Of a stretch of 64,000 nt of DNA, positions 1-64,000 are shown in pieces (within the stretch, counting starts at the first letter, position 1; each line of letters begins with the position of its first letter). A program made the translations under genes and the position numbers. The stretch comes from Calothrix sp. MO_192.B10 (GTDB lineage: Bacteria; Cyanobacteriota; Cyanobacteriia; Cyanobacteriales; Nostocaceae). The stretch lies in contig JASJDS010000074.1 of NCBI GenBank assembly GCA_030065055.1, positions 1 through 64,000 of the forward strand. Reading direction: 5' to 3'. The notes under the pieces are model-generated. The model worked only from the letters and a program-made list of their open reading frames with translations. It was not told the origin of the DNA and ran no database searches.

Positions 1-63
1 AGTGAGCCATTGCGGTGGACGGGTTTCCCGGCATAAAGCAAATGGCGCGCCTCTTTCAGAGGA

Positions 64-135
64 GCTTCGCTAACGCGAAGCGTATCCGTTCGGCTTTGCC
101 GTGCCCGAAGGGCTTAGGATTCACTCCGAAGGAGT
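64..135. repeat. Palindromic intergenic repeat element
   Basis: Two short perfect inverted repeats lie close together: a 7-bp stem GCTTCGC/GCGAAGC at 64-81 and a 5-bp stem ACTCC/GGAGT at 123-135. No reading frame of coding character covers them. The GC-rich palindrome style is typical of dispersed repeats in filamentous cyanobacterial genomes. It directly abuts the next repeat, which starts at 135. Confidence 0.6.
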
Positions 136-203
136 AATAAGTTTACTGTTCATAGGTTTGGTGCATTTAACAATGTCCGTGCCCTAATTGCGTAGTGCTA
201 TAA
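135..203 (+). repeat. Dispersed ~69-bp repeat, copy 1
   Basis: This stretch reappears as its reverse complement at 36794-36861, nearly base for base; the differences cluster at one place (CCGTGCC here, CATAACC there). Neither copy is in a gene. Identity over about 68 bp at unlinked intergenic sites marks a dispersed repeat family of unknown mobility. Confidence 0.85.
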
Positions 204-327
204 ACTCTAGGTCATGGATTTTTCGCAGATATGATCTTTGATTGTACCTGATCACAGGAGTAGGCGATCGCCAGATCATTATTTTCTGTCTAAGATGCTA
301 CTTTGAGTGTAGTTGCGATCGCACCTA

Positions 328-442
328 GGGAGCATCCCAATTTTTCAAACATATGCGGTAGTGGGAGCATCTTGCTCCCTTTACATACATACAAAGCGGG
401 CAAGATGCCCGCACTACAAATTTAAACATTTGGGATGCTCCC
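328..442. repeat. Nested fold-back repeat (MITE-like), full copy
   Basis: A 115-bp element with perfect 13-bp terminal inverted repeats, GGGAGCATCCCAA at 328-340 and its complement at 430-442. A second nested pair lies inside (GGGAGCATCTTGCTCCC against GCGGGCAAGATGCCCGC), so most of the element can fold on itself. It has no coding capacity. The left half only recurs at 39483-39530. From 443 to 634 I see only AT-rich leader sequence. Confidence 0.75.
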
Positions 443-634
443 CGCACCCAAGTGTTCAGGGTTTTCTGGATGACAATAGCCTGTATTGTCTAACAAAACC
501 TCGTTTTTCCGAACAAGCATCTTTCATCAAAGTATAATTTATCTTAGTATTAAAAATTTCTTGGTTCCACGCCAATCACGCAGAAGTATATTTTTGTTAC
601 GTTTGGCTTCAATACCTAGCTTAATGTAAAAAAT

Positions 635-1135
635 ATGTCCAATTCTAAGCAAGTGTTTGACTACCAAATCGATCTTCTCAAGGAAGAACTTAAACATGTT
701 GATGGCGCGATACGTCAACATGATGAGATTACAAAAAGTATTAAAAACTGGGCAATCTTAACTTGGACAGGTAGTATTGGCTTTGCATTGCAAAATAAAA
801 ATCTGTTACCGTTCATTGGGCTAACAGCAATCATTCCTGTAGTTTTTTGGGTTGTTGATGGCTCGTTCCGTAGAATTCAAAGGAGTTTTATTACTCGTAC
901 ACAGGAAATTTCAAATTTTGTGAATTCAGACGAATTTATTACTGCTGCTCAGAATGGGACTCCTTTCAAGTTCGATTTACTGGTGATGCGTCATCGCAGT
1001 CACGCGTTTAAGAATACTCTTCTTGGTGCTATGCTTTTCCGCTCCGTTTCTTTACTATATGTTGGGTTGGCAATATGTAGCATTCTTATTTGGTTAATGT
1101 TAAAGACAACTGCATATACCAGTCCAGGTACCTAA
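635..1135 (+). CDS. Small membrane protein, possible SLATT-like 2TM partner
   Basis: A 166-residue protein with a charged, helical N-terminus (residues 5-36) followed by two hydrophobic segments at about 37-52 and 56-74, a soluble middle, and a third hydrophobic segment at about 138-157. I recognise no catalytic motif. The layout, a short coiled region then two close membrane helices, resembles SLATT-type membrane effectors, which are known partners of nucleotide-signalling defence systems. That resemblance is by shape only. It lies 102 bp upstream of the NTase-STAND-TPR gene on the same strand, so the two may be co-transcribed. It could also be an unrelated conserved membrane protein. The ATG start has no clear Shine-Dalgarno sequence. 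Confidence 0.6.
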   Translation: MSNSKQVFDYQIDLLKEELKHVDGAIRQHDEITKSIKNWAILTWTGSIGFALQNKNLLPFIGLTAIIPVVFWVVDGSFRRIQRSFITRTQEISNFVNSDEFITAAQNGTPFKFDLLVMRHRSHAFKNTLLGAMLFRSVSLLYVGLAICSILIWLMLKTTAYTSPGT

Positions 1136-1237
1136 AACTTCAGATTGAGCTACAAACCAGTATCATCTCATCTTTTCTCTGCCTCATTTCAACATTAATG
1201 TATATTTTGCAACTATTGTAATAAATAAACTAAGTAA

Positions 1238-4200
1238 ATGGATCGTCGTCCCATAGATATTGAAATCGCAAAACATGAGTTGGTTAGGATTAATGAAAAA
1301 TTGAGCCAACCGCATTTACTTATTGGTGGATTAGCGGTTCAAAGATATGTAGTAACAAGAGATTCAAAAGATATCGATCTTGTCTGTGAGCATCCTATAA
1401 TTATAAGCTTACTTAAAGAGCTATATCCTCTTCATGACTGGAAAATAGAAGAACCTAGAGACAATTCCTACAGACCCTGTTATACAATAAGGCATCGCTA
1501 TGAAAACTATGGCGAGATAATTCTTGGACCAAAGCCTAAAGAGAGGCAAGCCTATGATTTTATCGACTGGGATTATCTTCTTGAAAATGGCATTCAATAT
1601 GAATTCCAAGGCAAGGCTTTACAGAATATAGTCATTCCAGCTTGTTCCGATCTAGCTTTCACTAAATTGATATCTTTTCTTGACCGGGACAAAGATAAAT
1701 TAGATAAACGCAAGAATGATTTACAAGACCTAACTAATTTGTCAAATAAAGATGAATTTTCTATAAACAATTTTATAGATTTAATTAAAATGAGTGGAGC
1801 AGAAAGTTTCATTCAAGAAAATTGGGTTCTTAGTGATGAGGAAGAAAGCATTTTCTGTAATTCATCAATACGAAGACAAGACGAAATATTTGGAGTAACA
1901 AAAACAACATTTCCAGTACAGCTCGAAAACAGTCCATCAATACCAAATAAAGTCCAGCATAATACTCAAGTTGAAACAATACATCAATCTCCGATGCGAT
2001 CGCCTGTATCGGATGAGTACTACATTGAACGAGATGAGGTAAAAAAACTACGGGAATGCTTTGCAAATGCACTGCAACAGCCTCAGGGTCAGCCTTTATT
2101 ATTCAATATTTATGGAATAGGTGGAGTTGGTAAAACAACGTCAATAGGTCGATTACAGAAAGCTCATGCAAGTGAAGTGGATTTTATAGAGGTTTGTTTC
2201 GCCAAAACCTCTGGTGTCGAAACACCACTAAAGCTGATGCGAAAGCTACATCAACTGGCAATTCAACTGTTGGATGCCGAAACAATTACTGATGCATTTA
2301 CTCAACGAGAACAGCAGTTTGAAGCAACTCTTTCCCAGTTAAGCCAGCAAACGGTGGATGGTAAAGCAACTAGCAGTGAAGAATCAAGAAAGATTACAAG
2401 TTGGTTTGAAAGATCCATATGGTTAGGTTCTACTGGTTTCACCTCTGTCTCAAACAAGTCAAACTCCTTTGAAACTTTAGAGTCAGGATTTTCAACCTTA
2501 TCAAAAATGGAAGAAAATGCAGAGGACTTGCAAGAATGGATACAGCAGCGAGTTCGGAATCATCCTGCAACCAAAGACCAACCAGAACTACAGGCGTTAA
2601 TGTTGGAGCCAGTTTCTAAACTAACCCAAGCATTTGCTGACAGTTTGATACAAATCGCCCAAAGCAGAGGAAAACCCCTCGTACTGATTTTGGATACCTA
2701 TGAGAAAGCTCGGTCTTACCTAAATCAATGGCTATGGCAGCATTTAGTTGAAGATACTCCCTTGCATTCTCAACCAGTACGGCTTGTGGTAGTGGGAAGG
2801 CGATCACTACAAGCAGATGAGGGATGGCGCAAACTCAACCAAGATCGAAATTTACTCTATGAAACGCATCTCAAAAAATTTGATAAGAAAGATACGCAGA
2901 CCTACCTGGAACGAATTGGCATTGGTAATGGTGGTCAACGTGCGAAAATCTTCAAAGCAACTCAAGGATTACCCTACTATCTCGACTGGGTAAGGAAAAA
3001 ACGGGACAAAGGAGAAGAACTTGACTTTTCCCAAGGGAACCAGGCGATCGCTAAATTGCTTTTACAAGGAATAGATTCTCAACAGCGAAGAATTTTGCAG
3101 GTAGTGGCGTGTTGCCGATGGTTCGACCTGCCAATGATTAAATATTTACTGGGAAGCGATCGCTTAGGCTTAAAATTAGATGCGGATAATGTAGAAAGTT
3201 CCTTTGAATGGCTGAAAAGCTCGGATTTTGTTGAGTTCCGCAACAGGCACTATCGCTTAGATGATGTAGCGCGGGATGTTTTTCGGCAGTCTTATTTTCA
3301 GGACAACCGCAACTTATTTCGTGACACCCATGACTTACTTGCCAATTACTTTAAGCAACAAGCGGAGGATTTATTCGATGATAAGAGTCTTTTACCCGAC
3401 CCCTATAAAGATGAGGAGTGGCGAGAAATAATTTCCGAGTTTCTTTATCACAGTCTTTTTGGTAAAAAAAATGAAGGATTACGGCAATATATAGAATATG
3501 TTTTTGTCGCTGTTTACCTGCAAGAGCCAGATGTGTTTATTGCTCCCTTTAACTTCATTGATGCAGAAATAAATGAGGAGAACCGTCATTTGCTTCCTAA
3601 AGCAACAAACAAATTTTTTAAAGACGCAGCAATTGTTCTCACGTTTGGTTGGTTTTTTCTAGATAAATCTCCTAAAAGCGACAAATTTAAATTTGAAGGT
3701 GAAAATACTCCTTCAGAAAGAGAAATTGAAGAATTATCAAAAAAAATTGAGTTATCTATTCAATCCCTGCTGGAATATGTTGGTGATTTAGGAAATGGTT
3801 TTGGTAAGTCTGTAGGGCTTGTGTGTAAATCTATTCGTTGCAATCGCCCTAGAGAAAGGACTGATTTGCTTTTGCAGGCGAAAAGCCAGATTGAACAAAT
3901 TTCAACTAACTGTCGTCCAAAACTGATACATAGTTTTTTTGCAAATCTTGGTTACTTGTTCGGAAGTACAGAACATTACCAGGATTCATTGGATTGCTAT
4001 GAGAAAGCCACTGAATTCGATCCCAATTCTGCTAATGCTTGGTTCTATAGAGGTGTTGTACTCTCTGAGTTAGAGCGATATGAGGAAGCTCTGGACAGTT
4101 GTCAAAAAGCTGTTGATATCGATCCCAAATATGCTAAGGCTTGGGTATCGCAAGGGAATATACTACGCCGTATGAAGCGATATGAGGAAGACATTTTTGC

Positions 4201-4633
4201 CTGCGAACAAGCTTTGACAATTGATCCTGAGAATGATAACGCACTGAATTCTCAAGCATTAACATTGAGTTTACTAAAAGATTGTGAAAAAGCCATTACA
4301 GCCATTGATAAAGCAATAAATCTACAACCTCAAAAAGCATTGTTCAGGGCTAATCGCGGCATTATTTTAGCAAGGGCAGGTAGATACGCAGAAGCCATTA
4401 CTGACTGCGAACAAGCGATTAAGCAAGATCCAAAGGATGAAGGTGGCTATTATGCTAAAGCCTGTTGCTTTGCCCTACAAGGAGAAGTTGAGCAAGCCAC
4501 TGATTACCTGAAACAAGCGATTGATATTGCACCTCATCGTAGTCGAATAGAAGCCAAAACCAACCCAGATTTCGACAACATTCGAGATGACGAACGTTTT
4601 CGAGCTTTGGTATACCCGGACTCAACCAGTTAG
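1238..4633 (+). CDS. Nucleotidyltransferase-like / STAND NTPase / TPR fusion protein
   Basis: A 1131-residue, three-part protein. Residues 29-47 carry a nucleotidyltransferase signature: Gly30-Gly31, then Asp45-Ile-Asp47. A helix around residues 138-165 with Lys143, Arg150 and a KND-LQDL segment resembles AbiEii-type NTases. Residues 288-301 hold a Walker A loop (GIGGVGKTT) and 481-486 a Walker B strand (LVLILD), as in STAND/NB-ARC signalling ATPases. From about residue 900 to 1110 there are five or six TPR repeats with the usual A-P pattern (YEKATEFDPNSANAWFYRG and similar). STAND proteins use the repeat domain to sense a ligand, the ATPase to oligomerise and the N-terminal domain as effector. 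By analogy the NTase would be the effector, which is inference. The small membrane protein upstream may belong to the same system. I see no frameshift. Confidence 0.8.
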   Translation: MDRRPIDIEIAKHELVRINEKLSQPHLLIGGLAVQRYVVTRDSKDIDLVCEHPIIISLLKELYPLHDWKIEEPRDNSYRPCYTIRHRYENYGEIILGPKPKERQAYDFIDWDYLLENGIQYEFQGKALQNIVIPACSDLAFTKLISFLDRDKDKLDKRKNDLQDLTNLSNKDEFSINNFIDLIKMSGAESFIQENWVLSDEEESIFCNSSIRRQDEIFGVTKTTFPVQLENSPSIPNKVQHNTQVETIHQSPMRSPVSDEYYIERDEVKKLRECFANALQQPQGQPLLFNIYGIGGVGKTTSIGRLQKAHASEVDFIEVCFAKTSGVETPLKLMRKLHQLAIQLLDAETITDAFTQREQQFEATLSQLSQQTVDGKATSSEESRKITSWFERSIWLGSTGFTSVSNKSNSFETLESGFSTLSKMEENAEDLQEWIQQRVRNHPATKDQPELQALMLEPVSKLTQAFADSLIQIAQSRGKPLVLILDTYEKARSYLNQWLWQHLVEDTPLHSQPVRLVVVGRRSLQADEGWRKLNQDRNLLYETHLKKFDKKDTQTYLERIGIGNGGQRAKIFKATQGLPYYLDWVRKKRDKGEELDFSQGNQAIAKLLLQGIDSQQRRILQVVACCRWFDLPMIKYLLGSDRLGLKLDADNVESSFEWLKSSDFVEFRNRHYRLDDVARDVFRQSYFQDNRNLFRDTHDLLANYFKQQAEDLFDDKSLLPDPYKDEEWREIISEFLYHSLFGKKNEGLRQYIEYVFVAVYLQEPDVFIAPFNFIDAEINEENRHLLPKATNKFFKDAAIVLTFGWFFLDKSPKSDKFKFEGENTPSEREIEELSKKIELSIQSLLEYVGDLGNGFGKSVGLVCKSIRCNRPRERTDLLLQAKSQIEQISTNCRPKLIHSFFANLGYLFGSTEHYQDSLDCYEKATEFDPNSANAWFYRGVVLSELERYEEALDSCQKAVDIDPKYAKAWVSQGNILRRMKRYEEDIFACEQALTIDPENDNALNSQALTLSLLKDCEKAITAIDKAINLQPQKALFRANRGIILARAGRYAEAITDCEQAIKQDPKDEGGYYAKACCFALQGEVEQATDYLKQAIDIAPHRSRIEAKTNPDFDNIRDDERFRALVYPDSTS

Positions 4634-4807
4634 TGTCCAACTTCAAAAAATCCCGTTGCCCTCATCCTCGATTTTCAAGACCAATACCATAAAATATACC
4701 CAATGGTAGATGAATATTTATGTAGTTAGTTTTATATTTACAAATAAGACAATGACAAACTGTTAAAGTCAGTTACTGTCATTGTCGAAGGTTTTAGGAA
4801 AAAGCAA

Positions 4808-5158
4808 TTAATTACTCATCACCTCAGGCTCTGATTTGCCTTCTGGATGAACTTCACATACTAATTCATAGAAGGAAGTATTTGGTGCTTGGGTAAACAA
4901 GGGACTCATTTGCTCCAAGATAGCTTGGTAAGCCTCACTTTGATTGGCTTGCATATCTTCTAGATTTTCCCAAAAAATGATGGCGATTCCCTTGTCTGTA
5001 CCCGGTTCTTGCAGCAAGTATGCTCCCTTAAATCCATGGGTGTAAGTTGAAACAGCTTGCTCATAAAGATTCTTGGCTTGTTCAAACTTACCTGGTTTAA
5101 ATTCTCCTACCGCAACATATGCATATTGATGTTTCAGAAAGTCATGGAAATCGCTCAT
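4808..5158 (-). CDS. Antibiotic-biosynthesis-monooxygenase-like (ABM fold) protein
   Basis: A 116-residue protein with the pattern of a dimeric alpha-beta barrel: a beta strand (YVAVGEFKPGKFEQAKNLYE), helices, a strand with GAYLLQEPGTDKGIAIIFWE, and a helix. This matches ABM or stress-responsive barrel proteins of about 100 residues. Members range from heme-degrading or quinol monooxygenases to proteins of unknown role; no diagnostic catalytic residue stands out. Its start is supported by AAGGAGA a few bases upstream of the ATG. It is a single gene between repeats. Substrate unknown. Confidence 0.65.
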   Translation of the reverse strand: MSDFHDFLKHQYAYVAVGEFKPGKFEQAKNLYEQAVSTYTHGFKGAYLLQEPGTDKGIAIIFWENLEDMQANQSEAYQAILEQMSPLFTQAPNTSFYELVCEVHPEGKSEPEVMSN

Positions 5159-5204
5159 TATTTTCTCCTTACGCCAAGGGTTATCATTTTTCAGTTACAC
5201 ATAT

Positions 5205-5260
5205 CTTGCACCTTCTCAATAAGGGTAAGGTGGGCATTGCCCACCCTACGAAATAATAAG
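5205..5260. repeat. Palindromic repeat GGTGGGCATTGCCCACC
   Basis: A perfect 8-bp inverted repeat around one central base (GGTGGGCA-T-TGCCCACC at about 5229-5245), followed by CTACG. This is the common cyanobacterial intergenic hairpin type seen again, in variant form, near 7885 and 12065. It might act as a terminator for flanking genes, although no T-run follows. Confidence 0.55.
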
Positions 5261-5343
5261 GGTTACAGGCGATGATTTTCGCGTGGGATCATGTGGTGCA
5301 AGATGTAAGGTTATGAATAAATAGAGCTACGCTCATCCACCCA

Positions 5344-5532
5344 TCAAGTTTTTTTGTTGTCAACCTTTTCAATCAAACTTTCAGCCATTTCAATTGCCAA
5401 CATTATTAAATCCTGCTCTTGCTGTCCTCTGACCATATCATCACTTACTTTGGAGTAAATGTGGGGATTGGCGAGTATTCCAGCTAGCAACTGGGTAGCA
5501 ACTTGTTTGACTTCAGTTGTGTTTGAATTCAT
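5344..5532 (-). CDS. Small conserved protein of unknown function
   Basis: A 62-residue acidic, helical protein. I chose the ATG at 5532 because GGAGG lies about five bases upstream; a longer reading from 5559 has no ribosome site. The sequence (VATQLLAGILANPHIY, then a D-M-x-R-G-Q-Q-E-Q-D-L-I stretch and an AIEMAESLIEKV helix) looks like a small adaptor or helical-bundle protein, but I do not recognise a family with a known role. No membrane segment or signal peptide. Separate from its neighbours. Confidence 0.6.
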   Translation of the reverse strand: MNSNTTEVKQVATQLLAGILANPHIYSKVSDDMVRGQQEQDLIMLAIEMAESLIEKVDNKKT

Positions 5533-5609
5533 GACCACCTCCAACATACGGAAATTCAATTACAAATTGGAGAATTTAAGAAAACATTCAACATTTGGTT
5601 CCAGCAATT

Positions 5610-6845
5610 TCAGACAGAAACCAGGCGATCGCTCTCAATGGGGTAAGCTGGAATAGCATCCTCATATATTTCTGCTTTCAGGGGTTTGTAGATGTGCTCG
5701 TACCAAATATGACCTACCCTGGTATCAAATTCATCTGGTTTACCCCGCATAAACAGATGCACGCACTTGGCAAGTTTCCCTGGTAATAACTGCCAGGAGA
5801 AACGACTATAATTGTTCTGGTATGGGTGTTTCACTGAGTCAATATGTAAATTAGTTGCCAAGCCATAGGCAGGATAAGGTTCGGTAACAGAACCCACAGC
5901 ACACCAGTCTGGTACAGGGAAAACCTGCTGGATATCTTCTGTTTGTCCCAGGTTCATATGGGCAAAGTAGCGTACTGCAAAATCGAGATTGACTATTTCT
6001 GGACTACCTGCAATCCTGTCTTCTGCTGCTTTGGGCTTACCTTTAATGAATAGTTCTTCTACCAAGTAGTCTGCACCAGCATACAAACTAATTATCCGAT
6101 ATAGTTCACATACTAGATGGCGATTGTTCCCTGTTACCGGATCAACTCCCATATAATCAAAAGGTTCTGAAGCAATGGTAATAGTCGCTCGCACAGAACC
6201 ACTGGATTGGGATATTAGACGATAGGAATGATTGAACAAACACACCTCATAGGCTGGGGATTTGGGATGAGGAGGTCCTGGTAGGAGGACTTTCGCCACT
6301 TGCATACAGCGTTTTTCCGGATCTTGTCCTAGCCATTCACCCCTTGCTGCTGGGAATGGATCGAGGATTTCCTGATGGTCCAGCTGAATACTAGAAGCAG
6401 AGCCAGAATACCAATTCCGCCCATTATCTTCTGGTGCAGGTATTAAATTAAACCAAGCAATGAGACGGCTATTAACCAGTCTCGCTCCTCGTGCATCGCC
6501 AGAACTACCATAAACCACTTCTACATAAGGCTCACCCAGACCGGGAGGCATGGGCTTACCACGGTCTAATCTCACAAATGCGGAGGCAAGCATTTCATCT
6601 TCTGATACAGGTGGAATTGCTTGTGGTAGAGAAAACACTAGGACATCGCGGGAGGGATCGTCAGGATCTATTCTGTCAATTTGGGCATTTATGGGTGTGT
6701 GGGACAGATCCCGTAGGTCACTTAATACTAATTCTGCTGGTGATATAGGGATTTTGTTAGCGATCGCTTGCCAAGGTATAATTACATGACCACATCGCCA
6801 CTCATGGGATGGATTAAAAACAGCTAATAAATTAATGGATGGCAT
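5610..6845 (-). CDS. Hypothetical 411-residue protein
   Basis: I placed the start at 6845, where AGGAGG precedes the ATG by about seven bases; an upstream ATG at 6905 lacks this. The product is soluble, rich in Pro, aromatic and acidic residues, has no signal peptide or membrane helix, and reads as a mostly beta protein (segments such as YEVCLFNHSYRLISQ, VRATITIASEPFDYMGV, NNRHLVCELYRIISLY). I do not recognise a family. The beta-rich pattern with many Trp/Tyr could suit a carbohydrate-active or binding fold, but no catalytic motif is evident and I assign no function. It is transcribed on its own. Confidence 0.55.
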   Translation of the reverse strand: MPSINLLAVFNPSHEWRCGHVIIPWQAIANKIPISPAELVLSDLRDLSHTPINAQIDRIDPDDPSRDVLVFSLPQAIPPVSEDEMLASAFVRLDRGKPMPPGLGEPYVEVVYGSSGDARGARLVNSRLIAWFNLIPAPEDNGRNWYSGSASSIQLDHQEILDPFPAARGEWLGQDPEKRCMQVAKVLLPGPPHPKSPAYEVCLFNHSYRLISQSSGSVRATITIASEPFDYMGVDPVTGNNRHLVCELYRIISLYAGADYLVEELFIKGKPKAAEDRIAGSPEIVNLDFAVRYFAHMNLGQTEDIQQVFPVPDWCAVGSVTEPYPAYGLATNLHIDSVKHPYQNNYSRFSWQLLPGKLAKCVHLFMRGKPDEFDTRVGHIWYEHIYKPLKAEIYEDAIPAYPIESDRLVSV

Positions 6846-6966
6846 ACTCTGCCCTCCTAGAAGATTTGTTATGCTTGGACAGCAAAATAACTGCTGCATG
6901 GGCAATATTCCATGTCAGCACCATTCTGATTATATTTTGAGGTTAAAAAAATAATTTGAGGAACTT

Positions 6967-7154
6967 GTGAGGAACCGAGTGTTTAGCTCCCCAACTTCTA
7001 TCCTAGGAATCGCTACGACGTGCGGGTATTGATTCAGAAGTCGGGGATCTTTTACCTAGCGTGAGGAACCGAGTGTTTAGCTCCCCGACTTCTATCCTAG
7101 GAATCGCTACGACGTGCGGGTATTGATTCAGAAGTCGGGGATCTTTTACCTAAA
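6967..7154. repeat. Two tandem 94-bp hairpin repeats
   Basis: Units at 6967-7060 and 7061-7154 differ at only a few positions (CCAAC versus CCGAC near the left arm). Each contains an inverted repeat, CCCCGACTTCT with AGAAGTCGGGG, around a loop of about 40 bp containing CTACGACGTGCGGG. The 20 bases just before the first unit (TTTGAGGAACTTGTGAGGA) recur at 7622-7640, on the other side of the comFB-like gene. They lie downstream of that gene and could serve as its terminator. Confidence 0.85.
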
Positions 7155-7158
7155 CATA

Positions 7159-7515
7159 TTAACCAAACCAATGGGAAGGTTCTAATCTCGGATCAACTTC
7201 TTCGGGAATTTGGTGACTAACCTCTTCTTCTCTTAGACGGATGATCCTCTCAATTTCTTCCTGAATTAAAGTTTCTATACAAAACTTTTCTTGAGGAGAA
7301 AAAGGCAAAGATTTAATCCCAAAGCATGGTATTTGTTCTTCTTCTAAGACCACATAACAACTAGATACTCGACTCAATACATGAGCTATTAGCTCTTGGC
7401 GTAAGTCTGGAATTGAGAAAGCCTGTTGATAGGGATGATCCGGATAAGTTTCCAGAATATCTTCAATTACCGTCACCACTGCTGGTAATGTTAAGTTTAT
7501 AATCGTTTTCGTCAT
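7159..7515 (-). CDS. ComFB-family protein
   Basis: A 118-residue protein matching the ComFB family: N-terminal KTIINLTLPAVVTVIEDIL, then a PYQQAFSIPDLRQELIAHVLSRV helix and a YVVLEEE strand near residues 52-60. ComFB was named from late competence genes of Bacillus. In cyanobacteria, members of this family have been described as small cyclic-di-GMP receptors affecting competence or cell size. Whether this copy binds c-di-GMP cannot be judged from sequence alone. The C-terminal tail from about residue 75, rich in Glu and Arg, is less conserved. The gene is single, flanked by hairpin repeats on both sides. Confidence 0.8.
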   Translation of the reverse strand: MTKTIINLTLPAVVTVIEDILETYPDHPYQQAFSIPDLRQELIAHVLSRVSSCYVVLEEEQIPCFGIKSLPFSPQEKFCIETLIQEEIERIIRLREEEVSHQIPEEVDPRLEPSHWFG

Positions 7516-7659
7516 ATTGTAATGCCCCCTCTCTGCCTCTGCTCCTTAGGTGTCGCACCTGTATTTATCTAATTTTCTAAATACAGATATACTCCCCCTC
7601 CTATTCAGGATAGAGTCAAAATTTGAGGAACTTGTGAGGAGTTGCGCCAAATAGATTTC

Positions 7660-7688
7660 GTAGAGACGTAGCATTGCTACGTCTCTAC
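7660..7688. repeat. Perfect hairpin GTAGAGACGTAGCA / TGCTACGTCTCTAC
   Basis: A 29-bp perfect palindrome with 14-bp arms around one central T. Near-identical hairpins occur at 33757-33783 and, with mismatches, at 20801-20829. This is a dispersed cyanobacterial palindrome; it lies upstream of the comFB-like gene on that gene's strand, so it is unlikely to be its terminator. Confidence 0.8.
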
Positions 7689-7762
7689 AATCAATATAAA
7701 TTGCATCTTCATACAGAAACGGTATTAATATTCACAGTTGGTATAATCAACATGAACATTCC

Positions 7763-7850
7763 AATCATGTTTGCGACACATACATTCTTCGTAAGGGCAC
7801 GGCATCCACAATCTTTTGGTGTATAAAATTATCACTCTGGTGCCGTGCCC
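7763..7850 (+). repeat. Inverted-repeat element flanking the ECF operon, left copy
   Basis: A 56-bp core with 10-bp ends GGGCACGGCA (7795-7804) and TGCCGTGCCC (7841-7850), plus an arm on the left (7763-7794). The reverse complement recurs at 10783-10870 with the same 56-bp core length and a matching arm. The rest of the 7516-8111 gap holds the hairpin at 7660 and a second palindromic stretch at about 7885-7966. Confidence 0.8.
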
Positions 7851-7884
7851 CTACCCTTCTATTTGAATAAAATTAGGTACTTGT

Positions 7885-7998
7885 AGGGTGCGTTATGGCT
7901 TTAGCGTAACGCACCGAGCCATATTACCGGATGGTGCCGTACTCTCGCCGGTAACACACCCTACGTGTTTTTCAAAAATCAAATAGTAATTCTATATT
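7885..7998. repeat. Palindromic repeat with GGTGCGTTA / TAACGCACC arms
   Basis: GGGTGCGTTA at about 7887 pairs with TAACGCACC at about 7907. The right end (about 7954-7998, CCCTACG then TTTCAAAAATCAAAT and CTATAT) recurs at about 44453-44494, just after the GT2 gene of the exopolysaccharide cluster. It appears to be a dispersed repeat, with the second copy partial. Confidence 0.6.
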
Positions 7999-8111
7999 TA
8001 CAGCTATTCCATTAAGAGTTCTAACAAAAATTTCCATTTTGTTTACATTGGCAGGGTTGTAATAAATTATATTCTTGCAGTCTCTCCCTAGTTCACTACT
8101 GAATACCAGCT

Positions 8112-8657
8112 ATGCAGATTTCTCCCTGGCGTTTAAAAGATTACGTTTTTGCCGCCTTTATGACCATTGGTATGGTGATTGCGGTGTTTGTTGTTGGTCC
8201 CTTGGCAGCTTTCTTCCCCGGACTCCAATTGGTGGCTTGGGCACCATTTGGTGGTATTTTCATGACCCTGGGAATGGCGCGGTTACAACGCAAGGGTAGT
8301 GTGGCTTTGATGATTTTGCCCTTGGCTCTACTATTGTTAGCTTTGTCACCAGTAATTACAGCCTACTTAGCAACTACGGTTCTATTAACAGAAGCGATTA
8401 TTTTCTTTATTGGTAATTATCGCATTAAAAGAAATAGGTTACTAGGCAATGTGATATTTTTTGGTAGTGCCGCACCCCTAGGTTTACTACTAGCTGCCTA
8501 TGGTTTGGGAGGTAAGTTTGGCAGACTATTAACTATGCCCTGGATTTTCGTTGTTATGGGTATAGCATCCTGTATTACGGGAGCAATTGGTTGGTGGCTG
8601 GGGGAATTAGTAATTCAGCAACTCAAACGGGCAGGAAAATTAGATGCGGATCTCTAA
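8112..8657 (+). CDS. ECF transporter S-component-like membrane protein (MptD/Trep_Strep type)
   Basis: A 181-residue protein made almost entirely of five or six hydrophobic helices, beginning SPWRLKDYVFAAFMTIGMVI, with the short cytosolic tail LKRAGKLDADL. Size and layout match substrate-binding S components of energy-coupling factor importers, and the MptD/Trep_Strep-like class is the best fit I can make. The strongest support is context: its 3' end overlaps the EcfT gene by 14 bp, and a fused double ATPase follows. The vitamin or metal carried cannot be told from the sequence, and I see no riboswitch in its leader. Confidence 0.7.
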   Translation: MQISPWRLKDYVFAAFMTIGMVIAVFVVGPLAAFFPGLQLVAWAPFGGIFMTLGMARLQRKGSVALMILPLALLLLALSPVITAYLATTVLLTEAIIFFIGNYRIKRNRLLGNVIFFGSAAPLGLLLAAYGLGGKFGRLLTMPWIFVVMGIASCITGAIGWWLGELVIQQLKRAGKLDADL

Positions 8658-9342
8658 ACATAATCATCAAAAGCATAGTTTTCTGTCTCAAATCAACCCT
8701 TTGCTAAAAATAGTTATTTGCATTTTTCTGATTAGCTTTGCTTTCCTGTTACAAAAAATTTTGTCATTAGGATTATTGGTTGGTTTGTTGTTAATATTAT
8801 TGTTTTCTCAAGTCAATCTCAAATTCACGAGAATCCTGAAAGTGACCATACTTTTAGGATTATTTCTCATATTATCTACCTGGTTGTTAGGTGATTTTAA
8901 CAAGTCTCTGTTTAGTGCCTTACGTTTGTTAGCAATTACCTTACCCACACCCCTACTTGCCAGTACTACAGCACCATCCGATCTAATTAGAGCATTACAA
9001 GCTTCACGGCTACCTGGTTTCCTAGTGTTGAGTTTGATGTTAATCTGGCGTTTTCTGCCCATTATTCAGCAAGAAACTCAGCGGATTATCGAAGCAAATC
9101 AATTACGTGGTGTAAATTTGAGTCGTCAACCTCGTCAGTGGTTTACGGGTTTATTTATACCTTTAATTTTTCAAATAGTTGCCTATGCTGATGATGTCAC
9201 CATTGGTCTACAAACTAGGGGTTACGATCCCGCAGTACCCCGCAGTAATAGTCAGCCATTGATTTGGAAAATGCAAGACTTGGTTTTTGCGATCGCTGTA
9301 TTTTTAATTATGATGGGGGTTAGTTATTTAGAATGGACATAA
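8644..9342 (+). CDS. ecfT: ECF transporter T component (EcfT/CbiQ family)
   Basis: A 232-residue integral membrane protein with several N-terminal helices, then a cytoplasmic stretch with the two short coupling motifs of EcfT proteins: EANQLRG near residue 153 and QTRGYDP near residue 195. These Arg-Gly motifs contact the ATPase subunits. A final hydrophobic helix lies at about 213-230. It overlaps the preceding S-component gene by 14 bp and is followed 33 bp later by the ATPase gene, so the three form one operon. Its stop codon lies within a heptamer repeat. Confidence 0.88.
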   Translation: MRISKHNHQKHSFLSQINPLLKIVICIFLISFAFLLQKILSLGLLVGLLLILLFSQVNLKFTRILKVTILLGLFLILSTWLLGDFNKSLFSALRLLAITLPTPLLASTTAPSDLIRALQASRLPGFLVLSLMLIWRFLPIIQQETQRIIEANQLRGVNLSRQPRQWFTGLFIPLIFQIVAYADDVTIGLQTRGYDPAVPRSNSQPLIWKMQDLVFAIAVFLIMMGVSYLEWT

Positions 9343-9372
9343 TTCATAATTCATAATTCATAATTCATAATT
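9338..9372. repeat. Heptanucleotide tandem repeat (CATAATT)5
   Basis: Five perfect copies of CATAATT fill almost the whole gap between the T-component and ATPase genes; the TAA stop of the former falls inside the first copy. Such short tandemly repeated heptamers are a known feature of heterocyst-forming cyanobacteria. The array may affect spacing or coupling of the two genes. Confidence 0.9.
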
Positions 9373-9375
9373 TAA

Positions 9376-10782
9376 ATGAGTAATGATACATCTCAATTAC
9401 AAGTAATTGACCTTTGTTTCACCCATATTGGTAAGTCACAACCAACTATTGAGGGTGTGAACCTGACTGTGGAACCGGGAGAAATTATTTTAATTGCTGG
9501 AGCCACGGGGAGTGGTAAAAGTACTTTACTTAACTGTATTGCAGGGATATCACCAGAACATATTGGAGGGAAGTTAAGCGGACAAATTCTCTACCAAGGG
9601 GTGGATTTAAAGGAGTGGACAATTCGTCAGCGATCGCAACATTTCTGTATTCTATTACAAAATGTGGAAACTCAAATTTTCACGGATCGGGTGTGGGAAG
9701 AGTTGGTTTTTGGCTTGGAAAATTGGAATATTGACCCGGCGCAGATTATAATCCTAGCAGGGGCTGTTTTACAAGAATTTGGTTTAGATGAACAACGCAG
9801 TTGGTTAATCAATCAACTTTCGGCGGGGCAAAAACAACGTTTATTATTGGGGTGTATGTTGGCAACTGGTCAACCACTCCTGCTGTTGGATGAACCTTTC
9901 GGCTTTTTGGATGCCAAAGGGGTAGATTTGTTAGTGGAAATATTGCGTTCCCGTCGCAGTCAAGGTCAATCTATAATTTTGATTGAGCATCGCTTTGATG
10001 TAGTTCGGGAAATTTGCGATCGCGCTTACCGTTTTGAAAATGGTCGCCTTTCCCCGTGGGATGTCCAGAAACACGGGCAATATCAAGCTAATTATGAAAT
10101 GACGGGAATTTTAAATGCGGGGTTTAGTATGGATGCTACACCCTCTAACAGGGATAATCCCCCTATTGTTCTACGTAGCGAAAACCTCAGTTGGGGGGGG
10201 TATCCTGCTTATCCCGATTTGCAAATCACCACGGGAGAGATTGTTTTACTTAAGGGTGATAATGGCTGTGGCAAGACAACCCTATTAAAGCTTTTGAGTG
10301 GTTTACTCAAACCGGCTACCGGCAAGTTAGAGATTATGGGGAGGGATGTAAGTAAACGCACTATTGTCCAAATAGCTCAAACCGTAGGTTTTGTATTGCA
10401 AAACCCCAATCATCAACTATTTGCAGACAGCGTCCGCTCCGAAATCTATCAACCAGGTGTGCCTACAGATGTAGCAGAATATTTGCTTAAACAGCTAAAT
10501 CTAAGTAAATTTGACCAGCAACATCCCCATTCCCTTTCCCAAGGGCAAAAACGCAGATTAGCTTTGGGTGCTGTTTTAGCCAGACAGCCACAGGTTTGTC
10601 TATTGGATGAAATTATGGTGGGACAAGATCCCCAATCTTTGGTATTGATGTTGAACGTACTCCAAGACTTTACCCAGAAAGGGGGAACCCTGATATTTAC
10701 ATCACACGATCCTGTGGTTGCAGAGGTACTTCAGGCACGTATTATTAATATTAAATCACAAAAGAATGGGACAGATGGGTAG
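9376..10782 (+). CDS. ECF transporter ATPase, two ABC domains fused
   Basis: A 468-residue protein with two ABC ATPase domains in one chain. Domain 1: Walker A GATGSGKST at 42-50, signature LSAGQ at about 145-149, Walker B LLLLDEP. Domain 2: Walker A GDNGCGKTT at about 294-302, signature LSQGQ at about 385-389, and Walker B VCLLDEI, where the usual Pro after Glu is replaced by Ile. The catalytic Glu is kept in both. It replaces the separate EcfA1/EcfA2 pair and powers uptake by the S and T proteins encoded just upstream. The ATG follows the heptamer array closely and has no evident ribosome site. Confidence 0.9.
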   Translation: MSNDTSQLQVIDLCFTHIGKSQPTIEGVNLTVEPGEIILIAGATGSGKSTLLNCIAGISPEHIGGKLSGQILYQGVDLKEWTIRQRSQHFCILLQNVETQIFTDRVWEELVFGLENWNIDPAQIIILAGAVLQEFGLDEQRSWLINQLSAGQKQRLLLGCMLATGQPLLLLDEPFGFLDAKGVDLLVEILRSRRSQGQSIILIEHRFDVVREICDRAYRFENGRLSPWDVQKHGQYQANYEMTGILNAGFSMDATPSNRDNPPIVLRSENLSWGGYPAYPDLQITTGEIVLLKGDNGCGKTTLLKLLSGLLKPATGKLEIMGRDVSKRTIVQIAQTVGFVLQNPNHQLFADSVRSEIYQPGVPTDVAEYLLKQLNLSKFDQQHPHSLSQGQKRRLALGAVLARQPQVCLLDEIMVGQDPQSLVLMLNVLQDFTQKGGTLIFTSHDPVVAEVLQARIINIKSQKNGTDG

Positions 10783-10870
10783 GGGCACGGCATCAGAGTG
10801 ATAATTGTATACACCAAAATCTTGTTAGTGCCGTGCCCTTGCCAATCATATATGTATCGCAAACATTATT
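10783..10870 (-). repeat. Inverted-repeat element flanking the ECF operon, right copy
   Basis: Reverse-complement counterpart of 7763-7850. The 56-bp core spans 10783-10838 with ends GGGCACGGCA and TGCCGTGCCC, and an arm continues to about 10870. It starts one base after the stop codon of the ATPase gene and could act as its terminator hairpin. Confidence 0.8.
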
Positions 10871-10911
10871 AGAATTGGTATCAGAGCCTGAAACCCTTAT
10901 TTGTCCGTTCC

Positions 10912-11670
10912 TTAGCCCACAATCCCATTCAATGCATCAATCACAGCTGGGATATCATCACTTTCAGTGTCCTTAATTAAATCAATAGCCTTATTCAAAG
11001 TACCACCGGGATTAATCACCAATCTACCCAAAAACGCCACTTTTGTGTCAACCATAGCAATAATAGCCCTCCGGAAAATATCATTTTGATTGGCGAGTAG
11101 TTCGGCGAAATTCCAGGCTTCTTGACGGGCTTTACTGATACTGAAGTTCATCAGCATTTCATCAGTTTTCCCCCCAACTCTGTCAAGAATATCTAGCAGG
11201 GGAGAAAATTCCCCAACGGTTCCTTGTACAACGTCTAGTAATTCTCCCAAGATATTGTTTACCTTGGCATAATCCTCAACAAAAGTTTGTAGTTGATATC
11301 CGGGATTAATTTCCGCCGTTACAATTCCTAAATCCAGATTGATATGGGCATTAATTCCTAAAAGTAAGTGTTGCAATATTATATAGTCTGGTTTTGTAGT
11401 TGCTGCTAACGCCACCTGCCAACTTTTCGTTGGTTTACCATGACTGTGATAATCATCAAGAGCTTGGAAATAGCGGTTAGCAAATGCTGTAGCGAATCGC
11501 TCCATGCGGAAATTATCATCAAATATATTATGATCGATTCCCATCTTAATTTTTAGGGTCACTTGACGGTAAAGAGCAGCAAATAAACCAATGCGATTGT
11601 GTTGAATTTTTGCCTCTGTAATAATGTTGTCTAAGTGGTGGATAACTTCATCTGTGTTTTTTGCTAGCAT
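10912..11670 (-). CDS. DUF5995 family protein
   Basis: A 252-residue soluble protein. I use the ATG at 11670, preceded by GGGAGGTGG; the ATG at 11682 lies within that ribosome site. The DUF5995 features I recognise are an N-terminal helix with FAALYRQVTLKIK, a middle region with FANRYFQALDDY, and the conserved GINAHINLDLG segment. The His and Asp of the last segment are the most conserved residues I know for the family, which might suggest a metal site, but no reaction is established. It is divergent from the MoaD-like gene, with 53 bp between the start codons. Confidence 0.75.
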   Translation of the reverse strand: MLAKNTDEVIHHLDNIITEAKIQHNRIGLFAALYRQVTLKIKMGIDHNIFDDNFRMERFATAFANRYFQALDDYHSHGKPTKSWQVALAATTKPDYIILQHLLLGINAHINLDLGIVTAEINPGYQLQTFVEDYAKVNNILGELLDVVQGTVGEFSPLLDILDRVGGKTDEMLMNFSISKARQEAWNFAELLANQNDIFRRAIIAMVDTKVAFLGRLVINPGGTLNKAIDLIKDTESDDIPAVIDALNGIVG

Positions 11671-11723
11671 TCCACCTCCCATTGTGTTGTGTCCCCTATA
11701 ATAAATATACCAATTCCGATTTT

Positions 11724-11984
11724 ATGCCCCAATCTGCGATCGCTATTACTGTAAAATTATTTGCAGCTTATCAAGAAGCTTATGGTGTACCGGAACTACT
11801 ATTAGAGTTGCCCGAAAATACTCCCGTAGAAGCAGTCAGAGACAGGATAATTGCCGAACATCCCGAACTAGCACAATGGCGAGATGTAACTCGATTTGGG
11901 GTGAACTTTAATTTTGTGTCACCACATACTATCCTTCAGGATGGGGATGAGGTGGTGTTAATTCCCCCCGTCAGTGGTGGTTAA
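11724..11984 (+). CDS. MoaD/ThiS-like ubiquitin-fold sulfur carrier
   Basis: An 86-residue beta-grasp protein. It has the MoaD pattern: ITVKLFAAYQEAYG at the N-terminus, a PVEAVRDRI helix, a D-G-D-E-V-V-L-I-P-P-V-S segment and the essential C-terminal Gly-Gly. The terminal Gly is adenylated and thiocarboxylated by an E1-like enzyme, then donates sulfur, for molybdopterin in MoaD or for other pathways in relatives. The ATG at 11724 fits this family; a longer reading from 11661 would add 21 residues without homology. No moaE or moeB lies in the window, so the pathway is not fixed by context. Confidence 0.85.
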   Translation: MPQSAIAITVKLFAAYQEAYGVPELLLELPENTPVEAVRDRIIAEHPELAQWRDVTRFGVNFNFVSPHTILQDGDEVVLIPPVSGG

Positions 11985-12160
11985 CCTGAGTTCGGTGTTA
12001 GGAGTTCGGTGTTAGGAGTTAAAATTAACGTGAGAAATATACGTAACCTCAGTAGACAATTCTTTGTAGGTTGGGTGAAGCCACAGCGTAACCCAACATG
12101 AGATTACATAAACCCAGTTTTTTCATAGAAACCAAGTTTCTGGTGTAAATCCTAATTTTC
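11985..12160. repeat. Short repeats downstream of the moaD-like gene
   Basis: Two copies of GAGTTCGGTGTTAG at about 11990-12018, then an imperfect palindrome with GGTTGGGT and AACCCAAC arms at about 12068-12095. I see no gene here. The palindrome lies between two genes that converge, so it could terminate either transcript. Confidence 0.5.
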
Positions 12161-14452
12161 CTAATCTACCTTGGCGCGGAAACGCACAAATCCGTAAGAA
12201 TCAGCCGGTGTACCGGGTTCAGTCGCATGGGGTAAATTACCCAAGTTGACGACTACAGCACCATTAGTATTGGCAACATTTGTATTGGAATCACCATCAC
12301 AATCTATATTGGGGTATACAGTGGATGGTTCAACTCCTGGGGGAAAATACTGAGCATTATCTCCATCTTGGGTATTTGTGAGAGACACCGTACTACCATT
12401 ATGGCTCAAGAATATACCTTTATCTGTACCAAAGGTTGTGGAAACAAATGTGGTGTTTGTAGGAATAAAATCACACATCAGCACATTATTGGCTGTGTTC
12501 AAACCTGATGAGAGGAAGTAAATAGTATACTCAATTTCATCCCCAGGACTAACCTTACCAGCATTGATTTGACCCTGTAGGTAATTACTTAACCAATTTG
12601 AATTATTATCATCAGTATCGTGGGGAGAAGGAACGTAGTTAGGAGAATTGGGATCGTTGACCCCATCTAATACATCTGTATATCGAGTAGTGTTAATTGC
12701 TGTGATACGTTTGACCAAAACCATGTTTGCACCAATATCACTACCATCTATAATATTGAAACTTTCTGATAGGGTAGCGCTGGGGTAGTAAGTCCACATA
12801 TCCAATGTTTTGGTATTCCCAAATGAGCCATTACACTTGAGCCTATTATTACCACCAGATGAGGTTCCAAATGCCCTATCATTATTTAATGAGTTAAACC
12901 CATTAATAGGGTCACTAAAACTGGGATTAGGTGGGTTATTACCACAAAGTGGTTGATTTATGTTGCCCACAGTAGTACCGTCTACGGTGACATATCCTCG
13001 GTCATCATAAAACGCCGTATTATTGCCTAAAGGATTTGTAGCATTTAAAAGTGTAATAGTAGGACCACCATAAAAATTATTTTCTGCATCACTAATGGGA
13101 AAATGATATTCTCCTCCCTTAGTAATAATGCGGTATGAATAGTTCCCTGTGGGGAAAAAGTTACCACTGTTATCTTTCCCATTCCAAATAACTGACTGGG
13201 AACCACCTGTGGTCATAACTCCCCTTAATACCCGGTTTTGGGGATTTGTGGGATCGAAATTGCTACCATCACGACTAATGGTTATTTGGTAAGTGCCTGA
13301 AGCATTAGAATTAAATGTGAATGTACCACCATTGTTAACCAAGGTAGTTTTCTCAGTGACTGTACCAGTAAAATTAGGGTTACTCAAGCTTGGTAAAGTA
13401 GGAGTAAGGGGAATGCCAGTTCCGATCGCTTGACCATTAGTATCGTATCGGGTGATGTATAGTAGAGCATTCTGGTCGATTGGGTTAAAAAACATGGGAA
13501 ATTGGGGAGGTGCAGTACTAACACCCCCCTCAGGATTAACAACATCACCACCTTCGCCCAATACATTGCGATAAAGGGGGGTTTTGCCGTCGCTATCCCA
13601 GTTACCGACTATGTTTCCGTAAATCCTAAAGCCAAAAGGGTCGAGTCCTCGCATATCTAATTTATAACGAAAGCCATCGAGGGTAACTATGTAGATATCT
13701 GAGTGTAATTGGCGACCATTGCCACCCATATTCATTTCTATGTAGAAGGTAAACAGTCTACCTGTAATATCTGTTGTAGATGATTGATTGCTACTGCGTA
13801 CTGTTACATCCCAAGCAGAAATACTTGTGACTTGACTAGAACTAGTGTTAATTTGTCCTATATTTTCTTCCACTCCCCTACTGGCATCAACGGTACTGTT
13901 TGCACCACTAGGACCATACATGGCAATATAGTAAATTCCATTTTCTGGAGCTTGATAGTAGCAGGGGGTATAACCATTAGTATTTCCCGTATCATCAATG
14001 GATTTAGGTCCCGCTAACTCTTGGGCGCGACTGCTAATAAATCCTCTACCGGGCTGCTGACTAACGCAGTTAAAATTCGCCGTGGAGGGTAAATTTTCTT
14101 TAGCAGGACCACCAGTAATTGTATTGGGGTTATAAATCAGGATATTTCCACTTCCTACCCCCACAGCACTAGATCCTACTAAGATATATTGATCTTTTTC
14201 TGCATAAACTCGCAGTAGGGTTTTTTTATTAAATCCTGAATTCGTCGTACCACTTCTCCACAAGATATGACCCCTGTTCCCTTGAGCACCGGAGGGGAAC
14301 ATATCGCGGCTTCCTTCAGCATACACTGGTGGAGCAAAGTAGCTAGAAGTGCATAATAATGTAAGTCCACCCAAGATGAGTCTGAATGGTTTGCGGAATA
14401 AGGAAAACGCAGTATAAATATGGCGTTTATTTTCTAGATTTGCTCCGAGCAT
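12161..14452 (-). CDS. Secreted DUF11-type surface protein with FlgD-like Ig domain
   Basis: A 763-residue exported protein. The N-terminus has a basic stretch, a hydrophobic core (LILGGLTLLCTSSYFA) and a cleavage site near VYA-EG at about residue 46. Residues 370-445 contain a FlgD-like Ig pattern with VIWNGKDNSGNFFPTGNY. Residues from about 577 form a conserved C-terminal domain (VLVKRITAIN, DEIEYTIYFLSSG, then YPNIDCDGD and a final SYGFVRFRAKV), shared almost residue by residue with the 1558-residue protein encoded upstream. No membrane anchor, sortase motif or catalytic motif is seen. It is probably an extracellular or outer-envelope structural protein. It may be the last gene of the surface cluster. 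Confidence 0.8.
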   Translation of the reverse strand: MLGANLENKRHIYTAFSLFRKPFRLILGGLTLLCTSSYFAPPVYAEGSRDMFPSGAQGNRGHILWRSGTTNSGFNKKTLLRVYAEKDQYILVGSSAVGVGSGNILIYNPNTITGGPAKENLPSTANFNCVSQQPGRGFISSRAQELAGPKSIDDTGNTNGYTPCYYQAPENGIYYIAMYGPSGANSTVDASRGVEENIGQINTSSSQVTSISAWDVTVRSSNQSSTTDITGRLFTFYIEMNMGGNGRQLHSDIYIVTLDGFRYKLDMRGLDPFGFRIYGNIVGNWDSDGKTPLYRNVLGEGGDVVNPEGGVSTAPPQFPMFFNPIDQNALLYITRYDTNGQAIGTGIPLTPTLPSLSNPNFTGTVTEKTTLVNNGGTFTFNSNASGTYQITISRDGSNFDPTNPQNRVLRGVMTTGGSQSVIWNGKDNSGNFFPTGNYSYRIITKGGEYHFPISDAENNFYGGPTITLLNATNPLGNNTAFYDDRGYVTVDGTTVGNINQPLCGNNPPNPSFSDPINGFNSLNNDRAFGTSSGGNNRLKCNGSFGNTKTLDMWTYYPSATLSESFNIIDGSDIGANMVLVKRITAINTTRYTDVLDGVNDPNSPNYVPSPHDTDDNNSNWLSNYLQGQINAGKVSPGDEIEYTIYFLSSGLNTANNVLMCDFIPTNTTFVSTTFGTDKGIFLSHNGSTVSLTNTQDGDNAQYFPPGVEPSTVYPNIDCDGDSNTNVANTNGAVVVNLGNLPHATEPGTPADSYGFVRFRAKVD

Positions 14453-14716
14453 TTGTTTATTGGAATGAATATATCATGAAGGCGATCGCCATTAGCCATC
14501 ACATTTCCAGACTTGCCACACTTAATATGCCCAAATTTTGTATCCAATTTTCACTCGCATACAATACAAATACAACTTCCATTAACCTCAGTTCGGGTTA
14601 AGGAGCTTTATTTCACTTTGAGGGGCTGATTAATGCCTAAAACAACGCAAACAGGTTTATGAAAACCAAAATCAGGTAACGATATAATCAGGGTTTGAGC
14701 TTATCCCGAACTCGGG

Positions 14717-17700
14717 TTACTTTACTTTGCCCCGGAAGCGGACAAACCCATAACTATTAGATTGACTAGGTGTAGTAGCATGAGGTAAATCCCCTAGATT
14801 CACTACCACTGCACCATTGCTGTTAGGGATATTGTTATTGGGATCGCCATCACAATCAATATTGGGGTAGACGGTAGAAGGTTCTACTCCTGGGGGAAAA
14901 TACTGACCAATATCACCATCTTGAACACCAGAAATTGATACAGTATTGCTATTATAGCTATGGACTATCCCCCGGTCTGCACCTGGGAAAGTGGCAGTTG
15001 CAGCAGCAGGGCTACTGTTAAATGCTGTAGGTAAGAAAGTCAGATTTTCGGGAACTAAATCGCACATCAGCACACTCTTAGCTGTGTTGTCACCCGTTGA
15101 TAAGAAGTAGATGGTATACTCAACTTCTTCTCCAGGTTTGACCTTACCACCGTCAATGGCTCCAATGAGATAATTACTGGGCCAGTTGGAATTATTGTCG
15201 TCATCTTTTTTACTGGAGGTGGTGTCATCTACAAAGGTATTTAATGGGGTATTGTCATTGGGATTTTGAGTGCGATCGCCATTTATAGCAGTTATACGTT
15301 TAACTAGCAACACATTGGGGTTAGTCGCAACAGGTACAGTCACATTCAGCGGAGTAGGGTCTTCAAATGCAGGGGAAGGAGGATAATCAGAAACAATAGT
15401 ACTGGGATATGAGGGGGGTAAATTACTTAACACAGACTGGTTGTAATATGTCCCTGCTGTCAAGTTATTAGGAACAGTCACTTCCGCAGTGATGGTGAGT
15501 GTATCTCCTCCTGGAGTACTTGCATCTTGCTTTGGCAAAGTTAAATTGGTAATCTGTAAAGTCTGGTTATTATTACTGAAGCTGACTGTACCAGAATTAT
15601 TAGAAACAGTTACATTACCTGTGAAAATACCGTTGATGGGATTACCTCCAGCAACAGAACCCAGGTCATCCTCAAATGTGACTCCAGTTATATCGCTAAC
15701 ATTACCCGTGGCTATTTTGTAAATATATTTGACTGTTTGACCTGCCGCAGCTTCAGTAATGGTATTATCATTAGTATCTTGGACATCTTTTTGCATACCA
15801 GCGGCGAACAAGCAACTGGCACCATCATGGTTACCACCAGAAGGAGCAGTGGTAATCTCCGTTCCTTTACCATAATTAGGGCTGTTGGAGTCGGTATCAA
15901 CTTTGTACAACTTCTGATTGCTATTGCTGCGATAGTAGAGGGCACCAAATGCATCTACAAATTGGGAACCAGCATTGTGATTTAATCCTGTGGGATTGGT
16001 GGCTTGACTAGTAATAGTGGGAGGAAAGGTTGTCATATCTAGGATGACTAATCGATCGCTACTACCACTTTCATTAATTCCGTAAATCTTCTTACCAGTG
16101 AGGCTAGCAGGATCTCTAGGATCGACGGCAAAGTCTGTGAAACTTACCCCTGATTTGGTTCCAGCATTGGTAATAGTTGGGGGAGTAGTAGTCAAATCGA
16201 TGGTGGCAAATCGGTTACCACCTCCAATGATATAAGTACCGTCCGAGAGAATTGCAGCAGCATAGTAACCTCCATTAGGTAAAGTGACACCGGGTGCTGT
16301 AGTTGGTTTTCCTAGAGAATGCACAATGCCATCGCTACCAATTTTGACAACATTACCAGGGCTGTAAGGACCTGTTGTTGCCTGTGAATTCTGTATGTAA
16401 CCGTAAAGGTAGTTATCAATTGGGTGATATGCTAGGGAGTTATAGGTAAAGTTTATTGGGTAACCACCTGCAATTGTAGTTTCAGGTCCCCTGGAGATAA
16501 AGTTAAAGGTTGAACCCGAACGATTGATATCAAATAATTGCTGCTTAGGTCCTCCTCTGTTAGCGTTATTTTCCCCGATAGTGATGTAAAAAGTGGCATC
16601 ACATATGAAGGGTGAGCCAAGGGGTTTGTTATCAGCACTGGTAGATGTAACTGTGGTGGTATCAGTGCTGCTGTTATTGCTGTTATCGGGGTCAGTGATT
16701 CCCGATGGTGGTGCAACTGTGGCAGTGTTAGTAATGGTACCGGTTGCGGAAGAGGAAACTGTACCTTGGATGGTGAGGTTGATACTTTGACCGCTAACTA
16801 GATTTAATCCCGTCCAGGCACCAGTGTTATTGTCATAGCTACCAGTGCTGGGAGTAAAGCTGGGATTTTCGATACTAGTGGGTAATGTATCGTTGAGGGT
16901 AAGGCTATTAACTGTGGATGGGCCATTGTTGCTGACGGTGATGGTGTAGGTGATGGTATTACCAGGGCTGGTACTGGTTTGATTATCGGTTTTAGTTATG
17001 CTGAGGTCGGCAGTGGATGTCACTGCTGTAACTGTGGTGGTATCAGTGCTGCTGTTATTGCTGTTGTTGGGGTCTGTGATTCCCGACGGTGGTGCAACTG
17101 TGGCAGTGTTAGTAATGGTACCAGTTGCGGAAGATGAAACCGTACCTTGGATGGTGAGGGTGATACTTTGACCGCTAGCCAAATTTAATCCCGTCCATGT
17201 ACCAGTGTTATTGTTATAACTACCAGTGCTGGGAGTAAAGCTGGGATTTTCGATACTAGCGGGTACTGTGTCGTTGAGAGTGAGGCTATTAACTGTGGAT
17301 GGGCCATTGTTGCTAACAGTAACCGTGTAGGTGATAGCACTACCGGGGGTGGTACTAGTTTGGTTATCTGTTTTAGTAACACTCAAATCAGCTGTTGCTC
17401 TATCAAAGGGAAAGTCTGCGGTTTGACTGCCGTTATTAACAACGACTTTGATGGGGTTGCTAGTACCACCATAAGTCTGACTACTCAAGTCCCCGTCACT
17501 CTCATCGACTTTCACAAAGTAAGTACCATTTGCCAGGTTGGGAAAATTGTAGCTTCCGTCTGCTGCACTTACCACATTGCTGCCTACTTGGGTATCTGTA
17601 CCTGCTTCATAGGTACCGTTATTGTTGGTATCTTGAAACAACTGCACCGTCACACTACCAATACCATTTTCCCCTGTATTCTTGATGTTATCGCCTGTGT

Positions 17701-19393
17701 TGCCAGAACCATAGTCTTCAAATACAGTACCGGTGATGTTGTAGTCGCCTGTGGTAATAATTGCTGGAGTTTGGGCGGTTATGGAATTCCCAATTACCCA
17801 AGTATCCATGAAATTGCGATCGCCGATGCCGCCAGAAGCAAAATTCCCCCAAGTATGGCTCCCTTGCGTGGTTCCTGACAATCCTCCTGTTAAGTTAGCT
17901 TGACCACCAAAACTTCCTAAGTAAGTCGCATCATCCCAATAAACTAGAGCTTGCTGCCTAGTGTTTGGTCCAGTTGCTTTCCAGATCGATAACCCATTTT
18001 CATTACCCCCACTAGTTTCTGCATCAAAGGTAGTAAAGTGATACTCCCCAATTCGCACGCTTAACTTAACGTTATAGGTCCCAGAAGGGAGGACTTGTCC
18101 TGAGAAATCTGTACCGTCCCATTCAACTGAAGTTTCAACGTTAGCAGTTGTCTTTCCAAATAGAATTTTATCTCCAGCGCCGAAAATGCCATCTTGGTTA
18201 GTATCAATTGTGATTTCGTAAGTACCATCGACATCTGGTGTGAATTTGAAGTCACCTTTGTCTTGTATATTTGCCGTCACATTTGGGGAAATACTATTAT
18301 CTACTCCATCCTTATCTACGAATCTGAAGTTAGAGACATTTGGTGGTGCAGGTTCTGGCAAGATGGGTAAAAATGCACCAGAACTTGGATAGGACAAATA
18401 TATAGGAAAATCGCGGGTATAACCAACACCCGCAGGACCCCCATTTCTTGAACCCCTAACGCTATACCTAGAGTAAGGTGCATTCAGACCAATGCTATTA
18501 CCAATAATTTCATGTCTTTGCGGGGCAAATTGATTTAAGTCCAACTGCCAGATGAATTCTGTATTCGGTCGCCCACCAGGTGTTCTGACGTAGAAATTAG
18601 CGTCATAAGCTCCAGCCGAACCAAAGGTATTCCCAGCATTAAAAGCCCAACTTCTTGCCCAAACTCGCCCTTGATTTTCAGTCGGGTCAGGGTTAGTACT
18701 GGAATTTGGAGTCACCGTAATATCAAAATAAGTAAAAACCGCATTGCTATTAGTATTACTTTTACTTTCGTTGTAAAGGCGAATCTCATATGTTCCTGTC
18801 TTTGTCGTTGTGTAACGGACAGGGCTGGTGAGAGGACTATTGGGAGTTGAGATTGGTAAAGTGTTAGTACTACTACCGTGATTACAAAAGTTTGTACTGC
18901 TAGTTGTTACATTACCCTGAGATAATCGCCAGCGATTTCCATTTTGGCTTCCTGGTGAACCAGAATCTGCAAATATACGAACTCCGTCAGGGTCAAAGAT
19001 TTCAATTCCCAGATCATTCCAGCTTTCCCAACCACAGAGAGAAAGATTGATTACCTCTCCAGGATTAAAAATATTGACGTAAATCGGTCGTTGATTAGGA
19101 GCTTGAATAAAACTATTGCTAGCATCGTACTCAAATAAATATACATTCAATCCATTCGATCCCACGCCGATTTGATTTGAGCCTTCTGCTAGGACTGGTA
19201 AGGTTATTATCAGAGAAGCTAAAGTTCCTAAACCTGTAGAGGGAAAAATTTGACCCAGAAATTTTAAGCTTGCCTTAATTTTCTGTTTATTTGATTTAAT
19301 GAACAGAGGATTTTGGCCGTTTTGGAGAGAGTTTTTTTTACAGGTGTAACGCTGATTATATATGGCTATTAAATAATTCAATAAAGATTTCAT
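14717..19393 (-). CDS. Large secreted DUF11 / SdrD-B repeat protein
   Basis: A 1558-residue exported protein, the largest of the cluster. The hydrophobic signal core lies unusually late (about residues 45-70, ending PVLAEG) after a long basic leader with no alternative Met. Domains: FlgD-like Ig (about 370-450), an SdrD B-type Ca-binding-like domain (about 549-650), two nearly identical DUF11 repeats (about 662-915), a beta-propeller-like region resembling DUF6923 (about 925-1200), and the C-terminal domain shared with the neighbouring 763-residue protein (from about 1360). DUF11 repeats are Ig-like stalk modules of surface proteins. No enzymatic motif. It lies 264 bp upstream of the 763-residue paralogue; the two probably arose by duplication. 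Confidence 0.82.
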   Translation of the reverse strand: MKSLLNYLIAIYNQRYTCKKNSLQNGQNPLFIKSNKQKIKASLKFLGQIFPSTGLGTLASLIITLPVLAEGSNQIGVGSNGLNVYLFEYDASNSFIQAPNQRPIYVNIFNPGEVINLSLCGWESWNDLGIEIFDPDGVRIFADSGSPGSQNGNRWRLSQGNVTTSSTNFCNHGSSTNTLPISTPNSPLTSPVRYTTTKTGTYEIRLYNESKSNTNSNAVFTYFDITVTPNSSTNPDPTENQGRVWARSWAFNAGNTFGSAGAYDANFYVRTPGGRPNTEFIWQLDLNQFAPQRHEIIGNSIGLNAPYSRYSVRGSRNGGPAGVGYTRDFPIYLSYPSSGAFLPILPEPAPPNVSNFRFVDKDGVDNSISPNVTANIQDKGDFKFTPDVDGTYEITIDTNQDGIFGAGDKILFGKTTANVETSVEWDGTDFSGQVLPSGTYNVKLSVRIGEYHFTTFDAETSGGNENGLSIWKATGPNTRQQALVYWDDATYLGSFGGQANLTGGLSGTTQGSHTWGNFASGGIGDRNFMDTWVIGNSITAQTPAIITTGDYNITGTVFEDYGSGNTGDNIKNTGENGIGSVTVQLFQDTNNNGTYEAGTDTQVGSNVVSAADGSYNFPNLANGTYFVKVDESDGDLSSQTYGGTSNPIKVVVNNGSQTADFPFDRATADLSVTKTDNQTSTTPGSAITYTVTVSNNGPSTVNSLTLNDTVPASIENPSFTPSTGSYNNNTGTWTGLNLASGQSITLTIQGTVSSSATGTITNTATVAPPSGITDPNNSNNSSTDTTTVTAVTSTADLSITKTDNQTSTSPGNTITYTITVSNNGPSTVNSLTLNDTLPTSIENPSFTPSTGSYDNNTGAWTGLNLVSGQSINLTIQGTVSSSATGTITNTATVAPPSGITDPDNSNNSSTDTTTVTSTSADNKPLGSPFICDATFYITIGENNANRGGPKQQLFDINRSGSTFNFISRGPETTIAGGYPINFTYNSLAYHPIDNYLYGYIQNSQATTGPYSPGNVVKIGSDGIVHSLGKPTTAPGVTLPNGGYYAAAILSDGTYIIGGGNRFATIDLTTTPPTITNAGTKSGVSFTDFAVDPRDPASLTGKKIYGINESGSSDRLVILDMTTFPPTITSQATNPTGLNHNAGSQFVDAFGALYYRSNSNQKLYKVDTDSNSPNYGKGTEITTAPSGGNHDGASCLFAAGMQKDVQDTNDNTITEAAAGQTVKYIYKIATGNVSDITGVTFEDDLGSVAGGNPINGIFTGNVTVSNNSGTVSFSNNNQTLQITNLTLPKQDASTPGGDTLTITAEVTVPNNLTAGTYYNQSVLSNLPPSYPSTIVSDYPPSPAFEDPTPLNVTVPVATNPNVLLVKRITAINGDRTQNPNDNTPLNTFVDDTTSSKKDDDNNSNWPSNYLIGAIDGGKVKPGEEVEYTIYFLSTGDNTAKSVLMCDLVPENLTFLPTAFNSSPAAATATFPGADRGIVHSYNSNTVSISGVQDGDIGQYFPPGVEPSTVYPNIDCDGDPNNNIPNSNGAVVVNLGDLPHATTPSQSNSYGFVRFRGKVK
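16646..17407 (-). repeat. Internal 381-bp tandem duplication encoding two DUF11 repeats
   Basis: Two units, 16646-17026 and 17027-17407, each 381 bp (127 residues), nearly identical at DNA level with scattered mostly silent changes. They encode the two adjacent DUF11 modules beginning ADLSVTKTDNQTSTTPG and ADLSITKTDNQTSTSPG. The closeness suggests recent duplication or gene conversion within the surface protein. Confidence 0.85.
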
Positions 19394-20407
19394 AGGTTAT
19401 TTTTTGAACAAGAAAAAGTTTGCTGAATTAAGATATGAATTTGTCAATTAAAGATTTGATTCCAGAGGTTGCATTGTGTAGAGATGTGGAAGATATCATG
19501 ATAAGCACAATTCCACTGTCTAATGACTCAACAACATTTCCATCTTTCCCATTTGTTCCATTGCTGAAGGCATACACCTATTTGGTATCAAAACTCAAAT
19601 CAATACCGGCTGGATAGTGACAAACCACAATACCCATAACTATAAGCATATGGAACAAGGAAAAACTACTAATCAGTGAAGAATGGCATTGATAGAATAA
19701 ATTAGTTGGCAATTTAAGCCTGCATTTATAGGGTTTTATAGTGTAATTTTGGATATACTGATTAAACATATTCATGGGTGTTTTGGTAAAGGTTGAAATA
19801 CTTTGTATGTAACTCTATCAAGGCTTTATGAGAGGAAATTACAGAATTACACTACAATAACCAAAAAAGAGTGTAAATCAATTACCTCTTAGCACCCATG
19901 TAGTCTGACTTAGATAAGAAGAAAGCTTAATTTCACAAGAAAAACGTAAATTTCAAGGCATTTTTGAATTATTATCAAAATATTCAAACAATCATTAATT
20001 TAATGTGATCTCTATCACAAAACTACAGCCTTCAAATACGATATGAACAACATTATAAACATTGGAAGCTTTGTATGGCAAGAGTTAAAGAATTTGTGTT
20101 CGCAGCAATAAATCAATTGGTAAACATAATTAACTACCAATTTTATGAATAATTAATTGATAATTAACAGAATATTTCTCACTTGAATACAATACATTAA
20201 ATATCATGTTTGATTGAAAAACTGGTATGATTTAAAGGAATAATCTCCGAACTGATTATATTTGTTTGTATTGGTTCCAACTGAGAACATAAATTGACTT
20301 TTGACCAAAAAATAAACTGGATACAAGTCCCAGGATTTATCCGTGGAGAAAAACAAACAGTTCTGTCATTGTTTCAAGCCTCCGGACTTTAGACATGGGG
20401 TCAACCC
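19394..20407. other. Long AT-rich gap upstream of the large surface gene
   Basis: About one kilobase without a convincing gene. An 8-bp inverted pair (CATGGGTG near 19773 and CACCCATG near 19898) brackets about 130 bp, and several TATAAT-like hexamers occur, but I cannot place a promoter. It probably holds the promoter for the minus-strand gene starting at 19393, separating that gene and its paralogue from the upstream coupled set. Confidence 0.4.
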
Positions 20408-20473
20408 AAAATCCAAAATCCAAAATCTAAAATCTAAAATTACGTGAGTTCGGAGTTCGGAGTTCGGAGTTCA
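20408..20473. repeat. Two heptamer tandem arrays (AAAATCC/T and GAGTTCG)
   Basis: Four copies of AAAATCY at 20408-20435, then GAGTTCG three times plus a partial fourth at 20446-20473. Both are 7-bp periods of the short tandem repeat type of filamentous cyanobacteria. The stretch from 20474 to 20850 holds further repeat-like sequence and the imperfect hairpin at 20801-20829, but no gene. Confidence 0.8.
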
Positions 20474-20851
20474 AAGAATGTAGAATAAGCGAATGAGCGA
20501 ATTGCCTGGGAGCAACGGGGATTTTACCCCGACGCAAAACGCGCTGCTTGTAGAAGCAGGGGAATTTAACCCCCAAAGTTCGTTAAAATTTACCTGAGTT
20601 CCGTCGAACTCACACTGATTTACTAAGTTTAGGTTAATTGTTGAGTTTATTCTCAACTATTCGGGAAGTGACTCCTTAATTTAATTGTACAAATCCTTGA
20701 TTCATAAGGGTTTTAGCCTCAAAATTTCGTCGAACTCACGTTAAAATTGAATGACTTTTGACTGACGCTCAGCGGTTGACGTTGTGTTATGTTGCCTGGT
20801 GTAAAGACGTAGCAGTGCCACGTCTCTACTAAATTTATGTGGTTATGGTTC

Positions 20852-20962
20852 GGCGTTGCTGAATCAGGATATGAAATGTCAAAATAACCTTTATTTTTCT
20901 TTGTAACTTTGCGCCTTTGCGCCTTTGCGTGAGGCAAATTCATATTTTCAATCAGCAACGCC
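20852..20962. mobile_element. MITE-like element, GGCGTTGCTGA family, copy 1
   Basis: A 111-bp element with 11-bp inverted ends, GGCGTTGCTGA at 20852-20862 and its complement ending at 20962. It carries the repeated motif TTTGCGCCTTTGCGCC in its right half. A relative with the same ends lies at 60520-60663. Its last base coincides with the first base of the complement of the OmpA gene's TAG stop, so it sits exactly at the end of that gene. It has no coding capacity. Confidence 0.75.
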
Positions 20963-23112
20963 TATGGTTCTATTTGCAAATCCTCTTCTTGGCTTTCAAA
21001 CACAATATCTACACCCCTAACATCCATAAAAATCACCTCTACGCGACGATTACGGGCATAATCAACCCGATTATTTTCCTCTGTCAATAATTCGCGCTCC
21101 CCAAAGGAACGAATTGTCATCCTTTCTGGTGCAATTCCTTTCTTTATCAAATAATTTCTGGTACTTCTCGCCCTTCTCAAAGCTAACTTTTGGTTATAAG
21201 CAATGCTAGCGCGAGAATCGGTATGACCCTGTAGTTCAATAACAATAGTGGGATATTTCTGCAATACTGCGGCGATTTTATCCAAAATTACCGCACTTTC
21301 TGGACTAATATTGTCCTTATCCAAGGCAAAATGAATGTTACGGGGTACATTCAGAGAAATGGTTGGTGGTGGTAAGGGTGGTGGTGTTACTGCGGTTACT
21401 GGAGGAGTGGTTTTTGATGGTGGCTCTTCCGCGATTTTGGGGGTAGTACATTTGGGTATATCTGCGGTTGTATTTATTTGTATTTCTGGTATCTTACCTG
21501 GTAATTTTACTAAGATATTGGCAGATGGTTCCGATGTTCCATAACGGGGGTCAGATGCGATCGCACTCAGTTGTTCCCCTGGTTTAATATTGTCTAAGGT
21601 GGCACTAAATCTACCCTTATCATCGGTTTTTACTTTGGCAACAATTTCCCCCAAGGGAGAATAGGCAGGATATAAATCGATTTGTTTTTCTGGATTAGAA
21701 ACAACGCGGTAGATGTCAATTTCCGTACCAGGGTCAGCTTTTCCATCAATGCCGACTTCGCCATTAATCAGTAAAAACTCGCGGCTGAGAAATTTTGGTG
21801 TATTAATTGCCCCATTTCCCGTATCTCGGCGACGATTGCTAGAATTGCGCGGTGGGTTAGGGCCATCGCCCCGTTGGAAGTCTCGTACCCCCACATGGTG
21901 TCTGGTATTTAGGTCAATACTCAACCCTTCTAAGTTAGCAAAACGGTTCCCCTGAATCAGATTGCTACGGCTTTGGGGATAGGATGTAACCACCACCCCT
22001 GAACCAGTTTGATTGGTAATTTGGTTGTTCAGCACCCGATGATTGTTACCCATCAAATAAACAGCAGCCCTGCGTAATCTGCGTCCGTTAAACTTAATTT
22101 GGTTATCTTGTATTTTTACTGAACCCTCTGGCTTAAACAAATATATTCCACTACCATCATTGCCGCAAATCAAGTTAGAGGTAATTTGAGTGTGATTAAT
22201 TTTACCATCTAATCTAATAGCGTCAGGCATCCCAGCCATACCATTACCGACAATAATGTTGTCTCGCACTTGCATCCCTTCTCCCCTAATGCCAGTAATA
22301 ATGGCACTGCCGTCATGATAGGAAATGCGATTGTTTTGAATTATCGTATCAGTTGCATTAAATACGGATACCCCAAATGCCGAGGTCTTTTTGGGTATAC
22401 TTTCATTCGGAAGAATACCTAACCAATTATTTTCTATTACTACATTCTGGGGAATATTTTCCTCCCGCTTCTTTTTCCCTAATCTCTGTTCCCCTAAATT
22501 TTTTAAAGAGGCAATGATAATATCCCCTGGAGGGATGGCTTCTGTTGCACCATGGGATTTGGTAAAACCGTACAAACTCAAGCCGCGAATTGTAATATTA
22601 CTAGCAACTACAGTAAAACCACGGAAAATTTCCCGGTTGGATGCAGGGGTGATTGAGACTAGAGGAATGGGGATAGCAATTTCTGCTGTTGCCGATTTTT
22701 TGATGTCATAACCTGGTTGGGTGGTACCATCCACTACTAAGCCGGGGGTAGCCAGGGGTGGTAAAAGATTTTTTAGGGCGATCGCAGTTTGTCCGGTAGG
22801 TAGGTTAAACTCAATTTGTGGTTGATTTCCTGGGAAAATTTGAGCTTTTTCCGTCGCGCTTAATTTATCTAAGGGTAATGTGCCGTTGACAATTTCAATG
22901 GCTTCCCGTAATGTAATTTTATCATCCTTCCGGAGGTTATCCTGGTTGCTGTTAACTACTACTCTCAGAGCTTGAGTTCGGGCAGTGGATGGTTGGATAT
23001 GTATACCCACTAATAATAAGATTGAGAGAACCTTACCCAAAATCCCAAAGAACACAGATAATTCCTTCGCGCCTTTGCGCCTTTGCGTGAGCTTTTCATA
23101 CATCCTTACCAT
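20962..23112 (-). CDS. OmpA-family protein with beta-helix domain
   Basis: About 716 residues using the ATG at 23112, which has GGAGGAG just upstream. An N-terminal hydrophobic segment (VFFGILGKVLSILLLVGI) acts as signal or anchor. Residues about 60-410 form a right-handed parallel beta-helix pattern (NOSD-like repeats such as VIENNWLGI, QVRDNIIVGNGMAG). A Pro-rich linker follows, then an OmpA C-terminal domain (about 600-700) with the peptidoglycan-binding pattern LQGHTDSRAS and ARRVEV-type end (NRRVEVIF). It probably links the cell wall to the outer membrane. The start overlaps the end of the beta-barrel gene, indicating coupled translation. Its leader TQRRKGAKE is encoded by a dispersed repeat. 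Confidence 0.85.
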   Translation of the reverse strand: MVRMYEKLTQRRKGAKELSVFFGILGKVLSILLLVGIHIQPSTARTQALRVVVNSNQDNLRKDDKITLREAIEIVNGTLPLDKLSATEKAQIFPGNQPQIEFNLPTGQTAIALKNLLPPLATPGLVVDGTTQPGYDIKKSATAEIAIPIPLVSITPASNREIFRGFTVVASNITIRGLSLYGFTKSHGATEAIPPGDIIIASLKNLGEQRLGKKKREENIPQNVVIENNWLGILPNESIPKKTSAFGVSVFNATDTIIQNNRISYHDGSAIITGIRGEGMQVRDNIIVGNGMAGMPDAIRLDGKINHTQITSNLICGNDGSGIYLFKPEGSVKIQDNQIKFNGRRLRRAAVYLMGNNHRVLNNQITNQTGSGVVVTSYPQSRSNLIQGNRFANLEGLSIDLNTRHHVGVRDFQRGDGPNPPRNSSNRRRDTGNGAINTPKFLSREFLLINGEVGIDGKADPGTEIDIYRVVSNPEKQIDLYPAYSPLGEIVAKVKTDDKGRFSATLDNIKPGEQLSAIASDPRYGTSEPSANILVKLPGKIPEIQINTTADIPKCTTPKIAEEPPSKTTPPVTAVTPPPLPPPTISLNVPRNIHFALDKDNISPESAVILDKIAAVLQKYPTIVIELQGHTDSRASIAYNQKLALRRARSTRNYLIKKGIAPERMTIRSFGERELLTEENNRVDYARNRRVEVIFMDVRGVDIVFESQEEDLQIEP

Positions 23113-26100
23113 ATGCTCCTCCGCCTCCAAGATTTTACTTTAGACTCCTGTTGTTGAACTGGGGTAACTTTTTGTAATCCAAAGCCGTTAAATAGTTCGT
23201 TGAGTTTGAGGGTTAAACCGAGGTAAGGACCCCCTGCGGATCTGCTTCCGGAAAAATCGCGATCGCTGACTTTACCAAAGGCGTAACCAGCTGCTAATCT
23301 CAAATTGGGGCTGAGGTAGTAACCAGCTTCTAACAGAAAGCCGGTTTCTGTGAAGCTATCTTGATTTATCCAACGGGTTTCCCCTACCAAGTCCATATTT
23401 TTGTTTAAGCGATAGGTAGCTCGGAGTTGGGCGAGGTTGGCGGTGCTAGTACCGATTAAGTCGTCAGCTAGGTAAGATGTGCTGTTACGCAGGGCATATT
23501 TACCGTAAAATTCCCATCTCCAGTTTGGGGCATAAATAGTCTCTAAAGCAAAGGTATGGTCTTCTGCGCCGGTACCAGTACCAAATAGGACTGATTCGGG
23601 AATGGTGGAGGGGTTTTTGCGATATTCGTAACGCAGCAGGGCGTTAAATTTATCACTATTGGGGTCACGGTAAGCTAAACCCAGTTTTAAATTAGCTGTG
23701 CTGCCTAATCCCCGTAGTTTTTGATTGCTGGAACTTGCTTGTTGATAGCGGAATAAGGCAGTGAGGGCAGGAGAAATTTTACCTGTGGCATTAGCGGAAA
23801 TTACGGTATTGGAACCACTGGATGATGTGCGATGCTGGTAACGGGCACTGGCTTTAAAATCAGCACTATCTGTATACTCCAGACCTATACTGTAACTGTC
23901 GCCAGAATCGAACCCCAGGGAAGAAGAACTTTGTCCCACAGCAAAGGGCTGGGCAAATTGTACCCCCGTCCCATTTCTGCCGAAGAAGTTACCGACTACC
24001 CGTTCGTAGGCTAAGTCCATCCGCAAACCAGGGGTAATATTCCACTTCTGTTTTAAACCCACCGCACCTTGACCAGTCAAACCATTTGCCCCTCCGAGAA
24101 TGGAGTAACGTCCAGTGAGGGTAGTATCAGAGCCTAATTTGTGTTCGCCGTTGATATTGAAGCTAGTGATAGAATTACCGCTAAATTGACCCCGATTATA
24201 AAATTGCTGTGTCAGACTGAAGTTAATCCCAGGCATTAAAGCCCAATTCAGCCCGAACAGAGTCCGGTCGGGATAGACTGTATCTGTACTGGAAGATAAG
24301 GAAAGTTCGTTTTGTGCCAAGAATGTCAGTTTTTTGGCAATGGGTAACCTGAGGCGCGATCGCAACTGATTTGATTTAGTATCAGTATTAGCTATTTTAT
24401 CCTGGCGATCGCGGTGCAACCAATCTACATTAACAGTAGCTTTACCTATACGCTGTTGAATACCCGCAGAAATTGTAGTAAGCGAGTTATCAACTTTACT
24501 ACCGGGTGTGGCAGTAGTTCCAGGGTTAATTAAATCCTCTAAGTTAGTGATAATTTCGGGAGCAACACCAAAATTCTCCTCGCGATCGTACTGAAACCGG
24601 AGATTGGTTTTGTTACTAAGTTTACCCGTTACCTGTGCCCCGTATCGAGTTTGTCCGGGAACAAAACTAACAGTGGCATTATTGGCAAATCCAGCATCCG
24701 CAGTACGATAGTAAGCTCGTCCTTGTAGTCCTTGGAAAATTTCTCCTTGTGCTTCCACTCGCCAAGCTTCACCACTGACAGTGCCTCCCACATCAGACTT
24801 GTTGGTAGAATGGGCATACTCAGCAATGAAAGTTCTTCCAGAACCTAGGGAAATTTGGGCATCTGCACCATACAATTCAAAATCCCGCGTTCCCCTGTCT
24901 TCCCTGATATAACTTGTACCCAACCAGCTGTCGCTTTTTAATCCCCGAGCAAAATTATATTGCAGGCGACCGCCAAAAATATTACTATCACTGGATACTG
25001 TACTTTCATATTCATAGGTAGCAACAATTCGCCTCACCAAGACTTGCCCATTTTCATCCACATCTGTACGTAAAATGGGTTGTTGGAATAAGATAGTACC
25101 GCGATCGTAATCAATATCATAATCACCACCCCGGCTGAGTTTTGTCCGTTGTAATACCGTACCAGGACGATTGAGTTCCTCTAACTCGATATAAATACTT
25201 TCACTACCTGGTACAACCAATCTCCGGGAGAGGAAATAATAACCACTAGTACCATCAGGGGAAAGATTATCCCGTTGGAAACCTTCCACATTATTACTGT
25301 AAAAGCCAGTAATTTGGAGATTGCCAAAATTATAATTACCCTTAAATCCGTGTAACCTGCGGTTAGTAGCGGTAAACTCCTGGGACGAGCGGGAAAGCTC
25401 ACTGGTATTGTAGTCTCCCCACATGAAATAGTCGGGATCTGCTCCAGAGATTTTAGGCGATCGCTCTAGGCGAAAATATAGACTATCTAAAGAAGATGTC
25501 ACAGCCTCGACTTTGGAACTGTCCCCATATACTGGATAGACTTTCTCGCCAAACTGTAAGTTTCGATTCAGCCGTCTATTATTACTATCACCTTGATTTA
25601 GAGTCCGACTGCTATCATAGGCTCCAGTGAACAACCAATCACCAATTGCTCCAGTGGCAAATACAGCCGAGCGAAAATCTAGTTGGGTGCTATTATCCTC
25701 ATCTGGAGGGAGAAAATCCTGGAAAGTACTGAAAAAGTTTGTTCCCCTAGCACCTAAACGTAAATCTACCACCCCAGCAACAATACTAGGGCGCAGTGCG
25801 GTTTCTAATTGTAGTTGGGTAAAAGCCTCTAAATTAATAGTTTTAGCTTGAATGGTGACAGTTTTGGCTTTTAAACCAGATTTGAAAGTAGCAACAAATT
25901 GACCCCCCTGTGCTTCTACCTGAAATCCTGGTGTATCGGGTTGAAAGTCAGCACCAATAAACTCTCCATCAGTAGCTGTTAAAGTAACAACTGCCTTCCA
26001 GTCAGAGACATTTCCATTTTCGTCCAGTAATTGTCCCTTAACTGTAGCTGTAGAACGCCCATCAGCCGGAATCCTCGATTCTACAGTTGTCAACTTCATT

Positions 26101-26819
26101 TTAGTAGCAGCACCGCTAACCATCACCTTCACAGTTGCCGGGGCTGCTGTAGAACCTACCAATTGAGCAGTAATAATATTTTCCCCTTCCTGGAGGGGAA
26201 CACCATACCATGTTTGAGTAACTAACTTAGTCTTAGAATCGTTAGCTGTACGACCAACTAAAGACTTTTCTACCAACTTACCATTTACCCGCAATTCAGC
26301 TTCCTGGTTCTCAGGAAATTGCAAAATTACCGTAGTTGTGCGATCGTTAAGTACATCTTCTGATGTAGGAGATAGTATTTTTATACTTGGAGGTGGAGCA
26401 ACCTCTGGTGGATTTGCTACCTTTTCCGGTGCAGTTGGTACAGGTAATACCTTTTCTTTGGTGGAAGTAGTTGCTGTTGGGGTTAATTCCGGTTTGTCTG
26501 CGGCTGTTTCCGGTGCAATGGAGGGAGTAACAGAATTGTTCTTGGTAGAACTAACTTGTTTTGGGGTTAATTCCGGTTTGTCTGCGGCTGTTTCCGGTAC
26601 AATTCGGTTAAGTGAAGTATTTTTCTGTTTCTTGGTTTGTTGACCTTTTAAAGAGCGAATTAACTGGGAATTTGATTTAACAGGGTTAGTTTTGGTTTTA
26701 ACCTCTACATTTTCACCTGTTTCTGCTATGGCTGTACCAGGAGATAAAACTACACTGACTGCTCCAGCCACAGTTCCCATCAATTTTAAATAATATGTAT
26801 GTCGCAGTCTTGAGTTCAT
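23106..26819 (-). CDS. Outer-membrane beta-barrel protein with invasin-like Ig domains
   Basis: A 1237-residue exported protein. A signal peptide ends near AIA-ET (about residue 33). A low-complexity region rich in Pro, Thr and Lys with repeated PETAADKPELTP covers about 40-130, followed by Ig-like domains at about 150-235 and 240-335, the second resembling invasin Big domains (PADGRSTATVKGQLLDENG). From about 345 to the end it shows alternating hydrophobic strands with Tyr/Phe/Trp at strand ends, as in a large outer-membrane barrel. No TonB box or plug is clear. It starts in an ATGA overlap with the preceding DUF11 gene and ends overlapping the OmpA gene, so the three are translationally coupled. 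It could be a secretion pore or surface receptor. Confidence 0.8.
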   Translation of the reverse strand: MNSRLRHTYYLKLMGTVAGAVSVVLSPGTAIAETGENVEVKTKTNPVKSNSQLIRSLKGQQTKKQKNTSLNRIVPETAADKPELTPKQVSSTKNNSVTPSIAPETAADKPELTPTATTSTKEKVLPVPTAPEKVANPPEVAPPPSIKILSPTSEDVLNDRTTTVILQFPENQEAELRVNGKLVEKSLVGRTANDSKTKLVTQTWYGVPLQEGENIITAQLVGSTAAPATVKVMVSGAATKMKLTTVESRIPADGRSTATVKGQLLDENGNVSDWKAVVTLTATDGEFIGADFQPDTPGFQVEAQGGQFVATFKSGLKAKTVTIQAKTINLEAFTQLQLETALRPSIVAGVVDLRLGARGTNFFSTFQDFLPPDEDNSTQLDFRSAVFATGAIGDWLFTGAYDSSRTLNQGDSNNRRLNRNLQFGEKVYPVYGDSSKVEAVTSSLDSLYFRLERSPKISGADPDYFMWGDYNTSELSRSSQEFTATNRRLHGFKGNYNFGNLQITGFYSNNVEGFQRDNLSPDGTSGYYFLSRRLVVPGSESIYIELEELNRPGTVLQRTKLSRGGDYDIDYDRGTILFQQPILRTDVDENGQVLVRRIVATYEYESTVSSDSNIFGGRLQYNFARGLKSDSWLGTSYIREDRGTRDFELYGADAQISLGSGRTFIAEYAHSTNKSDVGGTVSGEAWRVEAQGEIFQGLQGRAYYRTADAGFANNATVSFVPGQTRYGAQVTGKLSNKTNLRFQYDREENFGVAPEIITNLEDLINPGTTATPGSKVDNSLTTISAGIQQRIGKATVNVDWLHRDRQDKIANTDTKSNQLRSRLRLPIAKKLTFLAQNELSLSSSTDTVYPDRTLFGLNWALMPGINFSLTQQFYNRGQFSGNSITSFNINGEHKLGSDTTLTGRYSILGGANGLTGQGAVGLKQKWNITPGLRMDLAYERVVGNFFGRNGTGVQFAQPFAVGQSSSSLGFDSGDSYSIGLEYTDSADFKASARYQHRTSSSGSNTVISANATGKISPALTALFRYQQASSSNQKLRGLGSTANLKLGLAYRDPNSDKFNALLRYEYRKNPSTIPESVLFGTGTGAEDHTFALETIYAPNWRWEFYGKYALRNSTSYLADDLIGTSTANLAQLRATYRLNKNMDLVGETRWINQDSFTETGFLLEAGYYLSPNLRLAAGYAFGKVSDRDFSGSRSAGGPYLGLTLKLNELFNGFGLQKVTPVQQQESKVKSWRRRSIW

Positions 26820-28339
26820 TTCTTCTTCTCCTCCTTGAAAGCAGGAGTGACTGCAAAGTTCATCCGTACCATCCCACCAGGCTCTAAACGTACCAGGCGA
26901 GATTGGCTATTGCGTTCCCGGAAACGGGTATTAGGAGCAAGGCTATACCCAGGTAAGCTGCTAAGATCGAGAACCCCTACATGGGCACCAGGTAACACAT
27001 TAGCTACGGAAAACATACCATTAGCATCAGTAGTTATACGGTTGCCATTTTCCAAGAAAATCACCGCATTGGGAACTCCAGGCTCGCCCGCTTGTTGTTC
27101 GCCATCAAAATTTTTATCCACAAACACGCGACCGATGATTGTGCCGTAATTAGAGGCAATTCCCGATTTGATTCTCATTAAATGAATTGCAGGACCATCT
27201 TGAACTGCAAAATCATTGTCAGTACGTTGGGCATTGACAACTGCCGTATTTTGACCAGAACCACGCAGGGCATCGGGGGTTAATCGAGCTGCATAGACAA
27301 TATTCAGGGTTTTTCCCGTATCTATAGTGGCTGAAGTTCTAAAAAATACTTGCTGTCCCTTACTCTCAGTAGTTACGGTGACAGACTGCTCATCAATCTC
27401 CCCCCTAACAGACTTAGGTATAAATCTAAACCCTGTGGGGAAAGTATCAGTAACCACCACATTATCTAAACCCGTATCCCCTTGGTTTTTCAGGGAAAGG
27501 CGGTAAATCACAGTATCTCCCGGTTCTGCCGTAGCGCGATCGCCCGTTTTCGTAATCCGCAGCTGATCGGCTTGACACAACCCCATGTCTAAATTTAATG
27601 GTAATAAAGATAACCCAATTTTTTCCGCATCAGCTACTGATACCTGGTCAGTAAGTTGGGTGTCACCTTGGAGACTAATGGGGGTACCATCTATGGAAGT
27701 AGCACTATACTGAAGAAGATTATTAGTATTACTAGTAATTTCCAGCTTGATTCGTCGCTGGGTATAGATAGAAGAATTTGCTGGAGGATTAACCACTAAA
27801 ATATATGTTCTACCTATATCTGTTTGTCCTTTACTAGTATCAAATAAGAAGTTATAAAAACCTTGGTCGGCGTTAGTCAGGGGAAAGGGATTAATATTAG
27901 TGGTATTAGGACTAATACCCAGAGAAACACCATTATTAGGAATATCAGGAACCTCGGTAGTTGTGAGGTCAGTTAAATTTCCTAGTTGCGTTCCTGTGGC
28001 ATCATTGGGATCTGGATCGTAAAGAGCAACGGTAAAACCCTGATAATCGGGTAGCAGTTGTCCATTACAACCTAAAATCTGTCCTAGGGGGTCAATTAAT
28101 GATTCCCCAGTAGTAGCATTTAACTGGGTAGAACTAGATGTAAAACTATAATTACTGGAAGGGTCTGTATAAGTGTAGGCAGCTTGGTTAACAAAGGATT
28201 TGGTTGCAGTTGAAGTAGTAATTTGAGCAGAAGCAGATATGGGACTGTGTAAGAAACCCCCTACCGCCAGAGTTGCAGCAAACCGCTTTAACCAGCCCCT
28301 ACCAAAATGAGTTTGGTTCTGCGAACTTGGACGACGCAC
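26816..28339 (-). CDS. Secreted DUF11 / SdrD-B protein, first gene of the coupled set
   Basis: A 507-residue exported protein starting at a GTG, with TAGGAG about eight bases upstream. The signal peptide ends near ASA-QI (about residue 38). Residues about 255-370 form a DUF11 domain (LRITKTGDRATAEPGDTVIY) and 396-470 an SdrD B-like domain (GRVFVDKNFDGEQQAGEPG). Its N-terminal region, with VNQAAYTYTDPSS, resembles the start of the 874-residue protein (NTATATYQDPNNP). The stop overlaps the barrel gene's start (ATGA), implying the product is made in step with the barrel and may be its partner. No enzymatic motif. Confidence 0.82.
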   Translation of the reverse strand: MRRPSSQNQTHFGRGWLKRFAATLAVGGFLHSPISASAQITTSTATKSFVNQAAYTYTDPSSNYSFTSSSTQLNATTGESLIDPLGQILGCNGQLLPDYQGFTVALYDPDPNDATGTQLGNLTDLTTTEVPDIPNNGVSLGISPNTTNINPFPLTNADQGFYNFLFDTSKGQTDIGRTYILVVNPPANSSIYTQRRIKLEITSNTNNLLQYSATSIDGTPISLQGDTQLTDQVSVADAEKIGLSLLPLNLDMGLCQADQLRITKTGDRATAEPGDTVIYRLSLKNQGDTGLDNVVVTDTFPTGFRFIPKSVRGEIDEQSVTVTTESKGQQVFFRTSATIDTGKTLNIVYAARLTPDALRGSGQNTAVVNAQRTDNDFAVQDGPAIHLMRIKSGIASNYGTIIGRVFVDKNFDGEQQAGEPGVPNAVIFLENGNRITTDANGMFSVANVLPGAHVGVLDLSSLPGYSLAPNTRFRERNSQSRLVRLEPGGMVRMNFAVTPAFKEEKKK

Positions 28340-28606
28340 GGTTTTTCTCCTACTAAGACTTGACGGTTCGTGGAATTGCAGCTAGAGATGTTGCATTGCA
28401 ACACCTCCATCCATTACTGCATTCAGAACCGTTAAATTTTGCTGCGGTAGAGATGTTACACCCCATGTGAGAGGAAAGAGTGAAGTAGTAGGGGCGCAAG
28501 GCTTGCGCCCTGGAGTGAAGGAGTGAAGAATTAAAAACTCCTAAACCGTCAACTATCAACTGTCAACTACCAACCATCAACTCCTAACTCCCTATTAAAA
28601 TAAGTC
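28340..28606. other. 267-bp gap within the surface cluster
   Basis: No gene. It holds a short palindrome, GGGGCGCAAGGCTTGCGCCC at about 28491-28510 (perfect 10-bp arms), and repeats of the TCAACTA type near 28548-28580. The hairpin could terminate the upstream gene or attenuate transcription into the coupled set. Confidence 0.5.
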
Positions 28607-29176
28607 TTAGCGTACTTGTAGCTGGTATGTGCCTTTAACTGCGCCCTTCGCAGCAACAGATTCGCCGAAGTTCCAACGGATGTTAGTGTATTTTTCTGCT
28701 GGTGCGGGAACTGTTTTAAATGTACCGTCTTCTTGCCTAACTTTGATGGTGGGGTTTTCTACAAAGCTCTTACCTTTATCAATACTGTAGGTAATCTTCG
28801 CACCTTTGTTAGCATTCACGGTAGCAGATTTCAACACATACTTCATCCCTTGGGGAATTGGTTGATTGATCACAAGACCCTTAACAGCTTTGTCGCCATT
28901 GTTAGCACCACTAACTGTATAGCGTAGTATATCTCCTGGTTGGACAGTAGCTTGACCTTCTAATGCTTTCCAAGTAACCTTTTGCTTACCTTGGGCATCT
29001 TTAGCAACCATTTTCTTAGCTGCATCTAGACGCAACTGAACTACACCCTTTTTAGCATTTTGTGCGATCGCAGAACCACCGGGCAATAAATTAGCAACTA
29101 CGGGGATTTGAGTAGCAAAGGAAACACTAGCAACTAATGCTAAAGCACTTAAACCTGCAATGGAAAAACGTTTCAT
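28607..29176 (-). CDS. Small secreted DUF11-like protein
   Basis: A 189-residue exported protein. The ATG at 29176 has AAGGTGAT upstream and gives a classic signal peptide (MKRFSIAGLSALALVASVSF, cleaved near AIA-QN at about residue 39). The mature part is a single Ig-like module: LEGQATVQPGDILRYTVSGA, then KGLVINQPIPQGMKYVLKSA, matching the DUF11 pattern. A basic region with many Lys precedes it. It ends in GTYQLQVR. Position between the large first gene and the coupled set suggests the same surface structure. Role unknown. Confidence 0.8.
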   Translation of the reverse strand: MKRFSIAGLSALALVASVSFATQIPVVANLLPGGSAIAQNAKKGVVQLRLDAAKKMVAKDAQGKQKVTWKALEGQATVQPGDILRYTVSGANNGDKAVKGLVINQPIPQGMKYVLKSATVNANKGAKITYSIDKGKSFVENPTIKVRQEDGTFKTVPAPAEKYTNIRWNFGESVAAKGAVKGTYQLQVR

Positions 29177-29290
29177 GGAAATCACCTTGTGTAACGACTT
29201 GAATATTTGCAATCAATGAAATCTGGTATGGAGTGGGGAACACCTCATTTTAAGAGATGTTCCTAACTACGGGCTGACAACAGCAACTAA

Positions 29291-31915
29291 CTACGGAGTA
29301 ACGTTATTTTCAACTTCACGCTGGAAGGTAAATACTTTTTCCTGTCCAGGTCCAATCACAACGTTGAGGTATTTCACCACATACATAGTGATTTCAGGTT
29401 GTTCTGTGTTAGTTTGAGGCTTGTTAGGAGGTTCTAGTTCACCAGTGTAGAATTCTACCTCTCCCCCATCAGCACCAATAGCACCATTAACGTGGGTGGT
29501 ATCCATGAAGGTGTTATTATCGTTGTCTAGTGCCCAGTTGTTAGAACCACCGTAGTTCTTATTAGTACCATCCTCAGTAATTGTTACATTTTGGGCATCC
29601 AGAATTATGTTATCTGTACCATTTTGTGGTTCAGAGATGTTCTTAGCTGTAATCTTGTAAGCAATCTTATCACCAGGAGCAGGTGTTTTCGGATTACTAT
29701 CGAAGGTTGGCTGAGAACCATCATCTGGTACAATTGCAGATTCTTTGACTAACTTCAAGTAGCCAGTGTATACCTGGTCAATGGTAATGTTGTTCGGATC
29801 TTCACCACTTTGGAATCCAGCAGTTGTACCATCTTCAACATAAGCAGTGATTGGTACTGGGAAGCCCCTAAGCATATCGTCATCGGTAGAAAGTTTAGTA
29901 CCATCTGGTAAATCTACTTCCACCGCGTAGGGAGCATCCTTTGTGGTGTCACCTCCAGGATTTGAGGCTACATTATCAATCCGAACTGGATTAGTTGCGC
30001 TAATTGGGTTCCCATCAACAGTACCTACCCCTGACTGGAAAGCAAATTCTTTTCCACCAGCACCATCGTCTTGATATTTGTAAACTGCTGATAAACTACC
30101 ACTAGATATTGTGACTAAGGTATCATCAGGTAAATCAGTTGCAGTTTCTGGTGGTGTGGGTATGAGAGAGATATTAGCATCAGTACCACCAGTATTTCGG
30201 ACTGTATTGTTAAAACCAACACCATCTGGATTGATGGTTGAACCAGGTGCAGTACCTGCTGGTATTAATGCCGACTGGTTGGTAAAGTCTTTATTGTTGT
30301 CACCTTCAGACTCTGCTGCTGGCTTGTCCTTGGGACCATTCAATACTGATACAGCTGCTGGGGTAGTAATCTGAATCAGGTTGATCTCACCATTACCATC
30401 ATTAGCAGTACCCTCGTTATTGTTCCCTGTGTCAACATCACCATTGGGGATAGAACTAGGATCATCTATATAACCATCGTCAACATCAGCATCGGGGATA
30501 AAGGTATCTGGAGCAGTGGGAACATCAGGGAGAATATCATCATCAGCACCATCACCAGGGAAGTTAGTACCGTTGTAGTTACTGGGAGTTTGGTCACCAG
30601 ATTCGTCGTAAACAGGATTGTTATTGGGACTAGAACCGAATAACTGAGCAATGTTAGCAACATCTACAGTAGCAGCTGCACTGGTTACTTTTAATTGGAT
30701 GTTGAAACCAGAAACTGTTGTGTTGGTGTTAACGCTACCAGTTTTGATAAAACCAACACGTTTTACAGCTCCAAGACTTGCTGGTGCTGTTGTGGAGAAT
30801 TTTTTCCACGCAGCTTTATGAGCATCTGTGGTAACGGCATCTTCTGTATATACTGCTTCCCAACCATTAGGAACGTTAGTTGGTGCTGCTGCTAGTTCTG
30901 TATCTTTGGGAATAGCATCAGAAATTAAGATATATTTGCCATCTGTACCATCAACATTGATAGTTGTACCTTCCAAAGCTGAGGGAGTCAGTCCATTACC
31001 AGTGACATCATTACCCTCTACTCGCAAACTCAATTCATAATCTATGGTATCGTCTTGTGGACCAGCAGCACCAGTGGAAGTTTGATTACCACGAGTCTTC
31101 AAGACTGTAGCTAAAGAGTAGTTGATCAGGTTAGAGTCTACAGTTACTTCCTGAGTAGCACTAGCCTCACGAGTCCCGTTAACAGGTACACCAGCAGTTT
31201 CACCAGGATCACCATCAGGATTATCTACCGTATAAACGTCATTAGGAGTGTCGTTCCGTGAGATGTTCTGATCGTTTCCGGATGGTGTATTACCTAATTG
31301 CAGGGAGATTACATCCTCATTAGCTGCTCCTGTAACTTTAACAGCTACCCTTACCAGAACAGACCCATTAGCAGGAATTGAGTTGGTTGTAAAGTTACCA
31401 TTGTCAACAGCTACCCAATTTGTGCCACCATCGTAACTAATTTGTACAGCAGCATTCACAGGAGTAGCAGCAGTATCTGGTACAGGTTCTAGTACACCAT
31501 TACCTTGTATCTGAGGCTGGTTGGGAATACGAATCTTGGTGGGGTCATTACCAACGTTCTTGACGGTGTAGTTGTAATAAATAACGTCGCCGTTGTTAAT
31601 CGTACCATCCGCAGCACCTGTACCATCACTACCGTTATCAGCCTGAAATTCTGTACCATTAGCGGTGACAGTCACACCCGCAACTTCAGCAATGGTAATG
31701 ACCACTTCATTAGAAGTCGCGTTCAGTGTTTCGTTAGGATTGTTGGGGTCTTGGTAGGTAGCAGTTGCGGTGTTTTTAATTTCTGTACCCGCTGCGGTAC
31801 CGTCCGCTAATGCAGGAGCAACAAATTGAAATACTCCACTGGTGATGAAAGCTGTAGCTACCAAAGAACGGTAGACTCTGGATGCGTTTTTCGAGATTTT
31901 TTGAGTACGTGCCAT
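29291..31915 (-). CDS. Large secreted DUF11-type surface protein, cluster leader
   Basis: An 874-residue exported, acidic protein. I use the ATG at 31915 because the signal peptide then begins MARTQKISKNASRVYRS and is cleaved near ALA-DG (about residue 38); a TTG at 31936 would only extend it. The chain is a series of beta-rich Ig-like modules with DUF11 features (TATATYQDPNNP, DVIYYNYTVKNVGNDP, GDKIAYKITAKNISEP), many Asp/Asn/Gly-rich loops that could bind calcium, and no enzymatic motif. It is the first gene of the minus-strand surface cluster, 114 bp ahead of the 189-residue gene. Probably an extracellular or outer-envelope structural protein. Confidence 0.8.
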   Translation of the reverse strand: MARTQKISKNASRVYRSLVATAFITSGVFQFVAPALADGTAAGTEIKNTATATYQDPNNPNETLNATSNEVVITIAEVAGVTVTANGTEFQADNGSDGTGAADGTINNGDVIYYNYTVKNVGNDPTKIRIPNQPQIQGNGVLEPVPDTAATPVNAAVQISYDGGTNWVAVDNGNFTTNSIPANGSVLVRVAVKVTGAANEDVISLQLGNTPSGNDQNISRNDTPNDVYTVDNPDGDPGETAGVPVNGTREASATQEVTVDSNLINYSLATVLKTRGNQTSTGAAGPQDDTIDYELSLRVEGNDVTGNGLTPSALEGTTINVDGTDGKYILISDAIPKDTELAAAPTNVPNGWEAVYTEDAVTTDAHKAAWKKFSTTAPASLGAVKRVGFIKTGSVNTNTTVSGFNIQLKVTSAAATVDVANIAQLFGSSPNNNPVYDESGDQTPSNYNGTNFPGDGADDDILPDVPTAPDTFIPDADVDDGYIDDPSSIPNGDVDTGNNNEGTANDGNGEINLIQITTPAAVSVLNGPKDKPAAESEGDNNKDFTNQSALIPAGTAPGSTINPDGVGFNNTVRNTGGTDANISLIPTPPETATDLPDDTLVTISSGSLSAVYKYQDDGAGGKEFAFQSGVGTVDGNPISATNPVRIDNVASNPGGDTTKDAPYAVEVDLPDGTKLSTDDDMLRGFPVPITAYVEDGTTAGFQSGEDPNNITIDQVYTGYLKLVKESAIVPDDGSQPTFDSNPKTPAPGDKIAYKITAKNISEPQNGTDNIILDAQNVTITEDGTNKNYGGSNNWALDNDNNTFMDTTHVNGAIGADGGEVEFYTGELEPPNKPQTNTEQPEITMYVVKYLNVVIGPGQEKVFTFQREVENNVTP

Positions 31916-31936
31916 AATAGTTATGTATTTGTGCAA

Positions 31937-32370
31937 TCAAATTGTGTCCTGTGTTAGCGCACAGGATTTTTTCTTAACAATTCATCTAAATTATTGTCAG
32001 AATTGCCAAGTCAAACGAACTAAAACAAACTAACTGTGGTTACTAGTGTTTACTTGGCAGACTTCCCCTACTCACTTAAATAAAATAAAACAAGTGTTTT
32101 TGTTGGCATTAGATAGTTTTTTGTTCGGGTTGGTTTTAACTTACCCACAAAACCCGACAAACGTAACAATCTCCTAACCGAACACTTTATCGACCAATCA
32201 ATTCATCTTTTGTAGGAAGATTTGATTTAATCGCAAAGACAATCTAACTCGAATGTTGGAAGAAGGACTTCGGTACATACACGAAAAATGATGGATACCT
32301 GACTGCGAGGAACTTACGGAGAATTATGGCAACAAAACATAATGATTAACGCTCTTTTCAATCGAGTGCA
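31937..32370. other. Gap between surface cluster and IS630-like gene
   Basis: About 430 bp, AT-rich, without a gene. It must hold the promoter for the minus-strand surface cluster and the leader of the plus-strand HTH gene. I could not identify convincing -35/-10 pairs for the cluster. Confidence 0.4.
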
Positions 32371-32403
32371 ATACACCTATAATTGATTTATGACTGGGTG
32401 TAT
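32371..32403. promoter_or_regulatory. Inverted repeat around TATAAT upstream of the HTH gene
   Basis: Perfect 7-bp arms ATACACC (32371-32377) and GGTGTAT (32397-32403) bracket TATAAT at 32378-32383, ending 14 bp before the ATG of the HTH gene. This is the layout of a promoter covered by an autoregulatory operator, or alternatively a remnant of a transposon end. No clear -35 box is visible. Confidence 0.45.
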
Positions 32404-32416
32404 CGAGATATAAAAA

Positions 32417-32809
32417 ATGAAAGCTTACTCTGATGACGTACGTCAGAAAATTATTAAATCTTATATTAACCGTGAAGGTTCATATAGAGAATTAGCACAT
32501 AGATTTGATGTGAGCCTGAGTTTTATACAAACATTAATCAATCGGTTTCAAGATACAGGTAGGATTGAAACTCTACCACATGGTGGCGGCAAAAAACCAA
32601 AAATAAATCAGCACAATTTAGATATTCTGAAAAAAATTGTTAGAGAAAATAAAAATATAAAAACAACAGAAATCTGTGAATTATTTTATGCAGAAACCAA
32701 GATTAAAGTTAGTCAAGCTACCATTACAAGGGCTTTACGAAAATTAAAGCTAATCGAAAATAACAATATTTCGCGCCAAAAAGTAAGATATGGAAGAGGC
32801 AAGAAATAA
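32417..32809 (+). CDS. Orphan IS630/Tc1-type helix-turn-helix protein
   Basis: A 130-residue basic protein with a winged or paired HTH: residues 1-50 (YSDDVRQKIIKSYINREGSY, then LAHRFDVSLSFIQTLINRF) and a second HTH at about 65-115 ending QATITRALRKLKLIE. This is the N-terminal DNA-binding half (OrfA) of IS630-family transposases, which normally continue, often by frameshift, into a DDE catalytic domain. No DDE sequence follows in any frame, so it is either an IS remnant or a solo DNA-binding protein. A 10-bp inverted pair, GTGCAATACA at 32366-32375 and its complement at 33063-33072, might mark old ends. Confidence 0.7.
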   Translation: MKAYSDDVRQKIIKSYINREGSYRELAHRFDVSLSFIQTLINRFQDTGRIETLPHGGGKKPKINQHNLDILKKIVRENKNIKTTEICELFYAETKIKVSQATITRALRKLKLIENNNISRQKVRYGRGKK

Positions 32810-33756
32810 AATATAAGCTTGAGCAATATATGATAATAATCAATTTCAAACTTAACATTTATTGGTTAATCAAGCCTGAAACTCTACTGCAATATTATCT
32901 AGAACATAGGTCAGGTTATTAAAAAGAGAAAAAAGGCGGCGATCGCTACCATACATTGAATTGACATTCTATCAGTCCATACAGTGATAAAAAGTAATTC
33001 TGAAAGTTATTACAACTATTAGGTAAACAGGTGTTTAATCGTGGTTCAATCACTGTGGATGTTGTATTGCACCCAATTGACAAGCCAATAAAGCAATATT
33101 TTCAGTGTTATCACTAGCATTACAATACAGCCTATCTTATTTAAATCAAATAAGCCAGTTGTATTTGGCTGATATTTTTTCTATAATCCTGACTAGGAAA
33201 GAGCTACAGCCCTCCAATCAAATAAAATTATTAGTTGTACCTATTGAATCTATAGATAAGAGTTTATACTTAGAGATAAACTTATAATTAAGTATAAAAG
33301 TTATTTATGCAATTACCGTGTTTGCTTAATAATTTGTTACTTAATCTGAACTTACTCCTTAAACCCTTGCCACACAATCAATCTAGCAAAAGCATGTAAG
33401 TATGAACCTACCCATGCGACCTAAGTTTTTAAGAGCATATTCATGGTATAATAGTAAACTTACTTAAAAGCTTCAAGTTCCCAACCCCAGACCCTTTGGA
33501 AATTTGTACCTAGTAAGAGTGATTCAAAAAATCTTGAAAGCGCCCCCACAAGGGGGAAGTCAAAAGTCAAAAGTCACGCATTCAAAAGTATTAAACCCCC
33601 TCCCTACTAATGAAAGAAACACTCAAAATTAAAAAGGTCGATTTTATAAGGGTTTTAGCTGGTGTTTCTTAAGAGTAGCTCTGGTACAGATCTAGTTCTT
33701 TTTGCCTGGGGGAACTTCAGTTGAATCAGCATGACCCTAAAAAATTCAAGGAGATA
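32810..33756. other. AT-rich intergenic region without recognised genes
   Basis: About 950 bp. It holds the possible right IS end at 33063-33072, a 7-bp-period repeat of GTCAAAA at about 33559-33575, and a CCCCCACAAGGGGG palindrome at about 33542. A 60-codon frame at 33105 has no ribosome site or recognisable protein and I do not call it. Confidence 0.45.
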
Positions 33757-33783
33757 TAGAGACGTAGCAATGCTACGTCTCTA
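33757..33783. repeat. Hairpin TAGAGACGTAGCA / TGCTACGTCTCTA, second copy
   Basis: A perfect 27-bp palindrome with the same arms as the one at 7660-7688, differing only in the central base. It lies about 90 bp downstream of the minus-strand glycosyltransferase gene and could terminate it. Confidence 0.8.
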
Positions 33784-33870
33784 CAAACAATTGGCAGGCA
33801 AATGAGGGGTCTTGCATCCAATTCGCCACAGGATTATTTCTTAAAATTGGGGATGCTCCCCTATCCACCA

Positions 33871-34884
33871 TTACTTATTATTCTTCGTCACTACTTCCCT
33901 AACTCGATAAATAGGGCGACTTTGGGATTCGTGGTAAGTCCGCATTAACAACTCTGCCAATAAACCAAAGCAAAATAGTTGTATCCCAGTGACTAACAAT
34001 AGCACCGCTAAAGTTAGCAAGGGGCGATTGCCAATTTCCTGATGCTCGTAGATTTTAATATAAGTCAAGTAAATAGCGATCGCACCTCCAGAAAAAGTAG
34101 AAACCACACCCAAAAGCCCAAAAACGTGCATGGGACGGGTGAGAAACTTTTTCATAAATACAATGGTTAATAAATCCATCAATACCCGGAAGGTACGGGA
34201 TAAACCATATTTACTACTACCAAAGCGGCGGGAATGGTGTTTTACCTTAACTTCGGCAATTCTCGCCCCTTCGATGTAAGCTAACACTGGCAGAAAGCGG
34301 TGTAATTCACCATAGAGATTCATATCCCGAACTAAATCTGTACTGTAAGCCTTGAGGGAACAACCATAGTCATGAATCTTCACCCCAGTCAGGCGGCGAA
34401 TTAACCAGTTAGCAATTTTAGAAGGAAGTAACCGCGTCAAAGCTTTATCTTGGCGTTTTTCCCGCCAACCGCTCACCAAATCGTAACCCTCATCTAACTT
34501 TGCCAGCATCATGGGTATATCTGAGGGGTCATTTTGCAAATCCGCATCTAAAGTAACGATCGCCCTACCTATGGCATAATTAAAACCAGCCGCCATTGCC
34601 GCCGTTTGCCCATAATTACGCCGCAAAATCACCGCTTTTACATCCCCACGGATGGGTCCCTGTTCCTTGAGGAACTGCACCGAACCATCAACAGAACCAT
34701 CATCCACGCAGATAATTTCATAACTTAACTGACTCGCCTGTAAAGTAGATGCGATCGCCTCCAACAAATGTGGTAGACTTTCTACCTCATCCTTAATTGG
34801 CACCACCACCGAAACATCAGGTATAGAAGAAGATAATCCCCTATCTTCTCCCAAAATCCCATTAGCAACTAACTCACTCCTCAT
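33871..34884 (-). CDS. GT2 family glycosyltransferase, DPM1/GtrB-like, with two membrane helices
   Basis: A 337-residue protein. An N-terminal GT-A domain has VSVVVPIKDEVESLPHLLE, a DDGS motif near 61-64, and the metal/nucleotide motif Asp113-Ala-Asp115 within TLDADLQNDP. Two hydrophobic helices follow (about 250-275 and 290-315). This is the architecture of enzymes that load a sugar onto polyprenyl phosphate (GtrB, ArnC). Donor and acceptor are not evident. Its ATG overlaps the NlpC/P60 stop in an ATGA, so the two are translated together, linking a cell-wall hydrolase with envelope sugar transfer. Confidence 0.88.
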   Translation of the reverse strand: MRSELVANGILGEDRGLSSSIPDVSVVVPIKDEVESLPHLLEAIASTLQASQLSYEIICVDDGSVDGSVQFLKEQGPIRGDVKAVILRRNYGQTAAMAAGFNYAIGRAIVTLDADLQNDPSDIPMMLAKLDEGYDLVSGWREKRQDKALTRLLPSKIANWLIRRLTGVKIHDYGCSLKAYSTDLVRDMNLYGELHRFLPVLAYIEGARIAEVKVKHHSRRFGSSKYGLSRTFRVLMDLLTIVFMKKFLTRPMHVFGLLGVVSTFSGGAIAIYLTYIKIYEHQEIGNRPLLTLAVLLLVTGIQLFCFGLLAELLMRTYHESQSRPIYRVREVVTKNNK

Positions 34885-35597
34885 TCTTCGTGTCCTTCGC
34901 GCCTTTGCGGTTCATAACTCTTGACAACCCTACCAGCACCACGTAACTGCTGATAATAAGACCGACTTACCTCGTCACCTTGTTCCGAAAGTATATCAAT
35001 ACCAATACCATTTCGCCCTTTATCTATACCCGAACTGTGGATATACTTGCCATCTCCTAAGTAAAGTCCCACATGATCTGCCTTCTTAGGTGTGCCAAAA
35101 AACACTAAATCTCCAGGTTCTAATTCTGCCATCTCAATGGGCTGAAGAAAATCTTCCTGTTGGTAACTATCCCGAGGTATCCAAATACCAGCAGAAACAA
35201 ACGCCGCCTGCATCAAACCAGAACAATCATAATTGGGTCCTGTTGTACCGCCCCAAAGGTAATAATTCGGTTGTTCCATAGCTTGGTGAATAAAGCTAAT
35301 TACCTGGGGTAATAATTGTTTAATCTCCCCTGCATTTAATAATGTAGCTTGATAAGTTACAGTAGCAGATTGTAAGTAATTTAAATCCGTTACAGATAAA
35401 TACCCTGGATAATCATCTTCACATAAACACACCTGCACAGAAGTTGCATCACTTGCCACAATCCGTAAGTGTCTGCCAGTTGCAGCTTGAGTGACTAAAC
35501 TTTTACACTCAGGAGAACCATATACATTCAAGTTCGCTAAACACTGGTACTCAACTGCTTGGAAATTAGATATTTGGGATTTTAGATTAAGGGACAT
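34881..35597 (-). CDS. NlpC/P60 cell-wall endopeptidase with SH3-like domain
   Basis: A 238-residue protein using the ATG at 35597. Residues about 12-85 form a bacterial SH3-like domain, and about 95-230 the NlpC/P60 cysteine peptidase: Cys125 in NYDCSG, His175 in ADHVGLYLG, and His187 in KYIHSSG as third residue. It closely resembles the cyanobacterial gamma-D-glutamyl-diamino-acid endopeptidases of known structure, which trim peptidoglycan stem peptides or recycled muropeptides. No signal peptide is evident, favouring a cytosolic recycling role. The start lies only 12 bp from the start of the divergent serine hydrolase gene. Confidence 0.9.
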   Translation of the reverse strand: MSLNLKSQISNFQAVEYQCLANLNVYGSPECKSLVTQAATGRHLRIVASDATSVQVCLCEDDYPGYLSVTDLNYLQSATVTYQATLLNAGEIKQLLPQVISFIHQAMEQPNYYLWGGTTGPNYDCSGLMQAAFVSAGIWIPRDSYQQEDFLQPIEMAELEPGDLVFFGTPKKADHVGLYLGDGKYIHSSGIDKGRNGIGIDILSEQGDEVSRSYYQQLRGAGRVVKSYEPQRREGHEE

Positions 35598-35609
35598 CCG
35601 AGAATTACA

Positions 35610-36551
35610 ATGACTTTCTTCCATAAAGACGAACAATTAGAACAGCTAAGTAATCAAATTTTAGAAGCTACCTGGGCGGCATTTCCTAACCTAGCACGCA
35701 ATCAAATTGCCCTGACTTGGATTGTCTACGATCCGCCCGTACTAGTAAATACGGGTGGTGCCCTCACTCCATCAGATTTTTGGAACCATCCAGTACGTGG
35801 ATTTACTTACCGGGGAGTAGAAAGGATTTACCCCGCCAGTGTGGTGAAACTATTTTATTTAGTAGCCATGCATGAATGGCTAGACCAGGGAATGCTCAAC
35901 TCTTCCCCAGAATTACAACGGGCGATGAAAGACATGATAGTTGATTCCAGCAACGATGCCACCAGCTTAATTATGGATGTACTAAGTGGCACCACATCAG
36001 GACCCCAATTACCTGCTGGGCCCTTTGAAACTTGGCAGTACCAACGGCAGATTGTGAACCGTTATTATCAATCCTTGGAGTGGTCTGAATTGGAAACCAT
36101 CAATGTTTGCCAAAAAACCTGGGGTGATGGTCCTTATGGCAGGGAACGGGCATTTTATGGGGAAATGTTAGAAAACCGCAATATGCTCACCACCAATGCC
36201 ACCGCCAGATTATTACATAGTATCATTGGTGGAGTGGCAGTTTCCAGCGAGCGATCGCAAGCTATGATGGCTTTACTAAAGCGCAGTCTTAACCCCGATG
36301 AATTGCCCCAGGATGTGGAAGAAGATCAAGTTACAGGGTTTTTGGGTGGTGGTTTGCCTCAAACAGCAAAACTGTGGTCAAAAGCCGGTTGGACTAGTCA
36401 AGTTCGCCACGATGCAGCATATATTGAAGTGTCAGACAAACGTCCTTATTTATTAGTGGTATTTACTGAGGGTAAGGCAAGTGCTAGTAATAAAAATATC
36501 TTGCCCTTTATCTCTCAACAATTTGTGGAGACCATTAGTGATTTGGGATAA
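35610..36551 (+). CDS. Serine hydrolase of the class A beta-lactamase/PBP fold
   Basis: A 313-residue protein with the three motifs of the penicillin-recognising fold: Ser77-x-x-Lys80 in YPASVVKLF, a Ser-x-Asn at about 113-115 (DSSND), and Lys258-Ala-Gly (in place of KTG) in SKAGWT. No signal peptide is evident. Such cyanobacterial proteins are often annotated as beta-lactamases, but the class A Glu of the omega loop is not identifiable and a peptidoglycan or ester hydrolase role is as likely. It is a paralogue of the protein encoded at 54285-55778. It is divergent from the NlpC/P60 gene. Confidence 0.85.
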   Translation: MTFFHKDEQLEQLSNQILEATWAAFPNLARNQIALTWIVYDPPVLVNTGGALTPSDFWNHPVRGFTYRGVERIYPASVVKLFYLVAMHEWLDQGMLNSSPELQRAMKDMIVDSSNDATSLIMDVLSGTTSGPQLPAGPFETWQYQRQIVNRYYQSLEWSELETINVCQKTWGDGPYGRERAFYGEMLENRNMLTTNATARLLHSIIGGVAVSSERSQAMMALLKRSLNPDELPQDVEEDQVTGFLGGGLPQTAKLWSKAGWTSQVRHDAAYIEVSDKRPYLLVVFTEGKASASNKNILPFISQQFVETISDLG

Positions 36552-36793
36552 TAATCTGCAACTTGGGTTATTAAATACAAACTTACGCTTAATGTGAATT
36601 GAGTGCCGAAACCATTGTAATTGCGTCCATAGTCTTGGAAATATGATTTTGGACAAGGCTCAGAACCCTCAATTGTCTCTCTACGGTCGATTTAGTTATT
36701 GGAAAAATTCATCTCTCGTTACAGTAAAGCGATTACGGGAGATGATTTTTTGCACCTCAACTGATAGATATACTAAATCAGAATTATCAACAA
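36552..36793. other. Intergenic, no gene recognised
   Basis: AT-rich sequence downstream of the serine hydrolase gene. I see no hairpin strong enough to call a terminator and no coding frame. Confidence 0.4.
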
Positions 36794-36881
36794 TTATAGC
36801 ACTACGCAATTAGGTTATGACATTGTTAAATGCACCAAACCTATGAACAGTAAACTTATTACTTATTACTTATTACTTATT
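36794..36881 (-). repeat. Dispersed repeat copy 2 joined to (ACTTATT)4
   Basis: 36794-36861 is the reverse complement of 135-203. At its end four copies of ACTTATT occupy 36854-36881. After this come GCGCGTAGCGC, a perfect palindrome, and near 37000-37067 more degenerate ACTTATT/TTCTTAT repeats. No gene lies between 36552 and 37441. Confidence 0.85.
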
Positions 36882-37376
36882 ACTTGCGCGTAGCGCTATA
36901 TTCGGGGAACTGCCTTCAGAAAGGTTGCACCTTCGTCTTTCATTATAAGGATTCAGGGAGTGAACGCAAAAAGGTGTGGGAGAGCCAAAATACTTATTCC
37001 TTATGACTTATTTCTTATTTCTTATGACTTATTTCTTATGACTTATGACTTATTTCTTATTCCTTAATCAAAGGATAAATTTAGGATTGATCGTCAGATA
37101 ATATCTGTAACGATTGATAACAAACTTATATCCTTTCACTTTAATTAGTGATAAAAGTAACGATTAGTGTTCCCGTCGTCAATACTTGCTATTAACCGCT
37201 TTAGGACTGGTACAGGAGTATTTGAAGACATTTGATCAGTACCCCCCAGTCAGCCTCCCTTTAGCTCCAATTCCGAGAAGATTGTTAGGAGATCATCGAG
37301 GAGATTGGAACCGTTGTTCCTGACTAGGGTTTAGTCAAACTTAAACAGCTAAGGCAATAAATGTCTGGCGATCCTT

Positions 37377-37419
37377 GCGGCTCATAGTAGTTGCGATCGC
37401 CTGTTTCTAAAATTCAATC
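37377..37419. repeat. Direct repeat flanking the decarboxylase gene, left copy
   Basis: GCGGCTCATAGTAG is identical to 39429-39442, and similarity continues through an ATCGCCT, a CTAAAA and a TTCAATC block to 37419. The two copies bracket a single gene in direct orientation. They could be the footprint of an inserted segment or a locally duplicated sequence. Confidence 0.75.
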
Positions 37420-37441
37420 CGAATCAATTGGAGTCAAAACT

Positions 37442-39406
37442 ATGGTTTCTAAATTTGCTGCCCTTTGGAATAAAGATGGAAGTGTTCAAGCGAGTGCCCC
37501 CCGTTGGGCAAGTTTACGGGCAGAGATGCGGAGTGCCTTTCCCACCTACTATTCCACCACATCCGATCCCTTTGCCGATATGGTTGAGGAAGCCATTCGT
37601 TATCTGAATCAACTAAAACCCCCTCAACCTACTTCCTCCCCCTCCGAAACCCCAGGCTATCTAGGGGGCGATCCTTCCGGTCCTCACTACGGCAATGTTA
37701 CCCAGGCCAGACTGGGAGAAAACATGGCTTCCATCGTCGATGTATTACAACAGGCCGCCGATCTCTTCAAGGGAATGCCCAACTGGAATCATCCCCTAGT
37801 CATGCCTAATGTGATTCCCCCTGCCAATACGGCCGCCATTATTTCCGCCATGATGACCCAGGTTTTTAGCCCCAATATCATTGAAGGGGAGTATTCCTGG
37901 GATGTGGAACGGACTGAAATGGAAGCCTCTGCCATCTTAGCCGACCTGATTGGCTGGCCGACCGAAGAAGCGGGGGGTTTATTCACCTTTGGTGGTTCAG
38001 GGTGCTATTTTTATGGCATCAAATATGCTCTGACCAGTTGTTTAGGCATGGATTCCCGTTGTAATGGCATTCGCACCGATGCCAAGGTATTGGTGTCCCA
38101 GCAGGGTCACTACTGCAAACAGAATTCCACAGACTGGACTGGTCTGGGGATGGAAAACTTCATCGAGATCGACACCGATGATGTCACTAATGCTATGGAC
38201 TTTGCCCATCTTGAAGAAGTGGTGCGAGAACTCCATAGTGCAGGAACCCCCATCGCTGCCATCGTCTGTACCATGGGGACAACAGATGCCTTTGCCATAG
38301 ATCCCATTGATAAAGTACGCGCCCTGGTGGATGAATTGTATCCTCTGGCAAACCATCCTGAGGGGGTTGGGCGACCCCTAATCTACGCCGACGCAGTCAT
38401 TGGCTGGTCTTGGCTCACCTTCAAAGGCTATGATTTTACAGCCAATCCTTTGGGGTTTGCCCCAACGGTTTTAGCCGAGATTCAGAAAAACTACGAGGCC
38501 ATCAGCAAGGTAATCCACGCCGATGCTATTGGTTGCGACTTCCACAAGACAGGTTGGGCTACCTACAATTGCAGCGTTGTCATGGTTCGCGATCTGCATA
38601 AATTCCAAGAACTGCTGAGTCGTCCGGGTTCGGCCTATCTTCAAGCCCGTACCTGTTATAACCCCGGTCTCTACACCTTGGAAGTGTCCCGTTCCGGTTC
38701 CTATTCCATGGCAGCTTGGGCGACCCTCAAATTCATGGGATATGAAGGATTTCGCTCTATTCTGGGGGGAATTCTGGAACTGCAACACTATCTGCGCCAT
38801 GAAGTGATTGCTAACGAACCCACGACTGTGTGTGTTAATGCAGCAGATTCAGGGTTTGTCACTCTGTTTCGGGTGTATAAAACGGGAGTGGATGCTCAAG
38901 CTCAATATGAAAGGGAATTAAACGATCCCAGTGCCAAAGCAGAACTCGAAGCCAATAACAAATTACAACAAGACATCGCAGATATGCTCTGGCAGTGGCA
39001 CCGAGATGGTCAGTTACACGGGGGAAGCTACGCCCCCTACATCAGTTATACCAGTGGGTTCCGCCCCACGGACTATGACGATGAATCCGTGGAACCAGGG
39101 TTTATCTATGCCGTAAAAGCCTTCCCCATGAATGTCAACATTACCCCTGAAGTGATGGATGAACTAATTCGGTTGGTGTTGGTAGCACGGGATGCCATCG
39201 AAGCAGGTGAGGTTCCCCAACCCAATGATGATGCGGGAAGTTGTCCTGTACCTTATTCTAAGTTCTCCGACATTAAACCCCTTGAATGTGCTTCCGATGA
39301 AGCAGGGGCAGGGGGTTCCACTTCCGACAATTTGCTCTCTGGTATTGGGCGACAGTCCCTCAAGGCACTGAAGCGACTACGGAAACGCCGTAGTAAGAAA
39401 GCTTAG
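37442..39406 (+). CDS. PLP-dependent group II decarboxylase
   Basis: A 654-residue enzyme related to glutamate, diaminobutyrate and aromatic-L-amino-acid decarboxylases. I use the ATG at 37442; a TTG upstream lies within the direct repeat. Visible motifs: a Gly-rich FTFGGSGCYF, His in VSQQGHYCK that stacks on PLP, Asp-Ala in IYADAVIGWSW pairing with the PLP nitrogen, and the Schiff-base Lys in CDFHKTGW. The chain is longer than the usual 480-550. Substrate is not clear. The gene has a visibly more GC-rich codon choice than its neighbours and no GCGATCGC inside it, which with the flanking repeats suggests transfer. Confidence 0.85.
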   Translation: MVSKFAALWNKDGSVQASAPRWASLRAEMRSAFPTYYSTTSDPFADMVEEAIRYLNQLKPPQPTSSPSETPGYLGGDPSGPHYGNVTQARLGENMASIVDVLQQAADLFKGMPNWNHPLVMPNVIPPANTAAIISAMMTQVFSPNIIEGEYSWDVERTEMEASAILADLIGWPTEEAGGLFTFGGSGCYFYGIKYALTSCLGMDSRCNGIRTDAKVLVSQQGHYCKQNSTDWTGLGMENFIEIDTDDVTNAMDFAHLEEVVRELHSAGTPIAAIVCTMGTTDAFAIDPIDKVRALVDELYPLANHPEGVGRPLIYADAVIGWSWLTFKGYDFTANPLGFAPTVLAEIQKNYEAISKVIHADAIGCDFHKTGWATYNCSVVMVRDLHKFQELLSRPGSAYLQARTCYNPGLYTLEVSRSGSYSMAAWATLKFMGYEGFRSILGGILELQHYLRHEVIANEPTTVCVNAADSGFVTLFRVYKTGVDAQAQYERELNDPSAKAELEANNKLQQDIADMLWQWHRDGQLHGGSYAPYISYTSGFRPTDYDDESVEPGFIYAVKAFPMNVNITPEVMDELIRLVLVARDAIEAGEVPQPNDDAGSCPVPYSKFSDIKPLECASDEAGAGGSTSDNLLSGIGRQSLKALKRLRKRRSKKA

Positions 39407-39428
39407 TTCTGAATTATCGTTTTTTCTC

Positions 39429-39473
39429 GCGGCTCATAGTAGCCGCAATCGCCTCCCTCTAAAACTTTCAATC
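39429..39473. repeat. Direct repeat flanking the decarboxylase gene, right copy
   Basis: Counterpart of 37377-37419 in the same orientation, beginning 23 bp after the stop codon. Mismatches lie mostly in the middle (TTGCGATCG versus CCGCAATCG; GTTT versus CCCT). Confidence 0.75.
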
Positions 39474-39482
39474 ATTATTAAT

Positions 39483-39530
39483 GGGAGCATCCCAATTTTT
39501 CCAAAATATACGGTAGTGGGAGCCGAAAAG
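39483..39530 (+). repeat. Half copy of the fold-back element at 328-442
   Basis: GGGAGCATCCCAATTTTTC and then CGGTAGTGGGAGC match the left half of the element at 328-442, but the right arm is missing. It lies immediately after the right direct repeat and just before the pirin gene's stop codon. Confidence 0.7.
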
Positions 39531-39555
39531 CTCCTTTCATTTTCGGAAACTGTTA

Positions 39556-40443
39556 TTACACCGATTCTACGAAAGATGCATCAGGGAGCGGAATAAACTC
39601 AGTTTCTCCTGGAACTTGATCAAATAGTCCTTGTTGCCAATCAGACTTAGCTTGTTCGATGCGGGAGGGACTACTAGATACAAAGTTCCACCACTTGTAA
39701 CGTTTGCCAATGGGTTCCCCACCAATAATGACACATCGAGCTTCCATACTAGAAGTAATTTCTACTCCATCACCAGGTTGAACCATTACCAAACGATGCT
39801 GTTCTATAGATTCGCCATTTATCTTGAGTCCCTCAGTGACACTATAAATTCCTTGTTCCCTGTATTCTGAGCCAAGTACAAACTTACCTTTGGGTTTGAG
39901 AATTACATCCAAATACATCATAGGGGAGAAAGTCACCACCGGAGACTTATACCCATCTACTTCTCCAGCTATCAAAGTTATAGACGCGCCATCCCGATTC
40001 CAAGTAGGTAAGCTATCTGTTGGATAATGCTCGAAGGAAGGAGAAACTTCTTCATACCCATCAGGTAAAGCAATCCAAGTCTGGATGGCGTGGAGTATGG
40101 ATTCCCCAGTGCGAGCATTTGTAGGAGTACGCTCGGAATGGACAATTCCCCTTCCCGCAGTCATCCAATTCACTTCACCAGGACGAATTTCTTGTACGGA
40201 ACCCAAACTATCGCGATGTAGCAAAACTCCTGCAAACAAATATGTGACCGTTGCTAGATTTATATGGGGATGGGGACGCACATCTACCCCTTTACCTGGA
40301 AGAAAGGTTGCAGGCCCTAAATGGTCAAAAAAGATAAAAGGTCCAACCATAGACCGATCTTGGTTGGGAAGAAGACGACGCGCTGCAAACCCCCCCAAAT
40401 CTTTGATATGTGGTCTCAGCATTTGGGATATTTGACTGGACAT
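39556..40443 (-). CDS. Pirin family protein
   Basis: A 295-residue bicupin. The N-terminal half has the pirin pattern VGPFIFFDHLGPA, then VRPHPHINLATVTYLF with the metal-binding His residues, and a WMTAGRGIVHSE motif with the further His and Glu. The C-terminal cupin follows from about residue 170. Pirins bind iron; some act as quercetin dioxygenases, others as redox-sensitive regulators. The role here is unknown. It is a single minus-strand gene between the decarboxylase and the exopolysaccharide cluster. Confidence 0.92.
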   Translation of the reverse strand: MSSQISQMLRPHIKDLGGFAARRLLPNQDRSMVGPFIFFDHLGPATFLPGKGVDVRPHPHINLATVTYLFAGVLLHRDSLGSVQEIRPGEVNWMTAGRGIVHSERTPTNARTGESILHAIQTWIALPDGYEEVSPSFEHYPTDSLPTWNRDGASITLIAGEVDGYKSPVVTFSPMMYLDVILKPKGKFVLGSEYREQGIYSVTEGLKINGESIEQHRLVMVQPGDGVEITSSMEARCVIIGGEPIGKRYKWWNFVSSSPSRIEQAKSDWQQGLFDQVPGETEFIPLPDASFVESV

Positions 40444-40766
40444 GGCTACACTCCCTGATTCTTAGCTTGACTCCATAGATAAAATACTCCTTTATTTAAC
40501 CTGGTAGCAAGGCAATTGAATACAGATCAGTTGCTCATTTTTGAAATCCCGCGAAGTCGTGATTCAAGTCCAATCTACTTGGGTATGATGGCATATTAAT
40601 ACCTAGGCAGTTACCGAAAAATACTAGTTTTTTAAAGATTATAAAAAATTATCTTAAATAATGACTCTAGATTATTAATTTTCTAGAACCATAGGATATA
40701 TTGGCTAACAAGTACAAAAAATGCTGAATCAAACTAGTCAACTATTCTACAAATACAATAAACACA
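40444..40766. other. Leader region of the exopolysaccharide cluster
   Basis: 323 bp, strongly AT-rich in its right half, between divergent genes. It should hold the promoters of the pirin and Wzc-like genes; I see no clear operator or repeat. Confidence 0.4.
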
Positions 40767-43013
40767 ATGGATGACTATCTTGCATCTGGTAACCGCCTTA
40801 GGGAGAATAGAGCGGCTATTGATTTAGATTTGCAAAAATACTTACAAGCCTGTAAACGTCGCTGGTTACCAGCGACTAGTATTTTTGTAATTACTGTTAG
40901 CCTGACTGCATCGCTACTACCTTTCCTAAAGCCATCCTATACAACAGAAGGTAAACTACTTTTTGAAAAAGTAGACAAAACATCTTCTTTGACTGGATTA
41001 GGGAAAATCGGAAACTTACAAAGCATCGTAGCGAATCAGACACCTCTAACTACAGAAATAGAGGTACTTAATTCTCATCCTCTTTTAGAAAAGACGATTA
41101 AAAAGCTACAGCTTAAAGACAACAAAGGTCAACTATTCAAACCTGAAGATTTGAAGAAAAAAATTGATATCAAGATTATAGGAGCAACAGATGTAATTCA
41201 AATTAGCTACAAAAGTAAAAAGCCTCAGGAAGCAGCAGATGTGGTTAACACATTGATGAATCTATACATCGACAATCAAACGGAGAAAAATCGTTCTGAA
41301 GTCATAGCTGTTCGCCAATTTATTAATAAAGAACTTCCAGAAATAGAGAAGGAAGTGTTAAAAACAGAGGCAAGACTTCGCAAATTTAGAGAGCAAAATC
41401 AAGTTGTAGATCTAGCAAAAGAAGCAGAAACAACTGTATTAGAGATTGCAGCATTAAATCGACAAATTACGACTCTTGAATCTGATCTAAATGCTGTTAG
41501 AGCTCAATCGACAAAACTCCAACGTGAGTTAGGTTTAAATCTAGAACAGGCCATGACTGTAAATATTCTCAGTACTTCACCTGAGATACAGTCAGCTCTT
41601 GCAGAGCTAAGAACAGTTGAGAGTGAATTAACTAATCAAAAGAAGCTATTTTTGAATCAACACCCTAATATTATTGCCTTAGAGAATAAAAAAGCAATTT
41701 TAGAGAATCTCATCCAACAAAAAAGTCGGGAAGTTGCAAATAATCGGGCTGTAATTCCTTATGGCTTATTACAGAGCCGGGATATGAAAGCAAATTTAGT
41801 GGAGGAATTTATTACCTCTGCAATCGAAAATTTAAAATTAACTCAACAACTTGCTTCTTTATATCAGTCCCGAGATATTTATCAAAAGCGATCTTTGTTG
41901 TTGCCAAAGCTACAGCAACAGCAGGAGATACTAGAAAGAAAAGTGGAAGCAGCGAAAGCAACTTATAATACTCTGCTAACTAAACTTCCAGAAGTGCAAG
42001 TTACAGAAAATAAAAAAACAGATAATGTTAATATTATTCAACCGGCTGAAATTCCTGAAAAAGGAAGTACTCTGAAACATATTGTAGTTTTGCTTCTAGG
42101 AATTATGCTAGGTTTATTCCTCTCTACAAGTTCAATCCTGCTTTTAGAGATCAGAGATAAATCTCTGAAGAACCTAGAAGAAATTAAAGAATTATTTGCA
42201 TATACATTACTGGGAATTATTCCCTCATTGCAGCAGAACAAATCTACATCACGTAAAAAAGATTTAGAGCTGATAATTCCGGAAGTTCCAGTTAGAAATG
42301 CACCAAATTCTTTTATTGGTGAAATTTACCGCATGATTCAGGCAAATATCAAATTTCTCAGTTCAGATAAAGAACTAAGAGTGATTGTAGTCACTAGTTC
42401 TGTGCCAAAAGAAGGTAAGTCTACAGTGGCGGCCAATTTAGCTGCGGTTATGGCCCAACTAGGACGTAGAGTCTTATTAATTGATGCAGATCTTCGTCAA
42501 CCTGTTCAGCATCATATCTGGGAACTAAACAATAATCAGGGATTAAGCAATTTACTAGTTGGTCAAACAGAATTTAGCCCAGCAGTCTGTCAGGATATAG
42601 AACATCTCGAAATCCTCACTTCAGGTGTTAAACCTCCTAATTCATTAGCCCTTTTAGATTCCCAACGAATGTCTTCATTTATCCAGTCTACTACAGACAA
42701 GTATGACTTTGTAATTATTGATTCTCCACCCTTACTGTTGACAGCTGATGCTTTAACTTTAGGTAGGATGAGTGATGGTATTTTGCTAGTAAATCGACCA
42801 GAAATTCTTGACCGTAAGAGTGCAACTTTGGCTAAAGAAATGCTAGAACGTTCAGAACAAAATGTTTTGGGTTTAGTTGTCAACGGGATCAATAAGAAAG
42901 AGTTTAATAGCTATTTTTACCATGCGAAGACCTACTTGACGGATGAAGACTGGAGTGATTATACTTCAAGTAGTTCCCCAACTCCTTTGAGTAAACTATT
43001 CAACATATTATAA
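40767..43013 (+). CDS. Wzc-like polysaccharide co-polymerase with BY-kinase domain
   Basis: A 748-residue inner-membrane protein. Domains: a first membrane helix at about 33-55 (LPATSIFVITVSLTASLLPF), a Wzz-type periplasmic domain, long coiled coils (about 180-400), a GNVR-like segment, a second helix at about 430-455 (IVVLLLGIMLGLFLSTSSIL), and a cytosolic tyrosine-kinase domain with Walker A VPKEGKST (about 546-553), Walker A' LLIDADLRQP (about 570-579) and Walker B FVIIDSPP (about 648-655). The C-tail has only three or four Tyr, fewer than enterobacterial Wzc. It sets chain length and export of the polymer made by the following genes. It opens the cluster. Confidence 0.92.
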   Translation: MDDYLASGNRLRENRAAIDLDLQKYLQACKRRWLPATSIFVITVSLTASLLPFLKPSYTTEGKLLFEKVDKTSSLTGLGKIGNLQSIVANQTPLTTEIEVLNSHPLLEKTIKKLQLKDNKGQLFKPEDLKKKIDIKIIGATDVIQISYKSKKPQEAADVVNTLMNLYIDNQTEKNRSEVIAVRQFINKELPEIEKEVLKTEARLRKFREQNQVVDLAKEAETTVLEIAALNRQITTLESDLNAVRAQSTKLQRELGLNLEQAMTVNILSTSPEIQSALAELRTVESELTNQKKLFLNQHPNIIALENKKAILENLIQQKSREVANNRAVIPYGLLQSRDMKANLVEEFITSAIENLKLTQQLASLYQSRDIYQKRSLLLPKLQQQQEILERKVEAAKATYNTLLTKLPEVQVTENKKTDNVNIIQPAEIPEKGSTLKHIVVLLLGIMLGLFLSTSSILLLEIRDKSLKNLEEIKELFAYTLLGIIPSLQQNKSTSRKKDLELIIPEVPVRNAPNSFIGEIYRMIQANIKFLSSDKELRVIVVTSSVPKEGKSTVAANLAAVMAQLGRRVLLIDADLRQPVQHHIWELNNNQGLSNLLVGQTEFSPAVCQDIEHLEILTSGVKPPNSLALLDSQRMSSFIQSTTDKYDFVIIDSPPLLLTADALTLGRMSDGILLVNRPEILDRKSATLAKEMLERSEQNVLGLVVNGINKKEFNSYFYHAKTYLTDEDWSDYTSSSSPTPLSKLFNIL

Positions 43014-43254
43014 AATGTCGCCTCACCTGATAAATATTTTGTGAATCATTGCATAAGACTATATGTTTACATAAAATCTTTTGTACCATCCTAACAAACG
43101 GTAAATTTTTGATTAATCAACTTGATATTGTTCCTAATAATTCCTGATTCTACCCTCAATGAGTTATCAAACTATGTCAATAAAGCTATGCATTTAAAAC
43201 TGTATTTTAATTCATAAATTTGCAATAAGATGTTTTCTTATAACAATATAAATT

Positions 43255-44436
43255 ATGTTTTTTTTGAATATTTTATGGGTTGTCATCTCTCTGATAATTT
43301 TAATTATAATTAGCGTTCTGTTTGTTGAATGTTGCACAGCATTATTATCTAATCAGTCTCAGGCAGAGAATATTAGCAAGCCTAGACCAAGGATTGCAGT
43401 TTTGGTGCCAGCTCATAATGAAGCCTTGGGTATTACTGTTACTTTAGAAACATTAATGCCACAATTAAGACCTCAAGATCGGCTAGTAGTTATTGCTGAT
43501 AATTGCACAGATGAAACGGCAAGTGTCAGTCGTAAATTAGGAGCGACGGTTATCGAACGGCTAGATCCACAACAGAGGGGAAAAGGGTATGCCCTAGACT
43601 ATGGCTTGCGTTCGATTGAGACAGACCCACCGGAAGTTGTTGTTATGCTTGATGCTGACTGTCATATCCATGAAGGTATGATAGAGCGGATAGCTGCATT
43701 GGCCATGGCTTCCGGACAACCTGTACAAGCAAGCTATCTCTTGGCACGCCCTGCTCAACCCAATGCAAGGGATGGGATTTCAGCCTTTGCATTTATGGTC
43801 AAGAATTTAGTCCGTCCCAAGGGATTAGCTCAGATGGGATTACCTTGTTTATTACAGGGTACAGGTATGGCTTTTCCTTGGTCGGTGATTAGTAAAGTGT
43901 CTTTAGCAAATAGCAATATTGTTGAGGATATCCAGCTAGCCGTGGATCTAGCGATCGCTGGACATCCACCCCTATTTTGCTTAGATGCAAAAGTCACAGG
44001 AATTTTACCCCAGCAGGAGCAAGCTGCCAAAAGTCAAAGGATACGTTGGGAACATGGTCATTTGCAGACTTTAATCACTCAAGTCCCACAATTACTCAAA
44101 GCGTCAATCAGTCAAAAACGTTTAGATTTGTTGGCAATAGCACTAGACCTATGTGTACCACCCCTATCCTTGTTGGTTCTCATCTGGTTGGTGGTCATGG
44201 TCTGCGCGTTGAGTTTGGGAATATTAGGAGCAAGTTGGACTCCAGTGATTATTCTAGCGATCGCAGGACTTTTGTTATTTGTATCCATTGTTAGTGCTTG
44301 GGCAAAGTTTGGGCGAACAGACTTACCCATGACAGCACTTCTAGCTGTACCTTTTTACATTCTTTGGAAGATTCCTATATATCTAGTTTTTCTGCTGCGT
44401 CCTCAGAGAGAGTGGGTTCGTACGGAGCGACAGTAA
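43255..44436 (+). CDS. Membrane GT2 glycosyltransferase of processive type
   Basis: A 393-residue protein: N-terminal membrane helix (about 3-25), GT-A domain with VLVPAHNEALG (49-59), D-N-C-T-D (82-86), Asp133-Ala-Asp135, Glu224-Asp225, and Gln261-Arg-Ile-Arg-Trp265 (the Q-x-x-R-W motif), then three or four C-terminal helices. This pattern is that of membrane GT2 enzymes such as cellulose- or hyaluronan-synthase relatives, although it is shorter than BcsA and lacks PilZ. It lies 241 bp after the Wzc-like gene. Donor sugar unknown. Confidence 0.88.
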   Translation: MFFLNILWVVISLIILIIISVLFVECCTALLSNQSQAENISKPRPRIAVLVPAHNEALGITVTLETLMPQLRPQDRLVVIADNCTDETASVSRKLGATVIERLDPQQRGKGYALDYGLRSIETDPPEVVVMLDADCHIHEGMIERIAALAMASGQPVQASYLLARPAQPNARDGISAFAFMVKNLVRPKGLAQMGLPCLLQGTGMAFPWSVISKVSLANSNIVEDIQLAVDLAIAGHPPLFCLDAKVTGILPQQEQAAKSQRIRWEHGHLQTLITQVPQLLKASISQKRLDLLAIALDLCVPPLSLLVLIWLVVMVCALSLGILGASWTPVIILAIAGLLLFVSIVSAWAKFGRTDLPMTALLAVPFYILWKIPIYLVFLLRPQREWVRTERQ

Positions 44437-44452
44437 AATATAACGCAATCCA

Positions 44453-44494
44453 TACCCTACGTATATTTCAAAAATCAAATATTAGTCCTATATG
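44453..44494. repeat. Partial copy of the repeat ending at 7998
   Basis: CCCTACG, TTTCAAAAATCAAAT and CTATAT in the same order and spacing as at about 7954-7998. It starts 17 bp after the GT2 stop codon. Confidence 0.6.
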
Positions 44495-44676
44495 CCAGTT
44501 TTAGTTTGTAGTCTTAAGTGAACTGTATTGCTCTATGGCTGTGTAGCTGCGACTTATAGCCACTAGGTTTAAGTGTTAAATAATACTTTTCAATTGTCCT
44601 CTCACATATCCCCTAATTAATTCCTCCACAAAATCATGAATTTGCGAGTATTGGCTAGATTTTATTTGTATACATT

Positions 44677-45978
44677 ATGGGAATAAAAGTAGGAAAATAT
44701 TTTATATTTTTTGAATTAGTTTTTACGGTTCTATCTCTTATCCATTATATCGCAGACTGGCTGCCTCTAATTGTATCTGGAGGAGCCAGTGAAGGAGATG
44801 GATTTGACTTTGCATCAGTAAATTTAACTGCGAATGTATTATTATATTTGCTAACTTATATCTGTGCCATATTCTTTTTATTATTTCGCTGGGAAAAAGC
44901 AGTATATTATATCAGTAAGAATAAAATTATCTGGCTAATACTGGCAGTTGCTATTGCATCATTGATATGGTCTTATAATCGTGAAGCGGCAATAAAAAGC
45001 TGTATTCAATTAATTGGAACAACTATATTCGGCTTATATTTCGGGACTCGTTATTCCATAAAAGATCAGGTAAAAATTCTAGGTTTTGTATATATATTAA
45101 TTTTAGTATTAAGTACCATTTTTATTGTTGCTCTGCCAAAATATGGCATTATGGGAGCAGTTCACGCAGGGGCAATAAGAGGAATTTTTACTCATAAAAA
45201 TTTTTTTGGTCAAGCACTTGCCCTGAGTGCAATTCTGATTTTCATGTTAACAATGATCTCTCCAAAAAGAAAGTTTATTTTATATATGGGACTAGGGTTG
45301 GTAATTGTCCTCTTATTATTGGCGAGATCTACTACAAGCATGGTTAATACCTTAGTCCTATTCTTTGCACTATTCCTATATCGAACTTTTCGATTGAGAT
45401 ATATGTTTATGGTTCCTACATTTATATTGCTGATAACACTCGGTCTGATTTCTTATTTTATCTACATTGAAAATTCACAGGTGTTGTTTAGTGCCATTGG
45501 TAAAGATGCTACTTTGACGGGGCGCACAGACATTTGGGCTTTTGCGTGGGACATGATCCAAAAACGTTTTTGGCTAGGCTATGGTTTAGGATCATTCTGG
45601 AATGGACTGGATGGTCCATCTGCGTATGTTGTCCGAGCAGTTCGCTGGCCCGTACCTTATGCCCATAATGCTTGGCTGGAGTTGTGGCTTGAATTCGGCT
45701 TAATTGGGTTATTAACTTATGTGATTGGATTTGTAATAAATATATGCCGTTCAATTTGGTTAGCACGTGTAACTTTAGGCACGGATGGACTTTGGCCATT
45801 GATCTATTTGACATATATTGTTATGTCTACTATTACTGAAGGTAGATTAGTCGGAGAAAATAATATTTTGTGGGTGCTTTATACAGCATTGTCTATTTCA
45901 ATATTCATACCTCCCGAAAAATCACAAAAATATCCATCACGTCTAATAGCTGAAGTAAAACCATCTTATAAGTATTGA
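44677..45978 (+). CDS. O-antigen ligase/polymerase family protein (Wzy-like)
   Basis: A 433-residue polytopic protein with about ten to twelve membrane helices and one larger periplasmic loop near residues 270-345 containing GRTDIWAFAWDM, GYGLGSFWNG and YAHNAWLELWLEFG. That last His-Asn-containing loop and the G-hydrophobic pattern are the mark of the Wzy/WaaL superfamily. In this context, with Wzx and Wzc proteins, polymerisation of lipid-linked repeat units is the likely role, rather than ligation to lipid A. Start ATG has no strong ribosome site. Confidence 0.85.
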   Translation: MGIKVGKYFIFFELVFTVLSLIHYIADWLPLIVSGGASEGDGFDFASVNLTANVLLYLLTYICAIFFLLFRWEKAVYYISKNKIIWLILAVAIASLIWSYNREAAIKSCIQLIGTTIFGLYFGTRYSIKDQVKILGFVYILILVLSTIFIVALPKYGIMGAVHAGAIRGIFTHKNFFGQALALSAILIFMLTMISPKRKFILYMGLGLVIVLLLLARSTTSMVNTLVLFFALFLYRTFRLRYMFMVPTFILLITLGLISYFIYIENSQVLFSAIGKDATLTGRTDIWAFAWDMIQKRFWLGYGLGSFWNGLDGPSAYVVRAVRWPVPYAHNAWLELWLEFGLIGLLTYVIGFVINICRSIWLARVTLGTDGLWPLIYLTYIVMSTITEGRLVGENNILWVLYTALSISIFIPPEKSQKYPSRLIAEVKPSYKY

Positions 45979-46167
45979 AAATTAAATTAATATAATCATT
46001 GATGTCGCAGTAATCCTTGTATTTTTTACTGAGTATTTTCCCGGTCAGGGTAATCACCATAAATATTAATCTATAAATTATCACAAGCTTTATTAACTAT
46101 TGATAATTTGACAAACATTCTGGGTAATCTAATCTATAGATAGTTATAATTTATATCTTATATGAAT

Positions 46168-46259
46168 AGGATTTACGCATTCTTTACGAGAAATCAGGTG
46201 TTTGAGATTGCTTCCTTGCATCGCAATGACTCTGCTTACGTTGTCTATGGGTAAGTCCT
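46168..46259 (-). mobile_element. 92-bp MITE, AGGACTTA family, copy in the polysaccharide cluster
   Basis: Ends AGGATTTACGCA (left) and its near complement TAAGTCCT (right). The reverse complement matches 58546-58637 along its whole length, including GTCATTGCGA and GCAAGGAAGCAATC. Both copies are exactly 92 bp. It lies between the Wzy-like and Wzx-like genes; the rest of that 428-bp gap is AT-rich without a gene. Confidence 0.88.
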
Positions 46260-46406
46260 GATGAAAACTGCTTATTTATTTGCCTTTTGAAACTTCATCT
46301 CCCTTTACTAATAAGAGGGATATTCAGAGAATAGTAAAAATACTGAACAACCAATATTTTTGTATGATCTTTACAAACAAAAATCAAGATTTTATAGGTA
46401 ATAAAT

Positions 46407-47696
46407 ATGAAGTATTTAGCACTATTAAAAAATCGTATTCTTAGTCTATTCCAACATAAATTATTCCGTGCTACCTTGTGGATGATGTCAGGTAGAGCGA
46501 TTGGGATTTTTATGCAAGCAGCATATTTTATTCTAATTGCGCGGTTCCTAGGCAAAGAAAATCTTGGCATCTTTATGGGTGTCAGCGCATTTGCAGTAGT
46601 TGTACATCCTTTCGCCACTTTAGGAAGTGGAGATATCCTAATTAAAAATGTCTCTAGGAACAAAGATTTATTTAACGAATACTGGGGTAATGCAATTGTC
46701 ACAACTCTTTTATCAGGGAATGTCTTAATTTTACTTTCATTTTTTGTCGCCAAGGTTATCTTGCCAACATCTATCCCTTCCACTGTCATATTTTTTGTTC
46801 TTTTGTCTGACATATTATGTATGGCACTATCTAACCTTTCTGGCATGGCATTTTTAGCTGTAAATTACCATAAGATAACAGCAAAACTGCAAGTTATGTT
46901 TAATTTTAATAAGTTATTAGCTGCAATTGCTCTAGCTTATTTTAAAATATATGATATACAATTTTGGGGGTTTCTATATTGTTTTGCGGCAGGAACTACA
47001 GCAATCATATCAGTTTTATATGTCAATCATATGCTAGGGTTTCCAGAACCTAAACTATCACGAATAAAAGAGAATATTAAACATGGAATATATTTTTCAC
47101 TAGGTATTTCTTCTGATACTATCAATGCTAGTATTGATAAAACAATGCTAGCTAGTCTTTCAACATTAGAAGCTACAGGTTTATACGCAGCTGCTTACCG
47201 TTTTATCGAAGTAGCATATATACCAATGCTTGCTATGTTTGGAGCGACTTATGGTAAATTCTTTAAGGAGGGAATCTTTGGCGTTTCTGGTACCTTGAAA
47301 TTTGCTAAACGTCTCATACCTATTGCTTTTATCTACGGGATTATAGCGATTATAGGTTATTTACTTTTTGCTCCCTTTATTGCTTATTTATTGGGTGATA
47401 AATATATAGCTTCAGTTCCAATCTTATATTGGTTATCGCCAATGCCTTTTATCATTGGCATACAGTGGATAGCAGCTGATACTTTAGCCGGAGCAGGATA
47501 TCAGAATATTCGCAGTATATTACAATTATTTACTGCCTTGTTTAACCTTTCATTAAACTATTATCTAATTCCTTTATATTCTTGGCAAGGAGCAGCTTGG
47601 GCTACTTTAATTTCAGATGGTTTAAAAATGATTTTTTTATGGTTGATAGTATATATTCTATATAAGAAAGAGAACAATAAAGAGAAAATAATATAG
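46407..47696 (+). CDS. Oligosaccharide flippase (Wzx-like, MOP superfamily)
   Basis: A 429-residue protein with about twelve to fourteen membrane helices, beginning with FRATLWMMSGRAIGIFMQAAY and FLGKENLGIFMGVSAFA, the N-terminal pattern of polysaccharide-export flippases. A second conserved part follows with INASIDKTMLASLSTLEATG-type sequence and LYAAAYRFIE. It moves lipid-linked repeat units across the inner membrane. It belongs with the Wzy- and Wzc-like proteins of the cluster. Confidence 0.9.
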   Translation: MKYLALLKNRILSLFQHKLFRATLWMMSGRAIGIFMQAAYFILIARFLGKENLGIFMGVSAFAVVVHPFATLGSGDILIKNVSRNKDLFNEYWGNAIVTTLLSGNVLILLSFFVAKVILPTSIPSTVIFFVLLSDILCMALSNLSGMAFLAVNYHKITAKLQVMFNFNKLLAAIALAYFKIYDIQFWGFLYCFAAGTTAIISVLYVNHMLGFPEPKLSRIKENIKHGIYFSLGISSDTINASIDKTMLASLSTLEATGLYAAAYRFIEVAYIPMLAMFGATYGKFFKEGIFGVSGTLKFAKRLIPIAFIYGIIAIIGYLLFAPFIAYLLGDKYIASVPILYWLSPMPFIIGIQWIAADTLAGAGYQNIRSILQLFTALFNLSLNYYLIPLYSWQGAAWATLISDGLKMIFLWLIVYILYKKENNKEKII

Positions 47697-47794
47697 CAAA
47701 AATGAATGGAAGCTATCTCATTTATCAAATCATAATCGGATTATGATTTGATAAATGAAATGCTGATAAACAGTAAATGAAACACTGAAAAATT

Positions 47795-48706
47795 ATGTCT
47801 ACCAATCATCAGCCCAGGGTAGTTATCGGAATGCCAGTGTACAATGGCGAAAACTATATTCGTGATGCGATTGATTCCATCCTGGCACAAACTTTCACTG
47901 ATTTCCGCTTACTAATTAGTGACAATGCTTCAACTGATTCTACAGAGGACATTTGCCGCGAATATGCTAGTAAGGATAATCGCATCATTTATCATCGGCA
48001 GGAAAAGAATATTGGTGCAGCACCAAACTGTAACTATGTATTCCAGCCAGATGGTGCACCTTACTTCAAGTGGGCTGCACACGATGATGTGTTGGAGCCA
48101 GATTACCTCCTTCGATGTGTCGAACTGTTAGACCGTGATCCGTCGTTAGCGATCGCTCATAGTCCGAGTTTTGATATTGATAATTATGGGAATAAGGTCG
48201 GAACCTACGACGATGACTTCCAATTTGACAGTCCTAATGTGGGTGAGCGGGTCTGGAGAATACTCTGGACAATACATTTCACCGATTTTTGGGGGTTAAT
48301 GCGGACTGATTTCATTACTAAAACTAGCCTTAATGCCAGCTATGTTGGATCTGACCGGAACTTTACATATGAAATGCTTCTACAGGGACCGGTAGGTTAT
48401 ACAAATGATCGTCTGTTTTGTCGTCGCAGTCATCCCGAATCTTACATGGCTAAAATAGAAGATCACTACTCTCGTCTTAAATGGTACGATCCGGAAGTTA
48501 AAAAAATCTCAGAGCCTGTAACGGGTTTGATTAAGGTGAGAGACTACCTGTCATCGCTGTTCAAAATTCCCATGGCTCTAAGTGACCGGTTTGTCTGTTT
48601 AGGGATTATTTTGGAGTGGACAGTACGTCGAAGTATTGAGATGCAAACAGGGTCTGGGGAGTTGTATAGAAAGAAACTCTTTCCTAAAGCAACTCACCTT
48701 AATTAG
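47795..48706 (+). CDS. GT2 family glycosyltransferase (soluble)
   Basis: A 303-residue soluble GT-A enzyme. The N-terminus has VVIGMPVYNGENYIRDAI and SDNASTD at about 46-52, typical of GT2 sugar binding; the metal motif region is WAAHDDVLEPDY at about 94-105. No membrane helix. It is preceded by a short gap containing an inverted repeat, AATCATAATC/GATTATGATT at about 47727-47750, which may be a hairpin. Probably adds one sugar of the repeat unit. Sugar unknown. Confidence 0.88.
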   Translation: MSTNHQPRVVIGMPVYNGENYIRDAIDSILAQTFTDFRLLISDNASTDSTEDICREYASKDNRIIYHRQEKNIGAAPNCNYVFQPDGAPYFKWAAHDDVLEPDYLLRCVELLDRDPSLAIAHSPSFDIDNYGNKVGTYDDDFQFDSPNVGERVWRILWTIHFTDFWGLMRTDFITKTSLNASYVGSDRNFTYEMLLQGPVGYTNDRLFCRRSHPESYMAKIEDHYSRLKWYDPEVKKISEPVTGLIKVRDYLSSLFKIPMALSDRFVCLGIILEWTVRRSIEMQTGSGELYRKKLFPKATHLN

Positions 48707-49030
48707 ACCCGTCCGAAATATGAACCTATACCACTATTCTAAAAATACTTACTTCTTCAAGTAAAATGTGCTTGAAAAACTTGATTTTTTGTTTTGATTT
48801 TATTGCTCAATAAGCTTTCAATTTTGAGCATAAATATGATTAGTGGGATAGGTTTATAAATGAGGCAAAAAAATGATAAAAGATAAAGAAGATAATATTC
48901 ATTTAAATCTGTGTGAAGCATTGGTGAGAAATAAAGTTTCATAATATTGATGTAATCAAGCCGGGAAACAGTATCAGTCTTTACCTATACTTTCAAAAAT
49001 ATCATTTAAACAACACTTATAATTTCATTT
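48707..49030. other. AT-rich gap in the polysaccharide cluster
   Basis: 324 bp without a gene or clear hairpin. It may contain an internal promoter, but nothing decisive is visible. Confidence 0.35.
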
Positions 49031-49894
49031 ATGAACAAAACAGATTTTTGCCTGATTACTCCTAGCTATGCTCCAGATTTTGAAAGATGCCAACTCTTAT
49101 GTTGGAGCATAGAAAAATTTTTACCAGCTTCTATTAATCATTACATAATTGTAGATCGAAAAGACCTAGCGCTGTTTCAAAAATTAAAGAAATCAAATAC
49201 TGAAATCATTACAGTAGAATCAGTACTACCTTGGTGGATTCAAAAAATACCATTGTTCAAAAATGGCTGGTTTAGCTTCAAAACTCTTCCTATTCGCAAC
49301 TGGTTATTACAACAAATTGTAAAATTATCAATTGCCCAATACATTAATCATGATGCTTTTGTGTTTGTAGATTCAGATGTTATTTTTGTGCGACCTTTGA
49401 ACTTTCACAGCTTTGTTAATAATGGTAAAGTTCGTTTTTTTCGCGAACCTGAAGCCATAGATATACAAATGCAAACACATTACAAATGGTATGAAACTGC
49501 TACTCAGTTATTAGAATTACCACCGATGAACTTTCCTGCTCCAAACTACATAGGTAATTTGATTACTTGGAAACGGGAAAATGTTTTTAAATTATATCAA
49601 CACCTTGAAAATATTTCTGGACGGGAATGGATTGAAACCATTGCTAGTTGCTGGAATTTTTCTGAATATATCCTTTATGGAATTTTTGTCGATCAAGTCT
49701 TAAAGGATGAATCTGGACATTATTGCGATCCGCAAAATATTTGTCATGAATACTGGTTAGAAGAAGTAATGTCATCTGAGCAGTTACAAGATTTTTTTGA
49801 TCATCTTCGACCAGAGCATTTAACTGTGATGATATCGGCTAAATCTGGAATGTCTGTTCCAGAATACCAGCAACTAATAAAACAAATTGCTTAA
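49031..49894 (+). CDS. DUF6492 family protein, probable glycosyltransferase
   Basis: A 287-residue protein. It starts FCLITPSYAPDFERCQLLCW, has YIIVDRKDL, and a VFVDSDVIFVRPL segment near residues 114-126 where Asp-Ser-Asp is the metal motif of GT-A transferases. This series matches DUF6492, a family found in polysaccharide clusters. Near the end, a His-Leu-Arg-Pro-Glu-His stretch may bind substrate. It lies 17 bp before the GH9 gene. Donor and linkage unknown. Confidence 0.8.
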   Translation: MNKTDFCLITPSYAPDFERCQLLCWSIEKFLPASINHYIIVDRKDLALFQKLKKSNTEIITVESVLPWWIQKIPLFKNGWFSFKTLPIRNWLLQQIVKLSIAQYINHDAFVFVDSDVIFVRPLNFHSFVNNGKVRFFREPEAIDIQMQTHYKWYETATQLLELPPMNFPAPNYIGNLITWKRENVFKLYQHLENISGREWIETIASCWNFSEYILYGIFVDQVLKDESGHYCDPQNICHEYWLEEVMSSEQLQDFFDHLRPEHLTVMISAKSGMSVPEYQQLIKQIA

Positions 49895-49911
49895 CTATAA
49901 AAATACCAGAC

Positions 49912-51852
49912 ATGAATCAGGTAAAAAATTTATTAGTTGCAAGAATATTTCTGGGATTATCTATAGTATTTATCGTGACGAGTTTCGGTGTGAATGCCCA
50001 GAATTTTCCCCTGTCACAACAGATAATAATTGACCAGTTCGGTTGGCGATCGCAAGCTGTAAAAGTGGCTATATTTGCTAATCCTGTCAAAGGTCAAAAT
50101 TCTCAGATTTCTTATTTGCCAGGTGGTAAGTTTGAAATTCGTCGAGAAGATAATGACGCAACTGTATATACTGGTTCAGTTGTACCTTGGAAAAATGAAA
50201 AAATAGATACTAGTTCTGGAGATCAAATTTGGTGGGGAGACTTCAGTAACTTTAAAACTCAAGGTGCTTACTATATTTACGATCCAGTTAATAAAGTTCG
50301 TTCCTATAGCTTTAAAATTCGGGATGATATCTATAATCCTGTGATGAAAGCTGCGGTGAGAGCTTTTTATTATCAACGTTGTGGTACAGAAATTCCTACC
50401 AAGTATGGGGGGAAATGGACTCATGCTGCTTGCCATATTGGAGTTCATCAAGATTTAGCAGCACAAAGCTATACGAAAAAAACTCCACCTAAGGATGTTC
50501 ATGGTGGTTGGCACGATGCTGGTGATATGAATAAATATGTTTCCTTCACCGCCAAAACTCTGTGGAATTTAATTAATGCTTATGAAATAAATCCTGGTAT
50601 ATTTCCCGATAATTACAATGTTCCTGAAAGTGGCAATGGCGTTCCCGATATTTTAGATGAAATTAAGTGGGAATTAGATTGGATTTTACGGATGCAAATG
50701 GCAGATGGATCTGTTGCCAATCGAGTTTCCAGTCATCAATGCGGTGAAGTAATACCAGACAATGATAAAAAGAGGAGGTATTATACTGAACCTACTACCT
50801 GGGCAACAGCTAGCTTAGTTATTGGCAGTGCTAATGCATCTCGTTTATTTAAACAATTTGAAAATGTCTACCCAAGCTATGCAAATCAACTGATTACTGC
50901 TTCAGAAAAAGCTTGGGGGTATCTTGAACAAAATTCCAACAAAACTCCCAAAGATGGACATGACTATGGTGATAAAGGGAAATTAAGCTGTGCAGCTCAA
51001 GGGGATGAGGAAGGAAATGATCAAATGTATCGCCTATGGGCAGCGGCAGAACTTTACCGGACAACAGGCAAAACTATCTATAAAGAATATTTTGAGAGTC
51101 ATTATACACCCCTAAAAGATGGTTGGTTCGATCCCATGGGAGGCAAAGATCATCCTTGGTCTCAGCAACTTGCCTATGTGACCTATAGCAAAACTAAAGG
51201 CGCAGATCAGACAAAGGTGACTGAAATTAAAAATGCTATCAAAACTACAACTACTTGGTTCAACAATCTTGATATCAACAAAGATGATCCATATCGTGCT
51301 TTTATTTGGGATTATTATTGGGGTTCTAATCAGGTAAAAGCTAACTGGGGTATGACCTTTTTATTCGCTAGATTATTGGATGTGGATGAGTCACGCAACC
51401 AGTTTTACGAGCAGAATGCTGAAGAGTATCTCCACTATATTCATGGTCGTAATCCCCTTTCATGGGTTTACCTAACCAACATGGGGGAAAAAGGTGCTAA
51501 TGTAGGTGCAGAAAATAGTGTTATGGAAATATATCATAGCTGGTTTCATAACGGTAGTATTTACGATGGTACTAATTCTAAGTACGGTTCTGCACCTGGG
51601 TTGTTGTCTGGCGGACCGAATAAATACTATTCTGTGAAACAGGTTTCTCCTCCTTTTGATGAACCCTCGCAAAAGGCATATAAAGATTGGAATAGTGCCT
51701 GGAATTTTTGGAGACGTTTTTCAGAAGATTCTTGGACTATAACAGAGCCAGCAATCTATTATCAGGCTACCTATATTAACCTATTAGCATATTTTTGTAA
51801 GCCTAATCCAATTAAATTTACAATAATAAGTCAATCAACTAAATTAAATTGA
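49912..51852 (+). CDS. Secreted glycoside hydrolase family 9 (endoglucanase-like)
   Basis: A 646-residue exported protein. Signal peptide to about residue 30 (GVNAQNF). An N-terminal Ig-like CelD_N domain (about 33-135) with IIDQFGWRSQAVKVA is followed by the GH9 (alpha/alpha)6 barrel. Catalytic residues are in place: Asp202 and Asp205 in HDAGD, His511 in HGRNPLSW, and the acid Glu612 in ITEPAIYYQ. GH9 enzymes cut beta-1,4-glucans and related chains. Set 17 bp after the DUF6492 gene within a polymer cluster, it more likely trims or releases the cell's own polymer than digests plant cellulose. No carbohydrate-binding module is seen. Confidence 0.92.
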   Translation: MNQVKNLLVARIFLGLSIVFIVTSFGVNAQNFPLSQQIIIDQFGWRSQAVKVAIFANPVKGQNSQISYLPGGKFEIRREDNDATVYTGSVVPWKNEKIDTSSGDQIWWGDFSNFKTQGAYYIYDPVNKVRSYSFKIRDDIYNPVMKAAVRAFYYQRCGTEIPTKYGGKWTHAACHIGVHQDLAAQSYTKKTPPKDVHGGWHDAGDMNKYVSFTAKTLWNLINAYEINPGIFPDNYNVPESGNGVPDILDEIKWELDWILRMQMADGSVANRVSSHQCGEVIPDNDKKRRYYTEPTTWATASLVIGSANASRLFKQFENVYPSYANQLITASEKAWGYLEQNSNKTPKDGHDYGDKGKLSCAAQGDEEGNDQMYRLWAAAELYRTTGKTIYKEYFESHYTPLKDGWFDPMGGKDHPWSQQLAYVTYSKTKGADQTKVTEIKNAIKTTTTWFNNLDINKDDPYRAFIWDYYWGSNQVKANWGMTFLFARLLDVDESRNQFYEQNAEEYLHYIHGRNPLSWVYLTNMGEKGANVGAENSVMEIYHSWFHNGSIYDGTNSKYGSAPGLLSGGPNKYYSVKQVSPPFDEPSQKAYKDWNSAWNFWRRFSEDSWTITEPAIYYQATYINLLAYFCKPNPIKFTIISQSTKLN

Positions 51853-52008
51853 AGACTCTCACAAGATTGGGCTGAGTCAGGAAAAGCAAACCATTAATTA
51901 GGTTAAACTATTACTAACATATCCTAGAAATAATTTAGTTAGCATACTTAGTTGAAATTTCAATTTTTATCACTCATTTATTAATTGTATTTTCAGATAT
52001 CTGACAAG

Positions 52009-52827
52009 ATGAAAGATATAAATAAAAATTTAAAGACCGTAGTTCAAAGGCTCAATATATATGACTATTTAAAATATAGAGCACCATTTTTGTATGATAT
52101 TTATATGAACTTTAATCAGTCAGGCTTCTTAAAATCAAGAGCGCTGGAAATAAATTTTTACAAATCTCTGGGGCTGAAACCTGAAGATATGGTGTTTGAT
52201 GTTGGAGCAAATAAAGGAGACAAGGCTGATATTTTTCTCAGGATTGGCACAAATGTTATTGCTATTGATCCAGATAAAACAAATATAGAAACTCTCAACA
52301 AGCGTTTTTGGAAGCATAAAAATTTTCAGATAATTGAAGGAGCAGTAGGAGAACAAGAAGGTAAACAAATATTTTATGTTAATACTCCAGGCTCTGCATA
52401 TAATACATTAAGTCCTAAATGGAAAGAAGTTTTACAGGATGTATCATTATCACGCTTTCGTTCCTTACAAAGCTTTAATTCTTCGTACCAAGTCAATGTC
52501 ATAACATTAGACAAATTAATTGCTAAATTTGGTATTCCTACTTTGATCAAAATCGATGTTGAAGGATATGAAAAAAATGTGATCAAAGGGTTAAATAACA
52601 AAGTAAAATATCTCTCATTTGAGTTAAATCTTCCTGAGTTTTTAGAAGAAGGTTTAGAATGTATATCCATTCTCTCTGATTTATATCAAGGATTAGTCAA
52701 ATTTAATTATGTTATTGATTGCCAAGAGGGATTTAACTGGTCTGAATGGAAGAATGCCACAGATATAGAAAATCTATTAAAGAGTGGGTCTAATCGATAC
52801 ATGGAAGTCTTTTGTCAGATGATTTAA
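52009..52827 (+). CDS. FkbM family methyltransferase
   Basis: A 272-residue SAM-dependent methyltransferase. I use the ATG at 52009 rather than a TTG at 51985. Motif I is MVFDVGANKGDKADIFLRIG (about 57-76), followed by VIAIDPDKTN, GAVGEQEG and the FkbM mark IKIDVEGYEKNVIKGL near 180. FkbM enzymes O-methylate sugars, among other substrates, so methylation of the exopolysaccharide is likely. The family pattern is clear; the target position is unknown. Confidence 0.9.
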   Translation: MKDINKNLKTVVQRLNIYDYLKYRAPFLYDIYMNFNQSGFLKSRALEINFYKSLGLKPEDMVFDVGANKGDKADIFLRIGTNVIAIDPDKTNIETLNKRFWKHKNFQIIEGAVGEQEGKQIFYVNTPGSAYNTLSPKWKEVLQDVSLSRFRSLQSFNSSYQVNVITLDKLIAKFGIPTLIKIDVEGYEKNVIKGLNNKVKYLSFELNLPEFLEEGLECISILSDLYQGLVKFNYVIDCQEGFNWSEWKNATDIENLLKSGSNRYMEVFCQMI

Positions 52828-52998
52828 ACTGAAATATGTTTTCTTAATGTGGGTACTGCTAGGGCAATTGTCCATCACATAAATCCGATTACGCAAGATA
52901 ATTGTGAGGTAAATAAAATATCTTATTTGTGATGTGAATAATCAATATCAGGATGGGAAAAATAAAATTAAAAACCCTTAAAAATTAATATAATTACA

Positions 52999-54201
52999 AT
53001 GAAAATAACTATAGTCTCTCACGAGATGCCTTATCCACCTAATCATGGTGCGCGGGTAGATATTTGGCGACGAATTCAAGGTATCTCTCAATTAGGTGTA
53101 GAAATACAGTTAATTACATGGGTTCATCAGTCACCAACATCTGAGGAATTAACAGCTATTAATCAATATGTTAAACAGACTCATTTCATCATTTATAAAA
53201 AAAATACCTGTGCGATTGCTAGAAAAATTATTGATTTATTCTCATACCCTTTAGAAGTAACTTCTAGAATTGTCAGAGGAGAAGAACTAGAAAACTTAAT
53301 CTCTCAGGTATCTAATTTCCATCCAGATGCCATTTTTTTAGATGGCATTCATGGTGGCGAACTTGCTATGGGTTTAGGGGAAAAATTAAATGTGCCCTTG
53401 GTGACGCGATCCCATAATATAGAACATCTGTATCACCAGAGATTACTATCATCGGCAACTGGTTTGGCTAAATTCAGAAAACAATTGTCGCTAACTAATT
53501 TAGAGAGCTACGAAAAATACATATTAAAAAGTAGTGCTATCTTTTATGATATATCTGCTGATGATTTAAGTTTTTGGCAAAAGCAAGGACTGACAAACGG
53601 ACGTTACTTACCACCACTGATAGATTTTAACCAAAAAGACATCAGTGAGGATAAAGTAGTACAACCTAAAACAAATTATCCCTATGACATAGTCTTCTTA
53701 GGAAATCTTAATAATGATAATAATGTAGCTGGTATAGTCTGGTTTTTAACAAATATTTTGCCTAAAATTTATGATAAATTACCCGAAGTTAAAGTACTCA
53801 TAGCTGGCTCCAACCCAGTGCCTAAAATCAAACAAATATGTACAGAAACGCCGGGAGTAGATATCAAAATCAATCCAGTCTCCGCCGATATAATTTATCA
53901 GTCTGGTAAGGTTTTAATTAATCCCATTTTCACTGGTAGTGGTGTTAGTATTAAATCTATAGAAATGTTAGCAGCTAAAAGACCTATTGTTTCTACTCCC
54001 CAAGGTATTGCTGGTTTGCCAAAACAACTACATGATTACTTTAATATCGCTGACAATGCTAATGATTTTGTAGAGGCTATTTGCAAATGTTTGTCCAATT
54101 CTTCCAATACATATATTGAGAGAGAAATACTAGAATCTCTGTTTGGATTGCAAGCGATCGCATCTATGTTATCAGAGATAAAATCTTTACAATCATCTTG
54201 A
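52999..54201 (+). CDS. GT4 family glycosyltransferase
   Basis: A 400-residue GT-B enzyme. The N-terminal acceptor domain begins VSHEMPYPPNHGARVDIW, and the C-terminal donor domain has DIVFLGNLNNDNNVAGIVWF at about 233-252, GSGVSIKSIEMLAAKRPIV at about 313-331 and STPQGIAGLP, the Glu-x7-type region of GT4. No membrane helices. It is the last plus-strand gene of the cluster, converging on the serine hydrolase gene, with 83 bp between. Sugar unknown. Confidence 0.88.
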   Translation: MKITIVSHEMPYPPNHGARVDIWRRIQGISQLGVEIQLITWVHQSPTSEELTAINQYVKQTHFIIYKKNTCAIARKIIDLFSYPLEVTSRIVRGEELENLISQVSNFHPDAIFLDGIHGGELAMGLGEKLNVPLVTRSHNIEHLYHQRLLSSATGLAKFRKQLSLTNLESYEKYILKSSAIFYDISADDLSFWQKQGLTNGRYLPPLIDFNQKDISEDKVVQPKTNYPYDIVFLGNLNNDNNVAGIVWFLTNILPKIYDKLPEVKVLIAGSNPVPKIKQICTETPGVDIKINPVSADIIYQSGKVLINPIFTGSGVSIKSIEMLAAKRPIVSTPQGIAGLPKQLHDYFNIADNANDFVEAICKCLSNSSNTYIEREILESLFGLQAIASMLSEIKSLQSS

Positions 54202-54284
54202 TACAATTATTTACAGATTAAAGAGTGGGTAATTTTACCTGACTCTCTAATCCAATCCAGTTCAATTAAGGCTATAACCATGAT

Positions 54285-55778
54285 TTATGGTACGGAATTT
54301 CTCATCTGATTAAAAACAAGTCTAGATATTTGGGGGAAAATTCGAGCATTTTCTGAATAGGCTCGATTATTCCCAAACATAGCTAGAATATAACGGGTTT
54401 TTTTATCTTTGCTTTCCACATAGGCAACTTCTACGCGGCAATATGAAGTCCAACCAGCTTTGGAAGCGAAAAAACCGACTCTATTCCCAGACAAAGACTG
54501 TCCAAAAAAGCCCACCACTGGATTAAACCCAGGGAGATAAGATGGTAACTTTTTCCCTGGTGCTGGACGTAGCTTTCTTTTGAGTAAACCGAGCATTTGT
54601 TGGGAATCTTTTGCTGTCAGAGCTTTACTAGAAACAATTTCAGACATCAGTCTAGCAGCTTGGAATGTTGTGATTTTATTAGCCTGAGGACGAGCAGTAT
54701 TATGTTTACGGAGTTGCAAATCTGGACCAGTGGGAGTGGTCATTGGTATGTCATAAATAGGAAAGGTTTTTTGAGCAAGATAAATATTTTTATATGCTGC
54801 TTTTTGAAAAAAATGGTTCACTGTTAACCGATTTTTTCGCCATTGATTAAACTTTCTAACTCCCAACTGTTCCTGACCAGATTTTGTGTTAGTTATCCAG
54901 TCCATTATGCGGCTAGATGCATTATTATCAGATCTAACTATCATTTTTTGTAAATCATTATTCATCTGAGCATTAGCCTGAATCAATCCTTTTTGCATTT
55001 TAGATTTGATAGCAACCATCCAGAATAATTTGGCAACACTAGCTGGATATCTTCTGGTATGTTGCCTATATCCAGAAATTGTTTTTTTGTTTAAATCTAT
55101 TAAGGTCAATGATAAGTATCTTGAGGATAATTGTTGAGAGCGAGTATGGGCGAGTATTTTCTCAATAATATTATCCAGCTTCTGACTTCGCTTAAAGGTG
55201 GGACGTTTTTTGACATTATAGATAAATTCTAGACGTTCAGATTTTTTAACAATTTTGACTAATTTATAATATGGTTCTGATGGCAGGGCTTCATTTTGTA
55301 ATGTCAGAGATTGTGGCTGATTTTCAAAGGTATAAGAGTTGCTATCTTTTCGATTTAAGAAAAATTCATTAATATTCAATAAGCTAATAGAACCTACAAG
55401 TATAAAAGTCAGATATCTATATTTTTGTAACGATAACCAGTTTTGAGTCAGACGAAATTTGTACTTGCTTATATTTTGTGATATCTCATATAATAAGAAT
55501 TTAAGCCGATACTGAATAGACTGTTGTGGTTTTGCCCTATCCGATTGCTTATTGCGAGGATAATCAGAAGCGATCGCAACTACAATAGTAGCTCTATCAC
55601 CTCCATTATCCCTAAATTTATTTACTTGGTTTTTTAATTCTTGGTTTTGTTGTTTGAGGCTTTCAAGAGCTTGGTAAGCATAATTTAACTTGGCTTCTAG
55701 TTCGGCAATTTTGTCACTATGAATATCGAGTTTTCGTTTGAGTTTTTGATTCACAAACTTCACCTGATTTACAAACAA
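54285..55778 (-). CDS. Membrane-anchored serine hydrolase of PBP/beta-lactamase fold
   Basis: Up to 497 residues. An N-terminal coiled coil (about 10-55), one membrane helix (about 122-138) and a periplasmic domain with Ser247-x-x-Lys250 (YPASVAKLF), Ser283-Asp-Asn (VRSDNN) and Lys440-Ala-Gly (SKAGWT). It is related to the protein at 35610-36551 but has the canonical SDN and a membrane anchor. The start is uncertain: the frame opens at a TTG (55778); a GTG at 55754 has AGGTGA upstream and may be the true start. It probably acts on peptidoglycan. It converges on the polysaccharide cluster. Confidence 0.85.
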   Translation of the reverse strand: MFVNQVKFVNQKLKRKLDIHSDKIAELEAKLNYAYQALESLKQQNQELKNQVNKFRDNGGDRATIVVAIASDYPRNKQSDRAKPQQSIQYRLKFLLYEISQNISKYKFRLTQNWLSLQKYRYLTFILVGSISLLNINEFFLNRKDSNSYTFENQPQSLTLQNEALPSEPYYKLVKIVKKSERLEFIYNVKKRPTFKRSQKLDNIIEKILAHTRSQQLSSRYLSLTLIDLNKKTISGYRQHTRRYPASVAKLFWMVAIKSKMQKGLIQANAQMNNDLQKMIVRSDNNASSRIMDWITNTKSGQEQLGVRKFNQWRKNRLTVNHFFQKAAYKNIYLAQKTFPIYDIPMTTPTGPDLQLRKHNTARPQANKITTFQAARLMSEIVSSKALTAKDSQQMLGLLKRKLRPAPGKKLPSYLPGFNPVVGFFGQSLSGNRVGFFASKAGWTSYCRVEVAYVESKDKKTRYILAMFGNNRAYSENARIFPQISRLVFNQMRNSVP

Positions 55779-55896
55779 TTAGCTGATTTCATCTAAGTGA
55801 ATTAGATGCCACAAACCATACATTAAATCTTTTATTTTTGCAATGACCTCTGGTGAAAATCAGTCATTGGGAATATAGATATATAAGAATTATGTT

Positions 55897-55935
55897 TGAC
55901 AGCCGAAGGGTGAAGATGGGTAACCAGGGTAAATG
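55897..55935. repeat. ~40-bp direct repeat flanking the DUF2059 gene, left
   Basis: TGACAGCCGAAGGGTGAAGA and the following GTAACCAGGGTAAATGC resemble 56771-56810 with a few mismatches, in the same orientation. Both are intergenic. Confidence 0.75.
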
Positions 55936-56042
55936 CTTCAGCCTCCCTATGAAATAATAATCTTCGTCACTTGAGAGAGTGTCAAAGCAACCACATCAGG
56001 ATAACAGATGATGGTTGCTATGGTAAGAAAATATATTTTCAG

Positions 56043-56555
56043 TTACTTCTTGGGTAAGTATCCTGCTGCTTGCAATTTCTTCAAGGCTGTTTGTGCCATT
56101 TCTACACCATATCTTTGACCAATCTGCATAGATTCTTGCATGACTTGGGGCATAACTCTAGTAATTTTTTTCCCCAAAGGAGTGTCATAAAATGCAATCA
56201 TTTGTTCTATCTCTGCATTGGTATAGTATTTAGCATAGACCGGAATGAATTTATCCATCATAACATCTGGATCGTATTCGGCAACAAAACTATCCCAAAA
56301 TGCTTGTGGCACCTGAGGTAATTGCTTCTTCATCCCAGCAATCATTTGATTCATCATTTGTTGAGACATTTTTTTGGCACCGGTAATCTGAATTAATTTT
56401 TTGATGTTATTTATTTTTTGGTTCTGTTTAACATTTTTAGTTGCATTGCTATTGTCTGCAATGTTTGTATATCCAATGGTTTGGGCGAAAGCTGCTCCAT
56501 TAATGCTAGTAAACGCAGAAATTAGTAATGCTGATAATAGAAGTTTGATTTTCAT
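56043..56555 (-). CDS. Secreted DUF2059 protein
   Basis: A 170-residue exported helical protein. Signal peptide to about residue 25 (SINGAAFAQT). The mature part has KKMSQQMMNQMIAGMKKQLP and then YAKYYTNAEIEQMIAFYDTP and LGKKI, the DUF2059 pattern (Asn-Ala-Glu-Ile-x-x-x-I-x-F-Y-x-T-P-x-G). The family is periplasmic and of unknown role. It is a single gene between two direct repeats. Confidence 0.88.
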   Translation of the reverse strand: MKIKLLLSALLISAFTSINGAAFAQTIGYTNIADNSNATKNVKQNQKINNIKKLIQITGAKKMSQQMMNQMIAGMKKQLPQVPQAFWDSFVAEYDPDVMMDKFIPVYAKYYTNAEIEQMIAFYDTPLGKKITRVMPQVMQESMQIGQRYGVEMAQTALKKLQAAGYLPKK

Positions 56556-57116
56556 ATTTATGCTGAATTTTTAGTTGCAATCTTTTTTCTTGGAGATATA
56601 TCATCTCATTAGAGATGCTTTATAAGGCAAAGCTGAGATGATCTCGATATTGTAATTTTATCCTCAGTAATTTATTAGTGTCATCCATAACATGTATAAA
56701 TGTAAATACAGTAAAAATACTGTCGATATTCAATGAAGCGTCGCTCGTCAATCCAAAATCCAAAATTGGATGACAACCGAATGGTGAAGATGTTTAACCA
56801 GGGTAAATGCCAATACCACCACAAAATGATTGAGAAAATTCAATTTCGTCCATTTACTAATTGGACAACATCAGAGTGAGAGAGAAGAAAATGAATGGCT
56901 CATAGTTGAGCAAAACTGAGTATTAACCTGCCGATGATATTGTTTAAGTATTGATACTTGCATACTATGTATATATTCAAGCTGGAAAAGTTGAGAAAGT
57001 TTAACATTAACCCAACAAAACAGTTTTAAAAGACTAGAATTTGGGTAGTAGCTTCCACAATTGAGATTTAAGCAGTTTGGATGCTACCCCAAAAAATTGT
57101 TACGGGAGGTCAGATA
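56556..57116. other. Gap upstream of the dehydrogenase gene
   Basis: It holds AAAATCC repeats (about 56752-56767), the right copy of the 40-bp direct repeat (56771-56810) and AT-rich leader. No gene or riboswitch is recognised. The dehydrogenase ribosome site GGGAGG is at about 57104-57109. Confidence 0.45.
56771..56810. repeat. ~40-bp direct repeat flanking the DUF2059 gene, right
   Basis: Counterpart of 55897-55935 (TGACAACCGAATGGTGAAGA, then TTAACCAGGGTAAATGC). Confidence 0.75.
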
Positions 57117-58484
57117 ATGACTATCTCCACTATTAACCCTGCCACTGGGGAATTATTGAAAACCTTTGAGCCACTCAAAGATACAGAAATTGCCGCCAAA
57201 CTAGATTTGGCACAGCAGGCTTTTGAGAAATATCGTCATACTAGTTTTCAGCAGCGATCGCAATTTTTACAATCCTGTGCTGATATTTTAGAACAGAATC
57301 ACGAAGAATTTGCCAAGTTGATGACCCTGGAAATGGGCAAAACTTACAAAAGTGCGATCGCAGAGGCAAAAAAATGTGCTTTAGTATGTCGTTACTATGC
57401 CGAACATGGTGCTGAATTTCTGGCAGATTTGCCTGCAAAAACTGATGCTAGCGAAAGTTTTATCCGCTATCAACCATTAGGGGTAATTTTGGCGGTAATG
57501 CCTTGGAATTTCCCTTTCTGGCAAGTGTTCCGCTTTGCCGCACCCGCACTCATGGCAGGGAATGTGGCTGTACTCAAACACGCCTCCAATGTACCCCAAT
57601 GCGCTTTGGCCATTGAAGGTATTTTCCATCAAGCAGGTTTTCCTCAGGGGGTATTTCAAACCCTATTAATTGGTGCGAGTCAGGTAGCAGACTTAATGGC
57701 AGATGACCGAGTAAAAGCCGCTACACTGACGGGTAGTGAACCTGCTGGTGCATCTTTAGCCGCAGCCTCAGGAACACAAATTAAGAAAACCGTTTTGGAA
57801 TTGGGTGGTAGCGATCCGTTCATTGTGTTAGAAACTGCTGACTTAGAAGCAGCAGCTGTGACTGGAACTACAGCACGGATGTTGAATAACGGGCAATCTT
57901 GTATTGCAGCAAAACGTTTTATAGTGGTAGATGCGATCGCAGATAAATTTGAAAAACTACTATTAGAAAAATTTCAGGCATTAAAAGTGGGCGATCCCAT
58001 GGTTCCAGACACTGATATTGGTCCTTTGGCAACTGCGAAAATTCTCCAGGATTTAGACCAACAGGTGCAAAAAACCGTGCATGTCGGGGCAAAAGTTATT
58101 TTAGGTGGAAATCCTGTGGCAGATAGTTCTGGTAACTACTATCCACCAACCATAATTACCGATATTCCTCCAGAACATCCCATTGCCAAAGAGGAATTTT
58201 TCGGTCCCGTGGCAATGTTATTCCGGGTTCCAGATATTGATGCGGCAATTAAGCTAGCTAATGATACTCCCTTTGGTTTAGGTGCTAGTGCTTGGACAAC
58301 CGAACCCCAAGAGCAGCAGCGTTTGATTAATGAAATCGAAGCCGGAGGTGTATTTATCAATGGCATGGTGAAGTCCGATCCCCGTATACCTTTCGGTGGT
58401 ATTAAACGTTCTGGATATGGTCGAGAATTAAGTATTCAAGGCATACATGAATTTGTCAATCTTAAAACTGTGTGGGTGAAATAA
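57117..58484 (+). CDS. NAD(P)-dependent succinate-semialdehyde dehydrogenase
   Basis: A 455-residue aldehyde dehydrogenase. The ATG at 57117 follows GGGAGGT by seven bases; an ATG at 57081 lies before that site. The catalytic Cys262 is in NNGQSCIAAKRF, the general base Glu228 in VLELGGSD, and the nucleotide-binding stretch VMPWNFPFWQ is near 122-131. It oxidises succinate semialdehyde to succinate. Paired with the ThDP decarboxylase downstream, it completes the 2-oxoglutarate-to-succinate bypass of cyanobacteria (established in Synechococcus PCC 7002). The gene order is the same as reported for such pairs: dehydrogenase next to an 'acetolactate synthase-like' gene. Confidence 0.9.
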   Translation: MTISTINPATGELLKTFEPLKDTEIAAKLDLAQQAFEKYRHTSFQQRSQFLQSCADILEQNHEEFAKLMTLEMGKTYKSAIAEAKKCALVCRYYAEHGAEFLADLPAKTDASESFIRYQPLGVILAVMPWNFPFWQVFRFAAPALMAGNVAVLKHASNVPQCALAIEGIFHQAGFPQGVFQTLLIGASQVADLMADDRVKAATLTGSEPAGASLAAASGTQIKKTVLELGGSDPFIVLETADLEAAAVTGTTARMLNNGQSCIAAKRFIVVDAIADKFEKLLLEKFQALKVGDPMVPDTDIGPLATAKILQDLDQQVQKTVHVGAKVILGGNPVADSSGNYYPPTIITDIPPEHPIAKEEFFGPVAMLFRVPDIDAAIKLANDTPFGLGASAWTTEPQEQQRLINEIEAGGVFINGMVKSDPRIPFGGIKRSGYGRELSIQGIHEFVNLKTVWVK

Positions 58485-58519
58485 ATCAGTTATCAGTTAT
58501 CAGTTATCAGTTATCAGTT
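58485..58519. repeat. Heptanucleotide tandem repeat (ATCAGTT)5
   Basis: Five perfect copies of ATCAGTT begin at the base after the TAA of the dehydrogenase gene. This mirrors the array at 9338-9372, which likewise sits at a stop codon. Confidence 0.9.
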
Positions 58520-58545
58520 ACTGTAACTAATACTGTAACTAATAC

Positions 58546-58637
58546 AGGACTTATGCATGGACAACGCAAGTACAGTCATTGCGACGCAAGGAAGCAATCC
58601 CAACTACCTGACTTCTCATAACGAGTGCGTAAGTCCT
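58546..58637 (+). mobile_element. 92-bp MITE, AGGACTTA family, copy between the TCA-bypass genes
   Basis: Ends AGGACTTATGCA and GTGCGTAAGTCCT are imperfect inverted repeats; the interior includes GTCATTGCGACGCAAGGAAG. The reverse complement of 46168-46259 is the closest relative. An in-frame stretch across it is a repeat by-product, not a gene. The rest of the 378-bp gap holds AAAATCT-type repeats near 58757-58785. Confidence 0.88.
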
Positions 58638-58862
58638 ATAATAAATAACTCAGATTTACCCATTATCAAAATAGATTGTGATGTAAATATAAATAATTGT
58701 CAGGTGGGCAATGCTTACCTGACAAAATCACCAAAAGATGATCCATTTTTCACAATCTAAAATCTAAAATTCAAAATCTAAAATTGCATAACTTGATTTT
58801 TCCGTTAACGTGGTAAGTCCCAATAATATTAAGAAGCTAAGGATGAGGGGAAAATAACACAA

Positions 58863-60506
58863 ATGAACACAGCAGAACTATTAGTAAAATGTTTGGAAAA
58901 TGAAGGGGTGGAATACGTCTTCGGACTTCCTGGGGAAGAAAATTTGCACGTTCTAGAAGCCTTGAAAAATTCTTCTATCCAGTTTATAACTACCCGCCAT
59001 GAACAAGGTGCAGCTTTTATGGCAGATGTTTACGGACGGCTGACAGGAAAAGCTGGAGTGTGTCTTTCTACACTGGGACCGGGAGCTACTAACTTAATGA
59101 CTGGGGTAGCCGATGCCAATCTAGATGGTGCTCCCCTAGTGGCAATTACCGGACAGGTGGGTACAGATAGAATGCATATTGAATCCCACCAATACTTAGA
59201 TCTAGTAGCAATGTTTGCTCCTGTTACTAAGTGGAATAAACAAATTGTCCGACCAAGCATTACCCCAGAACTTGTCCGTAAGGCATTTAAGCGGGCACAA
59301 ACGGAAAAACCGGGAGCAGTTCACATTGATTTGCCGGAAAATATTGCCGCTATGCCCGTGGAAGGAAAACCTTTACATAGGGACAACATTGAAAAAACCT
59401 ATGCTTCTTTTGCCAGTATTAGGGCTGCTGCCGCCGCCATTTCCCAAGCTGTTAATCCCATCATTTTAGTCGGGAATGGAGCTATTCGCGCCCAAGCCAG
59501 CGATGCTGTAACCCAATTTGCCACCCAGATGAATATTCCTGCCGCAAATACCTTTATGGGTAAGGGGGTAATTCCTTATACTCATCCCTTAGCTTTATGG
59601 TCAGTAGGATTACAATTACGGGATTTTATCACCTGTGGTTTTGATAACACAGATTTAGTAATTGCCATCGGTTACGATTTAATTGAGTTTTCTCCTAAAA
59701 AATGGAATCCTCAAGGTAATATTCCCATTATTCATATTGGGGCAAATCCAGCAGAAATTGATAGCAGCTATATTCCCACTGTGGAAGTTGTAGGAGATAT
59801 TTCGGATTCCCTCACGGAAATATTGAAACTAGCAGACAGAGAAATTAGAGCTAATCCCTACGCCATTAGTCTAAAACCAAATATTCGCTCCGATTACGAG
59901 CAATATGCTAATGATGATGGGTTTCCCATTAAGCCACAAAAGTTAATTTATGACTTGCGTCAGGTAATGGGGCCAGATGATATTGTTATTTCTGATGTGG
60001 GCGCTCATAAAATGTGGATTGCCCGCCATTATCATTGTCATAGTCCCAATACTTGCTTGATTTCTAATGGCTTTGCAGCCATGGGAATTGCCATTCCCGG
60101 TGCTTTAGCGGCGAAACTGGTTTATCCCAATCGCAAAATTGTGGCAGCAACTGGAGATGGTGGATTTATGATGAATAGTCAAGAATTAGAAACTGCTTTA
60201 CGGGTGGGTACTGCCTTTGTCACCCTAATTTTTAATGATGGTGGCTATGGCTTAATTGAATGGAAACAAGAAAATCAATTTGGTAAAGGTAATTCATCCT
60301 TTGTTCATTTTGGCAACCCTGATTTTGTCAAATTAGCGTCAAGTATGGGTTTAAAAGGCTACCGCGTAGAAGCTGCGACTGATTTAGTCCCCATCTTAAA
60401 AGAGGCTTTGGCGCAGGATGTACCGGCGGTAATTGATTGTCCAGTGGATTATCGGGAGAATATTCGCTTTACTCAAAAATCTGGTGAGTTGAGTTGTGAA
60501 ATTTAG
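58863..60506 (+). CDS. ThDP-dependent 2-oxoglutarate decarboxylase (acetolactate-synthase-like)
   Basis: A 547-residue ThDP enzyme. The cofactor-activating Glu47 lies in RHEQGAAFMA, and the ThDP/Mg motif starts at about Gly431-Asp432-Gly433 (GDGGFMMNSQELE) and ends at Asn459 in FNDGGYG. The fold is that of acetolactate synthase, and such genes are usually labelled ilvB. Next to succinate-semialdehyde dehydrogenase the better call is 2-oxoglutarate decarboxylase, the enzyme established in Synechococcus PCC 7002 that makes succinate semialdehyde and CO2. No small regulatory subunit gene is adjacent, which agrees. An acetolactate synthase role cannot be excluded without alignment of substrate residues. 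Confidence 0.85.
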   Translation: MNTAELLVKCLENEGVEYVFGLPGEENLHVLEALKNSSIQFITTRHEQGAAFMADVYGRLTGKAGVCLSTLGPGATNLMTGVADANLDGAPLVAITGQVGTDRMHIESHQYLDLVAMFAPVTKWNKQIVRPSITPELVRKAFKRAQTEKPGAVHIDLPENIAAMPVEGKPLHRDNIEKTYASFASIRAAAAAISQAVNPIILVGNGAIRAQASDAVTQFATQMNIPAANTFMGKGVIPYTHPLALWSVGLQLRDFITCGFDNTDLVIAIGYDLIEFSPKKWNPQGNIPIIHIGANPAEIDSSYIPTVEVVGDISDSLTEILKLADREIRANPYAISLKPNIRSDYEQYANDDGFPIKPQKLIYDLRQVMGPDDIVISDVGAHKMWIARHYHCHSPNTCLISNGFAAMGIAIPGALAAKLVYPNRKIVAATGDGGFMMNSQELETALRVGTAFVTLIFNDGGYGLIEWKQENQFGKGNSSFVHFGNPDFVKLASSMGLKGYRVEAATDLVPILKEALAQDVPAVIDCPVDYRENIRFTQKSGELSCEI

Positions 60507-60519
60507 ATATTAGTTTTAT

Positions 60520-60663
60520 GACGTTGCTGAATCCAGGTATGAATTAAGTTCGCGCAGTCTTACGCACGGAGTGCGGCTTTCCGCAGGGTAGACGCAAAGG
60601 CGCAAAGAATCGTTCTTCAATAATATCGAAAAATGTAAATTTATACTTCCATCCAGCAACGCC
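60520..60663. mobile_element. MITE-like element, GGCGTTGCTGA family, copy 2
   Basis: Begins GACGTTGCTGAATCCAGGTATGAA and ends in the complement CCAGCAACGCC, the same ends as 20852-20962. The interior contains GACGCAAAGGCGCAAAG plus a further palindromic part (GCACGGAGTGCGG region), making it about 30 bp longer. It starts 14 bp after the decarboxylase stop. The rest of the gap to 60926 is AT-rich with no gene. Confidence 0.7.
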
Positions 60664-60926
60664 CGTTTTTTGCAGCCCTTAATGATTAGCGGTAAGCGAA
60701 GCTATGCCTTAAGGCTTATCGCATCTGTCTTTCTTTGTTAGCTAATACATATTTTACAGCATTTGTCAATGCTTAAATCCTAAGTAAATGTAATAGTACC
60801 TGTTGGTTACATAGATGTATTGACTTCTACAGAAATTATAGAGATAAAGAATGTTTTAATATTCAACTAAAGGTCGAGTAGCGATTGCTTTTCCTTCTTT
60901 AAGATCACAAAATTGTACCCACTGAA

Positions 60927-61142
60927 ATGGAATTGATTATGGAACTTAATTTGCAAGGTCAGAAAGCTATAGTTACTGCATCATCAGGTGGAATAGGTCT
61001 AGCCATTGCTACCGCTTTTGCTACTGAAGGTGTGGAAGTAATTATTAACGGTCGTAGTAAAGATTCAGTTAATAATGCGATCGCCAAAATTAAAGAGGAT
61101 TTACCAGATGCAAAATTATTACCTTTAGCAGCAGATCTATGA
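60927..61142 (+). pseudogene. Truncated short-chain dehydrogenase (N-terminal fragment)
   Basis: 71 residues, likely starting at the internal ATG at 60939. It matches the first quarter of classical SDR enzymes: LQGQKAIVTASSGGIGLAIA with the cofactor-binding T-A-S-S-G-G-I-G, then EVIINGRSKDSV. It stops at LPLAADL, just after the second cofactor strand. The NNAG, Ser, and Tyr-x-x-x-Lys motifs that should follow are missing in all frames, so it is a remnant. The break lies about 90 bp from the stop codon of the GH31 gene, which faces it. Confidence 0.85.
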
Positions 61143-61227
61143 ACGACAGGTTGAGGCACAATTTTGAGTCGTTTTCACTGATCGATCTAGTCGGTTTGAC
61201 CAGATCGATCGCATTATAATTTAGCTC

Positions 61228-64000
61228 TTAGACGACATATTCTAAATTGATGGTAATAGAAGGGCTATTATCGAATACTTTGATAAAGCTAATGTTGATA
61301 TTTGGGTTGTAATACCAAGCATTAGTATTAGCTGAATTGAGGGCATCAGAATCACTGTTTAAAGCAATTGCTTGACCTGCTATAGTTACCTTCATCAAAG
61401 GTCCCGAACTTCCTTTAGGCTCTTGGGGATCGTGTAAGATGGCAACGAAGAAATAGGTTTCTAGGGGCGTATAATGATCGTGACCCCGTTCGATTTTAAT
61501 TTCCCTGGTGTTTGCATCACTCGGCTTTTTATGGGAGATTTTGACTTCCCGATATTCTTCTTTAGCCTCTGGATCGTTATTGTATTGTAGGGGATCGATC
61601 TTGGCAGAGTCTCGACTTTCACCATCATCGAGGTACATGGTGTATTGTCCTTGACTGCCAGGATAAATATTTAGGGTAATAGGGTTGGGTTCTCCTCTAT
61701 TATTCTTTTCCTTGACATATTGTTCTAGTTCAATGGTGGGAATAATTGCCCCTTCACGGACGTAAATCGGTACAACGAAACCAATTTTACCGTAACTAGC
61801 ATCGAGAATTGCTTCAAAATTGATAGTCGATCCTCCCTCAATTTTATAGGTCAGGGGGAATTTATTATCCATGAAACTATACCAGTTGCTACCTGCGGGT
61901 AAATAAACATCGCGTTTAGACTGAATTTCTGAGTCTGGGTCTAAAATTGGGGCAACGAGAAGATCGTCTCGCACAAAAAATTGATCGTTGAGAAACTTAA
62001 TTTTATCGTTATAGATTGCCTTATCTTGAGGATCGTTGAGAAACATGGGTCGGCAAATGGGAACCCCTGTAATTACGCTCTCGAACATGGCATCATAAAA
62101 CAGTTGCATGAGACGATAGCGCAATTCGATGTAGTGCTTGCAAATGGGAAGAACCTTACTGTATAATTCGGGGTCTGGGACAGCAACACCGTTTTCAAAG
62201 AACCAATCTTGATACATAAAAGGTTCTTGGAATTGTTTCTGTCCTTTGCGGATGTAGTGGTTGCGGAACCAAGGAAGAAATGCCCCTGCTGCTGTCCAAC
62301 GCATTAGTAGTTCTGGACTTGCCCATTGTTCCCAATCATATTCTCGTTCAAAACCGCCAATATCCTGACCGCAAATAGATAAGCCACACATTCCTACCGA
62401 AAGAACTTGAGCGACATTCATCTTGAGAAAGTCCCAAGAGGAAGAGTTATCTCCCGTCCATAAACCTGCCCAACGGTGCATTCCTGCGAAACTACCTCGG
62501 CCAATAATAAAGTTACGTTTCTTTTTCCCTTGTCCGTTTTCCCGACCTGTAAGATTGTTTAATCCTTTATAAGTCGCTTTGTGGAGATTATAAGAATACA
62601 AGTTCCAAATTTTGAGGGCTGCTAGTTGTTCTTCGGGGGTTCCTTCTTCTCCTGTGGTTACATTTTCTTGGGAAAATTGGTTACTGTTCAAAAGTAAATT
62701 AAAGGGAAATCCTTTCATATCCCCTCGGGTATCGCGGATGGCTGGGGTAGTCATATCCTGCCATACCATTTCTAAACCCATGTCGAACAGAAATTGATAT
62801 TGTCGCCCCCACCATTCTCTTACTTCTGGTCGCGCAAAGTCAGCATAATGGCCAGTGGTTCCCCGATTGCCCCCATAATAAACTTCGCCAATATAAGGGT
62901 TGCCACTGTTAAAGTTGCCTTCAGCGTCGTTATATTGCCCTAACTGTTCGTAACCCACATTATAATTCTGGTTGGTTCTGTTATCGCTGGAACGTCGATC
63001 GATGACAAAATAATTATTGTCTCGTCCTTCTGCGTAGGTAGTATAGTTGGGGTCTTTGTTGCTAATAATTGGAGTAATATTGGTACTGCATTTTACCCCT
63101 TGAGCTTTTAAGTTCCCAAACATTTCTTGCGGGTTGGGAAACTTATTTTCATCAATGGTAAAAGTCTGGTAATTGTTCTGTATATCTACATCTACGTGAA
63201 GACCGTCTAGAGGAATTTGATGGTATCGATATTTACCTACGACCCATTCTAATGCGCCCCGACTTTCATAGCCATAACACCCTTGATGATATCCCAAGGC
63301 ATAACGAGGTTTTAATCTTTCTTTGCCCACAATGGAGGTAAAACACTCTAGAATGTCTTTTGCCTCCTTTCCTAACATAAAGTAATAGTCTAGTTCGCCA
63401 AAGCGGATGCCGAACATATAACGACTGGAATTGTCATGAGCAATATCCATCAACACTTGAGAGGTGTTATCGATAAAAATCCCATAAATAACACTATCTC
63501 CGTCACCAACATCACAAGCCCCATTAAATTCCATAAAGAAGGGATCGGTATGATAAAGGGGTTCTCTGTTGTCTAGAGGTCCTTCATTATATATTTGTCG
63601 GTAACGCATATTGTCGTAGTTGAAATAATTTAATCGATCGGTATTTTTGTAGAGTTGCTTACCTCCTTGTTCGCCAAAACCAATATATCTAGCACTTCCT
63701 GGTTTTTTAACTGCTTGAATAATGGAATATTCGTCTCCATTTTCTGTGAAATAAATGCCAGGTTCTGCTGTTTTCCAAACCCTCAATTCTGTACCGTCAT
63801 TGAAACGATGAAAAACTTCTAGGGTAAAGGGATTATAGTTGACAACCAGTTTAAGGGAAGGTTTAGTTGTAGCAATGGGACTGTTTGTGGCAGGCTTGGT
63901 AATGAATTCAAACTTACCGTCAGAAATTTTGTTCTCCTGGATACTAAAAGAACCTCTCTTATCTTCCAAAAACTTTCTTAATTCTTTGAAGGTATTAGTA
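61228..64000 (-). CDS. GH31 enzyme, probable alpha-1,4-glucan lyase (5' end outside window)
   Basis: At least 923 residues; the frame stays open to the window edge at 64000, so the N-terminus is missing. The (beta/alpha)8 domain is GH31. The nucleophile region reads MVWQDMTTPAI (Asp codon 62755-62757) instead of the WxDMNE of alpha-glucosidases, and the acid/base Asp is in LWTGDNSSSW (codon 62449-62451), 102 residues later; ICGQDIGGFE follows. WQDMTTPA and the surrounding RGDMKGFPF and SYNLHKATY are as I recall them from red-algal alpha-1,4-glucan lyases. Those enzymes eliminate 1,5-anhydro-D-fructose from glycogen or starch and are about 1040-1090 residues long, matching the missing 120-150 residues. 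Alpha-glucosidase is the alternative. Confidence 0.78.
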   Translation of the reverse strand, partial: TNTFKELRKFLEDKRGSFSIQENKISDGKFEFITKPATNSPIATTKPSLKLVVNYNPFTLEVFHRFNDGTELRVWKTAEPGIYFTENGDEYSIIQAVKKPGSARYIGFGEQGGKQLYKNTDRLNYFNYDNMRYRQIYNEGPLDNREPLYHTDPFFMEFNGACDVGDGDSVIYGIFIDNTSQVLMDIAHDNSSRYMFGIRFGELDYYFMLGKEAKDILECFTSIVGKERLKPRYALGYHQGCYGYESRGALEWVVGKYRYHQIPLDGLHVDVDIQNNYQTFTIDENKFPNPQEMFGNLKAQGVKCSTNITPIISNKDPNYTTYAEGRDNNYFVIDRRSSDNRTNQNYNVGYEQLGQYNDAEGNFNSGNPYIGEVYYGGNRGTTGHYADFARPEVREWWGRQYQFLFDMGLEMVWQDMTTPAIRDTRGDMKGFPFNLLLNSNQFSQENVTTGEEGTPEEQLAALKIWNLYSYNLHKATYKGLNNLTGRENGQGKKKRNFIIGRGSFAGMHRWAGLWTGDNSSSWDFLKMNVAQVLSVGMCGLSICGQDIGGFEREYDWEQWASPELLMRWTAAGAFLPWFRNHYIRKGQKQFQEPFMYQDWFFENGVAVPDPELYSKVLPICKHYIELRYRLMQLFYDAMFESVITGVPICRPMFLNDPQDKAIYNDKIKFLNDQFFVRDDLLVAPILDPDSEIQSKRDVYLPAGSNWYSFMDNKFPLTYKIEGGSTINFEAILDASYGKIGFVVPIYVREGAIIPTIELEQYVKEKNNRGEPNPITLNIYPGSQGQYTMYLDDGESRDSAKIDPLQYNNDPEAKEEYREVKISHKKPSDANTREIKIERGHDHYTPLETYFFVAILHDPQEPKGSSGPLMKVTIAGQAIALNSDSDALNSANTNAWYYNPNINISFIKVFDNSPSITINLEYVV

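Follow-up and report, generated by a model that had tools for sequence, protein, structure and literature searches.

We found that a long minus-strand open frame at the end of the analyzed stretch of cyanobacterial DNA very likely encodes (probability about 0.85) a cytosolic, exo-acting alpha-1,4-glucan lyase (EC 4.2.2.13) that is predicted to yield 1,5-anhydro-D-fructose; the activity, substrate, product and location are inferred. This stretch, hereafter the window, covers 64,000 nucleotides (C173:1-64000) of a genome of 7.76 Mb in 330 contigs that is 96% complete. We favor a lyase over a hydrolase because the protein keeps the catalytic pair and the Asn of the lyases, lacks the Glu of the hydrolases and is separated from the latter in the tree. 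Together with the genes around it and their relatives elsewhere, it likely represents a pathway for anhydrofructose in bacteria, with aldos-2-ulose dehydratase (AUDH) divided in two, that spans several phyla, is partly decayed in the window's genome and rests on reactions that are likewise inferred.

Extent and domains of the GH31 gene

61228-64290 of contig C173 (61228..64000 within the window), minus strand: GH31 alpha-1,4-glucan lyase-type gene, recognized from the open frame and Pfam domains

The frame runs from 61228 through to the window end, and the sequence past 64000 shows that the gene is complete and intact, with an ATG start at C173:64290, a product of 1020 aa and its 5′ 290 bases outside the window. 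The protein displays the full GH31 domain set by Pfam, namely the N-terminal mutarotase-like domain, the barrel (E 1e-81) and the C-terminal domain, and on inspection only, no signal peptide is evident at its N-terminus. Its best single-domain PDB match, across 675 residues, is the Gracilariopsis lyase, and the same enzyme (2x2h) is the top Foldseek match of its predicted structure (pLDDT 85). The structural alignment with the algal lyase has a low identity (21%), and the Foldseek E-value of the FjDex31A dextranase is nearly equal to that of 2x2h. A search of a plasmid collection returned hydrolase-level rows at best (≤31% identity). The neighbors on the other strand, an aldehyde dehydrogenase (57081-58484) and a TPP enzyme (58863-60506), were excluded from the cluster parts.

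Diagnostic residues of the lyases

62755..62757, minus strand: Asp512, nucleophile/base, equivalent to Asp553 of the Gracilariopsis lyase (alignment to 2x2h)
62746..62748, minus strand: Thr515, where the DMNE motif of hydrolases has Glu and the algal lyase has Val556 (alignment)
63079..63081, minus strand: Asn404, matching Asn459 in the algal lyase; GH31 hydrolases have Ile here (alignment; role from PMC12441222)
62449..62451, minus strand: Asp614, general acid, equivalent to Asp665 (alignment)

In the lyase, D553 serves as both nucleophile and base with N459 as its helper, and N459 gives way to isoleucine in hydrolases (PMC12441222). Our alignment of 115 GH31 proteins took in MGAM, the Ruminococcus glucosidase and the aligned portion of 2x2h, and the numbering check was exact: in 2x2h, the nucleophile falls at 553, the acid at 665, Asn at 459 and Val at 556. 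The 34 DMNE hydrolases in the alignment have Ile at position 459 in all but one (Ser) and Glu at 556 without exception. The lyase-like bacterial proteins have Asn at 459, barring two exceptions (Asp, Val) and one fragment, and Thr, Cys or Asp, never Glu, at 556. Altogether, 21 alignment columns split the two groups, and the window protein has the lyase residue in each of them, while the hydrolase-invariant Glu556, Asn555, Ile459, Asp461 and Met416 (2x2h numbering) are gone in all lyase-like members. The window protein thus fails the criteria for a GH31 alpha-glucosidase, as it has WQDMTT where a WxDMNE loop is required and Asn instead of Ile at 459. Replacing the Glu of the loop by Val is by itself reported to have pushed a Sulfolobus glucosidase towards lyase activity (Rozeboom et al. 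2013). No enzyme assay for any bacterial member was found in the literature searched.

The original prediction, made from sequence alone, was of a cyanobacterial alpha-1,4-glucan lyase with WQDMTTPAI instead of WxDMNE and with RGDMKGFPF, SYNLHKATY and LWTGDN as matching segments. All four are found in the protein, and the call itself held on the residues, the tree (100/100; see below) and an AUDH-fold neighbor, with the product remaining an inference. The claim on the loop also held, with Thr515 where hydrolases have Glu. RGDMKGFPF and SYNLHKATY failed as lyase marks, as 2x2h has AYTLCESTR in place of the latter and nothing like the former; LWTGDN aligns with MWVGDN of 2x2h. The genuine marks are WQDMT[x]P without Glu, plus the Asn of TNIT.

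Phylogeny and the origin of the algal enzyme

A genome scan recovered 78 loci. Among these we recognize a TTP clade, named for WQDMTTP, with 28 loci apart from the window's genome, and a C/D clade (L032-L064 and others) with WQDMT[CD]P. A careful tree of 40 sequences and 756 columns separated all hydrolases, with support of 100/100, from a group made up of the algal lyase and two further clades, the window's and the C/D clade, and a quick tree of 71 sequences agrees with this split (support 99). Placement among hydrolases would have refuted the lyase call, and this test did not do so.

The window gene had also been claimed to bear on the origin of the red-algal lyase. This part failed: the algal sequence is not a member of the window's clade, and its grouping with the C/D clade (82/62) is not firm. 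An AU test of a tree joining the algal lyase with the hydrolases gave p 0.58, which is silent on lyase monophyly because the split is also compatible with the algal sequence branching deepest among the lyases. As the algal lyase does not lie within the cyanobacterial group and its position is unresolved, there is no evidence for a cyanobacterial source of the algal gene.

AUDH-like partners encoded by two genes

AUDH is known from fungi, where it turns 1,5-anhydrofructose into microthecin. The gene directly upstream of the lyase is intact, and its stop lies 55 bases from the ATG of the lyase gene:

64346-65062 of C173, beyond the window, minus strand: AUDH-type bicupin gene, 238 aa, recognized from fold and context

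Its match to Pfam AUDH_Cupin (18.3 bits; 13.7-21.2 bits for its relatives) is under the cut-off of 25, and its sequence profile searched against PDB sequences retrieved no AUDH, only antibody chance matches, for which reason we turned to fold comparison. The top three matches of its model (pLDDT 86) among 350,542 PDB chains are the AUDH entries (4a7k, 4a7y, 4a7z), with TM scores of 0.59-0.60 versus ~0.3 for the next match. The protein has an AUDH-type bicupin fold, as predicted by the model, and its link to AUDH rests on this fold and on gene context, not on a sequence match. Relatives of the bicupin occur in 17 of the 28 TTP-clade genomes (the 11 without a cupin include some incomplete ones) and in none of 243 other cyanobacterial genomes; 16 TTP loci, but no C/D-clade locus, have one next to the lyase.

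A second partner, of 416-504 aa, is the AUDH beta-propeller (Pfam AUDH_beta_propeller, E 4e-60). The sole PDB match of its family profile is 4a7k (residues 19-432, E 2.9e-105), and the equivalent of His155, reportedly the proposed dehydration residue of AUDH (Claesson et al. 2012), is invariant in 8/8 propellers. It is a separate gene of the cluster in Pseudanabaena, Paenibacillus, Vibrio and others, and is present at full length in 9/28 TTP-clade genomes. The cyanobacterial gene order is propeller-bicupin-lyase, that of Paenibacillus, Marinilabiliaceae and Vibrio is lyase-propeller-bicupin and that of Gastranaerophilales is bicupin-propeller-lyase; such recurrent clustering in three orders across different phyla is good evidence for a shared pathway. 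The intact cluster of Pseudanabaena sp. SR411 has a fourth gene, which encodes a debranching-enzyme-like glycosidase.

Remnants and a second lyase locus in the window's genome

65085-65317 of C173, minus strand: AUDH propeller remnant (family profile)
65577-65759 of C173, minus strand: debranching-enzyme-like glycosidase remnant, C-terminal 65 residues (homology)

No complete copy of the seven-bladed propeller with His155 was found in the window's genome, the Pfam model giving no match and the family profile only the remnant. The latter is broken and covers approximately the first 56 residues in pieces that are 83-88% identical to the Pseudanabaena propeller; the glycosidase remnant lies beyond it, upstream of the bicupin. 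This locus has lost two neighbors, with the lyase and bicupin left intact. Most cyanobacterial carriers have the lyase and bicupin with no propeller found, and since the pair is kept without it, it probably has a function of its own. The loss of the propeller happened more than once.

The genome has two further GH31 genes. One, on contig C218, is a paralog of 984 aa with WQDMTTPA whose top PDB match is the Gracilariopsis lyase and which groups with weak support (88/71) as sister to the TTP clade. The other, on C315, is a YihQ-type enzyme and was thus excluded from the lyase set. An intact homologue of the glycosidase remnant (67% identity) adjoins the C218 lyase, from which we infer that both lyase loci derive from one kind of cluster.

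Some further features of such loci were observed. The C218 locus (L005:10178-16650) combines the second lyase-like gene and the debranching-enzyme-like glycosidase with a protein-arginine deiminase (PF03068, E 1e-159). These genes lie in a 14 kb stretch between nifK-like and short nifE-like frames, which contains recombinase-like genes and resembles an insertion in a nif region. In Oscillatoriales cyanobacterium USR001 a 27-aa propeller remnant lies upstream of the bicupin (L016:5070-5150).

Spread of the lyase clades

The TTP clade ranges across Cyanobacteriota, Bacillota, Chloroflexota, Actinomycetota, Spirochaetota, Bacteroidota, Pseudomonadota, Acidobacteriota and one Methanosarcina bin. 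Of 244 evenly sampled cyanobacterial genomes, only the window's yielded a full-strength TTP lyase, the remaining matches being ordinary hydrolases of ~800 aa. The TTP lyase is rare and patchy, a pattern typical of horizontally moved genes. In the Methanosarcina bin (fen_51; L025) the lyase is split into several frames, and contamination of the bin is possible. The lyases of L066, L067, L069 and L070 (Bacteroidota, Thiodiazotropha, Acidobacteriota and Vibrio) reach 1124-1159 aa and exceed the cyanobacterial lengths.

In the C/D clade, 32 loci have a conserved upstream partner of ~559 aa that matches nothing in Pfam, NCBIfam or PDB, and 13 loci have a DUF6209-like gene downstream. These partners differ from those of the TTP clade, and we infer from them that the C/D clade likely acts in a different pathway, such that the lyase lineage serves more than one.

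Proposed mechanism and comparison with known systems

We propose that the lyase would cut at the non-reducing ends of glycogen or maltodextrins to release 1,5-anhydro-D-fructose. Asp512, with Asp614 as the acid, would form a glucosyl-Asp512 ester by the double-displacement route; with the water-handling Glu gone and Asn404 holding the nucleophile, Asp512 would then abstract the C2 proton, and elimination would give the enol of 1,5-anhydrofructose. The lyase gene is the last in its cluster, in which the two AUDH halves, encoded separately, are also conserved: the propeller half would probably dehydrate anhydrofructose to ascopyrone M, which the bicupin half would probably isomerize to microthecin. 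As only a remnant of the propeller is left in the window's genome, the lyase and bicupin would there constitute either a shortened pathway or a decaying locus. The sequence, residues, tree, gene neighborhood, predicted folds and remnants were observed directly, whereas the activity of the enzyme, its substrate, product and location, and the sharing of work between the AUDH halves are inferred. A bolder reading, in which several phyla hold a complete mobile pathway of lyase and split AUDH and cyanobacteria a derived lyase-bicupin route with the bicupin alone acting on anhydrofructose, is one that we consider tentatively and would not quite back.

The window protein resembles the Gracilariopsis lemaneiformis lyase (2x2h, EC 4.2.2.13, GH31) in domain order, length (1020 aa, versus 1027 for the chain of the solved structure), both catalytic Asp residues, Asn459, the WQDMT loop, lack of the hydrolase Glu and side of the tree; it differs in being bacterial, at 21% identity, with Thr for Val at 556, an AUDH-type gene cluster and no evident signal peptide. 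With the GH31 alpha-glucosidases (MGAM, the Ruminococcus glucosidase 3nuk and MalA) it shares the fold family and catalytic Asp pair, but it lacks the Asn and Glu of DMNE as well as Ile459 and belongs to a separate clade. The bacterial partners match the Phanerochaete chrysosporium AUDH (4a7k, 4a7y, 4a7z) in the propeller, which aligns over residues 19-432 with His155, and in the bicupin fold; however, they are two genes as opposed to one 900-residue chain, and only a propeller remnant survives in the window's genome. The pairing of lyase and AUDH also recalls the fungal anhydrofructose pathway (lyase, anhydrofructose dehydratase, ascopyrone tautomerase and AUDH), though the bacterial genes lie side by side; fungal sequences were compared only via 4a7k.

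Alternative explanations

One could argue for a GH31 hydrolase or transglucosylase in which no more than the nucleophile loop has diverged. GH31 enzymes are mostly hydrolases, a dextranase and glucosidase II are near-equal structure matches by E-value and the best NCBIfam match is the MalA glucosidase, albeit far under its cut-off. Against this, hydrolase-invariant residues are lost and lyase residues gained in all members, which form a 100/100 clade and cluster with AUDH homologues, making this explanation very unlikely. We give equally little credence to a lyase of the same mechanism acting on another alpha-glucoside and supplying the cupin with another anhydroketose, or with anhydrofructose released differently. 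The differing partners of the C/D clade, by which the lineage serves more than one pathway, would allow this, but AUDH acts on 1,5-anhydrofructose, and the debranching-enzyme-like glycosidase, which occurs both within the Pseudanabaena cluster and next to the second lyase of the window's genome, points to a branched alpha-glucan.

A further possibility, which is compatible with our main reading of a glucan lyase, is that the locus is decaying, with the lyase intact but the pathway dead in this organism. The propeller and glycosidase remnants upstream speak for it. Nevertheless, we regard it as unlikely, given that the lyase and bicupin are intact with their invariant residues and that most cyanobacterial carriers keep the pair without the propeller, suggesting selection.

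Implications

The holders of glucan lyase are given as fungi and red algae in a 2025 review (PMC12441222), and the term is absent from the part examined of a 2024 review of prokaryotic alpha-glucan enzymes (PMC11046441). No description of a bacterial glucan lyase or AUDH was found in the literature searched, which did not cover a 2023 GH31 subfamily paper that may list bacterial sequences of the lyase subfamily. What is new here is hence likely to be the clustering of these genes in bacteria, with AUDH divided in two. The natural split of a two-site enzyme makes its halves separately testable, and the cluster offers testable genes for anhydrofructose metabolism along with an enzyme source for anhydrofructose and microthecin. 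If the bolder reading above is true, bacteria would have a further way to spend glycogen besides phosphorolysis, hydrolysis and transfer, with a possible antimicrobial pyrone as product.
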